DNA of 47,422 nucleotides from an uncultured Bacteroidota bacterium (GTDB taxonomy: Bacteria > Bacteroidota > Bacteroidia > UKL13-3), in NCBI GenBank assembly GCA_903927505.1, contig CAIYNF010000017.1, positions 1 through 47,422 of the forward strand. Direction: 5' to 3'. A program made the translations under genes and the position numbers. Positions 1 through 47,422 of this stretch are shown here, piece by piece (position 1 is the stretch's first letter; the number at the start of each line of letters is the position of its first letter). The notes under the pieces are model-generated. The model saw nothing but the letters and a program-made list of their open reading frames with translations, made no database searches and was not told the origin of the DNA.

Positions 1-576
1 AGTATAGGTTTGATGCGCAACAAAAACAGGAGCATTCTCCTGGCGTATTGCCAAATCAATGTCTCCAAACAATCCACTTGGTATATCTATTGAAATTTTA
101 TATCCTTTTTGGTTGTTCAGAAAATCAATTAATTCTTTTGCTAAACCATCTAAATTTTTATTGAGGCCCGAACCAAAGATGGCATCTATACAAACATTAA
201 AAGTTGAAATTTGGGTAACAGCATTTGGACTATCAATAATTTGAAGAGGCACTCCATTTTTAATTGTTTTTTGCAATTGAATTTCAAAATCTATACTTCC
301 TTTTTGTTTTAGTTTAAGCACATAAACTTGTGCATTAAAACCAGCCTCCTGCAACATTCTGGCAAACACTAAACCATCGCCGCCATTGTTACCTTGACCA
401 CAAAAAACTGCAAATATATTATTGCTTGGTTCGGGCAAAAAAGTTTGCATTTGTTGCGTAAACAAAGCATAAGCTTGTTTTGCGGCACGTTCCATTAAAT
501 CAATAGATTTGATGGGTTCGTTAAGAATTGTAAAAGCATCCCATTCTCTGATTTGAGCCGTGGTTAGAATTTTCAT
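1..576 (-). CDS. nnrE: NAD(P)H-hydrate epimerase (YjeF N-terminal domain), truncated by window edge
   Basis: The frame is open from an ATG at 574-576 to base 1 with no stop, so the gene continues off the left edge. The protein begins MKILTTAQIREWDAF and carries the glycine-rich motif GQGNNGGDGLVFAR at about residues 69-82, followed by a region with CIDAIFGSGLN and SIDIPSGLFGD, both hallmarks of the YjeF N-terminal (NnrE) fold. This family epimerises damaged hydrated NAD(P)H so that the partner dehydratase NnrD can repair it. In many bacteria both activities sit in one roughly 500-residue protein, so the missing part may include an NnrD domain, but that cannot be seen here. It is transcribed divergently from the glycosyltransferase at 618. 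Confidence 0.9.
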   Translation of the reverse strand, partial: MKILTTAQIREWDAFTILNEPIKSIDLMERAAKQAYALFTQQMQTFLPEPSNNIFAVFCGQGNNGGDGLVFARMLQEAGFNAQVYVLKLKQKGSIDFEIQLQKTIKNGVPLQIIDSPNAVTQISTFNVCIDAIFGSGLNKNLDGLAKELIDFLNNQKGYKISIDIPSGLFGDIDLAIRQENAPVFVAHQTYT

Positions 577-617
577 AAGCAAAAACCAAAGTTACTACTA
601 TTTAGATCGAACCAAAA

Positions 618-1598
618 TTGCTGCATAAAATTTGTATTTTGCAAAAAAATCAAGTCATCAAAAAGCAAAGGATAAATTATATTAGTCATGGCAAATACGT
701 TACCGGTGGCTATTTGCATGAAAAGCAATTTGCCGAAGCTGCATTAGCCAGACTCGGAAATGACAAATATGAATTACACATATTTCGCCAATGGCACCAT
801 TTTGAAGGAATTTTATCGCAACTGTTCTTGTTGTTTTGGGCATTTAGAAAGGCTAATGGCAACATTACTATTAGCGTGGCGCGATTAGGAATTCCTGTAA
901 TTCTGAGAAATATTTTCAATGAACACAAAACTTATATTGTGTGGCATTACTATTCTGAGGAAGATGAAAAATCATGGTTCTTGAAGATTTGGTATAAATT
1001 ATTTATTTTTATGGCGCGCCTGGTACCAGAGAAAAAATTAGAAATTGTTTGCATTGCTCCCTATTGGATGGATTTTTTTAGTCAGCAATTAGGACTGAGG
1101 AACCTGCTTTACTATCCTAACTATTTTAATACAAGTACCTATTCAGAATTTATTGGCAGCCAAAAACAAAAGAAGATTCATTTAGGGCAAGTATCCACTA
1201 AAAATGATACCCAATTATTCAAATTAGCAGAAAGGCTACACGCACAAGGATACAGCTGCTATTTTAGCACCAATGTGGCAGAAAAAGCAGGAAAATTTCC
1301 TTTTTACGAAAACAAATATTTCGCGCACTTTGACGACTATCTTATTGAAATGGCAAGCTCAGCATATACATTGGCTTTCCCTAGTTTTGCAGAAGGATGG
1401 AACAGGGTAGCACATGAAAGTTTTTTGGTGGGCACGCAAGTTATTGGAAAAAAACTAGGTGGTTTAGGCGATTTGTTAAGCGGGGCAAATGGCCATATTG
1501 TTGCCTCCATGGAGGAAGCCGAGGCCATTATTATTAATCAGGAAGTTCAGCTTATTAATTATCATTTTTTGGATAAATTTGGTGAAAATATGGATTAA
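618..1598 (+). CDS. Glycosyltransferase, GT-B/GT4-like
   Basis: The C-terminal half contains FPSFAEGWNRVAHESF and then GTQVIGKKLGGLGDLL (about residues 253-290), which resembles the nucleotide-sugar-binding EX7E-type region of GT4 glycosyltransferases. The N-terminus has INYISHGKYVTGGYLHE, a plausible first beta-strand and acceptor-domain loop. No membrane segment is obvious. Substrate unknown. The start is uncertain: there is no in-frame ATG near the 5' end, and coordinates use a TTG at 618. Another TTG lies at 639, and a promoter-like TATTTTGC at 636-643 suggests that translation may begin even further down, near residue 19. It is monocistronic or leads into the xre-res-ispE genes 50 bp downstream. 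Confidence 0.75.
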   Translation: MLHKICILQKNQVIKKQRINYISHGKYVTGGYLHEKQFAEAALARLGNDKYELHIFRQWHHFEGILSQLFLLFWAFRKANGNITISVARLGIPVILRNIFNEHKTYIVWHYYSEEDEKSWFLKIWYKLFIFMARLVPEKKLEIVCIAPYWMDFFSQQLGLRNLLYYPNYFNTSTYSEFIGSQKQKKIHLGQVSTKNDTQLFKLAERLHAQGYSCYFSTNVAEKAGKFPFYENKYFAHFDDYLIEMASSAYTLAFPSFAEGWNRVAHESFLVGTQVIGKKLGGLGDLLSGANGHIVASMEEAEAIIINQEVQLINYHFLDKFGENMD

Positions 1599-1631
1599 TT
1601 GCGACAAAAATAAAAAATAATTGTATTTTTG
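1599..1631 (+). promoter_or_regulatory. Bacteroidota-type promoter of the xre-res-ispE operon
   Basis: TATTTTTG at 1624-1631 matches the TAnnTTTG -7 element. A TTG at 1599-1601 lies 22 bp upstream, within the spacing range used by the phylum's primary sigma factor. The antitoxin ATG follows at 1650, giving a short leader. It overlaps the extreme end and 3' flank of the glycosyltransferase gene. Confidence 0.55.
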
Positions 1632-1649
1632 AGGGGTAAAGTAGCAACG

Positions 1650-2168
1650 ATGAGAACTTATAAAAACACCCGAAAGCCTAAAAAATCCGATAATGTTCAG
1701 CTGGATATGGTTGCAGACAGGCCTATGAGTTACGGCAAGAAATTTGAAACTGCAGAAGAGATTGCGGCAAAAAGTTTGGGAATTGCTAAAAATTTTACCA
1801 ATGATTTTATGCTCATAGAAGCCACTCGAAATGGCATTAAAAAAAATATCTTAATTGCCATTTCCAAACAACTGGGCATCAACCAAGAAAAGCTTTGCGA
1901 GTTGTTACACATCAGTACAAAAACATTTCAGCGTATTGAAGATGAAACCGTATTAGATATCTTCTCGTCTGAATTAGCTATAGAATTAGCCTTGGTTACC
2001 GCCAAAGCTAGTCTTGTTTTCTCAGATACAAATGCTATGCAAATTTGGCTTAAAACACCTCTATTAGCGCTAAATGGCCAAACACCTCTTTCCATATTAG
2101 ATACCAGTTTTGGCGTTAAGTTGGTAATGCAAACTTTGGGCAGAATTGAGCACGGCGTTTACGCTTAA
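1650..2168 (+). CDS. Xre/MbcA/ParS-type antitoxin (HTH plus DUF2384-like toxin-binding domain)
   Basis: A helix-turn-helix is visible around KQLGINQEKLCELLHISTKT (roughly residues 74-95 from this start). The C-terminal 50 residues (IWLKTPLLALNGQTPLSILD, then LGRIEHGVYA) match the Xre/MbcA/ParS C-terminal domain that binds RES toxins and usually ends near GxxA. The frame is open upstream to a TTG at 1629, but the promoter -7 element ends at 1631, so the ATG at 1650 is the believable start. It lies 2 bp upstream of the RES gene, the usual antitoxin-first order. It should neutralise the RES protein and, by analogy with characterised pairs, repress its own operon. Confidence 0.88.
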   Translation: MRTYKNTRKPKKSDNVQLDMVADRPMSYGKKFETAEEIAAKSLGIAKNFTNDFMLIEATRNGIKKNILIAISKQLGINQEKLCELLHISTKTFQRIEDETVLDIFSSELAIELALVTAKASLVFSDTNAMQIWLKTPLLALNGQTPLSILDTSFGVKLVMQTLGRIEHGVYA

Positions 2169-2170
2169 AT

Positions 2171-2629
2171 ATGGAAGTATTTAGATTAAGCCATACACAA
2201 TTTTCGATGGATTTAAGTGGCCAAGGGGCTAAGCTTTATGGCGGCAGGTGGAATTCTATTGGAACGCCAATGCTTTACACCTCTGGTCATATTTCCTTAT
2301 GCGCTTTAGAATTGGCGTGTAATAGCGGAGGCCTGATTGGTTTAAAAAACTTAGCACTGACTTGTATTACTATTTCTAACAAGGCAATTATAGAAAAACT
2401 AGATTTAAAAGATTTACCAAAAAATTGGAATACTCATCCAAGTTCAAATGCCAACAAAATTTTAGGAGATCAATTCCTTAAAGGCACTTCGGCAATAGCC
2501 CTTGCAGTGCCATCAGTTTTAGTTCCAGAGGAATTTAATTATTTAATTAATCCCTTACATCCTTCATTTGAAAAATGGGTGCAAATCTTATGGAATAAAC
2601 CCTTTACTTTTGACAATAGAATTTTATGA
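2171..2629 (+). CDS. RES-domain toxin (NAD+-degrading family)
   Basis: This 152-residue protein has the RES architecture: Arg in YGGRWNSIGTPMLYTS (R26, Y36), Glu in CALELA (E47) and Ser in AVPSVLVPEEFNYLINP (S115). These match the Arg-Glu-Ser triad that names the family. Characterised members such as MbcT and the Res toxins deplete NAD+ by phosphorolysis or hydrolysis. Length is normal and no lesion is visible, so it is probably active. The stop overlaps the ispE start (ATGA at 2626-2629), so translation of ispE may be coupled to it, which is an unusual place for an essential isoprenoid gene. Confidence 0.9.
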   Translation: MEVFRLSHTQFSMDLSGQGAKLYGGRWNSIGTPMLYTSGHISLCALELACNSGGLIGLKNLALTCITISNKAIIEKLDLKDLPKNWNTHPSSNANKILGDQFLKGTSAIALAVPSVLVPEEFNYLINPLHPSFEKWVQILWNKPFTFDNRIL

Positions 2630-3462
2630 TTGTATTTCCCAATTGCAAAATAAATTTAGGCCTGCATATCATGCGAAAGCGGGAAGATAATTACCATGAT
2701 TTAGAGACGGTATTTTATCCTGTTCCGCTATGTGATGCCTTAGAGGTAACAATTGCAAAAGAAAATTCAGATGACATGAATCTAATTATGGAAGGTATTC
2801 CAGTGCAAGGAGATGCAAGTCAGAATTTAGTAAGTAAAGCCTACCAACTTTTACAAAAAGAATACGCCATACCCAATTTAGATTTTGCCTTGCTAAAAAA
2901 CATTCCAATGGGTGCTGGGCTGGGCGGCGGCTCTAGTGATGGCGCTTATGCACTGCAACTTATTAATAATTATATTGGTTTAAATATTCCCGAAGAAAAA
3001 TTACAGTTTTATGCTGCCCAACTTGGCAGTGATTGTGCGTTTTTCATTCATAACAAACCCTGTTTTGGTTCGGGCAGAGGGGAAATTTTAAAGCCATTAG
3101 CGCTAACTTTAAAAGGATATTGGATTGTTATGGTTAAGCCAGAAATTCATATAAGCACTGCCGAGGCATTTTCAACTATCGACACTAAGAAGCACCTTCA
3201 CGACAAGGCAGAAAATTCAATAAAGCATATTATTCAATTGGATTCAAGCGAATGGAAGGACAGGCTTTGTAATGATTTTGAAGACAGTATTTTTCCAAAG
3301 CATCCAATACTGGCCGACATTAAAACTAGTTTATATCAAGCCGGAGCAGTTTATGCCTCTATGAGCGGAAGTGGCTCAAGTATATTTGGATTGTTTCGGT
3401 TCGAACCGAGATTAAAAGAAAGCTACCGAGAATATTTTTATTTTGAAGGCTTATTGGATTAA
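2626..3462 (+). CDS. ispE: 4-diphosphocytidyl-2-C-methyl-D-erythritol kinase
   Basis: IspE is a GHMP kinase that phosphorylates CDP-methylerythritol in the MEP isoprenoid pathway. The N-terminus [23 protein letters not shown] carries the lysine and H-D region typical of Isp[18 protein letters not shown] (about residues 91-107) is the GHMP ATP-binding loop, and [13 protein letters not shown] near the C-terminus is motif 3. The 278-residue length is normal. Its ATG overlaps the RES toxin stop by 4 bp, and no separate promoter is evident between them. The stop codon overlaps that of the convergent LolD-like gene in a shared TTAA at 3459-3462. Confidence 0.96.
3396..3409. repeat. 14-bp palindrome containing GGTTCGAACC
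   Basis: TCGGTTCGAACCGA is a perfect palindrome inside ispE. Its core decamer recurs exactly at 14068-14077, 15764-15773 and 33448-33457. One-base variants occur at 5514, 20840, 34098 and 46334. All lie inside genes, in different reading frames. Confidence 0.7.
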
Positions 3463-4145
3463 GACAAGCCATTGTCTTCTATTAATCCATCTCTCAAGCG
3501 AATGATACGTTTTGCACGTTTGGCAATATCTTCTTCGTGTGTAACAATGATTACAGTATTACCTGCTTCATGAATCTTTTCTATTAATTCCATTATTTCA
3601 ACCGAAGTTTTGGAATCCAAATTACCTGTTGGTTCATCCGCAAGAATGATAGAAGGATTATTTACCAGGGCGCGGGCAATGGCAACACGCTGACGTTGCC
3701 CTCCAGATAATTCGTTTGGTTTATGATCCATTCTATCGCCAAGTCCAACACTTTTTAGCACTTCTTCTGCTTTTATAATTCTATCTTTTTTGGAGATGCC
3801 TGCATAAACCAGCGGCAGTGCCACATTATCTATAGAAGTATTACGAGCAAGCAAATTGAAGGTTTGAAAAATAAAACCAATTTCTTTGTTTCTAATTTCT
3901 GCCAACTCGTTATCTGTCATGTTGCTCACGTCTGTGCCATTGAGCCAATAGGTTCCACGACTAGGCGTATCTAAGCAGCCGAGAATATTCATTAAGGTAG
4001 ATTTACCAGAGCCCGATGGGCCCATTAAGGCAACGTATTCACCCTTTTTGATTTGCAAATCAACTTCACGCAGCGCATTTACAATCACCTCACCGATGCG
4101 ATATGTTTTGCCTATTCCGGTTATATTGATGACAAATTCTTGCAT
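3459..4145 (-). CDS. ABC transporter ATP-binding protein, LolD/MacB/FtsE family
   Basis: A 228-residue single-domain ATPase: Walker [13 protein letters not shown] (about residues 42-53), Q-loop FIFQTFNLL, signature [15 protein letters not shown] (about 147-161), Walker [16 protein letters not shown] and the H-loop VTHEE. The sequence [18 protein letters not shown] places it in the LolD/MacB/FtsE branch, which partners with FtsX-fold permeases in lipoprotein release or mechanotransmission. No permease is adjacent; a LolC/E-like permease lies at 33.6-34.8 kb but pairing is only inference. The stop overlaps ispE convergently, and gatC lies directly upstream with one shared base. Confidence 0.93.
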
Positions 4146-4435
4146 TATTTTTCGATAAATTTTGGGACACGAAAATAATCACTGTCCTTTGCTGGTGCAT
4201 TTTTCAATGCATCCTTTTTTGAATAGGCTTGCTCTGGCTCATCTTCACGCAGCAGGTTTACATTTTCGCTCATAAAAATTAGCGGTTCAACACCATCCGT
4301 ATTTACCTCATTTAATTTCTCAAAATAGGATAAGATACGATTGAGGTCGTTTTTAATATTTTCCTTTTCTGATGGGTCAAAATCAAGTTTTGCCAATTCA
4401 GATAAGCGATCTATTATTTCGTTGTTAATATCCAT
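4145..4435 (-). CDS. gatC: Asp-tRNA(Asn)/Glu-tRNA(Gln) amidotransferase subunit C
   Basis: A 96-residue protein with the GatC pattern: [21 protein letters not shown] at the N-terminus, a central [19 protein letters not shown], and the C-terminal FRVPKFIEK. GatC is the small belt-like subunit that stabilises GatA-GatB, the complex that amidates mischarged Glu-tRNA(Gln) and Asp-tRNA(Asn). GatB is encoded about 34 kb away at 38.2 kb and gatA is not in this window, so the three subunits are dispersed. The 5' end overlaps plsC by 11 bp, and the gene appears to be in the pyrE-plsC-gatC-lolD run. Confidence 0.95.
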
Positions 4436-5171
4436 TTGCTTGCAATTTATTATTTATTACTTGATAAACTTTGTCTTTTAATAAATCTATATCGTTTAAA
4501 GTTAAACCATTGGTAGAAATAGGCTGGTGTACATATTGGTATGCAAAGCCAGGTTTGCCTTCAAAAACGCCCTGGTCTGGCAGCAATTCCCAGTTTCCAA
4601 TAATGGTAATAGGAAGTAAAGGAATTTGTTTTTCGATAGCTATTCTGAAAGGACCATCTTTAAATTTTATCATTTTAGGAACCTGACTAGAAATAGTTCC
4701 TTCAGGAAAAATAACCATGCTATTACCTTCTTCAATCCAATTGAGGGCTTTTCTATAGGCTAGGGCCGATTTGCGCGCGTCTTTGCGTTCAACGGCAATA
4801 TCTATTGTTCTGAACCAAATGCCAAAAACTGGAATCCTTTCCAATTCAGCTTTAGCCATAAAATTAAAGAAGATGGGCAATTTAGCAGCAAGTGTAACAA
4901 TATCAACTTGTGAAGTATGATTTGGTACAATCATGTATGATTGTTTTGGATCAAGTGGAACTTCATAAAAAGTTTGCACCCGAATAAAACCGAAAAGTAA
5001 TAACATTTTGCCCCAAAATTTTCGAACCAAATGGGCAAAACGGTAACGTTTAGGGTTACTTAAGCCAAAACGAATGAGTGGATATAAAAGTAAAAACCAA
5101 AAAACAACCCAAAAGCCAAAATAGATGGCATAAGCAGCTTTTATTGGATTTTTTGAAAGTTTAATGGCCAT
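4425..5171 (-). CDS. plsC: 1-acyl-sn-glycerol-3-phosphate acyltransferase
   Basis: The acyltransferase block I motif NHTSQVD (HX4D, about residues 84-90) and block III FPEGTIS (about 154-160) identify the PlsC family, which makes phosphatidic acid from lysophosphatidic acid at the inner membrane. A hydrophobic segment at residues 13-34 (AAYAIYFGFWVVFWFLLLYP) is a likely membrane anchor. At 248 residues it has the usual length. It overlaps gatC at its 3' end and lies 8 bp from pyrE, consistent with one transcript. Confidence 0.94.
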   Translation of the reverse strand: MAIKLSKNPIKAAYAIYFGFWVVFWFLLLYPLIRFGLSNPKRYRFAHLVRKFWGKMLLLFGFIRVQTFYEVPLDPKQSYMIVPNHTSQVDIVTLAAKLPIFFNFMAKAELERIPVFGIWFRTIDIAVERKDARKSALAYRKALNWIEEGNSMVIFPEGTISSQVPKMIKFKDGPFRIAIEKQIPLLPITIIGNWELLPDQGVFEGKPGFAYQYVHQPISTNGLTLNDIDLLKDKVYQVINNKLQANGY

Positions 5172-5179
5172 ATTATATT

Positions 5180-5821
5180 TTAATTACCCCAAATTTCTGG
5201 ATTTTTTCTCCAGGCAGCTAATACTTCTCTATCTGAACTATTAACGTATCCTTTTACTACGGCAACTTCTATGAGGGCATCATAATTACACAGCGCAAAA
5301 TAAGGACAATTTGCATTGTTGAAATTATTTTGAGCGGTTTCGAATCCATAAGTAAAAATACTTGCAAGTCCTAAAACGTTTGAACCAAAGCTACGCAAAG
5401 CATCAATGGCCTGAAGGCTACTTTTACCCGTAGATACTAAATCTTCAATAACCACAACTGCTTGTTCTGGGCGGATATCACCTTCCACTTGTTTGCCCAT
5501 TCCGTGCTTTTTAGGTTCGGACCTAACATATCCAAAAGGCAATTCCATGGCATCAGCAACAAGTGCTCCAGGAGCAATACCTGCAGTGGCAACACCAATG
5601 ATTGCTTCTACTTGCGGGTAGTTGATACGAATTTGTTCTGCCAAAGCATTTTTAATATATGTTCTAATTGCTGGGTGCGACAATGACAATCGGTTATCAC
5701 TGTATATAGGCGATTTTAATCCAGAAGCCCAAGTAAAAGGATTATTTGGTTCTAGTTTTATGGCTTTTATCTCCAATAAATATTCTGCTATCTTTGTAGC
5801 GATTGGTTCACTTATTTGCAT
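5180..5821 (-). CDS. pyrE: Orotate phosphoribosyltransferase
   Basis: PyrE converts orotate plus PRPP to OMP in pyrimidine synthesis. The sequence shows FTWASGLKSPIYSDNR near the N-terminus (orotate-binding region), VRSEPKKHGMGKQVEG (the flexible catalytic loop with the active lysines) and the 13-residue PRPP motif AVVVIEDLVSTGKS (about residues 121-134). Length 213 is normal. It is divergent from the Nudix gene with only 8 bp between the two start codons, so the promoters of both must lie inside the opposite coding sequence or the transcripts must be nearly leaderless. Confidence 0.96.
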   Translation of the reverse strand: MQISEPIATKIAEYLLEIKAIKLEPNNPFTWASGLKSPIYSDNRLSLSHPAIRTYIKNALAEQIRINYPQVEAIIGVATAGIAPGALVADAMELPFGYVRSEPKKHGMGKQVEGDIRPEQAVVVIEDLVSTGKSSLQAIDALRSFGSNVLGLASIFTYGFETAQNNFNNANCPYFALCNYDALIEVAVVKGYVNSSDREVLAAWRKNPEIWGN

Positions 5822-5829
5822 GCCTACAA

Positions 5830-6447
5830 ATGTATAAATTTTTCATAAACGATAAGCCTTTAATACTCACAAGTTCAAACGAAAGTTTAAAAGAATTGGA
5901 TGAGTACAAACAAATTCATATTACCAAAGAATTGAATCTCATGGATTTTGTTCGAGAAATGGAAGAACCACAAGCATTTGGATTGGCCTTGATTTGTGAG
6001 GATCCGGCTGAAACCTTACATGAATTAAAAGCTAATTTCACCAGTATTCATGCTGGTGGAGGAATTGTTTTTAACCAAGCAGGGGAAATATTAATGATGC
6101 GCAGATTAGGAAAATGGGATTTACCCAAAGGTAAAATAGACCCAGGAGAAACCACGGAAGAAGGTGCTATTAGGGAAGTTGAGGAAGAGTGCGGTTTGAG
6201 CCAATTGCGAATAATTAGATTTTTCGACAATACCTACCATACCTATAAATTGCAAGGTCATCGTTTCTTAAAAGTAACGCATTGGTATAAAATGGAAACA
6301 ACTTTTAAAGGAGAGTTGGTGCCACAACTGGAGGAAAATATTACTGAGGTTTGTTATAAAAACCTAAACAATATTGACTTAAATAGTTTTGACACTTATG
6401 AATCTATCAGACAATTGCTGATAGATGTAAAAAGCAAATCAAATTAG
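5830..6447 (+). CDS. Nudix hydrolase with N-terminal extension
   Basis: The full Nudix box is present: GKIDPGETTEEGAIREVEEE followed by CGL at about residues 97-119 of a 205-residue protein. It matches GX5EX7REUXEEXGU with all Mg-binding glutamates. The first ~75 residues (MYKFFINDKPLIL onward) form a separate alpha/beta region seen in Bacteroidota Nudix proteins and not recognised as a known domain. Substrate cannot be inferred. An open frame runs up to 5803, but ATG 5830 is the first ATG and avoids overlap with pyrE. The stop TAG shares 4 bp (6444-6447) with the coaD stop. Confidence 0.9.
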   Translation: MYKFFINDKPLILTSSNESLKELDEYKQIHITKELNLMDFVREMEEPQAFGLALICEDPAETLHELKANFTSIHAGGGIVFNQAGEILMMRRLGKWDLPKGKIDPGETTEEGAIREVEEECGLSQLRIIRFFDNTYHTYKLQGHRFLKVTHWYKMETTFKGELVPQLEENITEVCYKNLNNIDLNSFDTYESIRQLLIDVKSKSN

Positions 6448-6902
6448 AAAATCACCTCTTTAGGCACAAATTCACTTGCCTTACCACCATTGCGAATAAG
6501 ATCGCGCACTACTGAAGAACTTATAGGCGTATAAGCCGGATCGCACATGAGAAAAACTGTTTCGGCCTGGGGATAAATGATTTTATTCATTTGGGCGATA
6601 TTTTTTTCATAATCAAAATCGGCCATATTTCTGATACCACGAATGATGTATTGCGCACCAATTTCATCACAATATTTGACTGTTAGTCCTTCATAAAAAG
6701 TTGCCTTAACTTTTGGCTCATTTTTATAAATATTTTTGATCCAATCTACGCGTGTTTCAACGGGAAACAAGGTGGACTTGGTACTATTATGACCCACGCC
6801 AATTATTATTTCATCAAACAATGGCAAAGCTCTTTCGAGGATATTTACATGTCCAATTGTAATAGGATCAAAGGTTCCGGGGAAGAGTGCAATCTTTTTC
6901 AT
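6444..6902 (-). CDS. coaD: Phosphopantetheine adenylyltransferase
   Basis: CoaD transfers AMP from ATP to 4'-phosphopantetheine, the penultimate step of CoA synthesis. FPGTFDPITIGHVNIL contains the T/HxGH nucleotidyltransferase motif (about residues 8-23), and YTPISSSVVRDLIRNGG near residue 129 is the ISSTxVR-type signature. Length 152 is standard. It has its own promoter-like element upstream (6919-6926) although rsmD lies 78 bp behind it in the same direction. The last CoA step, CoaE, is encoded at 24.0 kb in this window. Confidence 0.97.
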   Translation of the reverse strand: MKKIALFPGTFDPITIGHVNILERALPLFDEIIIGVGHNSTKSTLFPVETRVDWIKNIYKNEPKVKATFYEGLTVKYCDEIGAQYIIRGIRNMADFDYEKNIAQMNKIIYPQAETVFLMCDPAYTPISSSVVRDLIRNGGKASEFVPKEVIF

Positions 6903-6918
6903 GCGGTGATTATTGGAT

Positions 6919-6926
6919 CAAAAATA
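6919..6926 (-). promoter_or_regulatory. -7 promoter element of coaD
   Basis: TATTTTTG on the minus strand, 17 bp upstream of the coaD ATG, matches TAnnTTTG. No convincing -33 TTTG was found at the canonical distance. Confidence 0.4.
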
Positions 6927-6980
6927 ATTTAATTTAGCGAATTTGCTACTTTGAATTTATAATTGAGAAGGTGCCTAGAA

Positions 6981-7520
6981 TTAAGTTTGAAATTTAAAAA
7001 ACGAAAAAGTAGACTGTCCATATTTTCTCTCCTCAAAAAAGTGAGGTAAATGGTTCAAGCGCAGCATAGAAGCGTGCTCAAGGATGAGCCAACCATTATG
7101 TTTTAATAATTTTTTCTCAAACACAATACCTGGGATTTCTGTAACACGCGCCAATGCATAGGGAGCATCACCAAAAATAATATCAAAGCTTTCTTCACAA
7201 TTTTTAAGGAAAGAGAATGCATCTTGCTTGCGAACTTCCATAGAGTGAAAACCTAACTTGGTAGACGTTTCCTTCATATACCTTACACAAGAAGCATCTT
7301 GGTCAATACTTAGCACAGCCAAAGCGCCACGACTAGAAAACTCATAACTTATATTGCCAGTGCCAGCAAACAATTCCAATATGCTTAGCTCATCTATATT
7401 AAAATTGTTTTCAAGAATATTAAACAAACTTTCCTTGGCTCGATCCGTAGTGGGGCGAACAGGCAAAGAAGATGGGGCATGCAGAAGAATGCCTTTTTTA
7501 TTTCCACCAATTATTCGCAC
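6981..7520 (-). CDS. rsmD: 16S rRNA (guanine966-N2)-methyltransferase RsmD family
   Basis: The N-terminus MRIIGGNKKGILL followed by RPTTDRAKESLFNIL (about residues 22-36) is diagnostic for RsmD, and ILELFAGTGNISYEF (about 47-61) is the SAM-binding motif I. RsmD methylates G966 of 16S rRNA. Motif IV, normally (N/D)PPY, reads FGDAPYAL here (about residue 117), replacing the first Pro with Ala. The first residue Asp and the aromatic Tyr are kept, so activity may be retained. The 5' end overlaps the DUF3822 gene by 10 bp, and coaD follows, which is a conserved Bacteroidota neighbourhood. Confidence 0.92.
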   Translation of the reverse strand: MRIIGGNKKGILLHAPSSLPVRPTTDRAKESLFNILENNFNIDELSILELFAGTGNISYEFSSRGALAVLSIDQDASCVRYMKETSTKLGFHSMEVRKQDAFSFLKNCEESFDIIFGDAPYALARVTEIPGIVFEKKLLKHNGWLILEHASMLRLNHLPHFFEERKYGQSTFSFFKFQT

Positions 7521-8365
7521 AATAAGGCTGCTGATTCTGTAAAAAATTGATGCTCTTCAAATTGTTTAAAGCTAATTGGGTAGGTGTATTTCTTGGGCTT
7601 TATACCGTATTGAACCGAACGCGCATATTTAGAAAGAAGGTGATTTAGTTCATTCATATGACTAGAGTTTCCATAGAGCACTATATCACAAGTATGAGGT
7701 ATTTGCAATTGTTCAGCAACAGCTAAAACATGATATACTATTTCAGTTTCTGATTCAAATTGAAAGGTATTATAAAAATTAATTTGCTTATCAATATTTA
7801 GCAATTCAAAATAACCAGCATGCATTTGCAAATGCAGCTTGTTTGCAGGAGATTCAAAGGATTGATTTTCGACAGCTTTAACAAATAACAGGGAAGCATG
7901 AAACACATCTACCATTGGCATATTGAAACGAATAAGTTTCATGAGTTCATTTCGCACATTAAAAATGGTGGCGGTTTGTTGCACATGCATTTTACTATAC
8001 AATATTTGAGACTGCAACATTATCTTTTGGTTCAAAGCGAAATAAGCTTCTGTTTCAACTACATTTAGCAAAGATTCAGGCACTAGGCAAGAGTTAGAAG
8101 AACTAATAATTACTTTTCGTTCTCTAAATTTTTGATCCAAAACTTCTTTTAGTTCTGCAATTGATTTAAGCTCATCATAACTTGCGTTCAAGAAATTGCT
8201 TTCACCGGAGGTTAAAACTTGCAACTGTAGTATTTGTTGGTTTTTCTGATCAGCAATTACCGAACTGATATGATTTGCCTCAAAAAATACATAATGGTCG
8301 TATGCCGAATTATTAGCTGGATTATATAAATTATCTGAGTACGTTTTTACGTGAATTGTTTGCAC
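7511..8365 (-). CDS. DUF3822 family protein
   Basis: A ~285-residue protein of unknown function found beside rsmD and coaD in Bacteroidota, with an actin/ASKHA-like layout of acidic beta-rich segments (LHLQMHAGYFELLNID, then FYNTFQFESETEIVYHVLAVAEQL). I recognise the family by neighbourhood and by these repeats of the ribonuclease-H-like fold, not by catalytic residues. The frame is open to a TTG at 8407, but TACTTTGC promoter-like bases lie inside that extension, so a GTG at 8363-8365 (VQTIHVKTYSDN) is more plausible. It overlaps rsmD by 10 bp, suggesting co-translation. Confidence 0.75.
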   Translation of the reverse strand: MQTIHVKTYSDNLYNPANNSAYDHYVFFEANHISSVIADQKNQQILQLQVLTSGESNFLNASYDELKSIAELKEVLDQKFRERKVIISSSNSCLVPESLLNVVETEAYFALNQKIMLQSQILYSKMHVQQTATIFNVRNELMKLIRFNMPMVDVFHASLLFVKAVENQSFESPANKLHLQMHAGYFELLNIDKQINFYNTFQFESETEIVYHVLAVAEQLQIPHTCDIVLYGNSSHMNELNHLLSKYARSVQYGIKPKKYTYPISFKQFEEHQFFTESAALLCE

Positions 8366-8457
8366 AAGTTTTGTTCTTATCTTCGCAAAGTAGTAAAACC
8401 CTTTCAAAAAATAAAAAAGTGCAGCAGTTTATCCCACAAAACACAAATTTTAAAGCC

Positions 8458-8868
8458 ATGGTTGAAGAAAAAATGGAACTCAACCATTTTATGAACCATT
8501 TAGGATTTAAAATTAATAAAATTGAAGCTGGTTTAATTGAGGGAGAGTTAAATATTGAGCCACACCACAGACAACAAATAGGCTTCTTACATGGCGGAGT
8601 AATAGCTACCTTGGCTGATTTAGTGGCAGGATTTGCTGCCTATACGCTGGTAAAAAATGAGCAAACAGTTGTTACTGCAGAATTGAAAATTTCCTACTTT
8701 AATCCTGGTGTTGGTGATACTGCCTTTTGCAGGGGATTTGTGTTAAAGTCGGGGCAAAAATTAATTTTTTCAGAAGCTGAAATTTTCGTGAATAATAATG
8801 GCCAAGACATAATAGTTGCAAAATCAAGCGCTACATTTGCAATTGTAGAGCTACAAAAATTAATTTAA
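8458..8868 (+). CDS. PaaI-type hotdog-fold thioesterase
   Basis: A 136-residue hotdog protein with the PaaI/YigI signature FLHGGVIATLADLVAGFAA (about residues 44-62), in which HGG and the following acidic residue form the acyl-CoA thioesterase site, and VTAELKISYFNPG as the next strand. Such enzymes hydrolyse acyl- or aryl-CoA thioesters; the substrate is not predictable. An open frame extends back to 8356, but the 34 extra residues are low-complexity and overlap the divergent gene, so ATG 8458 is chosen. The stop shares TTAA (8865-8868) with the convergent thioredoxin-fold gene. Confidence 0.88.
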   Translation: MVEEKMELNHFMNHLGFKINKIEAGLIEGELNIEPHHRQQIGFLHGGVIATLADLVAGFAAYTLVKNEQTVVTAELKISYFNPGVGDTAFCRGFVLKSGQKLIFSEAEIFVNNNGQDIIVAKSSATFAIVELQKLI

Positions 8869-9476
8869 TATTTTTTCCATTTGATACCACAACCAATTGC
8901 CTTTGTTGAAGGTGTTAAAATTGGCTTTCCTGCTAAGAATAGTTGAATGGCATTTTCCAGGTATTTAATTTTTACATCCTTTGCTTCCTCAAAATTATCA
9001 TCGATGGCTCCTGTGTAAATTAATTTCCTTTGGGCATTTAATAGGAATACATGTGGTGTGCGCTTGGCTCCATATGCCTTTGCTGTATTTTGATCATTAT
9101 CAACTAAATAATTAAAAGGATAGTGATTTGCCTTGGCGCGTTTTACCATGTTTTCAAAATTATCTTCAGGTTCACGATCGCCATCATTTGGGTTAATGGC
9201 AATAACAGGCACCCCTTTAATTGCAAATTTCTTGTGTATGTCAATAATTCTATCTTCATAAGCTTGTGAAAAAGGACAATGGTTACAAGTAAAAATAACC
9301 AAATAGCCCTTGGCATTTTTAACATTAGCAAGGCTATGCATTTTCCCATCAACACCTTTCAGGTTGAAATCTGGGGCAATGACTCCAATGGATAAAGCCA
9401 ATTTTTCAATTTCTTGTGCACTTTGATAGGTATGGAAACCAACTAGTAAAAACAGTGTAAATAAATATTTTTTCAT
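8865..9476 (-). CDS. Exported thioredoxin-fold (AhpC/TSA-like) protein
   Basis: An N-terminal signal peptide (MKKYLFTLFLLVGFHTYQSAQE) is followed by an AhpC/TSA-type fold: LSIGVIAPDFNLKGVDG, then the redox motif CNHCPFSQAYEDR (Cys near residues 65 and 68) and the cis-Pro loop KRTPHVFLL. The C-terminus ends IGCGIKWKKY, a tail common in this Bacteroidota subfamily. A periplasmic thiol-disulfide role is likely; peroxidase activity is uncertain because CxxC replaces the usual peroxiredoxin TxxC. The start overlaps the upstream thioredoxin stop as TAATG (9474-9478), indicating translational coupling. Confidence 0.88.
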   Translation of the reverse strand: MKKYLFTLFLLVGFHTYQSAQEIEKLALSIGVIAPDFNLKGVDGKMHSLANVKNAKGYLVIFTCNHCPFSQAYEDRIIDIHKKFAIKGVPVIAINPNDGDREPEDNFENMVKRAKANHYPFNYLVDNDQNTAKAYGAKRTPHVFLLNAQRKLIYTGAIDDNFEEAKDVKIKYLENAIQLFLAGKPILTPSTKAIGCGIKWKKY

Positions 9477-9955
9477 TATTTAATTTTATTTAAAATAGCT
9501 ACTAAATCATTGTAGCTCAAAATACCTTCATGAAATTCAGAAAAGCCTATATTCCCTTTAATAAAAAGGGTTGCGGGTATAGCCCCGCTCCAATTTGGGT
9601 CAACTAATTCAATCCAATCATTGGGGTTTGGCTCATCCATAAATACCACTTGAGATGCAATATGATTAGCCTTAACAAAGGGGACTAAATGTGTTTGAAT
9701 ATGCTTTTTAAAATCATTGCTAACTAAAATGATTTTAATTTTAGGATCGGTAAAATTCATTGATAGTTTTACAAAAGCAGGGATTTCTTCTACGCACGGT
9801 TTACACCAGGTGGCCCAAAAATTTATGACATAAAGGGTATCTGAAGTGCTCGCTTTCCAGGTTTTAATGTGAGAAGAATTAACAAAGGGAATTTCTTGTG
9901 CACTTAGCTTTCCAAAAACAAAAAGCAAAAGTGAAATTGAAAGGAGTTTTTTCAT
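9476..9955 (-). CDS. TlpA/ResA-like periplasmic thioredoxin
   Basis: The protein has a signal peptide (MKKLLSISLLLFVFGKLSAQE) and then VINFWATWCKPCVEEIPAF, a TlpA-type active site with CxxC near residues 50-53, and the cis-Pro loop SGAIPATLFIKG. It should reduce or exchange disulfides outside the cytoplasm. An in-frame ATG at 9973 would overlap upp and add a charged stretch before the signal peptide, so ATG 9955, one base after the upp stop, is preferred. The three genes upp, tlpA and the AhpC/TSA-like gene form a tight run. Confidence 0.9.
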   Translation of the reverse strand: MKKLLSISLLLFVFGKLSAQEIPFVNSSHIKTWKASTSDTLYVINFWATWCKPCVEEIPAFVKLSMNFTDPKIKIILVSNDFKKHIQTHLVPFVKANHIASQVVFMDEPNPNDWIELVDPNWSGAIPATLFIKGNIGFSEFHEGILSYNDLVAILNKIK

Positions 9956-9956
9956 T

Positions 9957-10601
9957 TTACATTTTTTCTCCAAAGCTTAAATCACCTGCATCACCTAAGC
10001 CTGGAACAATATAGCTATTTTCATCGAGACTAGGATCTACGGCAGCAATAAAGATTTCGGCTTCTGGCATGTGTTGTTGTATATAACTTACGCCTTGTTC
10101 ACTTGCAATTAAGCTAACAACAATAACTTTATCAGGTTTTCCTTTTGTTAAAAGTGCTTTATACGCTAAAAACATACTTCTACCAGTGGCCAACATTGGG
10201 TCAATTAGAATTAATGTTCTTCCAGCTATACTTGGAGTTGCCAAATACTCTACTACAATTTCAAATTCATGTTGATTGGTATGTTTGCGGTAGGCAGAAA
10301 TATAGGCATTATCTGCATGGTCAAAGTAATTTAAAAATCCTTGGTGCAATGCCAACCCAGCCCTTAGAACCGTTGCTAAAATAGGTTGTTCAGACAAAAC
10401 CTCCATATTGCTCACTCCAAGTGGTGTTTGAATTGGGCTTAATTTTCGAGGAAAATATTTACTTACTTCATAGGCTAAAATTTCACCAATACGTTCAACA
10501 TTTTTGCGAAAGCGGGCGCGGTCTTTCTGAATTTCCACATCGCGTAATTCTGCTAAAAAATCGTTAATAATGGAGGCTTTATTTGTTAAAATATGGATCA
10601 T
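9957..10601 (-). CDS. upp: Uracil phosphoribosyltransferase
   Basis: Upp salvages uracil to UMP using PRPP. The PRPP-binding motif LILIDPMLATGRS (about residues 129-141) and the C-terminal uracil-binding YIVPGLGDAGDLSFGEK are both intact, as is TVLRAGLALHQGFL. From ATG 10601 the protein has 214 residues, normal for the family. The longer frame from a TTG at 10622 begins inside the promoter (-7 element TAACTTTG at 10620-10627) and is unlikely. It is divergent from the beta-CASP hydrolase gene. Confidence 0.96.
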   Translation of the reverse strand: MIHILTNKASIINDFLAELRDVEIQKDRARFRKNVERIGEILAYEVSKYFPRKLSPIQTPLGVSNMEVLSEQPILATVLRAGLALHQGFLNYFDHADNAYISAYRKHTNQHEFEIVVEYLATPSIAGRTLILIDPMLATGRSMFLAYKALLTKGKPDKVIVVSLIASEQGVSYIQQHMPEAEIFIAAVDPSLDENSYIVPGLGDAGDLSFGEKM

Positions 10602-10619
10602 ACCATGGCATTTATAACA

Positions 10620-10627
10620 CAAAGTTA
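10620..10627 (-). promoter_or_regulatory. -7 promoter element of upp
   Basis: TAACTTTG on the minus strand is an exact TAnnTTTG match, 18 bp upstream of the chosen upp ATG. It argues against the longer TTG-initiated frame. Confidence 0.5.
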
Positions 10628-10683
10628 CAGAAACTTCCTTTCTTTGTATGCTTATTTATGAGCCAAATTAAGAGGTAAATCAT

Positions 10684-12108
10684 ATGAAGTTAAAGTTTTT
10701 AGGTGCAGCCAAACAGGTAACAGGGAGCATGTATATGCTTAGGCTCGACAATGGCTATACCATATTGGTGGATTGTGGAATGGATTATGAGGTAAAAAAG
10801 AATCCTATTGAGCGAGCAAATTTATTCCCTTTTGAGGCAGTAGATATTGATTTGGTTTTACTGACCCATGCGCACATAGATCACTCTGGAAATTTGCCTG
10901 CATTGGTGAATCACGGTTTTAGCGGCCATATTATGTGTACGCCTGCAACTGCAGAATTAACGGGTTATTTGTTATATGATTCTGCGAATATTCAGTTTCA
11001 TGATTACAGAAAAAATTTGGGTCGATCCAAAAAATCTAGGCGCGACCTTATTCCAAAACCATTATTTAGCGAGAAAAATGTGAAACAGACCGTTGAACAA
11101 TTTCTAACAGTTAATTACAACCAAGACTTTCAAATAAATGAAAATATCAGTGTTAAGTTCCTGGAAGCTGGCCATTTGTTGGGAGCAGCAAGCATTTTAA
11201 TCACGGTAACAGAAAACAACAAAACAACTACCATCGGATTTTCAGGAGATTTGGGCCGATCCAACAGCAAACTAGTTAAGGACGGAGAAATATTTGAACA
11301 AGCAGATTATTTAATTACAGAATCTACCTATGGCGGAAGAAAGCATATTGCTGTTGGCTCTGCTGAGGAAGAATTGTTACAGCATATTCAAAAAACTTGC
11401 ATTGAATTTAGAGGTAGACTAATTGTTCCTGCCTTTAGCGTAGGAAGAACTCAAGCCATTGTTTTTACGATTAATCAATTAAAGAAAAAAGGCTTGATTC
11501 CAAATTGGCTTAAAGTTTTTGTAGATAGTCCTCTTGCCATAAAAAGTACTCCTGTTTATGAAAGACATTCCTATTTATTAAATGAAGAAGCCTTGGCATT
11601 TCAAAAAGAACATGGTAGTTTATTTCATTTTGATGGCATTACCTATTTGGAAGGTATGGATGAGCACGATGAATTATTGAATTATTTTGATGCCTGCATT
11701 ATTATTTCTGCTGCTGGAATGGTTGAAGGCGGCCGTATTCAAGAGCATGTAATGAATAATATTGACAACCCCTACTCTACTATTTTAATTGCTGGATTTT
11801 GTGCAGAAGGAACATTAGGGCATCGGTTGTTGCAAGGTCAATCTACAATTAGAATTAAGAACACCGATAAAAACGTTTATGCGCAAATTGCAAAAACGGA
11901 TGTGTACAGCTCTCACCCAGACCACGATGAGGTTTTATCATATATCAAACGCAGCGCAGAAAATTCGAAAAAAGCGGGAAGGCCTATTCAGAAAGTATTT
12001 TTAATTCATGGTGAAGAACCACAATTGCTTGCAATGAAAAATGCCGTTGAAGCAGAAGGAATTGCTGGTGTTGAAATCCCTGAAATGGAACAAGAATTTA
12101 TTTTATAA
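10684..12108 (+). CDS. Beta-CASP metallo-beta-lactamase-fold hydrolase (RNA-processing type)
   Basis: Motif 2 THAHIDHSGNLP (about residues 60-71), motif 3 in AGHLLGAAS, motif 4 FSGDLGRS, and the beta-CASP features ITESTYGGR, PAFSVGRTQA, SAAGMVEGGR and the late His of FLIHGEEPQLLAM place it with CPSF73/archaeal-CPSF-like MBL nucleases. Such proteins cleave or degrade RNA using two zinc ions. The 474-residue length matches the bacterial single-chain form without a KH domain. It is followed 1 bp later by the EamA transporter gene, and the two are likely co-transcribed. Confidence 0.92.
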   Translation: MKLKFLGAAKQVTGSMYMLRLDNGYTILVDCGMDYEVKKNPIERANLFPFEAVDIDLVLLTHAHIDHSGNLPALVNHGFSGHIMCTPATAELTGYLLYDSANIQFHDYRKNLGRSKKSRRDLIPKPLFSEKNVKQTVEQFLTVNYNQDFQINENISVKFLEAGHLLGAASILITVTENNKTTTIGFSGDLGRSNSKLVKDGEIFEQADYLITESTYGGRKHIAVGSAEEELLQHIQKTCIEFRGRLIVPAFSVGRTQAIVFTINQLKKKGLIPNWLKVFVDSPLAIKSTPVYERHSYLLNEEALAFQKEHGSLFHFDGITYLEGMDEHDELLNYFDACIIISAAGMVEGGRIQEHVMNNIDNPYSTILIAGFCAEGTLGHRLLQGQSTIRIKNTDKNVYAQIAKTDVYSSHPDHDEVLSYIKRSAENSKKAGRPIQKVFLIHGEEPQLLAMKNAVEAEGIAGVEIPEMEQEFIL

Positions 12109-12109
12109 A

Positions 12110-13039
12110 ATGAATATTGGTTATTTAGCTGCTGGCATTACTCTTGTAAGTTGGACAGTTGGCACCTTTGCGTTCACGCGTGCATCGCAATTAGCAAATC
12201 CCTCAAGTGTAAATAGAGTTAGGTTATTATTTGCATTCATTATTCTAAGTATTTTAACTTGTTTTTATTTAAGAATTAATCCCATTGAATTATTTACCAC
12301 ACCAAATTTTGAACAATATTTATGGTTTGGAATATCCGGTTTTATTGGATTAACCTTAGGTGATTATTTCGCCTTTACAGCTTACAGCATATTAGGAGGT
12401 AGAAGAACGAGTTTATTTGCTTGCTTTGCGCCTGGTGCAGCATTATTTGCAGCCTATTTTTTAGTAGGAGAACGCATTAATATTGCTGGAATTATAGGCA
12501 TGTCAATTTCAATTAGTGGTATATTGCTGTTAGTATTATCTAGAAAGGAGCACAATGCTGTTGAAAGTGAGCACAAAGGCAGCTTCAATAAAGGTATCTT
12601 ATTTGCTGCTTTAGGAGCTATTTGCCAAGGACTTGGTTTGGTATTAGCTAAAAAGGGATTTAGTTTTTCTGAAAATAATTTTAGCCCTATGTATGCCACA
12701 TGGGTTAGAATGTTTAGTGCAAGTTTTTTTGTTTATATAATGGGATCATTTAATGTGCCATTTTGGAAGGAGTTGAAGGACATAATTGGTAATAAAAAAG
12801 TAATTCATGCCTTGTTATTAGGAACTGTATTTGGTCCAGTAATTGGAGTAAGTTTTTCGCTTTTAGCGGCAAATCATTTAGACGCTTCTGTAGCACAAAC
12901 AATTTTCACACTGCTTCCTGCGAGTGTACTTTTTACTTCTGTAATATTTTTCAAAGAACGCGTACCCTTTTTATCTTATTTGGCTGTTATCATTTCCATT
13001 TTAGGAGTGATTGTATTGGTGTGGAGGAATAATTTTTAG
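12110..13039 (+). CDS. EamA/DMT-family transporter
   Basis: About ten hydrophobic segments arranged as two similar halves, typical of the drug/metabolite transporter superfamily: IGYLAAGITLVSWTVGTFAF at the start, PGAALFAAYFLVGERI closing the first half, and LLPASVLFTSVIFFKERV closing the second, each with the conserved GE/KER helix end. The substrate is unknown. The ATG at 12110 directly follows the upstream stop (TAAAATG); the longer frame from 12041 would overlap the beta-CASP gene and lacks a reason. A 244-bp non-coding gap follows. Confidence 0.92.
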   Translation: MNIGYLAAGITLVSWTVGTFAFTRASQLANPSSVNRVRLLFAFIILSILTCFYLRINPIELFTTPNFEQYLWFGISGFIGLTLGDYFAFTAYSILGGRRTSLFACFAPGAALFAAYFLVGERINIAGIIGMSISISGILLLVLSRKEHNAVESEHKGSFNKGILFAALGAICQGLGLVLAKKGFSFSENNFSPMYATWVRMFSASFFVYIMGSFNVPFWKELKDIIGNKKVIHALLLGTVFGPVIGVSFSLLAANHLDASVAQTIFTLLPASVLFTSVIFFKERVPFLSYLAVIISILGVIVLVWRNNF

Positions 13040-13068
13040 ATTTATCCTACTTTCCTGAAAAAAGCAAA

Positions 13069-13097
13069 AGGTCACGAGGGTGGGACCCTCGTGACCT
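13069..13097. repeat. Perfect inverted repeat, 13-bp arms with GGG loop (REP-like)
   Basis: Left arm AGGTCACGAGGGT (13069-13081), loop GGG, right arm ACCCTCGTGACCT (13085-13097), with no mismatch. It is much more G+C-rich than its surroundings and lies 29 bp after the EamA stop. No T-run follows on the plus strand, so it is not a classical terminator. It shares the CGAGGGT/ACCCTCG core with the palindrome at 13190-13229. Confidence 0.85.
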
Positions 13098-13101
13098 AAA
13101 C

Positions 13102-13160
13102 TGTGGAAAACAGATAATTGACTAACTAATAGACACTTTACCTACTAAAATTGTGGATAA
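13102..13160 (-). other. Two DnaA-box-like 9-mers spaced 50 bp
   Basis: TGTGGAAAA (13102-13110) and TGTGGATAA (13152-13160) read on the minus strand as TTTTCCACA and TTATCCACA. The second is an exact match to the canonical DnaA box. They have the same orientation, lie exactly 50 bp apart, and sit between the two palindromes. The second is also flanked by CTACT...AGTAG. Two boxes are too few for a confident origin. Confidence 0.35.
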
Positions 13161-13189
13161 AGTAGCTGATTTGAGAATATTATAGAGTG

Positions 13190-13229
13190 AACTAACCCTT
13201 CGAGGGTTTAAACCCTCGAAGGGTTAGTT
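13190..13229. repeat. Perfect 40-bp palindrome without loop (REP-like)
   Basis: Both arms are 20 bp and the centre is GGGTTTAAACCC. The left arm reads AACTAACCCTTCGAGGGTTT and the right arm is its exact reverse complement. It lies 54 bp upstream of the polX start codon. As RNA or single-stranded DNA it would form an almost loop-less hairpin. It shares the CGAGGGT core with the repeat at 13069-13097, so both probably belong to one mobile palindromic family. Confidence 0.88.
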
Positions 13230-13283
13230 GGTAAATTGTAGTTTTAGACATGTTTGGAATTTTGTAGTTTCACCAAAATTATT

Positions 13284-14942
13284 ATGACAAACTCAGACAT
13301 AGCAGATATCTTGAAATTATACGCAGATTTAAGCGAACTCCATAACGGCAATCCATTCAAAATTAAATCGTTTGCAGCTGCCTCTTTTCGCATAGATAAA
13401 ATGCCAGAACCACTCTTTGGGAAATCATTGCAGGAATTGGAAGCCATGGAAGGTGTTGGCAAAAGTATCGCTCAAAAAATTCATGAAATATGCAGTGCCA
13501 ATTCATTTAATGAATTAACTGAATTAATGGAAGCAACACCTGAAGGCGTAAGAGACATTATGCGCATTAAGGGAATTGGACCAAAAAAAGTTGCCATTAT
13601 TTGGAAAGAAATTGGGGTTGAATCCATAGGTGAATTGCTTTATGCCTGTAAGGAAAATAGACTCGCGCAATTCAAAGGATTTGGGCTTAAAACCCAGGAG
13701 GCTATTATCAAACAAATAGAGTTTATTTTTGTAAGTGCAAATAAATTTCATTACGCAAAAGCCTACCCTGTTGCATTAAAACTACTCAGTATTTTAGAAG
13801 AGTTTGAAACCATTGAAAAAGTTGAACTCAGCGGGGAAATAAAGAGAAATTTTGAAATTTTAACGGAAATTGAACTAATTGTTGCAAGCGACGATGAAGC
13901 TTCATTTAGAGAAGAATGGCTTCAGTTTTTTGGTGAGGAAGAAAGTGAAGAACAAATTAAATTTGAAGGTTATCCTATACAATTAACAATAGTTCACCCT
14001 GATGAATTTATTCTGAAGCAATTTGAAAAAAGTTCAAATGCAGAACATTTTAAAGCAATCATGGCTAGGTTCGAACCGAAACAAAATAGTTTAAAAAACG
14101 AAACGGAAATATACCAAGCAGCAGGATTGCCATTTATTGTTTCTGAATACAGAGAAAATAGAGGGGAAATTGAAAAAGCAATTGATAATAAACTTCCTAT
14201 ACTTATTGAATTCACCGACTTAAAGGGCCCACTTCACAACCATTCCACCTGGAGTGATGGCCTACACACCATTGAAACCATGGCTAATTATTGTATTGAA
14301 AAAGGCTATGAATATTTAGGTATGGCCGACCATTCCAAAAGTGCTTTTTATGCCAATGGTTTATCTGAAGAAAAAGTTATTTTACAGCAAGCCGAAATTC
14401 AAAAAATCAACCAAAAATATGCAGGCAAATTTAAGATTTTTGCAGGCATAGAATGTGATATATTATATGATGGTCAAATGGATTATTCAAATGAAATTTT
14501 AAAAACATTTGATTACGTTGTTGCTTCTGTTCATAGCATTCTTAAAATGACAGAAGAAAAGGCAATGAGTAGATTGATTCGCGCAATTGAAAATCCTTAT
14601 ACTACTATTTTAGGCCACCCCACTGGACGATTGTTGCTAATGAGAGAAGGTTATCCAATTGACCATAAAAAAATTATTGATGCTTGTGCCGCAAACCATG
14701 TTATTATGGAATTAAATGCCAATCCTTATCGTTTAGATATGGATTGGAGGCATATTGATTATGCCTTAAACAAAGGTGTGATGATAAGCATAAATCCGGA
14801 TGCACACGAAGTGGAAGGTTTTAACGACATGTTCTTTGGTGTTGCCGTAGCCAGAAAAGGTGGCCTATACAAAGAAATGTGTTTCAATGCGCAAGACATG
14901 AATTACCTATCCGATTATTTTAAAAAGAAAAGAGGGGTTTAG
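13284..14942 (+). CDS. PolX-like protein: HhH/Pol-beta region plus PHP phosphoesterase domain
   Basis: Domains in order: an 8-kDa/HhH region with LEAMEGVGKSIAQKI and MRIKGIGPKKVAIIWKE (about 50-115), a Pol-beta nucleotidyltransferase region (about 150-260) and a PHP domain from residue ~315. The PHP metal site looks complete: LHNHSTWSDG, MADHSKS, GIECDIL, ASVHS, GHPTGR, NPDAHE. In the polymerase region the usual GS-RR...DxD reads SGEIKRNFEILTEIELIVA, so DxD is replaced by ExE, and the third Asp position reads IQLTIV. Polymerase activity is therefore doubtful, whereas the PHP 3'-5' exonuclease/phosphoesterase may work. ATG 13284 is chosen over an upstream TTG. It ends 6 bp from the convergent C25 gene. 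Confidence 0.88.
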   Translation: MTNSDIADILKLYADLSELHNGNPFKIKSFAAASFRIDKMPEPLFGKSLQELEAMEGVGKSIAQKIHEICSANSFNELTELMEATPEGVRDIMRIKGIGPKKVAIIWKEIGVESIGELLYACKENRLAQFKGFGLKTQEAIIKQIEFIFVSANKFHYAKAYPVALKLLSILEEFETIEKVELSGEIKRNFEILTEIELIVASDDEASFREEWLQFFGEEESEEQIKFEGYPIQLTIVHPDEFILKQFEKSSNAEHFKAIMARFEPKQNSLKNETEIYQAAGLPFIVSEYRENRGEIEKAIDNKLPILIEFTDLKGPLHNHSTWSDGLHTIETMANYCIEKGYEYLGMADHSKSAFYANGLSEEKVILQQAEIQKINQKYAGKFKIFAGIECDILYDGQMDYSNEILKTFDYVVASVHSILKMTEEKAMSRLIRAIENPYTTILGHPTGRLLLMREGYPIDHKKIIDACAANHVIMELNANPYRLDMDWRHIDYALNKGVMISINPDAHEVEGFNDMFFGVAVARKGGLYKEMCFNAQDMNYLSDYFKKKRGV

Positions 14943-14948
14943 AACAAG

Positions 14949-17900
14949 CTACCTCATTAAAAACAGTTTCCCTGTACCTCCTAAAAAGAAACTAGATTCT
15001 TCTTTTGCTTTTGTAGTTCTAGTTTCTATTTCTTGTCCTTCTATCTTTGTAAATACTTGGTATAAATATACCCCATTGGCAAGCTTATCACCGTATTGAT
15101 CTGTGCCATCCCAAGCAAATTCACTTACATTGTTTCCAATATGAATTGGTCCAAATTCGTCTTTACGCACTTCACGAATTACTTTTCCATTTACAGTTAA
15201 AATACGCAATAAAACCTGATCTGGCGCCTTCTCCCCTGTTAAGGTAAATACAAAACGGGTTTGCGTTGTAAATGGATTGGGATAAGGATAAAAATGACTG
15301 ATAGTACTTTTATTCAATACATTAAAATCTATTTCAAAATCGTTATTACCTGCTTTATTTCCACTTGCATCAATTGCCTGAACTTTCAATGAATACATGC
15401 CATCTAATAGCTTTGCAGGTGAATAAATTAATTGCGCTTGGTTGGTTTCATTTGCTGGGATAAATTGCAACTCACTGCTATTTAATAACACTCGCTCAAA
15501 ATCAAATTGCTTAGGTTTTCTAATGAAAAGCTCAAATGTGCTTGTATCCTTTTGCAACAGGAAAGGATTTTTATCGGTAGAACTAATTTTGATAATTGGA
15601 CTAGGTGATACAAAATCTCCATTCATGATTCTATACCCATCAAAGGTTACTTCAAGAAAAGGATTTAGATCATCTTCCTTTACTACAAAACTTTGTTTAT
15701 AAAAATTATTGTTGTAGCTCAATTCAGGATACTTTTTATTGGCATTAATATTTACTTGAATTTGGTTCGAACCTCTCAAATAATTAGAGCTATTGGCAAT
15801 TGGCATTACATAAGTTTGCAAAGTATTTAAAGGAGGAACCTTCATCCATTTTGAAACAGGTTTATTTCTATTGTCATCTATAATTTCAATTAATGCATCA
15901 GTTGTATCTATAGAAGCACGACCAATATTAACAATTGGCAGGGAAAGTTTCAAACTATCTCCTTGTTCAAGATTATTGGCATGAAAAGAATAATTGCTAT
16001 TCAAATCAATGCTCAACTCGGCGGATGGGTCGTAAATTACCTGCCAAAAATTTACTTGATGAGGTGTTCTATAATTGCTATCAATAAAGCCAAGTTCTAA
16101 TTTTATATATGGATATTTTTTTGCATCAATGCTGCTTAAATCAAAAGAAAGACTGGTGATTTTTGAAATCAAAATAGTGTCACTTCCTAATATGTTTGTG
16201 CCAATAATATTTAACCACCACTTTCCACTTGGCAATGGATCATTTTCAATTAAAGCCAAATTTAAGGAATGGAAATTTTTGGCAGGACCAATTGGGGCAG
16301 AAACAAAACTTCCCGTAAACCATTTCAATTTGATATTTCTCCTAATACGCAAAAACACGTCATCTTGGGGATCTGTTGGATATGGCGGCAAATGCGGCGC
16401 GTTTTCTAAAGCATTGTTATTAACGGTATCTTCAATTGCTTGTCCTGGCGCCTCACCTTTTTTCCCAATTAAGGCCCAGGCTGTATTTGCACTTTTTATG
16501 TGTTCTATTTGGGCCGAACCAAGTTTTGAAAACAAAGTTTTTGTACTTGCTTGCCAATTTGGAATACCAGAACTATAGCGAGAAAACATGGCCACATAAT
16601 ATCCTTCTGGAACAGAATCAATAAATTGTTTTAACTCCAATTCGCCTTGACTGGTATTGGTATTAAAGGTGTAATAGCGAACACTTTGGTCGTTTTTATT
16701 TTGCTGCACCCAACTGCAATTAAATGGATAATTAGGAAGCTCATAAGGAAAGTCAACCTGAAATGGTTCGAAGACCAACGCAACAGTTCCTTGCGACATA
16801 CAATTTCCTACACCGGCATTTAATAAATATGGAATCACCACACCCATTCTGCTATGATCCCAACGCCTATTTTCCATCCCAAGCACAAATTCATTGTTGC
16901 TAAATTCTATTTTTTTTACACTGTCGTTAAATGAAATAAAAGTATTTGTAGAACTGTTTTTTATTTGATCAAATTGCCGTTGATGCCAGCCATGTGGACC
17001 ATTTTTAACATAGGTAAAACTTTGCGTAACCCATACTCCACCTTGATTTTCTGGCAAATCCAATTTTGCACGCCAATAAAATGCCATCGAATCTAAACCA
17101 GTAATTGGAACATTCCATTGGGCAAAATAATTTCCTTTTACAATACCACTGTTTTTATAATAAGGACTATTTACATTAAACTTTAAAGAAGTGTCTATTT
17201 CAAAAATATATGATTCATCCTTAGCAAAAGCATTGTTGTTTTGAACCAATAATTGAACGGAATCACTCGAAATTATTTCATATGCCTGCGGCAATAAAGC
17301 CTGCAAACCGCTACCAGGAATATAATAGGATAAACTAGCCTCATTGTTGGCATAGCTAATTTCATTTGTTTGATGTGTAGGATTTACTTGAACATCAAAA
17401 GTATTTATGCCAATATCCTTTTTAAACAAAGGTTTGATCCAAACATAAAAGGTGTCTTGGTAATTGGGTGCAACTTGTTTTTCTATAGAATAACTGATGC
17501 TTGTATTATCAGGTAATTTTCGCGTAACAACTATATCAAATGAATCTGTTTCCGCTTTAGCTAAATTGTGAATTATTACACCAATTGACAAGGAGTCATT
17601 TTGAACAGAGGCGTTTGTAGGAGAAATAAATAAATCTGTCTCCGCAATTTTATAATCTGGTTTGGATGGAGAATAAAGTACGAGTGCAGGATCTCCTTGC
17701 AACAATATTTGCAAGGCATGAGAACGAGCAAAAGCTTCATTGTTTTGTGAACTTAATTCTAGCGCTGTTTTTATTTGCGAACCAAGAGTAGCTCCATATG
17801 CATTTTGGGCCAACTGAGCATACAATTGATCCATTTGATATTCTAAATTATTTGTAAATGTTAAATTGGTATGGGCTAACCATGCTATAGCTCCTTTGCC

Positions 17901-19976
17901 ATTTGAACAAATATAATCTTTGCCATAAACCAATCCTGAGCCATTTGGATCTACATCATTGGCATTGCCAATATTACAGCCATTAAAGTAAAAAAATGTC
18001 GGACGACGATTTTCTTGCAAATCGGTGATGCCACCAAAATCCATGTCCAAAACAGTAAGTGAGCCATGACCATAGAATGTCATCATATTAACACCCGAAT
18101 TTAAATGTGCAATTAATTTCTCTCTTACTTGATCGGAACTTGGTGCAGAATTATTTTTTGAATAGGCAAAAACATTGGCACCTATAGGCTTGTTTTTTAC
18201 AACGCTACCAAGACCAGCTAATTTATTTCTAAAAGTAGTTTGCAGCCCAATATCTTGCCCACCAGAAACATGCAAAAAATCCTTGCGCCATTGCTGAATA
18301 GAATCTGCATTGGTTTCGAAATAAATCAACTTTTGTAAATAGTTATTTGCTTCCAACAAATTACTAGCAGGCACTCTTCCCGTTGAAATGCAGGGTGCAC
18401 CATTATTCCCTATAAAACCATTTGTAAATAAATGGTCGGAAGAAGGGACACCCATTGCTGGAACTAAATTTAAGTTATTGTTTTCTGGATTTGATTTTAA
18501 TAAATTGTTTTGGTAGCCTCTTCCTAGCAGAAGTAAATATTCAGGTTTTTTAAATTGTTTAACATACAAATATTCGCAAAAACGCTTGATTGCTAATGGA
18601 TGAAAATTTCCATAATAGAAATAATCAGCCAAATCCTCTGAATATGCTAAGTAAGTATTGAAACGCTGGTTGCGGTATGTTTTATAAGCTTCGGCAACAC
18701 TTGCCAATTTTTTATTTGAAACAATGAGATAGGAATAATTTAATTGCGGATTGGGAAATGCAAAATTAACTTGAACTAAATTTTGAACACTTTGCACAAT
18801 TTGTAAATCCTGTATTAAAATATTTCTATAATTGGCATCGGCAGGAATTAATGCCAATGCATTGTTTCCTTGTTTTGAACCAATGCTTCTTTTCTTATTT
18901 TTCAAATCCCAAATAACAGGATTGCTATTGGAATAATTATTAATCTGTAATAATGTTTTCGACCCAAATTGCGCTGCGTTTAAACCAAAAAAATCACCCA
19001 ATGCAATTGACTCATTGCTTGCCTTGTAATTTAATTTAATATAAGATAAGCCAATAAAATCACTGCCAACAGCTAAATCATTTAGCTCTTCAATTAAAAA
19101 TGAAGTTGAATCTCCTAGCAAGGCCCCATTAATGGTTCTATTGAATTTTCTTTCGCCATAACCACGGTAAGTGGTGTCAATTAATAAGACAGGATTTTGG
19201 TTATTGGTTATGGTATAGATCTTTGTATGGTGATTGGGCAAATTTTGATTCTCAATAAAAAAATCTGATGCGCCTATTAACTTTATTTCAATGGAAACAT
19301 TTTGGCTTAAAATTGCATAAGGCGTTTTAAAAGTAAAGACCCTAGATTGACCTTGACTAATAAAAGCGCTCATCATTCCCTCCGCATCACCATACTCGGA
19401 GATATAATATTTTTCTTGTGCAGGTAAAAAAGCACCATAATAGTATTCCTCTTGTGGTGCAATTATTTTCTCTAATAAAAAACTCGTTTCTGGCAGGTAA
19501 TTGCTATAATCATTGTCGTTATAGGCCTGCATGCGCAAAGGAAACAAAATGCTTGTGTCTGGCAATAGCGTTATAAAAAATACACCTGTATCAGAAAATA
19601 AACTGTTATAATTATTTGCTTGTTCTCCCTCAGTGCGAAATAATTCAGCATCTAATTTACCATCGTTTTTCGTCCCATAAATCTCAACAAAATCATTGGC
19701 ATTTAAAATGCCATCGGCCTCACCTTGAATGAAAATGGCTTGTTCCTTTCCATTAAAAAAACATTGGATTTTTCTTGGATCAAAATTTCCGAGCGCCGCT
19801 AAGGAGCTTGAATCTATATGATACAAGCCATTCTGTGTTACTTTAAATTTAAAATAAGGCTGGTAAGGTCTAATCCATTCAAATCCATAGCTCTTCTGTG
19901 CCCAAGTATTTGGGCTTAGCCAACAAAATGCCAGCAGAAAAAATATAAATTGAAACTGAATTTTAATTTTTCTCAT
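14949..19976 (-). CDS. PorU2-like C25 (gingipain-family) peptidase with T9SS-type C-terminal domain
   Basis: A 1675-residue exported protein with a signal peptide ending in WAQ (about residue 27). A C25 domain spans roughly residues 450-770, with catalytic His in FYGHGSLT (near 636) and Cys in FYFNGCNIGN (near 667). After it come CARDB-like beta-sandwich segments (SLSIGVIIHNLAKAETDSF and later SLPIVNIGRASID). The C-terminus has SHFYPYPNPFTTQTRFVFTL and a FlgD-like FAWDGTDQYGDKLANGVYLY, as in type IX secretion C-terminal domains. PorU is the T9SS sortase; this longer form matches what is called PorU2, whose role is less clear. No other T9SS gene adjoins it. Confidence 0.87.
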   Translation of the reverse strand: MRKIKIQFQFIFFLLAFCWLSPNTWAQKSYGFEWIRPYQPYFKFKVTQNGLYHIDSSSLAALGNFDPRKIQCFFNGKEQAIFIQGEADGILNANDFVEIYGTKNDGKLDAELFRTEGEQANNYNSLFSDTGVFFITLLPDTSILFPLRMQAYNDNDYSNYLPETSFLLEKIIAPQEEYYYGAFLPAQEKYYISEYGDAEGMMSAFISQGQSRVFTFKTPYAILSQNVSIEIKLIGASDFFIENQNLPNHHTKIYTITNNQNPVLLIDTTYRGYGERKFNRTINGALLGDSTSFLIEELNDLAVGSDFIGLSYIKLNYKASNESIALGDFFGLNAAQFGSKTLLQINNYSNSNPVIWDLKNKKRSIGSKQGNNALALIPADANYRNILIQDLQIVQSVQNLVQVNFAFPNPQLNYSYLIVSNKKLASVAEAYKTYRNQRFNTYLAYSEDLADYFYYGNFHPLAIKRFCEYLYVKQFKKPEYLLLLGRGYQNNLLKSNPENNNLNLVPAMGVPSSDHLFTNGFIGNNGAPCISTGRVPASNLLEANNYLQKLIYFETNADSIQQWRKDFLHVSGGQDIGLQTTFRNKLAGLGSVVKNKPIGANVFAYSKNNSAPSSDQVREKLIAHLNSGVNMMTFYGHGSLTVLDMDFGGITDLQENRRPTFFYFNGCNIGNANDVDPNGSGLVYGKDYICSNGKGAIAWLAHTNLTFTNNLEYQMDQLYAQLAQNAYGATLGSQIKTALELSSQNNEAFARSHALQILLQGDPALVLYSPSKPDYKIAETDLFISPTNASVQNDSLSIGVIIHNLAKAETDSFDIVVTRKLPDNTSISYSIEKQVAPNYQDTFYVWIKPLFKKDIGINTFDVQVNPTHQTNEISYANNEASLSYYIPGSGLQALLPQAYEIISSDSVQLLVQNNNAFAKDESYIFEIDTSLKFNVNSPYYKNSGIVKGNYFAQWNVPITGLDSMAFYWRAKLDLPENQGGVWVTQSFTYVKNGPHGWHQRQFDQIKNSSTNTFISFNDSVKKIEFSNNEFVLGMENRRWDHSRMGVVIPYLLNAGVGNCMSQGTVALVFEPFQVDFPYELPNYPFNCSWVQQNKNDQSVRYYTFNTNTSQGELELKQFIDSVPEGYYVAMFSRYSSGIPNWQASTKTLFSKLGSAQIEHIKSANTAWALIGKKGEAPGQAIEDTVNNNALENAPHLPPYPTDPQDDVFLRIRRNIKLKWFTGSFVSAPIGPAKNFHSLNLALIENDPLPSGKWWLNIIGTNILGSDTILISKITSLSFDLSSIDAKKYPYIKLELGFIDSNYRTPHQVNFWQVIYDPSAELSIDLNSNYSFHANNLEQGDSLKLSLPIVNIGRASIDTTDALIEIIDDNRNKPVSKWMKVPPLNTLQTYVMPIANSSNYLRGSNQIQVNINANKKYPELSYNNNFYKQSFVVKEDDLNPFLEVTFDGYRIMNGDFVSPSPIIKISSTDKNPFLLQKDTSTFELFIRKPKQFDFERVLLNSSELQFIPANETNQAQLIYSPAKLLDGMYSLKVQAIDASGNKAGNNDFEIDFNVLNKSTISHFYPYPNPFTTQTRFVFTLTGEKAPDQVLLRILTVNGKVIREVRKDEFGPIHIGNNVSEFAWDGTDQYGDKLANGVYLYQVFTKIEGQEIETRTTKAKEESSFFLGGTGKLFLMR

Positions 19977-20099
19977 TTCTTAAATTGAGCAGAACAGTTA
20001 ATTGGCTTTATTGCAAAATACAATAAAACATGCAATTATTTGTTTTTAACCATTGCCAAATTCTAACGAAAATCGCTTGAAATATTGCACATACAAATA

Positions 20100-21476
20100 T
20101 TATTTCTGAGTAAAAAACTGAAAGAAATAAGGGATGGTTTCAATTCCTTTGTAATAATTAAACAAGCCATAATGTTCATTTGGCGAATGCAAAGCATCAC
20201 TATCGAGGCCAAATCCCATTAGAACAGATTTAAGCCCTAGCTCTTTCTCGAATAAAGCTACAATTGGAATACTTCCTCCACCACGGGTTGGAATAGGCTT
20301 TTTACCATAAGTAGTTTCCATTGCTTTTTCGGCAGCCAAATAGGCATGAGAATCAATTGGCGTAACAACAGGTTCTCCTCCGTGATGCGGCTTTACAATT
20401 ACCTTCACGCCTGCAGGGGCAATAGATTCAAAATGTTTTTGAAACAAATCTGTTATTGAATGGGAGTCTTGGTTCGGCACTAAACGCATACTAATTTTTG
20501 CAAAGGCTTTTGAAGGCAAAACTGTTTTTGCACCTTCTCCAATATAACCTCCCCAAATTCCATTGCAATCTAGTGTTGGACGAATACCTGTTCTTTCTAA
20601 TACACTGTAACCTGCTTCTCCCCAAATATCTCCAATGCCTAAATCTTTTTTGTAGGCTTCCAAATCAAATGGCGCTTTATTTAATTCTGTGCGCTCAGCT
20701 GCAGATAATTCAAGCACTTTATCGTAAAAACCAGGAATGGTAATGTGGTTATTTTCATCGTGCATGCTGGCAATCATTTTTGCCAAAACGTTAATTGGAT
20801 TAGCAACGGCTCCGCCATAAACGCCGCTGTGCAAATCTCGGTTCGGACCAGTTACTTCTACTTCCACATAACTCAAACCACGTAAGCCACAATCAATGCT
20901 AGGTGTATCATTTGCAATGATGGATGTATCAGAAATTAATACTACATCTGCTTTTAGCCTGTCTTTGTTGGCAATACAAAAAGGACCAAGATGGGTTGAA
21001 CCAACCTCTTCCTCCCCTTCTATCATGAACTTAACGTTACATGGCAAGGTATTGGTGGCCATCATCATTTCAAATGCTTTTACATGCATATAAACCTGGC
21101 CTTTATCATCACAAGCACCACGGGCAAAAATGGCACCATCTGGATGAACTTCTGTTTTGCGAATGGTTGGTTCAAATGGAGGCGTTTCCCATAAATCCAA
21201 AGGCACTGCAGGTTGTACATCATAATGACCATAAACCAAAACGGTAGGTAAATTTGGATCAATTATTTTTTCGCCATAAACAATGGGGTTTCCGGCGGTA
21301 TGGCAAAGTTCAACATTATCGGCGCCTGCTTCAATTAATTTATTTTTTATGTATGCAGCAGCTGCAATTGTGTCGTTGTGGTAGGCGCTGTCGGCACTGA
21401 TAGATGGAATGCGCAATAATTCAAAAAGTTCATTTAAGAATTTTTCTTTGTTTTGATTCAGGTATGTATTTAACAT
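20100..21476 (-). CDS. M20-family dipeptidase
   Basis: A 458-residue cytosolic metallopeptidase resembling carnosinase-type nonspecific dipeptidases. The di-zinc ligands are visible: His in VYGHYDVQP (about residue 84), Asp in RGACDDKGQ (about 119), Glu-Glu in IEGEEEVGSTH (about 153), Asp in LISDTS and His in LHSPNEHYGL near the C-terminus. The lid/dimerisation domain contains DLHSGVYGGAVANP. No signal peptide is present. It has its own promoter-like element (21497-21527) and lies 123 bp upstream of the PorU2-like gene in the same direction; that gap holds only AT-rich sequence with a possible TATTTTGC element (20013-20020). Confidence 0.93.
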   Translation of the reverse strand: MLNTYLNQNKEKFLNELFELLRIPSISADSAYHNDTIAAAAYIKNKLIEAGADNVELCHTAGNPIVYGEKIIDPNLPTVLVYGHYDVQPAVPLDLWETPPFEPTIRKTEVHPDGAIFARGACDDKGQVYMHVKAFEMMMATNTLPCNVKFMIEGEEEVGSTHLGPFCIANKDRLKADVVLISDTSIIANDTPSIDCGLRGLSYVEVEVTGPNRDLHSGVYGGAVANPINVLAKMIASMHDENNHITIPGFYDKVLELSAAERTELNKAPFDLEAYKKDLGIGDIWGEAGYSVLERTGIRPTLDCNGIWGGYIGEGAKTVLPSKAFAKISMRLVPNQDSHSITDLFQKHFESIAPAGVKVIVKPHHGGEPVVTPIDSHAYLAAEKAMETTYGKKPIPTRGGGSIPIVALFEKELGLKSVLMGFGLDSDALHSPNEHYGLFNYYKGIETIPYFFQFFTQK

Positions 21477-21496
21477 ATTGGGTATTTTATCTGAAC

Positions 21497-21527
21497 CAAA
21501 AATATTATTTTATCCTCAACCTACAAG
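21497..21527 (-). promoter_or_regulatory. Promoter of the M20 dipeptidase gene
   Basis: TATTTTTG (minus strand, 21497-21504) matches TAnnTTTG, and a TTG at 21525-21527 lies 20 bp upstream. The ATG follows 20 bp downstream. The rest of the gap 21477-21759 is AT-rich and shows no further feature I can support. Confidence 0.45.
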
Positions 21528-21759
21528 CAGAAATAACAGAATTAGCAATAAATTAAAGGAATTGACCTTATTGAAGCTTTGCCATAAGATTTTAGCAAAA
21601 AAGCCCAAAGAACCAAAATACAAGTAGAATAAAACAGCTCTTATAAAAAAACAACTATTAACAAATCGGAACTTTTTCATTCAGAAACAGTTGATTAAAA
21701 AATCAAATTTGTTGAAATCTAAAAACGGGTCTCCAAAAATTAAAACCTACATTCGTAAT

Positions 21760-24042
21760 GTGGATTATTTAGAGACATTAAACCCTTCGCAAAGAGCCGC
21801 TGTTGAACAAATAGACGGGCCTGTAATGATTATTGCAGGCGCTGGTTCAGGTAAAACCAGAGTGCTTACCTACCGTATTGTACACATGCTTAGGAATGGG
21901 GTTGATCCTTTCCAAATTCTATCCTTAACCTTTACAAATAAGGCTGCCAAAGAAATGCGTCACCGTATCTATGATGCAGTTGGTTCGGAAAGCAGAAACC
22001 TATGGATGGGAACATTTCACAGTATTTTCTCTAGAATTCTTAGAAGTGAAAGCGAACGCATTGGCTATCCTAAGAACTTTACCATTTACGATAGCGACGA
22101 TAGCAAGAGTTTAATTAAAACCATTCTTGGCGAAATGAAACTCGACGATAAATTGTACAAGCCTTCAAATATGTTGAGCCGCATTTCATCTGCAAAAAAC
22201 GCACTTATTTCTGCCGATGAATATTTAGGTAATTCAGAGTTTTCTGAAAATGACAGCAGCAGTGGACGTCCAAAATTTGGGTTTCTTTTCAAGGCATACC
22301 AAGACAGGTGTTTTAGAGCTGGTGCAATGGATTTTGACGATTTATTGGTAAACACACACAAGCTATTTGCCAACCACATTGATGTGTTAAACAAATACCA
22401 ACATATGTTTCGCTATATCATGGTGGATGAGTTTCAAGACACCAATCATGCGCAATACATGATTATAAAGAAACTCTCCATGGTGAATGAAAATATTGCT
22501 GTGGTGGGAGATGATGCCCAAAGTATTTATGCTTTTCGTGGGGCCAATATTAAAAACATCCTTGGGTTTCAAAAAGATTTTCCAGATGTAAAAACCTTTA
22601 AACTAGAACAAAACTATAGAAGCACACAAGTAATTGTTAATGCTGCCAGTAGTATTATTGAAAAGAACAAAGACCAAATTAAAAAGAAAGTTTGGACAGA
22701 AAATGAAACAGGTGAACGCATCCGTGTTTTAAGAGCATTAACAGATAACGAAGAAGGTAAAATGGTGGCCTCAGCTATTTTTCAGGATAAAATGAATAGT
22801 CAAGCCAATAACAAAGATTTTGCTATTTTATATCGAACCAACGCCCAAAGTAGATCGATGGAGGAAGCTTTGCGTAAACTCAACATTCCCTATAAAATTT
22901 ATGGCGGCTTGTCGTTTTACCAAAGAAAAGAAGTAAAAGATTTATTGGGATATTACAGGCTTGTTTTAAACCCAAGAGATGAAGAGGCTTTAAAAAGGGT
23001 TATCAATTATCCTACACGCGGCATTGGTAAAACCTCTTTGGAGAAACTAGCTATCGTTGCAGATCAGCACAAGGTTAGCCTCTGGCAGGTAATGGAACAG
23101 GTAAATCAAATTGGCTTTAAAAACATGACAGCCGTTGAGGATTTTGTGACCATGATTAAGAGCTTTCAAATTATGCTCAACCAGAATGCCTATGATGTTG
23201 CCATGCATATTGCCAAAGCGAGTGGTGTTTTAAAATCGCTTTATGAAGACAAAACCGTAGAAGGAATAGCGCGTTATGAAAATACCGAAGCCTTATTAAA
23301 TGGTATCAAAGAATTTAGTGTAGAGGAAGCCGCAGATGATGATGGTGTATTAAAATCGAGAACGCTCGCAGATTTTATGGCGGATGTTGCCTTACTCACC
23401 AATGATGATAAAGACAAAGACCAAGACCAAGACCATGTGAGTTTAATGACCATTCACTCTGCAAAAGGTTTGGAATACAAATATGTGCATGTAGTTGGTT
23501 TAGAGGAAAATCTTTTCCCAAGTCAGCTCTCCTTAAATAGCAGACAAGAACTTGAAGAAGAACGCCGATTGTTTTACGTAGCACTTACAAGGGCCATGAA
23601 AAAATTGACCATTAGTTTTGCTACAAGTAGGTTTAAATTTGGTTCTATTGTTAATTCCGAACCAAGTAGGTTTCTTTCTGAATTAGACCCACAATACCTT
23701 CATTTTGAAAACATGTTTAGCGCCAAAGGGCAATACAGTGAGGGTAGAGATGGCGGTTCAAAAGGAAGCGGCACCATGAGTGGATTGCCTAAAAAGGCAT
23801 TAACCATTAGCAGGCCACAACCCAGAACAGCTGCAGCCGCTCCCCCATTGGATCCAAACTTTGAACCAGATGATACCAGCAATTTGGTGGCAGGAAATAA
23901 AGTGGAGCACCAAAGATTTGGCAAAGGAATAGTTACCGGAATGGAAGGCAACGGAGATAACCGCAAGGCCAATATCGATTTTGAAACTTCAGGTAAGAAG
24001 GTGTTGGTTTTAAAATTTGCGAAACTTAAAATTATTGAATAA
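21760..24042 (+). CDS. UvrD/PcrA-type superfamily 1 DNA helicase
   Basis: All SF1A motifs are present: the Q-motif LNPSQRAAVEQ, Walker A AGAGSGKTRV, DEFQDTN (motif II), GDDAQSIYAFRGA (III), EQNYRST (IV), TIHSAKGLEY (V) and VALTRAMKK (VI). The C-terminal VEHQRFGKGIVTGMEG is the PcrA/UvrD Tudor-like tail that contacts RNA polymerase. The length of ~760 residues fits. There is no in-frame ATG near the start. A GTG at 21760 (VDYLETLNPSQ) fits the usual beginning of the family; alternatives are TTGs at 21691, 21709 and 21712, which would add Lys-rich sequence. An acidic KDKDQDQD tract precedes motif V. It overlaps coaE convergently by 11 bp. Confidence 0.94.
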   Translation: MDYLETLNPSQRAAVEQIDGPVMIIAGAGSGKTRVLTYRIVHMLRNGVDPFQILSLTFTNKAAKEMRHRIYDAVGSESRNLWMGTFHSIFSRILRSESERIGYPKNFTIYDSDDSKSLIKTILGEMKLDDKLYKPSNMLSRISSAKNALISADEYLGNSEFSENDSSSGRPKFGFLFKAYQDRCFRAGAMDFDDLLVNTHKLFANHIDVLNKYQHMFRYIMVDEFQDTNHAQYMIIKKLSMVNENIAVVGDDAQSIYAFRGANIKNILGFQKDFPDVKTFKLEQNYRSTQVIVNAASSIIEKNKDQIKKKVWTENETGERIRVLRALTDNEEGKMVASAIFQDKMNSQANNKDFAILYRTNAQSRSMEEALRKLNIPYKIYGGLSFYQRKEVKDLLGYYRLVLNPRDEEALKRVINYPTRGIGKTSLEKLAIVADQHKVSLWQVMEQVNQIGFKNMTAVEDFVTMIKSFQIMLNQNAYDVAMHIAKASGVLKSLYEDKTVEGIARYENTEALLNGIKEFSVEEAADDDGVLKSRTLADFMADVALLTNDDKDKDQDQDHVSLMTIHSAKGLEYKYVHVVGLEENLFPSQLSLNSRQELEEERRLFYVALTRAMKKLTISFATSRFKFGSIVNSEPSRFLSELDPQYLHFENMFSAKGQYSEGRDGGSKGSGTMSGLPKKALTISRPQPRTAAAAPPLDPNFEPDDTSNLVAGNKVEHQRFGKGIVTGMEGNGDNRKANIDFETSGKKVLVLKFAKLKIIE

Positions 24043-24610
24043 GCAATTGGTGAATTTTCATCACCTGTGGAATCAATAAATCATTGTTGTTTTGAATGAT
24101 GTAATCTGCTAATAACAGTTTTTCTTCTTGTGGCATTTGGTTGCGCATACGTGCTAAAACATCTTCCTCTTTTGCGTGGTCTCTTTCCAAACATCTCGCC
24201 AACCTTAGCTCTTCATTGGCAGCAACCACAATTATTTGATCTAAATTCTTATTGGAGCCACTCTCTATAAGCAGGGCTGCTTCCTTTAAAACATAGGGGG
24301 CATTTTGCTTTGCGCACCAAGAATCAAAATCGGCAAAAACTGCTGGGTGAACCAATGCGTTTAAGCCCGCTAATAAACTTTCGTTTTGAAAAACTTTAGA
24401 TGATATGAAGGCCCTATTTAGTTTGCCATCTGAGAAATAGGCTTCGGTACCAATTAATTTTTTAATGGCTGAAACCAATTGCTGGTTATCTACCATTACC
24501 GCTTTGGCGCGGCTATCGGCATCATATACAGGAACACCCAAAAGTGCAAATATTTTGGCTGTAGTAGATTTACCACTTCCAATATTTCCTGTGATGCCTA
24601 TTTTTTTCAT
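24032..24610 (-). CDS. coaE: Dephospho-CoA kinase
   Basis: CoaE phosphorylates dephospho-CoA, the final CoA step. The P-loop GITGNIGSGKSTTAKIFALL (residues 4-23), VPVYDADSRAKAV and the later HPAVFADFDSW and EAALLIESGSNK regions are the family pattern; length 192 is normal. It is the last gene of the nusB - DUF1573 - yajC - coaE run. A 37-nt hairpin (24613-24649) ends only 2 nt before its ATG and could affect initiation. The 3' end overlaps uvrD by 11 bp. Confidence 0.95.
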   Translation of the reverse strand: MKKIGITGNIGSGKSTTAKIFALLGVPVYDADSRAKAVMVDNQQLVSAIKKLIGTEAYFSDGKLNRAFISSKVFQNESLLAGLNALVHPAVFADFDSWCAKQNAPYVLKEAALLIESGSNKNLDQIIVVAANEELRLARCLERDHAKEEDVLARMRNQMPQEEKLLLADYIIQNNNDLLIPQVMKIHQLLIQ

Positions 24611-24612
24611 AA

Positions 24613-24649
24613 TTGAACATTTGCCTTCTCAAAGAAAGCAAATGTTCAA
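24613..24649 (-). promoter_or_regulatory. Hairpin abutting the coaE start codon
   Basis: Arms TTGAACATTTGC (24613-24624) and GCAAATGTTCAA (24638-24649) are perfect reverse complements. Inside, one mismatch is followed by TTCT/AGAA around a CAA loop, giving a 16-pair stem overall. In the coaE mRNA the hairpin ends 2 nt before AUG. No U-run follows it in that direction, so a role in translation or mRNA stability is likelier than termination of yajC. Confidence 0.65.
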
Positions 24650-24661
24650 ATGATTTTTAAA

Positions 24662-25003
24662 TTATTTCTTTTCTTCTTTAGCCGGTTGGTTCAAAGCCTG
24701 AGAAGCTTCCATTGAAACCGCTGTGCGGTCGATACGCAATTTGGTACCTTCACTTTCAATTAAGAAAGTATGGTCTGTGGCATCAATAATTTTTGCGTGC
24801 ACACCACCAATGGTAATAATTTTATCCCCTTTACCTATGCTCTCACGGAATTTCTTTTGTGCTTTATTCTTTTTGATTTGCGGATAAATCATAAAGAAAT
24901 AAAATACAACAAAAATTAAAATCAAAGGTAAAAACTGCATGATAGGATTACCTCCTGTTTGACCTGCAGCTGGCGGCGACATTAATAGAATTTGGTTGAT
25001 CAT
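24662..25003 (-). CDS. yajC: Preprotein translocase accessory subunit YajC
   Basis: A 113-residue protein with one N-terminal membrane segment (FLPLILIFVVFYFFMIYPQI, about residues 24-43) followed by the YajC cytosolic pattern QKKFRESIGKGDKIITIGGV. YajC associates with SecDF-SecYEG at the inner membrane. Slightly long for the family because of a Pro/Gly-rich N-terminus (MSPPAAGQTGGNP). It is between the DUF1573 lipoprotein gene and coaE, a common arrangement in Bacteroidota. Confidence 0.95.
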   Translation of the reverse strand: MINQILLMSPPAAGQTGGNPIMQFLPLILIFVVFYFFMIYPQIKKNKAQKKFRESIGKGDKIITIGGVHAKIIDATDHTFLIESEGTKLRIDRTAVSMEASQALNQPAKEEKK

Positions 25004-25046
25004 TATTTTATTGTTTTTGTGGTTGTATATTTAAAAAAGTCCTTAA

Positions 25047-25499
25047 CTATTCTTGTTTAGGTTTTACATCTGCTCTAATAATTAAGAAAACTTGAGTGGG
25101 AATGGTATTAGCAGTAATTGTAATGTTTTTTTCTACTACACCAGACTTTCCGCTACTGTTAAATTGCACATCAATTGCAGCTTCACTTCCAGGAGCAACG
25201 GGCTCTTTAGGATAACTAGGAACAGTACAACCGCAACTTGCACTGGCATTGTTAATAATCAAATCTGATTTACCTGTATTTTTAAATTTAAACTTATAGG
25301 TTACCACCTCGCCATCCATCAATTTACCAAAATCATGTATATTTTCATCAAAGGTCATGCTTGGCGCATTTTCTCCCAGATTAGCCGCTGTATCAGTTGC
25401 ACTCAATGGATTATTTACCAAATCACCAGAAGCCTTTTTAGGATCGTGACCACATGCTGCTAATAGGAATAAGCTTGCTGTAATAATAAATTTATTCAT
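25047..25499 (-). CDS. DUF1573 lipoprotein
   Basis: The N-terminus MNKFIITASLFLLAACGHD has a lipobox (LLAAC, Cys at residue 16), so the protein should be lipidated. The rest is a DUF1573 beta-sandwich: MTFDENIHDFGKLMDGEVV, YKFKFKNTGKSDLIINNASA and the Cys pair SCGCTVPSYPKEPVAPG. The family has no established biochemical function. The conserved SCGCT pair suggests a disulfide or metal site. It is encoded between nusB and yajC and likely co-transcribed with them. Confidence 0.92.
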   Translation of the reverse strand: MNKFIITASLFLLAACGHDPKKASGDLVNNPLSATDTAANLGENAPSMTFDENIHDFGKLMDGEVVTYKFKFKNTGKSDLIINNASASCGCTVPSYPKEPVAPGSEAAIDVQFNSSGKSGVVEKNITITANTIPTQVFLIIRADVKPKQE

Positions 25500-25519
25500 G
25501 TTTGAAATTAAATTTTCAA

Positions 25520-26461
25520 TTAGTTAACTAAACCCCTGCCCAATTTATTGATTTTATTGTCATTATTCAAGTCAATTTGAACCTTGTCTAAAACACCATT
25601 GATAAAACCATGGCTATTAGGTGTACTGTACAATTTGGCCAATTCGAGGTACTCATTAATGGAAACTTTCAGAGGGATATATGGAAAATATAAAACCTCA
25701 CATAGGGCCATTTTCATCAAAATCATATCCACTAAAGCAATACGATCTTGGTCCCAATTTTGTGTTTTGGCAGAAATGAGTGCTATTAATTCTTGATCGT
25801 TTTGAACACATTCATCAAACAATTGCTTTACAAATTTCAAGTCTTCTTCTTCATCTTTATGCTTTTCGGGCAAAATATTTACCGAATTTTGCTTAAGCAT
25901 TTGCAAGGTCCTTTGTAAGGTTGTAAGCACCAATACTTGGTCGTCTTCCCAATTTACAAAACGCTCTTCCATAAAAGATTCAAACAATTCCAAATCTACA
26001 CATAGCCATTCTAATATTCCAGCTAAAAAGTTCTTATCATCATTCAAAGTAGGGCTTTCAATCTGAATATAACTTTTTAGCAAATCATGTCCTTTTAGTT
26101 CGATCCAAATTTGACGCAACAAATCATTGTGGTTATGCCACAAAACTTTGTAATCCTTGAGCGCTTTGTTAAAAGCAGGATTGTTTTCAATAACAAGCAC
26201 AGCTTGGTTATTGATGAGGCGCTGAATCAAAGAAATTTGATCTGTAGAAGGAATATATTTTGCTTTTTCGGCATCTAATTCTTGATTTAAGAAGCTCTTA
26301 AATTCAACACCAAAAGACAATAAGAACAGATACAATTCATAGGTTTTGTCTAAACCTGTTAATAGCTGTTTGCGGCAAGCAGCAGCGTTGGCTCCTTCCT
26401 CGCGGGAATAGCTATACAATGCTTGAAATGCCTTAACGCGTAAAAATCTTCTGTTCAACAT
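25520..26461 (-). CDS. nusB: Transcription antitermination factor NusB, long Bacteroidota form
   Basis: The first residues MLNRRFLRVKAFQALYSY and the last ~120 residues (DDQVLVLTTLQRTLQML, then QNWDQDRIALVDMILMKMAL and LKVSINEYLELAKLYSTP) match NusB, which forms the boxA-binding NusB-NusE complex of rRNA antitermination. At 313 residues it is about twice the Escherichia coli length. The extra ~150 helical residues in the middle are typical of this phylum, and their role is unknown. It is the first gene of the nusB-DUF1573-yajC-coaE run. Confidence 0.92.
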   Translation of the reverse strand: MLNRRFLRVKAFQALYSYSREEGANAAACRKQLLTGLDKTYELYLFLLSFGVEFKSFLNQELDAEKAKYIPSTDQISLIQRLINNQAVLVIENNPAFNKALKDYKVLWHNHNDLLRQIWIELKGHDLLKSYIQIESPTLNDDKNFLAGILEWLCVDLELFESFMEERFVNWEDDQVLVLTTLQRTLQMLKQNSVNILPEKHKDEEEDLKFVKQLFDECVQNDQELIALISAKTQNWDQDRIALVDMILMKMALCEVLYFPYIPLKVSINEYLELAKLYSTPNSHGFINGVLDKVQIDLNNDNKINKLGRGLVN

Positions 26462-26479
26462 ATTTTAAAAAATCAATGC

Positions 26480-26532
26480 AAGCAGTAAACGAATTACATA
26501 AAAAGGCACTATGAAAAGAACGTTTACCGCTT
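26480..26532. repeat. Imperfect inverted repeat between leucine dehydrogenase and nusB
   Basis: AAGCAGTAAACG (26480-26491) and CGTTTACCGCTT (26521-26532) pair at 11 of 12 positions around a 29-nt loop. It lies 18 bp upstream of nusB and could be an operator, a weak terminator for the upstream gene, or chance. Confidence 0.35.
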
Positions 26533-26551
26533 ACGCGATGGAAATTATTTA

Positions 26552-27625
26552 TTAGTAAGTAGACTGAAGCTTTAACACATCATTAATGCGTTTTTCAGCT
26601 AAATTCATTGCTGCTTTTTGGGTATAAATTTTCTCTGTAGCAGAGATATTTAAAATTTCTGCAGTTACATCAAAAATATGCTCTGCTTTTCTTATGGCAG
26701 TTTCTTTATTGTAACCAATATGTTCTTGGTAAACATTAATCAAACCACCAGCATTAATCAAGAAATCTGGTGCGTAGGTAATGCCTCTTTCCATTAAAGC
26801 CGGACCATGAACAGTTTCGTCTGCCAATTGGTTATTTGCTGCACCGGCAACAATTGCGCATTTTAATTTTGCAATATTTTCTGTGTTTAAGATGGCACCC
26901 ATTGCACAAGGTGCAAATATATCCATATCTAAACTATATATATCATCTCCAGTTACAACTGTTGCACCCATAGATGATGCATAGTGACTCAATACATTTG
27001 CATTGATATCACTGATATAAAGCTTAGCGCCTTCTTTGTGCAAGTAATCCAATAAATGACCACCTACTTTACCAATTCCTTGAACAGCAATCTTCTTACC
27101 ACTTAAACTATCGTTACCAAAAACATGTTTGGCACTGGCTTTCATTCCCATGTATACGCCATAAGCAGTTACGGGACTAGGATCTCCTCCTCCACCCATG
27201 CTTTCTGGTAAACCTACTACGTGATCTGTTTCCATGTTAACATATTCCATGTCTTTGGTTGTAGTGTTTACATCCTCAGCAGTAATATATTTACCATTCA
27301 AATTTTCAACAAATCTTCCAAATTTACGCATCAAAGCTTCTGTTTTAATTTTAGATGCATCTCCAATAATAACAGCCTTTGCTCCTCCTAAATTTAGACC
27401 AGAAATTGCAGCTTTATAAGTCATACCGCGAGATAAACGCATAACATCATTAATAGCTTCGGCTTCGTTACTGTAGTTCCAAATACGCGTACCTCCCAAA
27501 CCTGGTCCTAATACTGTGTTGTGAATTGCAATAATTGCTTTAAGTCCAGTTGCATTGTCGTTACAAAATACAATTTGTTCGTGATCGTATGTAGCGAGTT
27601 GTGTGAAAATTTCTAGTTCAGCCAT
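26552..27625 (-). CDS. Leucine/valine-type amino acid dehydrogenase (Glu/Leu/Phe/Val family)
   Basis: NAD-dependent oxidative deamination of branched-chain amino acids is the expected role. The catalytic region reads GPGLGGTRIWNY, then MTYKAAISGLNLGGAKAVII (about residues 67-86) with the active-site lysines, the second Asp region ITAEDVNTTTKDMEYV, and the Rossmann motif VQGIGKVGGHLLDYL (about 186-200). Where GGGK is usual, this protein has GGAK. Length 357 fits leucine dehydrogenases of Bacteroidota. It has a good promoter (27660-27688) and points toward nusB, 90 bp away. Confidence 0.93.
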   Translation of the reverse strand: MAELEIFTQLATYDHEQIVFCNDNATGLKAIIAIHNTVLGPGLGGTRIWNYSNEAEAINDVMRLSRGMTYKAAISGLNLGGAKAVIIGDASKIKTEALMRKFGRFVENLNGKYITAEDVNTTTKDMEYVNMETDHVVGLPESMGGGGDPSPVTAYGVYMGMKASAKHVFGNDSLSGKKIAVQGIGKVGGHLLDYLHKEGAKLYISDINANVLSHYASSMGATVVTGDDIYSLDMDIFAPCAMGAILNTENIAKLKCAIVAGAANNQLADETVHGPALMERGITYAPDFLINAGGLINVYQEHIGYNKETAIRKAEHIFDVTAEILNISATEKIYTQKAAMNLAEKRINDVLKLQSTY

Positions 27626-27659
27626 ACCTAATGGATTAAATTTTGAGTTTTTAGTGGCG

Positions 27660-27688
27660 CAAAAGTATACTTATTTTTCGTTTTTCAA
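27660..27688 (-). promoter_or_regulatory. Promoter of the leucine dehydrogenase gene
   Basis: Minus strand: TTG at 27686-27688, 18-bp spacer, TACTTTTG (exact TAnnTTTG) at 27660-27667. The ATG is 34 bp downstream. Confidence 0.6.
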
Positions 27689-27742
27689 GACCAAATTTAG
27701 TCGAACCCATTTTTGTCCTTATTTTTCCTTTATTTTGTAGGG

Positions 27743-29536
27743 TTGAAAGCGTTTAGATACCTCAGAAAATACTTCCTTAAATACAAATTAAGGCTAATGC
27801 TCGGCTTCCTTTTTGTAGCCGCCTCTAACCTATTTGCCATTTTTCCAGCCCAAATGGTTAGAAAAGCCATTGATTTAATAAAGGAAATACTCTCACAATA
27901 CACTAATAGTAAAGGAATTGATAAAGAAGTACTTAACGAACAATTAAGCACTGAAGTACTCCGTTTTTTTATGCTTCTTATTGCTTTTGCTTTGGTTCGA
28001 GGCATTTTTATGTACCTCATGCGCCAAACACTCATTGTAATGAGCAGATTGATTGAGTACGACCTTAAAAATGAGATATTTGCGCATTATCAAGATTTGG
28101 ATCAAGGCTTTTACCGAAACAATAGAATTGGCGATTTAATGGCTAGAATTAGCGAAGATGTAAGCAGGGTAAGAATGTATGTAGGTCCGGCTATAATGTA
28201 TGCCATCAACTTAATAGTTACAATAGTGCTGGTTTTAATAGTAATGTTTAGTGTAAATGCACACTTGGCCTTATTGGTTATACTCCCCCTCCCTATTTTA
28301 TCTTTTACAATATACAGAGTAAACAACCGCATTAACCAACGGAGTGATGCCATTCAAAATCAATTATCTGCTTTAACCTCCTTTGTACAGGAGGCTTTTT
28401 CTGGAATCAGAGTTATAAAAGCCTTTGCGGCAGAAAAAGCAAATCAGCAAAGTTTTGAAAAGGAAACGGAAGTTTACAGGGAAAAACAAATGAGCTTGGC
28501 CAAAGTAGAAGCCTATTTTTTTCCACTCATGTTATTTCTAACGGGCTTAAGCTCTTTAATAACTATATACATTGGAGGAATTGAAGTAATAAATGGCAAT
28601 GCCACCTTGGGTAATATTGCCGAATTTGTAATTTATGTTAATTTATTGGTTTGGCCAGTAACTAGCCTGGGGTATACCAGCAGTTTAATTCAAAGAGCCG
28701 CCGCTTCTCAAGCCAGAATAAATGAGTTTTTAAATACCAAAACTACAATGGAATATCCAAAAACAGGTAAAACTCAATTTGAGGAAAGCATTGTTTTTGA
28801 GCATGTAACTTACACCTATCCTGGAAAAAATATTCCTGCCTTGTCAAATTTAAATTTTGAAATTCCTAAGGGTAGTACCTTTGCCATTTTAGGAAGCACG
28901 GGTTCGGGCAAAACAACTTTAATACAATTGTTATTGCGCTTGTTCGATCCAAGCGAAGGAAGAATTAGGATCGACCAAGAAAACTTGAAATATTGCCCAT
29001 TAAATAATTGGAAAGAACAAATTGGATATGTGCCACAAGATGTTTTTCTATTTAGCGATACCATTTCAAATAATATTTCATTTGGCCTGAAGGAAAATGT
29101 GGTAGATAAAAAACAAAAAGCCATAGAGGCGGCTAAAATGGCCGCCTTATATGACAATATCATGGATTTTCCTCAAAACTTTGAAACCAAAGTTGGCGAA
29201 CGTGGCATTAGTTTATCTGGTGGGCAAAAACAAAGAGTTGCTATAGCGCGTGCTTTTATAAAAGACCCGGAGATTTTTATTTTTGATGATTGTTTAAGTG
29301 CTTTGGATACCAAAACTGAAGCAGACATCCTTTCTAAATTAGCAGCCATTAAAAACAACAAAACCCTCATTATTGTAAGTCATCGCGTTTCTTCTGTAAA
29401 AGACGCAGACCAAATTTTGGTTTTAGATGGAGGCAAAATTTTAGAGTTTGGAACACACCAATCGCTATTGGCATTAAACGGCTCATATAGTGACATATAC
29501 AACAAGCAAATACAAGAAGAAATTAAAATAAACTAA
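27743..29536 (+). CDS. MsbA-like ABC exporter (fused membrane and ATPase domains)
   Basis: Six membrane segments in the first ~320 residues (exporter type I fold) are followed by one ATPase domain: Walker A LGSTGSGKTT, Q-loop GYVPQDVFLFSD, signature [17 protein letters not shown], Walker B IFIFDDCLSALD, and H-loop VSHR. After the Walker B Asp the usual catalytic Glu is Asp (FDDC), as in the degenerate subunit of heterodimeric exporters and some homodimeric relatives. Substrate is unknown (lipid or drug). No ATG is near the start; TTG 27743 (KAFRYLRKYF) fits homologues, with a TATTTTG element just before it. Confidence 0.91.
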   Translation: MKAFRYLRKYFLKYKLRLMLGFLFVAASNLFAIFPAQMVRKAIDLIKEILSQYTNSKGIDKEVLNEQLSTEVLRFFMLLIAFALVRGIFMYLMRQTLIVMSRLIEYDLKNEIFAHYQDLDQGFYRNNRIGDLMARISEDVSRVRMYVGPAIMYAINLIVTIVLVLIVMFSVNAHLALLVILPLPILSFTIYRVNNRINQRSDAIQNQLSALTSFVQEAFSGIRVIKAFAAEKANQQSFEKETEVYREKQMSLAKVEAYFFPLMLFLTGLSSLITIYIGGIEVINGNATLGNIAEFVIYVNLLVWPVTSLGYTSSLIQRAAASQARINEFLNTKTTMEYPKTGKTQFEESIVFEHVTYTYPGKNIPALSNLNFEIPKGSTFAILGSTGSGKTTLIQLLLRLFDPSEGRIRIDQENLKYCPLNNWKEQIGYVPQDVFLFSDTISNNISFGLKENVVDKKQKAIEAAKMAALYDNIMDFPQNFETKVGERGISLSGGQKQRVAIARAFIKDPEIFIFDDCLSALDTKTEADILSKLAAIKNNKTLIIVSHRVSSVKDADQILVLDGGKILEFGTHQSLLALNGSYSDIYNKQIQEEIKIN

Positions 29537-29575
29537 GCTTGATGTGAAGTTATTTTGCGCATGTTGAAAAAATGT

Positions 29576-29605
29576 TTTGAAAACAAACTCTGAACGTATA
29601 TTTTG
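29576..29605 (+). promoter_or_regulatory. Promoter of the DUF3276 gene
   Basis: TTTG at 29576-29579, 17-bp spacer, TATATTTTG at 29597-29605 (one base longer than TAnnTTTG). ATG at 29631. Confidence 0.5.
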
Positions 29606-29630
29606 CCGATGTTTATAGTTAACAAATTGC

Positions 29631-29954
29631 ATGGACGAATTCAACAAAAACGACAGTCAGGAAATTTTTTCAAAAAAAATCCGCGCTGGCAAAAGAACTT
29701 ATTTCTTTGATGTTAAATCAACAAGAGGAAAAGATTATTTTATTACCATTACAGAAAGTAAAAAGAGCTTTGAAGACGGCAACTTCGTAAAACATAAAAT
29801 ATTCCTTTACAAAGAAGATTTTAACAAATTTATGGAAGCCTTAAATGAAACAGTTAATCACATCAAAACAGATTTGATGCCCGATTATAATTTCGATGAA
29901 TTTAAACATGATTCCTTTGAAACTGCTGACCAACGCGAGGCGCAATCAAATTAA
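29631..29954 (+). CDS. DUF3276 / PUR-alpha-like nucleic-acid-binding protein
   Basis: A 107-residue protein with the PUR repeat pattern: EIFSKKIRAGKRTYFFDVKSTRGKDYFITITESK followed by IFLYKEDFNKFMEALNETV. Bacteroidota and spirochaete members of this family bind single-stranded DNA or RNA as dimers through a beta-sheet surface and basic residues; a cellular role is not established. It has its own promoter and is monocistronic or followed by the lipoprotein gene, which also has its own promoter. Confidence 0.9.
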   Translation: MDEFNKNDSQEIFSKKIRAGKRTYFFDVKSTRGKDYFITITESKKSFEDGNFVKHKIFLYKEDFNKFMEALNETVNHIKTDLMPDYNFDEFKHDSFETADQREAQSN

Positions 29955-29974
29955 TTATTTATTAAATTATAGCC

Positions 29975-29982
29975 TATATTTG
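29975..29982 (+). promoter_or_regulatory. -7 element of the orphan lipoprotein gene
   Basis: TATATTTG exactly matches TAnnTTTG and is followed immediately by CCTTAACA. The gene starts 36 bp downstream. The same 12-mer TTTGCCTTAACA recurs at 40848-40859 in front of the PhoB-like regulator. No clear -33 TTTG. Confidence 0.5.
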
Positions 29983-30017
29983 CCTTAACAACTCCTAAAA
30001 CAACTAGAAAAACAAAT

Positions 30018-30953
30018 ATGAAAAAATCATTCAAATCACTTATCGTAATGGCGGCTATTGCTAGCTCGGCATTATTTACCTCATGCGGCGACAAAGCCAT
30101 AACACCAGTTGAATCTTTAGCGCCAACGTTAACTGTTAACGACGGTGTTAAAAAAAGTAGTTCCTCACAAAGTATCGACTCAATTGCTATTAAAGTAATT
30201 GCTTCTGCTGATGTGAATAGAAAAATTACTAAATTAACTATTACACGCGCAATCACTGGTCAAAGTACAAATACTATTAAAACTGCAACCTATTCTGCAA
30301 AGGATGTAATTTATACGCATTACGATGTAATCCTAAACCAAATTGTTATAAACGAAGGGGATGAAATTACCTATTCTGTTACAATTGAAGATGACAACGG
30401 AAAAACAGTAAATTCAACCTATGTTGTTACTATTGCAAGTATGGTTACTTCTGGTCAAATCTTATTAGGTGGCCCTAGCAGCACAACCAACGAATACCAT
30501 TTCTTTGGTGTTGCCGATGGTTTCAGAAGATACCGTGCAGGTACCACTGGCGCAGATTTAGCTAAAGACAATTCAGCTAAAATTGATTTCATTTACTATT
30601 ACAATTCAGCAGGCAGCGTACAAAATGCTGTTTACTCTCCTGATTATGCTTTTGGTGCTGGTATTGGTTGGAATGCAGAAACCACAACTTGGCCTACAAA
30701 GAATACTACCATGTTCAAATTAGCACCAGACATTACTTTCTCTGCTTTTGATGCTTTATCTGGTAGTACTTTCTTAACAGAAATTAGCCTTTTAGACTTT
30801 ACAAGTGGTACTGCAAGTAAATTAACAAATTTAAGTGTAAACCAAGTTTTTGCTTTCAAAAAAGCTGATGGCAAAAGAGGATTTGTTCTTGTAGGTAACC
30901 CATCTGCAAGTGCTTCTGGCCAAATCTTAATGGTAGTTAAAACAGAATTATAA
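30018..30953 (+). CDS. Lipoprotein of unknown function, Ig-like N-terminal half
   Basis: I do not recognise the family. The N-terminus MKKSFKSLIVMAAIASSALF is followed by TSC, giving a lipoprotein signal with Cys at residue 23. Residues ~35-140 alternate short strands (SIAIKVIASADVNRKITKLT ... EITYSVTIEDDNGKTVNSTY), consistent with one Ig-like domain. The remaining ~170 residues (GQILLGGPSSTTNEYHFFGV onward) are Gly/Ser/Thr- and aromatic-rich, consistent with a second beta domain, and end in GQILMVVKTEL; GQIL opens and closes this half. It has its own promoter and a strong terminator, suggesting a single-gene, possibly abundant, surface or periplasmic product. Confidence 0.72.
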   Translation: MKKSFKSLIVMAAIASSALFTSCGDKAITPVESLAPTLTVNDGVKKSSSSQSIDSIAIKVIASADVNRKITKLTITRAITGQSTNTIKTATYSAKDVIYTHYDVILNQIVINEGDEITYSVTIEDDNGKTVNSTYVVTIASMVTSGQILLGGPSSTTNEYHFFGVADGFRRYRAGTTGADLAKDNSAKIDFIYYYNSAGSVQNAVYSPDYAFGAGIGWNAETTTWPTKNTTMFKLAPDITFSAFDALSGSTFLTEISLLDFTSGTASKLTNLSVNQVFAFKKADGKRGFVLVGNPSASASGQILMVVKTEL

Positions 30954-30974
30954 TAAATAGTTTATCACAAATTG

Positions 30975-31007
30975 AAAGGCCGCTTCCAAATGAAGCGGCC
31001 TTTTTTT
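30975..31007 (+). terminator. Intrinsic terminator after the lipoprotein gene
   Basis: GGCCGCTTC (30978-30986), 5-nt loop, GAAGCGGCC (30992-31000), extended by A:U pairs and followed by seven T residues. It lies 22 bp after the lipoprotein stop and only 12 bp before the pfkA ATG. Confidence 0.92.
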
Positions 31008-31018
31008 ATTTTTACACC

Positions 31019-31996
31019 ATGAAGAAAATTGCTGTTTTTACCTCTGGAGGAGATGCCCCAGGAATGAATGCCTGCGTGCGTGCTGTTGTTAGAACTGCAA
31101 TGTCTTACGATGTTGAAGTTGTTGGAATTATGCAAGGATATAAAGGCATGATTGAAGGTGGAGAAAACTTTGTACCACTAAGCTCCCGTTCTGTGGGTAA
31201 TATCATTCAAAGAGGTGGCACCATTCTTAAATCGTCAAGAAGCAAAGCTTTTATGACGCCAGAAGGAAGAAAAAAAGCTTACGATAATTTAATTGAGCAA
31301 GGCATTGAAGGTATTGTTTGTATTGGCGGCAACGGAACTTTCACTGGTGCTGAAATTTTTTACAATGAATATGGTATTCCCTCAATTGGTGCACCAGGAA
31401 CAATCGACAATGATTTATATGGAACAGATTTAACCATTGGGTTCGATACGGCAATTAATACTGCAGTGGAAGCCATTGATAAAATTAGAGATACTGCCGA
31501 TAGCCATGGTAGAGTGTTTTTTGTGGAAGTAATGGGAAGAGATGCAGGCTTTATTGCATTAGCAGCAACCATTGCGGGTGGTGCAGAAATGGTATTATTA
31601 CCAGAAGTTAAAGGCGATCATTTGAAATTAATTGAATTCTTTAAGAACCGTCAGCAAAGTAAAAAATCTTTCTCTTTGGTAGTAGTAGCTGAAGGAAATT
31701 TTGAAGGTGGTTCAATTGCAATTTCAGGCATGTTGAATAAAGAAATTCCAGGCTTCGAATCTCGTGTAGTAATTCTAGGGCATATCCAAAGAGGTGGTTC
31801 ACCGAGCGCCTACGACCGCGTTTTGGCTTCAAAATTGGGCTATGGCGCCGTTAATGCTTTATTGGCTGGAGAGAAAAATAAAATGGCGGGGTTAATTGAT
31901 AATAAAATTAAGCTTACACCTTTTATTGATTCAATTACCAAGAAAAAAGACTTGAACCCAGATTTATTGAAGTTAATAGATATTCTGAACAACTAG
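31019..31996 (+). CDS. pfkA: ATP-type 6-phosphofructokinase
   Basis: PfkA commits fructose-6-phosphate to glycolysis. Family motifs are FTSGGDAPGMNACVRAVVR (residues 8-26), PGTIDNDLYGTDLTIGFDTA (about 121-140) with the catalytic TIDND, MGRDAGFIAL, VVVAEG and LGHIQRGGSPSAYDR. Length 325 is normal. The nucleotide motif usually written GGDGS/T reads GGNGTFTGA here (about residues 101-109), so the Asp that coordinates Mg-ATP in well-studied enzymes is Asn; Gly104, which marks ATP use, is kept. The ATG sits 12 bp after the T-run of the preceding terminator, so the promoter must overlap that hairpin or the message arises by readthrough. Confidence 0.93.
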   Translation: MKKIAVFTSGGDAPGMNACVRAVVRTAMSYDVEVVGIMQGYKGMIEGGENFVPLSSRSVGNIIQRGGTILKSSRSKAFMTPEGRKKAYDNLIEQGIEGIVCIGGNGTFTGAEIFYNEYGIPSIGAPGTIDNDLYGTDLTIGFDTAINTAVEAIDKIRDTADSHGRVFFVEVMGRDAGFIALAATIAGGAEMVLLPEVKGDHLKLIEFFKNRQQSKKSFSLVVVAEGNFEGGSIAISGMLNKEIPGFESRVVILGHIQRGGSPSAYDRVLASKLGYGAVNALLAGEKNKMAGLIDNKIKLTPFIDSITKKKDLNPDLLKLIDILNN

Positions 31997-32000
31997 TTTT

Positions 32001-32759
32001 CTAGGATATTTTTCCTGTTTTTTGGGCAATAGCTAGTTTAATTCTGCGCCATTTAAACAACAGGATATCACGTTTGCTGTATTGCTCTTGTATGCTCAAT
32101 TTTTCTTTAAAAGCCTCCACCTTGTATAAGTGGCTTTTGCTCTCATCGTGAACCCGGTAGCTGGCAATATCACGATTTAAAAACAAGGTGCTTTTGGAAG
32201 ATATCAATGATAATATCAATTCAAAATCGAAAGCAAATTTATACTTGGTTTCCAACAAACGCTCGCGCCTCAGATAGGCAGTATTGAAGAAACAGGCAGG
32301 TTGATAAATATTGGGAAGCATCCCGTTCTTAACTAAATCAATAAACTTAATTGGATTACCTTGACCTTCAATTAACAATTTGCCATTGGCATCAATGGTT
32401 TTGCATTTACCATAATAAATTGCAAACTCTTGATTTACTTCATAGGCATTTATAATACCTTTAACCGCATTTGGTTCGAGCAAATCATCCGCATTTAGGT
32501 AGGCAACTAAAACGCCTTTTGCCTTATTGTATCCAATATTAATTGCATCGGCTTGTCCCTCATCCTTTTCACTTTGCCAATAGCTTAATTTGGAAGCGTA
32601 TTTTTCAATAATTTCTTTAGAACCATCGGTTGAACCGCCATCAATAATGATATACTCAAAATTGGTATAGGTTTGGGCCAATACAGATTGTATGGTAGCC
32701 TCTAGCCATTTGGCTTGATTGAAGGAAGGGGTAATAATGGTTACTAAAGGCGGATTCAT
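32001..32759 (-). CDS. GT2-family glycosyltransferase
   Basis: A GT-A fold glycosyltransferase: TIITPSFNQAKWLEATIQSV (about residues 8-27), IIIDGGSTDGSKEII, the metal-binding region VAYLNADDLLEP (about 89-100), and a C-terminal variable region. Sugar and acceptor unknown. The 252-residue length is short but complete and contains no membrane segment. The second GT2 gene is 16 bp upstream in the same direction; together they probably act on one polysaccharide. Convergent with pfkA with 4 bp between stops. Confidence 0.9.
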   Translation of the reverse strand: MNPPLVTIITPSFNQAKWLEATIQSVLAQTYTNFEYIIIDGGSTDGSKEIIEKYASKLSYWQSEKDEGQADAINIGYNKAKGVLVAYLNADDLLEPNAVKGIINAYEVNQEFAIYYGKCKTIDANGKLLIEGQGNPIKFIDLVKNGMLPNIYQPACFFNTAYLRRERLLETKYKFAFDFELILSLISSKSTLFLNRDIASYRVHDESKSHLYKVEAFKEKLSIQEQYSKRDILLFKWRRIKLAIAQKTGKIS

Positions 32760-32775
32760 AGGGATTGCAAATATA

Positions 32776-33570
32776 CTATAATAAGCCCATGTCGGACAAC
32801 TCTTCTAACTTTTTATATTTTGGATTTAAGCTCGGATGCCAATGGTGCAATAAATCTTTACACTTTGTCCTCAAAACCATTTGTTTAAATTTGTAACAGC
32901 GCAACCAAAATTCTTCATCCTCTCCTCCCCATTTGGTAAAATCTTCGTTGAGGGCCCCTACCCTCTCAAAAGCATCTTTAGGGCAAACCACTAATCCTTT
33001 GCCGCCCCATAACATCCATTCCCCATTTTTGGGTGAAAAATGTTCGGGTTTATTTTTATACAAGTAAAACACAATTGGAAACCAAAAAGCCTTATTCCTT
33101 GTATTATTGTTGCAAAGAGCCACTATGTCTCTGGGAATTGAAAAGTCGGCATCGCAGAGAAAAACCAATTCACTTGAACTTTGACGAACTGCTTTGTTAA
33201 AGGCAAATGCGCGTGAAAACGGATGTGATTCACTTTTAAAAATCACTTTACCAGCAAAGCGTAAACGAATTTCTTGCTCCAATTGCACGGCATCCTCACT
33301 GCCGCAATCAAAAACCGACAATTCTATTAATTGGGCATTTTCACATTGGGCAATACTTGGCAGGAAATATTGCAAAAAGGTTTCACTCCTATTATAAAGT
33401 CCTACACAAATACTAATGGTTGTAAGCTCAGGTTTAAATGGGTTTACGGTTCGAACCAATGCAAGCAAATCTGAAATTACCGTATAAAAGCCATACTTTC
33501 TTTGAGGGGCTTTGAAAACCCACCATAAAGGGTATTTAATCCACTGGGGTAATTTAGACTTGAATGCCAT
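32776..33570 (-). CDS. GT2-like glycosyltransferase with C-terminal galactosyltransferase-type motif
   Basis: TTISICVGLYNRSETFLQYF (about 50-69) is the first beta-strand, VFLCDADFSIPRDIV (about 134-148) holds the DxD metal site, and GALNEDFTKWGGEDEEFWLR (about 214-233) matches the W-G-G-E-D catalytic region of the glyco_transf_7C/chondroitin-polymerase type. The C-terminus ends with a His-rich DLLHHWHPSLNPKY, also usual in this family. Product unknown. It is encoded between the other GT2 gene and the LolC/E-like permease gene, 2 bp from the latter. Confidence 0.87.
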   Translation of the reverse strand: MAFKSKLPQWIKYPLWWVFKAPQRKYGFYTVISDLLALVRTVNPFKPELTTISICVGLYNRSETFLQYFLPSIAQCENAQLIELSVFDCGSEDAVQLEQEIRLRFAGKVIFKSESHPFSRAFAFNKAVRQSSSELVFLCDADFSIPRDIVALCNNNTRNKAFWFPIVFYLYKNKPEHFSPKNGEWMLWGGKGLVVCPKDAFERVGALNEDFTKWGGEDEEFWLRCYKFKQMVLRTKCKDLLHHWHPSLNPKYKKLEELSDMGLL

Positions 33571-33572
33571 TC

Positions 33573-34817
33573 TTAATTAAACTGAATACTCCTTACAGGG
33601 TTTACCTTGCTTACCAATTTTACTGGAATAAGCAGTAAAAACATACAAATAAAAAAAGCAAAAACATTTACATATATAATATCTATGGCATTAATTTCAA
33701 TGGGCACACGGTTAATATAATAAGATTTTTGATCCAATTTAATCCATGAAAATTGCTTTTGCATAAATGCCAAACCCAATCCCAATAGGTTTCCTAGCAA
33801 TAAACCTTGAAAAACTATTTTTGCAGCCATCCAAAGAAACACTTCACTCAATTGTTTGTCTTCCGCTCCCATAGCTTTCAACAAGCCAATCATTTGTGTG
33901 CGTTCTAAAACAAGAATTAACAAGGCGGTAATCATATTTATAGATGCTACAGCAACCATTAAAATCATAATAATTACCACATTTAAATCCAATAAACTCA
34001 ACCAATCAAATAAGGCAGGGTACATTTCGTAGATACTGCTCAATCCCATATTATAGGGTGTTATTTGTGCAATTTGATCGCGCATATTTTCGGTTTCGGT
34101 TCGATCCAAACGCTTTAAGCCAATTTCATAGCCACTGATGGAGCTAGGGTCCCAATTATTTAATTTTTGCACTTGACGAATATCCACAAAGGCGTATAAT
34201 TCATCTAATTCACCCATGCCCGTATCAAAAATCCCCTTAATTTTAAGTTTTCTAACTCGTGGGGGATCTTGAATAAAATAAATATAAAGCGGATCACCTA
34301 ATTTTAATTCTAATCGTTTTGCTGTAATTGCGGAAATAACAATTTCCTGTGAACTGATTGAATCTCCAAATAGAGGGAGACTCCCCACCAACATATTTTT
34401 CTTTATAAATGCACCATTATAATCTGGTCCAATTCCTTTTAAAACAATACCTTCAAATGCATTTTCAGTTTTAATAATTCCCGCCTTTGTGGCATAGGCT
34501 TGCAAATAACTAATCCCTTCTTTCTTGCGCGCCAAAGCTTCCATTATGGTATCTCTTACAATTGGCAGGCTTTCAAAACTGTTATTTAAATCGAGGTGGG
34601 TAATTTGCAGGGGCGCATTAAAACCAATGAGTTTATCCTTTACTTCATTTTGGTAGCCCTTTACTATGGCAGTGGCCAAAATCATTACCATTACACTAAC
34701 GCATACAGCTGCCAGCGCAAGGTTGATAATCAACTTTGAAAATCCGCTTCCCTTTTTATTACTTTGAAGCGCCTTATGGGCCATTAACCTTTTTGCAATG
34801 AAAAAACTAAACTTCAT
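33573..34817 (-). CDS. FtsX-fold ABC permease, LolC/LolE-like
   Basis: Membrane topology is MacB/LolE-like: one TM near residue 30 (INLALAAVCVSVMVMILATA), a ~220-residue periplasmic domain, then three TMs (IIMILMVAVASINMITALLI; MAAKIVFQGLLLGNLLGLGL; VNVFAFFICMFLLLIPVKLV). VKGYQNEVKDKLIGFNAPLQI is typical of the LolC/E periplasmic start. These permeases extract lipoproteins with a LolD ATPase, for which the protein at 3.5-4.1 kb is one candidate. ATG 34817 (MKFSFFIAKRL) is preferred to an upstream one at 34877. The start overlaps head-to-head with the next gene by 20 bp. Confidence 0.88.
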   Translation of the reverse strand: MKFSFFIAKRLMAHKALQSNKKGSGFSKLIINLALAAVCVSVMVMILATAIVKGYQNEVKDKLIGFNAPLQITHLDLNNSFESLPIVRDTIMEALARKKEGISYLQAYATKAGIIKTENAFEGIVLKGIGPDYNGAFIKKNMLVGSLPLFGDSISSQEIVISAITAKRLELKLGDPLYIYFIQDPPRVRKLKIKGIFDTGMGELDELYAFVDIRQVQKLNNWDPSSISGYEIGLKRLDRTETENMRDQIAQITPYNMGLSSIYEMYPALFDWLSLLDLNVVIIMILMVAVASINMITALLILVLERTQMIGLLKAMGAEDKQLSEVFLWMAAKIVFQGLLLGNLLGLGLAFMQKQFSWIKLDQKSYYINRVPIEINAIDIIYVNVFAFFICMFLLLIPVKLVSKVNPVRSIQFN

Positions 34818-36003
34818 AATTCTCCTCAAATATAAACACTGTATTTGGCTTTTGTGCTTTTTCCTTATTGGAAACAATTTGCTGGCTCAAATACCTGGTG
34901 CCGACCAGCCCGAAAAGTACCTTAGTTTGCTTAAAGACAAAAAAGTTGGCTTGGTTGTAAACCAAACAGCAACTGTTGGTCAGGAGCATTTGGTAGATTT
35001 TTTATTAAAGAAGAAAATTAAGGTAGTATGCGTTTTTGCGCCTGAACACGGATTTAGAGGCGATCACAGTGCAGGTGAAAAAGTGTCTTCTGGCACCGAT
35101 CCAAAAACCAAGCTTCCTGTTTATTCGCTTTATGGTGCTTACAAAAAGCCGAAGGAGGATCAACTTAAAAAATTGGATGTCATTATTTTTGATATCCAAG
35201 ATGTGGGGGCCCGTTTTTACACGTATATCTCTACACTTCATTATGTGATGGAGGCTTGTGCAGAGCAGAAAAAAACCTTGTTAATTTTGGATCGACCCAA
35301 CCCCAATGGTGCTTATATAGATGGGCCCATTTTAGATACCGCATTTAGGTCGTTTGTAGGCATGCACCCCGTGCCGGTTGTACATGGTTGTACCATGGGT
35401 GAATATGCCCAAATGATAAATGGAGAAGGATGGCTAAAAAACCACATGAAGTGTAATATAACAATTATCAAATTGAAAAATTATACCCATCAAAGCACCT
35501 ATAATTTGCCAATTAAACCTTCACCCAATTTGCCAAATATGGGTAGTATTTATTTATATCCCAGCTTATGCTTTTTTGAAGGAACGCCCTACAGCGTTGG
35601 TAGAGGAACAGATAAACCTTTTGAGCGCGTTGGGAAACCATTTTGCAAAATTGGTTCAGACACCTTTACCCCTGTTAATATGCCTGGAATAGCAGAACAT
35701 CCGCCCTTTGAAGGGAAATTATGTACTGGTTTTTTATTGACAGATTATGCAAAAAACTTGGCGCCATTTGAAAAGAAAATTAACCTTTATTGGTTAATAG
35801 AATTGTATAAAAACGACGACAATCAAACGGCTTTCTTTAATTCCTTTTTTGACAAGCTAGCGGGAACTGATATACTTCGAAAGCAAATTATTGCAGGCAA
35901 AACGGAGGAAGAAATAAGAAAGAGCTGGCAAGCAGGCTTAATCAAATACCGCAATATGCGCAGGCCCTACCTCCTATATTCGGATTTAGAAAAAGGTAAT
36001 TAA
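34798..36003 (+). CDS. DUF1343 exo-beta-N-acetylmuramidase, NamZ family
   Basis: The NamZ/DUF1343 pattern is clear: KDKKVGLVVNQTATVGQEHL, FAPEHGFRGDHSAGEKVSS (about residues 81-99), PVYSLYGAYKKP, IIFDIQDVGARFYTYISTLH, LILDRPNPNG and FVGMHPVPVVHGCTMGEYAQM. NamZ enzymes release GlcNAc-MurNAc-derived products from the non-reducing ends of peptidoglycan chains. A signal peptide (KHCIWLLCFFLIGNNLLAQ) directs it out of the cytoplasm. ATG 34798 is the only plausible start, which makes the first 20 bp overlap the start of the divergent LolC/E-like gene. The stop shares TTAA with kdsB. Confidence 0.91.
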   Translation: MKKLNFIILLKYKHCIWLLCFFLIGNNLLAQIPGADQPEKYLSLLKDKKVGLVVNQTATVGQEHLVDFLLKKKIKVVCVFAPEHGFRGDHSAGEKVSSGTDPKTKLPVYSLYGAYKKPKEDQLKKLDVIIFDIQDVGARFYTYISTLHYVMEACAEQKKTLLILDRPNPNGAYIDGPILDTAFRSFVGMHPVPVVHGCTMGEYAQMINGEGWLKNHMKCNITIIKLKNYTHQSTYNLPIKPSPNLPNMGSIYLYPSLCFFEGTPYSVGRGTDKPFERVGKPFCKIGSDTFTPVNMPGIAEHPPFEGKLCTGFLLTDYAKNLAPFEKKINLYWLIELYKNDDNQTAFFNSFFDKLAGTDILRKQIIAGKTEEEIRKSWQAGLIKYRNMRRPYLLYSDLEKGN

Positions 36004-36749
36004 TTGATTATTCCACCCATCAATTGGGTAACTTTTGCTACATCTTCTGGGGTATCTATGCAATGGCTATCAAAAGTGGTTTGAACCAATTTTATTTTAA
36101 AGCCATATTCCAACCAACGCAATTGTTCTAAACTCTCAGCATTTTCGAGGGCAGAAGGACTCAGTGCTGTTAAGGCTTTTAATACATCTGTGCGGTATGC
36201 ATACATGCCAACATGACGAAAATAAGGATGATGCTTGTGCCATTCCTTTTCATCCACTCCTTTGATAAATGGAATTACCATTCTGCTAAAATAAAGGGCC
36301 TCTTGTTGGGTATTCATTACAATTTTAACCTCGCCTTTATCAAACAAAATTTCATAACTATCCACCGGAATCATTTGCGTTGCTAATTCTGAACTTCCAT
36401 CGCAAACGGCAGCCAATTCATCTATTTGAGCTGGGTCAATAAAAGGCTCATCACCTTGTATATTGATTACATAATCAAAATCTTTTCCATAATTGAGAAA
36501 TGCCTCGTAGCAACGATCTGTTCCACTTGGATGTGCTTCTTGGGTAAGCACCACCTCGGCACCAAAAGTTTTGACATGATCAGCAATTCTTTGATCGTCG
36601 GTAGCAATAATTACATCGTTTAAGTTATTTGCCTTTTTTGCTTGCTCATAAACCCTTTGAATCATGCTTTTCCCCGCAATATCAATAAGCGGCTTGCCAG
36701 GGTATCTTGTACTTGCGTAACGGGCAGGAATAATTCCAATTATCTTCAT
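36000..36749 (-). CDS. kdsB: 3-deoxy-manno-octulosonate cytidylyltransferase
   Basis: KdsB activates Kdo to CMP-Kdo for lipopolysaccharide core synthesis. IGIIPARYASTRYPGKPL (residues 4-21) is the CTP-binding signature, YVINIQGDEPFIDP (about 93-106) is the central motif, and the C-terminus includes SLEQLRWLEYGFKI and IDTPEDVAKV. Length 249 is normal. It has an exact TAnnTTTG promoter element upstream at 36767-36774 and is divergent from the T9SS plug gene. This implies an LPS-bearing outer membrane. Confidence 0.96.
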   Translation of the reverse strand: MKIIGIIPARYASTRYPGKPLIDIAGKSMIQRVYEQAKKANNLNDVIIATDDQRIADHVKTFGAEVVLTQEAHPSGTDRCYEAFLNYGKDFDYVINIQGDEPFIDPAQIDELAAVCDGSSELATQMIPVDSYEILFDKGEVKIVMNTQQEALYFSRMVIPFIKGVDEKEWHKHHPYFRHVGMYAYRTDVLKALTALSPSALENAESLEQLRWLEYGFKIKLVQTTFDSHCIDTPEDVAKVTQLMGGIIN

Positions 36750-36766
36750 GTCTAACTATTTTAATG

Positions 36767-36774
36767 CAAATATA
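36767..36774 (-). promoter_or_regulatory. -7 promoter element of kdsB
   Basis: TATATTTG followed by C on the minus strand, an exact TAnnTTTG match, 17 bp upstream of the kdsB ATG. It sits in the 79-bp divergent spacer shared with the plug-protein gene. Confidence 0.5.
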
Positions 36775-36828
36775 TAATAAACAAGCAGAGCAAGAGTTTA
36801 CTAATTCTGATAAATTACCTAAACTTGT

Positions 36829-38088
36829 ATGATGCATAAATTTTCTCTTTTTCTGATTTCATTGATGTTGGGTGTGCAATTAAGCGCTCAGGTGTTTGAA
36901 AATAAAATATACGACAACAATGTTCAAACCGTGTTATTAATTAAATCGGGAACCGAAGACCGCTATCCAATTATTTCTTTAGTAGGGAATGAAACCTTAA
37001 AACTGAGCTTTGATGTGTTGGGCAATTTGTCGGAAAACCTCCAATATACCTTTGTTCATTGCGATGCCAATTGGGTACCCACCAGACTAAACCAAAATGA
37101 GTACTTAAACGGAATGACATTCGATAACATTTCCGACTTTCGTTTTTCTACCAATACTTATGTAAAATATGTTCATTACAATGTTGTCATTCCAAATGAG
37201 AACATGAAACCTAAAATTGCAGGGAATTATATTATCAAAGTTTATAGAAATTTTGATGAAGAAGATTTGCTTTTAACCAGAAGAATGATGGTAATAAACA
37301 ACGCTACCACCATTGAAGGTTTGGCTCGACCCGCCACATTAGCCGAAAACAGGTTTACCAAACAAGAGGTGCAATTTAGTATAGGAATAAACCCAGCAAT
37401 GGTTGTAAATCCTATGGAAGACATAAAAGTGGTTTTGATGCAAAACTACCGTTGGGACAATGCCATTACTGATTTGAAACCACAATTTTTATCCAATAAT
37501 AAATTAGAATATAGTTACCTCGATAAAATGCTATTCAACGGGGCTAATGAATTTAGGTATTTTGACATTAGGAATTTACGCCAATTTTCAATTAATGTGC
37601 GCAGTAAAAGAACAGATACGGTGGTGCATGTGATGTTAAATATTGATGAAAGCAGAGGTGCTGCCCAATATTTTAATTACTTAGATTACAATGGCAAGCG
37701 ACTTATTCAAAACAAAGAAGGCATCAATACAGATATTGATGGCGATTATGCCTATTGCAATTTTTATTTATCTTCTGCCATGGGCGTGCCGCCAGATGCA
37801 GAAGTTTACCTGTTTGGCGAATTTTCAGATTGGCGTTTATTACCCGCTTACAAAATGGATTTTAACAAAAGTAGGCAGCGCTACGACATAGAAATTCCCC
37901 TCAAACAAGGTCGTTTTGAGTATTGTTATGCCATTAAAAATGAACAAGGAAAACCAGACGAAACAAGCTTGGAGGGAAACCATTTTCAAACAGAAAACGA
38001 ATATCTTGTATTGGTTTATACCAAAAACCTCCAATACCATTATGATGAATTGATTGGCGTTAGGAAATTTAGCACACAAACCAATTAA
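36829..38088 (+). CDS. Type IX secretion system plug-domain protein (formerly DUF5103)
   Basis: After a signal peptide (MMHKFSLFLISLMLGVQLSAQ) the protein follows the T9SS plug/DUF5103 pattern: VQTVLLIKSGTEDRYPIISL, LSFDVLGNLSENLQYTFVHC with DANWVPTRLNQNEYLNGMT, YVKYVHYNVVIPNENM, and the C-terminal FGEFSDWRLLPAYKM with RYDIEIPLKQGRFEYCYAI, which resembles a carbohydrate-binding-like Ig fold. In Flavobacterium a Plug protein blocks the SprA translocon from the periplasmic side; this protein is assigned by family resemblance. Together with the PorU2-like peptidase it supports an active type IX system. ATG 36832 is an alternative start. Confidence 0.86.
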   Translation: MMHKFSLFLISLMLGVQLSAQVFENKIYDNNVQTVLLIKSGTEDRYPIISLVGNETLKLSFDVLGNLSENLQYTFVHCDANWVPTRLNQNEYLNGMTFDNISDFRFSTNTYVKYVHYNVVIPNENMKPKIAGNYIIKVYRNFDEEDLLLTRRMMVINNATTIEGLARPATLAENRFTKQEVQFSIGINPAMVVNPMEDIKVVLMQNYRWDNAITDLKPQFLSNNKLEYSYLDKMLFNGANEFRYFDIRNLRQFSINVRSKRTDTVVHVMLNIDESRGAAQYFNYLDYNGKRLIQNKEGINTDIDGDYAYCNFYLSSAMGVPPDAEVYLFGEFSDWRLLPAYKMDFNKSRQRYDIEIPLKQGRFEYCYAIKNEQGKPDETSLEGNHFQTENEYLVLVYTKNLQYHYDELIGVRKFSTQTN

Positions 38089-38172
38089 GAAATTCCTTAT
38101 CTATTGATAACCAATTAATAGTATCCTTTTAGGGCAGTATATTTTTTGCCAATCTTTCCTTCCTATTTCAAG

Positions 38173-38180
38173 TAGTTTTG
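38173..38180 (+). promoter_or_regulatory. -7 promoter element of gatB
   Basis: TAGTTTTG followed by C matches TAnnTTTG and lies 20 bp upstream of the gatB ATG. A TTTG at 38145-38148 is 24 bp upstream, slightly beyond the usual spacing. The rest of the 112-bp gap after the plug gene shows no clear terminator. Confidence 0.45.
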
Positions 38181-38200
38181 CGTAATTTCGCGCTTCAATC

Positions 38201-39670
38201 ATGAAGATAGAAGAAGCAAACATAGATTTTGGGAAATACGAGACTGTTATTGGTCTTGAGGTTCACGCGCAAATGCTTACCCATAGCAAAGCTTATTGCT
38301 CAGATGCTTATCAATATGGTGCCGAACCCAATACCCAAATTAGTCCAATCAGTTTGGGACACCCAGGAACCCTGCCAAAACACAATAAAAAAGTTATTGT
38401 AAATGCAATAAAAATGGGCTTGGCATGTAACTCAAACATTGCCGAACACCAATACTATGCGCGTAAAAATTATTTCTACGCAGATTTACCAAAAGGATAT
38501 CAAATTACCCAAGATAAAACGCCCATTTGTACTGGTGGCGAAGTGGAAATTAGATTGAAAGATGGAAGCACCAAAAAGATTGGAATTACGCGTATTCACA
38601 TGGAAGAAGATGCAGGTAAGAGCATGCACGACCAAGATGTTTACGACAGTTTAATTGACCTAAACAGAGCCGGCGTGCCATTAATTGAAATTGTTTCAGA
38701 ACCAGAAATTAAAACCGGTGAAGAAGCTTATCAATACATCAGTGAAATTAGAAAATTGGTTCGTTACTTAGACATCTGTGATGGAAACATGGAAGAAGGA
38801 AGTTTGAGATGCGATGCTAATATTTCGGTGATGTTAAAAGGTGCTAAGGTTTTTGGTACCAAAGTGGAAGTTAAAAACATGAACTCGATGCGCAATGTGC
38901 AAAGAGCTATTGATTTTGAAATACACAGGCAAATTGTAGCGATAGAAAATGGTGAAACACTTTACATGGAAACAAGGAACTTTGATGCCATAAAGGGAAT
39001 TACACTCACCATGCGTAGCAAGGAAGGCGCCGCAGATTACCGCTATTTCCCTGAGCCAGATTTACCACCATTGCACATTACTGCACCATTTATAAATGGA
39101 GTAAAAGAGCAAATGCCAGAGTTACCAAAAGCATTGTATGAGAAGTTTACCAAAAGTTTTGGTCTTAACGAATACGATGCCCAAATACTAACTGAAAACA
39201 AAGATATTGCAGCCTATTTTGAGGATATTTTAAAACATACCAGCAATGCAAAAGCCGCAGCCAATTGGCTTATGGTAAATGTAAAAGGGTATTTAAATGA
39301 ACAAGCAATTGGCATCAATGATTTTGTTTTGCAAGCTGCTAAAATTGCCGAAATCATTGAATTGATTGAATCTGGCAAAGTGAGCAACAGTGCCGCTTCG
39401 CAAAAAATATTTCCTGAGATGATTAAGGAACACCATTTATCTGCATTACAAATTGCAGAAAAATTAAACCTAATTCAGGAAAGTGGTTCGGATGAATTAC
39501 AAGTTTGGATTGATGAAGCATTGGCTCGTTTTCCAGATAAGGTGCTAGATTACAAAGCCGGCAAACAAAGCCTATTGGGCTTGTTTATGGGAGAAGTAAT
39601 GAAGGCCAGTAAAGGCAAGGCCGATCCAAAAATTGCCACACAATTATTGAAAGAAACGCTTGAAAAATAA
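38201..39670 (+). CDS. gatB: Asp-tRNA(Asn)/Glu-tRNA(Gln) amidotransferase subunit B
   Basis: GatB binds the mischarged tRNA and carries the kinase-like active site of GatCAB. ETVIGLEVHAQM (residues 15-26), PISLGHPGTLPKHNKKVI, HQYYARKNYFYADLPKGYQI (about 87-106) and EVKNMNSMRNVQRAIDFEI are the family signatures. The C-terminal YqeY-like helical domain (AANWLMVNVKGYL to LGLFMGEVMKASKGKADP) is complete. Length 489 is normal. The partner gatC is at 4.1 kb and gatA is outside the window. The following thioredoxin gene begins 3 bp after the stop. Confidence 0.97.
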   Translation: MKIEEANIDFGKYETVIGLEVHAQMLTHSKAYCSDAYQYGAEPNTQISPISLGHPGTLPKHNKKVIVNAIKMGLACNSNIAEHQYYARKNYFYADLPKGYQITQDKTPICTGGEVEIRLKDGSTKKIGITRIHMEEDAGKSMHDQDVYDSLIDLNRAGVPLIEIVSEPEIKTGEEAYQYISEIRKLVRYLDICDGNMEEGSLRCDANISVMLKGAKVFGTKVEVKNMNSMRNVQRAIDFEIHRQIVAIENGETLYMETRNFDAIKGITLTMRSKEGAADYRYFPEPDLPPLHITAPFINGVKEQMPELPKALYEKFTKSFGLNEYDAQILTENKDIAAYFEDILKHTSNAKAAANWLMVNVKGYLNEQAIGINDFVLQAAKIAEIIELIESGKVSNSAASQKIFPEMIKEHHLSALQIAEKLNLIQESGSDELQVWIDEALARFPDKVLDYKAGKQSLLGLFMGEVMKASKGKADPKIATQLLKETLEK

Positions 39671-39673
39671 ATC

Positions 39674-40819
39674 ATGATCATTCATTTAGAAAATAAAATA
39701 AAAAAAGGCTTACAAACAATTTACATTTTGTTGGCCATTGCCATTGTAAGCAGCAGCTGTTCTCAAAAAGCTGAGGAAGACACAAGTGGATTTAGCGTAA
39801 GTGGTAAAATTGCAAATGCGCAAGGCATCAAACAAATAAGCATACAAGAACTTACCCCGGGTGGCTTAAACATGATTGATACAGGGATTTTAGATGCCTC
39901 TGGGAATTTTATTTTAAAAGGAAAACTAAACGAAAAAACATTTTGTATTCTTCGCTTCGACAAAGGAGATGTGGTATTGTTGGTTGATACCAATAGTCGT
40001 TTAGAATTAAATATCGACCCAAATAACTTGGAGCAATATACCATTGCCAACTCAAAGGAAAATGAAGAACTCAAACAATTGTATTTATTGAATGCTTCCT
40101 TCCTAAAAAAGAGCGAAGAAATAAGCATGAGGTTTAGCAGTCAAAGTGCCATGGACCCTAAGGCTGAAACTTTAATTAGATTTGCGTTTGACAGTTTGCA
40201 AGAAGCCCATAAAACTGCTATCAAGGCTTATATTGGGACCTTAACCAATTCCATGGTTCCCTATTTTGCAACTACCTTTTTGCTTCCAGAACCAGATCTG
40301 CCATTTTTGGAAGCCGTAGACAAACTTTTATTTGCGAGCAATTCAAGTTCTAAATATGCCATTCTATTACACCAAAAAGTAGAAAACTTGACTAAAACTG
40401 CTGATGGTTCTATGGCGCCAGACATCGTATTAAACGACCCATTTGGCAAAACTGTTTCACTTTCTGCTTTAAGAGGTAAAATTGTATTGGTAGATTTTTG
40501 GGCCAGTTGGTGTGGCCCTTGCAGGGATGAGAACCCTAATAATGTTTTAATTTACAATAAGTACAAAAACGCAGGTTTTGAAATATTTGGTGTAAGCTTA
40601 GATGAAAACAGAGACGCTTGGATCAGTGCAATAAATAAAGACAAACTGCTTTGGCAACAAGGTTCTGATTTGCAAAAATGGAACTCCCCTATTGTGAGTC
40701 TCTATAATATAGATGCCATTCCTTCTACTATTTTGGTAGATAAAGAAGGGAAAATAATAGCTAGGAAATTAAGAGGTAAAGATCTTGAAGCAAAATTGAA
40801 AGAAATTTTCGGGTTCTAA
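39674..40819 (+). CDS. TlpA-like thioredoxin lipoprotein with DUF4369-type N-terminal domain
   Basis: The signal region IYILLAIAIVSSSCSQK ends in a lipobox-like SSSC, so lipidation is likely. Residues ~40-130 (FSVSGKIANAQGIKQISIQE ... FILKGKLNEKTF) resemble the DUF4369 beta domain. A TlpA/AhpC-type thioredoxin domain starts at APDIVLNDPFGKTVSLSALR and contains FWASWCGPCRDENPN (Cys near residues 279 and 282) and the cis-Pro loop DAIPSTILVDKEG. Such proteins serve as periplasmic disulfide reductants. It is 3 bp from gatB and probably shares its transcript. The Pho-box-like repeats of the next gene begin 9 bp after its stop. Confidence 0.9.
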   Translation: MIIHLENKIKKGLQTIYILLAIAIVSSSCSQKAEEDTSGFSVSGKIANAQGIKQISIQELTPGGLNMIDTGILDASGNFILKGKLNEKTFCILRFDKGDVVLLVDTNSRLELNIDPNNLEQYTIANSKENEELKQLYLLNASFLKKSEEISMRFSSQSAMDPKAETLIRFAFDSLQEAHKTAIKAYIGTLTNSMVPYFATTFLLPEPDLPFLEAVDKLLFASNSSSKYAILLHQKVENLTKTADGSMAPDIVLNDPFGKTVSLSALRGKIVLVDFWASWCGPCRDENPNNVLIYNKYKNAGFEIFGVSLDENRDAWISAINKDKLLWQQGSDLQKWNSPIVSLYNIDAIPSTILVDKEGKIIARKLRGKDLEAKLKEIFGF

Positions 40820-40828
40820 AACGAAATC

Positions 40829-40859
40829 GCCTTAACAATTAATTTACTTTGCCTTAACA
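40829..40859 (+). promoter_or_regulatory. Pho-box-like direct repeats overlapping the promoter of the PhoB-like regulator
   Basis: TTAACA at 40832-40837, TTTACT at 40843-40848 and TTAACA at 40854-40859 are spaced exactly 11 bp, the helical period of PhoB/PhoP binding sites. The outer two extend to identical GCCTTAACA 9-mers 22 bp apart. A TACTTTGC -7-like element (40845-40852) overlaps the array. The regulator ATG follows at 40904, so autoregulation is the simplest reading. Confidence 0.5.
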
Positions 40860-40903
40860 TTGGAATAAGTTTACAAGCGGACTATTACATAAAAATTAAC
40901 ACA

Positions 40904-41581
40904 ATGGAAAACTTAGGTAAAATCTTAGTTGTAGACGACGAGGCAGATATAATTGAATTTATATCGTACAACCTCAAAAAAGAAGGATATGACGTTTATA
41001 CCGCAAGTAATGGCAAGGATGCTATTCCAATTGCAAAAAAAGTAAAACCTGATTTAATTTTATTAGATGTAATGATGCCTGTAATGGATGGCATTGAGGC
41101 TTGTAAATTGATTAAAGCAGATCCTGATTTTAAGAAAACTTATGTTGTGTTTTTAACGGCAAGAGCTGAAGAATATTCTGAAATTGAAGGATTTAATGCA
41201 GGTGCAGATGATTATATAGCTAAACCTATTAAGCCAAAAGTTTTAATTTCAAGGTTAAATGCAATACTTAGAAGAAAAATTAAGGAAATAGTCTCCCCTT
41301 CAATAACAGTAAAAGATTTATTTATAGACAGAGAAACTTTCCTAATTCACCGTGGCGAACAAAAAATTGCTTTGGCAAGAAAAGAGTTTGAACTCTTATT
41401 TTTATTGGCATCTAAGCCAGGTAAGGTTTTTACCAGAGACTATATTTTAGAAAAAGTTTGGGGCGAGGAAGTATTAGTAGTTGACAGAACCATTGACGTT
41501 CACATTAGAAAAATTAGAGAAAAACTAGGAGATGAATATATTGGCACCGTAAAAGGTGTTGGATACAAATTTGAAATATGA
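40904..41581 (+). CDS. OmpR/PhoB-family response regulator
   Basis: A receiver domain (KILVVDDEADIIEFISYNL; phosphoacceptor Asp55 in LILLDVMMPVMDG; signalling Thr/Ala in FLTARAE; Lys in YIAKPIKP) is joined to a C-terminal winged helix (IALARKEFELLFLLASKPGK, VWGEEVLVVDRTIDVHIRKI, GTVKGVGYKFEI). Length 225 matches PhoB/PhoP regulators. The histidine kinase gene overlaps its stop by 4 bp, so the pair is one system. Phosphate as the stimulus is inferred from PhoB/PhoR-like architecture and from the TTAACA repeats upstream; no pst or pho genes are in the window to confirm it. Confidence 0.94.
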   Translation: MENLGKILVVDDEADIIEFISYNLKKEGYDVYTASNGKDAIPIAKKVKPDLILLDVMMPVMDGIEACKLIKADPDFKKTYVVFLTARAEEYSEIEGFNAGADDYIAKPIKPKVLISRLNAILRRKIKEIVSPSITVKDLFIDRETFLIHRGEQKIALARKEFELLFLLASKPGKVFTRDYILEKVWGEEVLVVDRTIDVHIRKIREKLGDEYIGTVKGVGYKFEI

Positions 41582-42618
41582 TAAGAAACCCAAAACCAAT
41601 AGACATAGCCTTTCTAATCTCACTTTTGCTCTCCGTAGTTTTAGCAACTGTTTCTTTTTTTATTGGCGAATGGGAAATAATTAACTCCGTAATCATTTTT
41701 ACACTCTGCTTTGGTCTCTCCTTCTTTTTATTCTTTTATACCCTTGAGTTTTTTATTTACAGAAAAATAAAACTGATTTATAAAACCATTCATAGCCTGA
41801 AAACACAGAAATATGATGCGGTTATTGGCAATTTTGATTGGGACAAAGACCCTATTGCAGAAATGAATAAAGAGGTGATTAAATGGGCTAGGGACAATAA
41901 AATTGAAATTGAGCAATTGCAAAAATTGGCAGATTTCAGAAAAGAGTTTCTGGGAAATGTATCACACGAACTTAAAACACCCATTTTTAATATTCAAGGG
42001 TATATTCATACCTTAATTGATGGCGCAATAGACGACAAAGAAGTAAATGCCCGTTTCTTGGAAAAAGCAGCCAAGAGTGCAGACCGTTTGAGCGATTTAG
42101 TGGCCGATTTATTATCTATCTCTCAATTAGAAAGTGGTGAACTTACCATGGAATTTGAAAGATTTGATGTGTGCTCTTTGATTCGTGACGTTTATGAACA
42201 ACTTGGCAACTCCAAGGTACAATTGCTATTTAAAGAAGGATGTACAGGTACTTTTTACGTTTTTGCTGATAGGTATAGAATTAGACAAGTGCTGGTTAAT
42301 TTAGTGTCTAATTCAATTAAATATGGCAACCAAGACGGCACCACCACAGCAGCTATTTACGATATGGACGAAAATTTCTTGATTGAAATAGCCGATAATG
42401 GCTCTGGCATTGAACAAGAACATTTGGGACGCATTTTTGAAAGATTTTATAGAATTGACAAAAGTAGAACCAGAGAAAACCACGAAGGTGGCACTGGCTT
42501 AGGATTGGCTATTGTTAAACATATTATGGAAGCACACAGGCAAAGCGTAAATGTTAGAAGTAATATTGGCACAGGCACCACATTTGGTTTCACCTTAAAA
42601 AAGGCTGAAATTCAATAA
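41578..42618 (+). CDS. Sensor histidine kinase, PhoR-like
   Basis: Two membrane segments in the first ~60 residues (IAFLISLLLSVVLATVSFFI and IINSVIIFTLCFGLSFFLFF) separated by only a few residues leave no sizeable external sensor domain. A short HAMP-like linker follows, then the HisKA H-box FLGNVSHELKTPIFNIQGYI (His near residue 131), N-box QVLVNLVSNSIKYG, and the ATP-lid motifs IADNGSGIEQEH, FERFYRID and GGTGLGLAIVKHI. The layout resembles PhoR/WalK-like kinases that sense within the membrane or through partner proteins. Overlaps the regulator gene by 4 bp. A 134-bp gap with a good promoter for the next gene follows. Confidence 0.93.
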   Translation: MIRNPKPIDIAFLISLLLSVVLATVSFFIGEWEIINSVIIFTLCFGLSFFLFFYTLEFFIYRKIKLIYKTIHSLKTQKYDAVIGNFDWDKDPIAEMNKEVIKWARDNKIEIEQLQKLADFRKEFLGNVSHELKTPIFNIQGYIHTLIDGAIDDKEVNARFLEKAAKSADRLSDLVADLLSISQLESGELTMEFERFDVCSLIRDVYEQLGNSKVQLLFKEGCTGTFYVFADRYRIRQVLVNLVSNSIKYGNQDGTTTAAIYDMDENFLIEIADNGSGIEQEHLGRIFERFYRIDKSRTRENHEGGTGLGLAIVKHIMEAHRQSVNVRSNIGTGTTFGFTLKKAEIQ

Positions 42619-42696
42619 GAACAAAAATAAGAAGGAAAATATTACAATTTTGAATTCGCTCATAACCAACAATTCCTAAAACTAATAACAAAAAGG

Positions 42697-42727
42697 TTTG
42701 GTGGTGTGGGTTAAAATTTTATATTTG
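42697..42727 (+). promoter_or_regulatory. Canonical promoter of the START-like gene
   Basis: TTTG (42697-42700), 19-bp spacer, TATATTTG (42720-42727). This is the textbook Bacteroidota -33/-7 arrangement, and the ATG follows 25 bp downstream at 42753. Confidence 0.75.
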
Positions 42728-42752
42728 CCATATTCCGATAATAAATAAAGTA

Positions 42753-43139
42753 ATGGTAAAGAGTTCTAAGAAAAAAATCCGCATGGAGTTTGAAATTAAA
42801 GCATCGCCCTCAATGCTTTTTAATTATATCAGCTCGCCCTCGGGTTTATCTCAATGGTTTTGCAATGATGTAGACATCTACAACAACTTCTATAAATTCA
42901 AGTGGGATGGCGATGAAAACATTGCCGAGTTGTTGAAAAAGACTCCATTAAAAGGCGTAAAATTTCGCTGGAAAGACACGCATGTAGATGAATATTTTGA
43001 ATTTGAAATTCAACAAGATGAATTAACAGACGATGTAGCCTTGGTAGTTACAGATTTTGTTGAACCAATTGACGAAAAAAACGCCATACTTCTTTGGGAA
43101 AACCAGGTTCATGAATTAAGAACCCTATTGGGAGGTTAA
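42753..43139 (+). CDS. START-like (Bet v1-fold) small protein
   Basis: A 128-residue protein with the pattern of the Bacteroidota START-like family: MEFEIKASPSMLFNYISSPS (about 11-30), LSQWFCNDVDIYNN, YKFKWDGDENIAELL and the C-terminal ILLWENQVHELRTLLGG. The fold is that of AHSA1/START helix-grip proteins with a hydrophobic pocket; no ligand or activity is established for this branch. It has its own strong promoter and terminator, so it is a single-gene unit and may be well expressed. Confidence 0.88.
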   Translation: MVKSSKKKIRMEFEIKASPSMLFNYISSPSGLSQWFCNDVDIYNNFYKFKWDGDENIAELLKKTPLKGVKFRWKDTHVDEYFEFEIQQDELTDDVALVVTDFVEPIDEKNAILLWENQVHELRTLLGG

Positions 43140-43158
43140 TTTCACCCATACATATTAC

Positions 43159-43197
43159 AAAACCCGATTCTAATTTTATGTTGGCATCGGGTTTTTT
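43159..43197 (+). terminator. Intrinsic terminator after the START-like gene
   Basis: AAAACCCGAT (43159-43168) pairs perfectly with ATCGGGTTTT (43186-43195) around a 17-nt loop, followed by more T residues. It lies 19 bp after the stop codon. Confidence 0.8.
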
Positions 43198-43295
43198 GTT
43201 TTTTGGCAAGACCTTTGCACAGAATAATCTGCCTTCATCCTATTAAAATTCAAATAATTTAAGCATTTTTGTTCCTTTCCTACAACAACCCATCT

Positions 43296-44762
43296 GTGAA
43301 GAAATTTTACCTATTCATTGTCAAAAATTACTTGAAGGCCTTCCTCCCTACCTTCCTCATTGTAATGATGATTCTGCTAATGCAGGTAATTTGGCTGTAT
43401 GTTGATGAACTCATTGGAAAAGGTTTAGATTTTCTTGTAATTGGTGAATTGCTATTTTATTTCTCTGCCAGCTTAATACCGCAAGCACTTCCACTATCCA
43501 TCCTATTGGCTTCCATAATGACCTTTGGCAACTTAGGTGAAAGCTATGAATTGGTTGCCGCAAAAGCATCTGGGATATCTATTTGGAATATGTTTAAACC
43601 TATGATTGGTGTGATGCTTATGGTGGCCCTATTTGGCTTCTTTGTTTCCAATGTACTCATTCCACAAGCCAACCTAAAACGTGGCTCACTGCTCTATGAT
43701 GTAAGGCAACAAAAACCTTCCTTGGCCATTAAAGAAGGTGTGTTTAGTCAGGATATACCCGGCATTACCATACGCGTTGGCAAGAAGAATAGACAAACAC
43801 AAGAACTTCAAGAAATTATCATTTACGACCAAAGAGAAAGCCAACTGCATCCCGTTATTATTTATGCCAAACGTGGTACCATGACCATGAGCGACGATAA
43901 ACGCTATTTGTTTCTAACGCTTTTTGAAGGTGGCAGGTACGAGGAATTGGAAAAGATTAAAGGCTATTATTACTCGCAGCAACATTCTACCATGACTTTC
44001 AACCAAGAGCGCATTGCGTTTGACATGAATAGTTTTAAATTTAACCGAACCGATGAGAATTTATTTAAGCACCATTGGGAAATGCTAAATGTGCTTGAAC
44101 TCCAAACTGCTAGCGACTCTTTGGATTTATTGGCAGAAAACAAATTCAAAGAATTAAAAGGTTTTGTACAACCCTATTATTTTTTCACTAAGAGCAGAAA
44201 AGATTCAACCCAATTTGTAAAAGAGTCGGCTATCATTGCCGTAAAAACTGCCGAGCCAGATATTACCAGTCATTTTAATAAAGTGCCTACCTCTACCGTT
44301 TATGCCAATGCTTTAAATGCAGCAAGAAGCGTTAAGAATATTATTGAATACAGCATTAACGAATACAAGGATTTGGCAAAATTGCGCACACGCCACAAAA
44401 TTGAATGGCACCGTAAATTTATTTTAAGCGTGGCATGCATCATCATGTTTTTTATTGGTGCTCCGCTGGGTTCAATTATTCGCAAGGGGGGCTTTGGCTT
44501 ACCCATTGTGGTTTCTGTTTTACTCTATGTTTGTTACCATATTGTTTCGCTCATGGGGGAAAAAGCTGCTAAAACAGAAGCTTGGAATCCTATGCAGGGC
44601 ATGTGGTTTGGCATTTGGGTGTTTATTCCATTGGCCTTTTTTATTACCTACCAAGCAGCAAATGATTCTGCCCTTTTCGACAATTCTATTTTTAATAGAA
44701 TTGCAAAAAAATGGAAGGCAATGTTCTCAAAGAAAAACAATAAACAAATTCCACAAACCTAA
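43296..44762 (+). CDS. LptF/LptG-family permease
   Basis: The LptF/G (YjgP/YjgQ) architecture is visible: about three TMs at the N-terminus (FLPTFLIVMMILLMQVIWLY; LFYFSASLIPQALPLSILLA; IGVMLMVALFGFFVSNVLI), a large periplasmic beta-jellyroll region (about residues 130-360), and three TMs at the end (ILSVACIIMFFIGAPLGSII onward). PQALPLSILLASIMTFGNLG is the family hallmark. LptFG extracts LPS from the inner membrane with LptB. GTG 43296 (KKFYLFIVKNY) is chosen over a TTG at 43269, since homologues begin with this Lys-rich start. One permease is encoded here; a partner gene is not in the window. Confidence 0.92.
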   Translation: MKKFYLFIVKNYLKAFLPTFLIVMMILLMQVIWLYVDELIGKGLDFLVIGELLFYFSASLIPQALPLSILLASIMTFGNLGESYELVAAKASGISIWNMFKPMIGVMLMVALFGFFVSNVLIPQANLKRGSLLYDVRQQKPSLAIKEGVFSQDIPGITIRVGKKNRQTQELQEIIIYDQRESQLHPVIIYAKRGTMTMSDDKRYLFLTLFEGGRYEELEKIKGYYYSQQHSTMTFNQERIAFDMNSFKFNRTDENLFKHHWEMLNVLELQTASDSLDLLAENKFKELKGFVQPYYFFTKSRKDSTQFVKESAIIAVKTAEPDITSHFNKVPTSTVYANALNAARSVKNIIEYSINEYKDLAKLRTRHKIEWHRKFILSVACIIMFFIGAPLGSIIRKGGFGLPIVVSVLLYVCYHIVSLMGEKAAKTEAWNPMQGMWFGIWVFIPLAFFITYQAANDSALFDNSIFNRIAKKWKAMFSKKNNKQIPQT

Positions 44763-44792
44763 TATGAACGATTTCAATTAATATTGTATCAA

Positions 44793-45341
44793 ATGAATTG
44801 GATCCAGCAAATAAAAACACGCATTGGCAGGTATATACTTAAGAGTTCACAAAAAGTGGCACGCAAGGCAAATACCATTCCTCATTTTGATCAAATTCAC
44901 GATATAGGTCTCATCTATTTTGCTGGTAACAAAACCAATGAAGAACACGTAAACCGTATTGCACATTATTTGAGAGAACAAGGCAAAAAAGTTTGGATGA
45001 TGGGGTATGTAGACGCCGCCACTTTGCCTCATTCCAAAAAATTCCATATCAGCTCAGAGTATTTTTGGAAAGAAAAACTTACACCCTTTAACCTCCCTGA
45101 TACCACAAAAATTGGTAATTTTTTAAGTCACCGTTTTGACTTAATGATGAACCTTTATTTTGAACAAGAATTGCCTTTACAAGCAATGAGCACCTACGCA
45201 AAATCTGCTTATGCGATAGGAGCTCAAATGCCAGAATGCTTGAGTTATAACGACAGTATTATTGATACTGGTTCTGACCAAGGCCTGCAAAATTTGGCTA
45301 CCCAAATGATCCATTATTTAAAAGTTATCAATCAGAAATAA
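44793..45341 (+). CDS. Probable DUF6913 protein
   Basis: A 182-residue soluble protein of unknown function. The pattern IGLIYFAGNKTNEEHVNRIA, a central SEYFWKEKLTPFNLPDT, then LSHRFDLMMNLYFEQELPLQ and a C-terminal QNLATQMIHYLKVIN resembles a Bacteroidota family labelled DUF6913; I am moderately confident of that label. No catalytic motif or membrane segment is seen. ATG 44793 is preferred to the TTG at 44784 that opens the frame. It is encoded between the LptF/G permease and queE genes, 1 bp from queE, so the genes are likely co-transcribed. Confidence 0.7.
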   Translation: MNWIQQIKTRIGRYILKSSQKVARKANTIPHFDQIHDIGLIYFAGNKTNEEHVNRIAHYLREQGKKVWMMGYVDAATLPHSKKFHISSEYFWKEKLTPFNLPDTTKIGNFLSHRFDLMMNLYFEQELPLQAMSTYAKSAYAIGAQMPECLSYNDSIIDTGSDQGLQNLATQMIHYLKVINQK

Positions 45342-45342
45342 A

Positions 45343-45951
45343 TTGGAAAACCTTATCTCATTGCCCTTAATGGAACATTTTTACACCCTGCAAGGTGAAG
45401 GTTTCCATACAGGCAGCGCTGCCTATTTCTTACGTTTAGGTGGCTGTGATGTAGCTTGCGTTTGGTGTGATGTAAAAGAAAGTTGGGATGCTACAAAGCA
45501 TCCATTGGTTCAGCCTAACGAAATGCTTCAGTGGGTTAAAGAAAATAAAGCCCCAATGGCTGTTATTACAGGCGGCGAGCCCCTCATGCACCAATTAGAT
45601 GGCTTAACAAATCTCTTGCAACAAAATGGGATCGAAACAAATATTGAAACTTCTGGCGCACACCCGTTAAGTGGCCATTGGAATTGGATTTGTGTTTCTC
45701 CTAAAAAATTTAAAGCACCCTTGCCTGAGGTTTTAAAAAAAGCCCACGAATTAAAAGTAGTGGTATTTAATAAAAGTGATTTTGAATGGGCCGAAAAAAA
45801 CGCCCAATTGGTTTCTCCAGATTGTTATTTGTACTTGCAAGTAGAATGGGACCAAAGAGAAAAAATGACACCGCTTTTGGTGGATTACGTAAAGCAAAAT
45901 CCCAAATGGCGTATCAGTGTGCAAACACACAAATACCTCCAAATTCCTTAA
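45343..45951 (+). CDS. queE: 7-carboxy-7-deazaguanine synthase
   Basis: QueE is the radical-SAM enzyme that makes CDG in queuosine synthesis. LPLMEHFYTLQGEGFHTGSA (residues 7-26) and the cluster GGCDVACVWCDVKESWD (Cys at about 34, 38, 41; CX3CX2C) bind the [4Fe-4S] cluster and SAM; ITGGEPLMH and NIETSGAHP are further family motifs. Length 202 fits the Bacteroidota form. Start TTG 45343 lies 1 bp after the previous stop; ATG 45370 would remove part of the conserved N-terminus but remains possible. Other queuosine genes are not nearby. Its stop is 1 bp from that of the convergent YkgJ gene. Confidence 0.93.
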   Translation: MENLISLPLMEHFYTLQGEGFHTGSAAYFLRLGGCDVACVWCDVKESWDATKHPLVQPNEMLQWVKENKAPMAVITGGEPLMHQLDGLTNLLQQNGIETNIETSGAHPLSGHWNWICVSPKKFKAPLPEVLKKAHELKVVVFNKSDFEWAEKNAQLVSPDCYLYLQVEWDQREKMTPLLVDYVKQNPKWRISVQTHKYLQIP

Positions 45952-45952
45952 C

Positions 45953-46444
45953 TTATTTAAATGTTTGTTTGAGCTCTTCTACAATTTTTGCCACGGCAGG
46001 ACAAATTAAACTGTTGTGGTAAGTAATAGATAGCTTTTGTAATTGGTCTCTTTGCTGTGTGTGCGGGAATTCTCTACAGGCGTTTGGACGCGCTTCATAC
46101 ACCTTGCAGTAATTATCTTCAGCCAAGAAAGGACAAGGCATTGTTTGGAAAACATAATCGCCCTCCTCGTCTATTTTTAAATAATTTTCAGTAAAAACTG
46201 CAGGCCTCACTTTTACTTCTTTGGCCAAGCGGTCTATGTCTTTGTTGAGCAATAGAGGCCCTGTTCCCTTGCAGCAATTGGCGCATTGCAAGCAATCAAT
46301 TTCTTTAAAAGCAAGTTCATTTAAATCCTGTATGGTTCGATCCAAATGCGCTGGCTTCTGCTTTTTTAATTTTTCGAGAAATTTTTTGTTCTCGCTTTTA
46401 TTCTTGTTGGCAAGGTTTAAATATTTTTGGTACGCAGGAAGCAT
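45953..46444 (-). CDS. YkgJ-family cysteine-cluster protein
   Basis: The sequence contains the Cys pattern of this putative Zn/Fe-chelating family: IDCLQCANCCKGTGPLLLNK (about residues 49-68), MPCPFLAEDNYCKVYEARPN followed by ACREFPH (about 103-129), and SLICPAVAKI near the C-terminus. That gives eight conserved-looking cysteines in total. Function is not established; metal or Fe-S binding is assumed for the family. A basic helical N-terminus (NKNKSENKKFLEKLKKQKP) precedes it. It is 9 bp downstream of ribBA in the same direction. Confidence 0.92.
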   Translation of the reverse strand: MLPAYQKYLNLANKNKSENKKFLEKLKKQKPAHLDRTIQDLNELAFKEIDCLQCANCCKGTGPLLLNKDIDRLAKEVKVRPAVFTENYLKIDEEGDYVFQTMPCPFLAEDNYCKVYEARPNACREFPHTQQRDQLQKLSITYHNSLICPAVAKIVEELKQTFK

Positions 46445-46453
46445 TGCAAATGA

Positions 46454-47422
46454 TTAGGCTTCGTTTTGGTATTCGTGACCCATTTTATCGCGCTTGGTTT
46501 CCAAGTACTTTTTATTGTGTGGATTGGCCACTACAGAGAGTGCAACATTCTCAACAATTTCTAATCCGTAACCAATTAAACCCGCACGTTTGGTAGGGTT
46601 ATTGGTCATTAAGCGCATTTTTTGAACACCCATGCTACGCAAAATTTGAGCACCTACACCGTAATCGCGTTCGTCCATTTTAAAACCCAATTGCAAATTG
46701 GCATCTACAGTATCTAATCCTTGCTCTTGCAATTTATAGGCTTTCAATTTATTTACAAGTCCAATGCCACGACCTTCTTGGTTCATGTATAGAATCATTC
46801 CTTTGCCTTCTTTTTCTATGAGCTCCATGGCTTTTTTTAATTGGTCGCCACAATCACAACGCATAGAATGAAAAATATCTCCTGTAATACAACTCGAGTG
46901 TACCCTAACCAAAACAGGTTCTTCGGAGGTCCATTCCCCTTTTTGTAGAACCAAATGTTCTTCGCCAGTATCTATTTGTTTAAAGGCAGTTAGAATAAAA
47001 TCGCCAAAATGAGTAGGCATATCTACAGAAATAATGCGTTGTATAAGCGATTCTTTTTCTAAGCGGTAAGCAATTAAATCTTTAATGGTTACCAATTTCA
47101 TGTCAAATTTTTGAGCAATTTGAATCAAATCTGGCACACGTGCCATGGTACCATCTTCATTTAATATTTCTACAATACAACCTGCTGGTTCAAAACCTGC
47201 CAAGCGCGCAAAATCTATAGCAGCCTCGGTATGACCCGCTCTTCTTAGCACTCCTTCTGGCCTAGCTTTTAAGGGGAAAATATGACCAGGCTTACCAAAA
47301 TCTTCTGGCTTGCTATTTGGATCAATCAAAGCTTGAACCGTTTTAGCGCGGTCTTGGGCAGAAATACCTGTGGTACAACCTTTGCCCAATAAATCTACAG
47401 AAACGGTAAAGGGCGTTTCGTG
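46454..47422 (-). CDS. ribBA: Bifunctional 3,4-dihydroxy-2-butanone-4-phosphate synthase / GTP cyclohydrolase II, truncated by window edge
   Basis: The frame is open to base 47422 (first visible residues [20 protein letters not shown]), so the N-terminus lies outside the window. RibB part: [20 protein letters not shown] with [19 protein letters not shown]. RibA part: [20 protein letters not shown] with GDQL (the zinc Cys triad), [18 protein letters not shown] and [20 protein letters not shown]. Together they make the two riboflavin precursors from ribulose-5-phosphate and GTP. The GTP cyclohydrolase II Cys, Glu and Arg residues all appear intact, so both activities are expected. Confidence 0.95.

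Follow-up and report, generated by a model that had tools for sequence, protein, structure and literature searches.

BIME-1 of E. coli is a pair of REPs with an IHF site between them (PMC2817692), and a REPIN is a REP doublet that forms a hairpin (PMC3116915). The element that we describe here lies in an intergenic gap of the window, by which we mean the whole stretch of 47,422 nt that was analysed (contig CAIYNF010000017.1 of an uncultured Bacteroidota bacterium), and it shares features with both. As in BIME-1, two palindromic units share one intergenic unit, and the spacer between them holds a site of host-protein type; however, the two palindromes here are different from each other, have symmetric arms and lack a GT[AG]G foot, they occupy three loci, not hundreds, and two DnaA-box-like words stand where BIME-1 has its IHF site. 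Its doublet arrangement, common complementary core, link to a RAYT gene and compensatory stem changes recall the REPINs, whereas each end folds alone, the element is not multi-copy and its spacer carries conserved words.

Two TnpA-REP subclasses found in Bacteroidetes, as characterised in PMC6006769, also resemble this system when motifs are compared by eye. With subclass 2.4 (RAYT group 4 REPtrons) it shares the NHFH motif, the host phylum and long symmetric-ended palindromes, and relatives (L150, L087) carry the palindrome inside the RAYT gene; it differs in the absence of a GT[AG]G foot, in YIHSNA/YIHSNP rather than YIxNNP, and in F for W in the WQ motif. With subclass 2.6 (RAYT group 5) it shares the host phylum and GT[AG]G-free flanking structures with copies elsewhere in the genome, but those structures are described as weaker, whereas strong perfect palindromes are found here, and the F of NHFH falls outside NH[LIV]H.

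The composite element and its copies

An earlier note on this DNA had reported two perfect palindromes in one intergenic gap, and both are exact: palindrome 1 has arms of 13 nt (13069–13081 and 13085–13097, 100% paired, 3-nt gap) and palindrome 2 has arms of 20 nt (13190–13209 and 13210–13229, 100% paired, no gap). The pattern CGAGGGT-N0..20-ACCCTCG occurs at 2 places in the window vs. 0/100 dinucleotide shuffles, and single-strand folding of 13065–13233 gave z = −10.9, with 0/200 shuffles equally stable. On the plus strand the gap reads hairpin 1, ~5 nt, TGTGGAAAA, 41 nt, TGTGGATAA, ~30 nt and hairpin 2, within the following features:

12041–13039, plus strand: left neighbour gene, EamA-type transporter (Pfam PF00892, E 2e-29)
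13058–13068, minus strand: T-rich tail after hairpin 1, possible intrinsic terminator (terminator-like score)
13069–13097, no strand assigned: hairpin 1, AGGTCACGAGGGT-GGG-ACCCTCGTGACCT, perfect arms
13070–13225, plus strand: locus A copy of the complete element, 156 nt (GGTCAC to GGGTT), of equal order and length in G000, G015 and G016
13102–13110, minus strand: box 1, TTTTCCACA (plus strand TGTGGAAAA), DnaA-box-like by sequence match
13152–13160, minus strand: box 2, TTATCCACA (plus strand TGTGGATAA), DnaA-box consensus, identical in 6/6 A/B copies
13190–13229, no strand assigned: hairpin 2, AACTAACCCTTCGAGGGTTT/AAACCCTCGAAGGGTTAGTT, perfect arms; related palindromes lie beside RAYT genes in other Bacteroidota
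13284–14942, plus strand: right neighbour gene, polX-like protein with HHH and PHP domains (Pfam HHH_8, HHH_5, PHP)

A search of the organism's own genome (G000; 2.82 Mb, 209 contigs) for CGAGGGT-N0..12-ACCCTCG returned 5 cores vs. 0 for the reversed control, and these fall at three loci, namely A (in the window), B and R; copies therefore exist beyond the single gap, though they are few. Hairpin 2 of locus R, in which C-G replaces T-A next to the centre, lies outside the core pattern and was found by reading and with a pattern of its own. Locus B has an S1/P1-nuclease-like gene (E 4e-5, under Pfam’s cut-off) on one side and a thioredoxin-like gene on the other, followed by dnaN at ~1.3 kb from the locus. 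Locus R is on another contig, C102, where the pair lies directly 5' of a RAYT gene, with a family-92 glycosidase gene on the other side; a RAYT gene beside the same repeat, for which the earlier note had advised a search, is therefore present. Locus A lies between genes read the same way, and loci B and R between divergent genes.

The element measures 156 nt at locus A in all three carrier genomes, 166–167 nt at locus B and 207–209 nt at locus R. The copies at R have no boxes and their hairpin 1 is asymmetric, so those at A and B are not simple copies of R. Hairpin 1 followed by hairpin 2 at similar spacing was found in 9/9 copies (three loci in three genomes), always together; the two palindromes had been taken for two members of one family, and while they do belong to the same family, they form the two unlike ends of a single composite element and are not independent members. 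Between locus-A copies, 23–26/27 letters of hairpin 1 are identical, with one mismatched pair within it in 2/3 copies, and the hairpin 2 core is identical between copies at 31–32/32 letters.

A REP is an extragenic G+C-rich palindrome of 20–40 bp that flanks a RAYT gene, and in this respect the unit is like one, the pair being 5' of RAYT in 3/3 genomes. The proposed REP/RAYT reading therefore holds, but with a very low copy number (5 cores in 2.82 Mb, and 4 each in G015 and G016), with a conserved interior and without a GT[AG]G foot: on the plus strand GT[AG]G is absent from the 5' foot of hairpins 1 and 2 in 9/9 copies. Within 15 nt outside all four feet of the 9 copies we found one GTGG only, on the minus strand near hairpin 2 of the G015 B copy, and both remaining B copies lack it; the GTGG within box 1 is 3' of hairpin 1, which is the wrong side for a REP foot. 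Because the foot is absent and the copy number is low, we treat the element as a variant of the RAYT/REP kind and do not file it as a canonical REP. Apart from the RAYT-linked copy there are only two, no recent copy was found, and movement was not seen. Plasmids gave no match to the element; viral contigs gave 0 stretches with hairpin 1 and 2 with a hairpin-2-type palindrome.

The linked RAYT gene and relatives with and without the element

The RAYT protein (212 residues) matches NCBIfam REP_Tyr_transpos at E 2e-13 (50.5 bits, under the curated cut-off of 80) and gave no match to Pfam Y1_Tnp. Among PDB sequences its sole match is 4er8, TnpArep (E 1.8e-9), which is also the best fold match (TnpA-REP, E 3.9e-8) of its AlphaFold model (pLDDT 92), and the HUH residues H58 and H60 and the catalytic Y137 are invariant in 17/17 aligned proteins. 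The linked gene thus has the HUH motif, the single catalytic tyrosine and the TnpA-REP fold by which REP-associated tyrosine transposases are defined. Among the three species its dN/dS is 0.05–0.09 at dS 0.88–1.48 (polX-like rows with G016 were left out of dN/dS, the frame being lost at an indel), and it is under strong purifying selection. Its other neighbour at locus R is a cytidylate kinase gene, whose end the RAYT stop overlaps (L003 824–827), so that a palindrome would not fit 3' of RAYT.

Among 64 family genomes the exact core occurs in 4, with pairs in G000, G015 and G016 and a single unrelated match, by eye in coding DNA, in G033. G015 and G016 carry the pair at the same three loci A, B and R, and these are the 2/18 other genus genomes with all three; the RAYT was found in exactly the same 3/19 genus genomes, whereas the other 16 gave no match. 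The neighbour genes of locus A are adjacent without the element in 7 of these 16 (21–131 nt between them vs. 247 here), and those of locus B are together without palindromes or boxes in 2; in the remainder the neighbour differs, is unmatched or lies beyond the stretch compared. Insertion edges are not resolvable, since the nearest relatives are ~25% diverged in protein. Note that the carriers are fragmented assemblies and that G015 and G016 are metagenome-assembled. Across the class, hairpin 1 was found in 1/395 genomes, which is the organism’s own (the sample did not include G015 and G016). The simplest history is that RAYT and both elements were gained in one ancestor.

More distant RAYT matches occur in 15 further family genomes, some of them flanked by other palindromes; L073 (1390–2122), L088 and L089 hold family RAYTs flanked by different perfect palindromes of the accgatgccatcgctt and agacctgacaggtttt types. 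The organism’s own contig C89 (L009 971–1660) presents a contrast, an ordinary REPtron in the same genome: behind another RAYT-like gene stand three canonical palindromes with a GTAG foot and the core GACAGGTCGCGACCTGTC, spaced 49 nt apart. In relative G010 (L053), the intergenic region 5' of the polX-like gene holds a short tandem array with units like AAAAGGGGCGCTAGCCCTGACATCTCAGTAGCCAAACATAC.

Interior boxes, proposed origin and rival readings

In 6/6 A/B copies, two TGTGGAWAA words (minus-strand TTATCCACA-like) stand exactly 50 nt apart, with one changed letter in one copy. On the plus strand, box 1 reads TGTGGAAAA in 2/3 A copies, GGTGGAAAA in the third and TGTGGATAA in 3/3 B copies. Across the six copies 16/18 box columns are invariant vs. 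11/41 spacer columns (Fisher p 1e-5), and the spacer at one locus drifts by up to 17/41 letters between species. A box pair at a gap of 26–56 nt was found nowhere else in the 19 genus genomes, and boxes near hairpin-2 places in AT-rich loci were found in 4/29, these four being the A and B loci in G015 and G016 (25 without). TTATCCACA fits the DnaA-box consensus TT[AT]TNCACA, as quoted in PMC6006769. Of its 10 exact occurrences in the genome, 3 fall inside the two elements (A, B); the word is only mildly rare, with 15–34 expected from Markov models built on 110 kb of own DNA; an initial description of it as strongly avoided (10 vs. 46 for the reversed word) was dropped, as the Markov range indicates that the reversed-word control was inflated. 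Constraint acts on the interior box pair, and its most likely partner is a DNA-binding protein of the host, with DnaA as the first candidate; DnaA is a candidate only, because the word is only mildly rare and marks no origin found. In the literature that we searched, we came across no description of DnaA boxes within a REP doublet.

We consider it probable that the whole element is a BIME/REPIN-like doublet of the REP/RAYT kind that was deposited by a RAYT in an ancestor and has been constrained since. It would be a two-hairpin, non-autonomous unit, like BIME-1 or a REPIN doublet. The linked RAYT, a Y1 HUH nuclease, would mobilise it by recognising its hairpins as they fold in single-stranded DNA. 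Element and RAYT would have entered the ancestor of the three species together, and the element would have been placed at loci A and B and inherited in place, its box pair binding a host protein much as the spacer of E. coli BIME-1 is bound by IHF between the two REPs. The present case bears on why bacteria keep RAYTs: a RAYT under strong purifying selection goes with only two repeat loci, whose positions are shared by three species with synonymous divergence close to saturation, and whose interior is constrained; with only two constrained repeat loci, a host function of the repeats becomes directly testable at two sites rather than at hundreds.

Several other readings bear on the same evidence. 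It is possible, though we doubt it, that the box pair truly binds DnaA for replication control and the palindromes only brought the site in; datA and DARS are names of such titration or reactivation loci, and the fixed 50-nt spacing, the concentration of 3/10 exact genomic TTATCCACA in the two elements and the distance of ~1.3 kb from locus B to dnaN all speak for this reading. Against this, 16/19 genus genomes do without the element, we found no TTATCCACA cluster in the 14 kb read near dnaA and no tight origin-marking cluster among the genus-search matches listed, and the word, a putative DnaA box of this organism, is only mildly rare. The swings in GC skew around loci A and B are all of gene scale and do not help to decide. 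A combined version, in which a REP doublet deposited by a RAYT came to serve as a DnaA-binding locus of the chromosome at two fixed sites, of which one is near dnaN, strikes us as rather improbable; it would place two boxes 50 nt apart between palindromes able to form cruciforms, and, if true, would mean replication control built from the repeats of a domesticated transposase.

The minus strand invites a different view, namely a small RNA gene with hairpin 2 at its 5' end, a linker with two UUAUCCACA and hairpin 1 with a U-run as terminator, which would be compatible with a RAYT origin and which we judge unlikely. The absence of a terminator T-run had been reported for both palindromes, and this stands for the plus strand but not for the minus strand, where TTTGCTTTTT directly follows hairpin 1 and the hairpin scored as terminator-like; the corresponding AAAA directly 5' of GGTCAC is present in 6/6 A/B copies vs. 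0/3 R copies, and the linker has conserved 9-mers without conserved internal pairing. However, Rfam gave 15 weak matches with 0 over the gathering score, a conserved promoter was not shown, hairpin 1 is mismatched in 2/3 A copies, and hairpin 2 occurs elsewhere as a RAYT-linked palindrome without the linker. The one-strand T-run and the position of locus A between two genes read the same way would also suit plain transcription terminators or mRNA-stability hairpins, but at loci B and R, between divergent genes, no gene 3' end runs in, and neither the conserved interior boxes nor the RAYT association would be expected, which makes this reading very unlikely. Chance palindromes, with virtually no probability left to them, are ruled out by the shuffles and by the recurrence of the pair at three loci in each of the three species.

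Hairpin 2 and its outer arms across Bacteroidota

A scan of the named genome collection for the hairpin-2 core gave 45 stretches, among which matches in G+C-rich genomes resemble chance. A RAYT match at E < 1e-5 was found in 10/45 hairpin-2 loci (two of the ten being G015 and G016), and hairpin 2 is thus the REP that belongs to a group of RAYTs found across Bacteroidota. In L171 the palindrome lies on both sides of the RAYT gene.

The earlier note had remarked on different outer arms around one core, and across these loci the outer arms are indeed locus-specific yet perfectly paired. Pairing at >=4 positions beyond the core, i.e. at least four, was found at 10/25 places vs. 0.14 expected, in eight distinct sequences (the 25 are the places with the full AACCC core, from 48 loci, and several are the same locus in sister genomes). 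Compensated pairs occur in 3/6 groups of matching loci, with three different Watson-Crick pairs in three species at positions 5 and 6 of locus R and one compensated position each in two Flavobacterium groups; locus A, locus B and one further group have none. The left arm of L142 mirrors its right flank, and L135 largely shares the flank without the mirror. Rebuilding of one arm on the other should give arms that are locus-specific and perfectly paired: copying of one arm onto the other during replication (template switching) would keep the arms paired and extend them into flanking DNA, although selection for pairing could explain them too. Such arms would offer a clean case for template switching as a maker of perfect palindromes.

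Hairpin-2-type palindromes stand at matching loci of different Flavobacterium-related genomes (L134/L143/L148, L135/L142 and L144/L155/L159), and one of these groups adjoins a RAYT gene. Finally, palindromes lie inside RAYT reading frames at L087 1711–1751 and L150 4497–4523.
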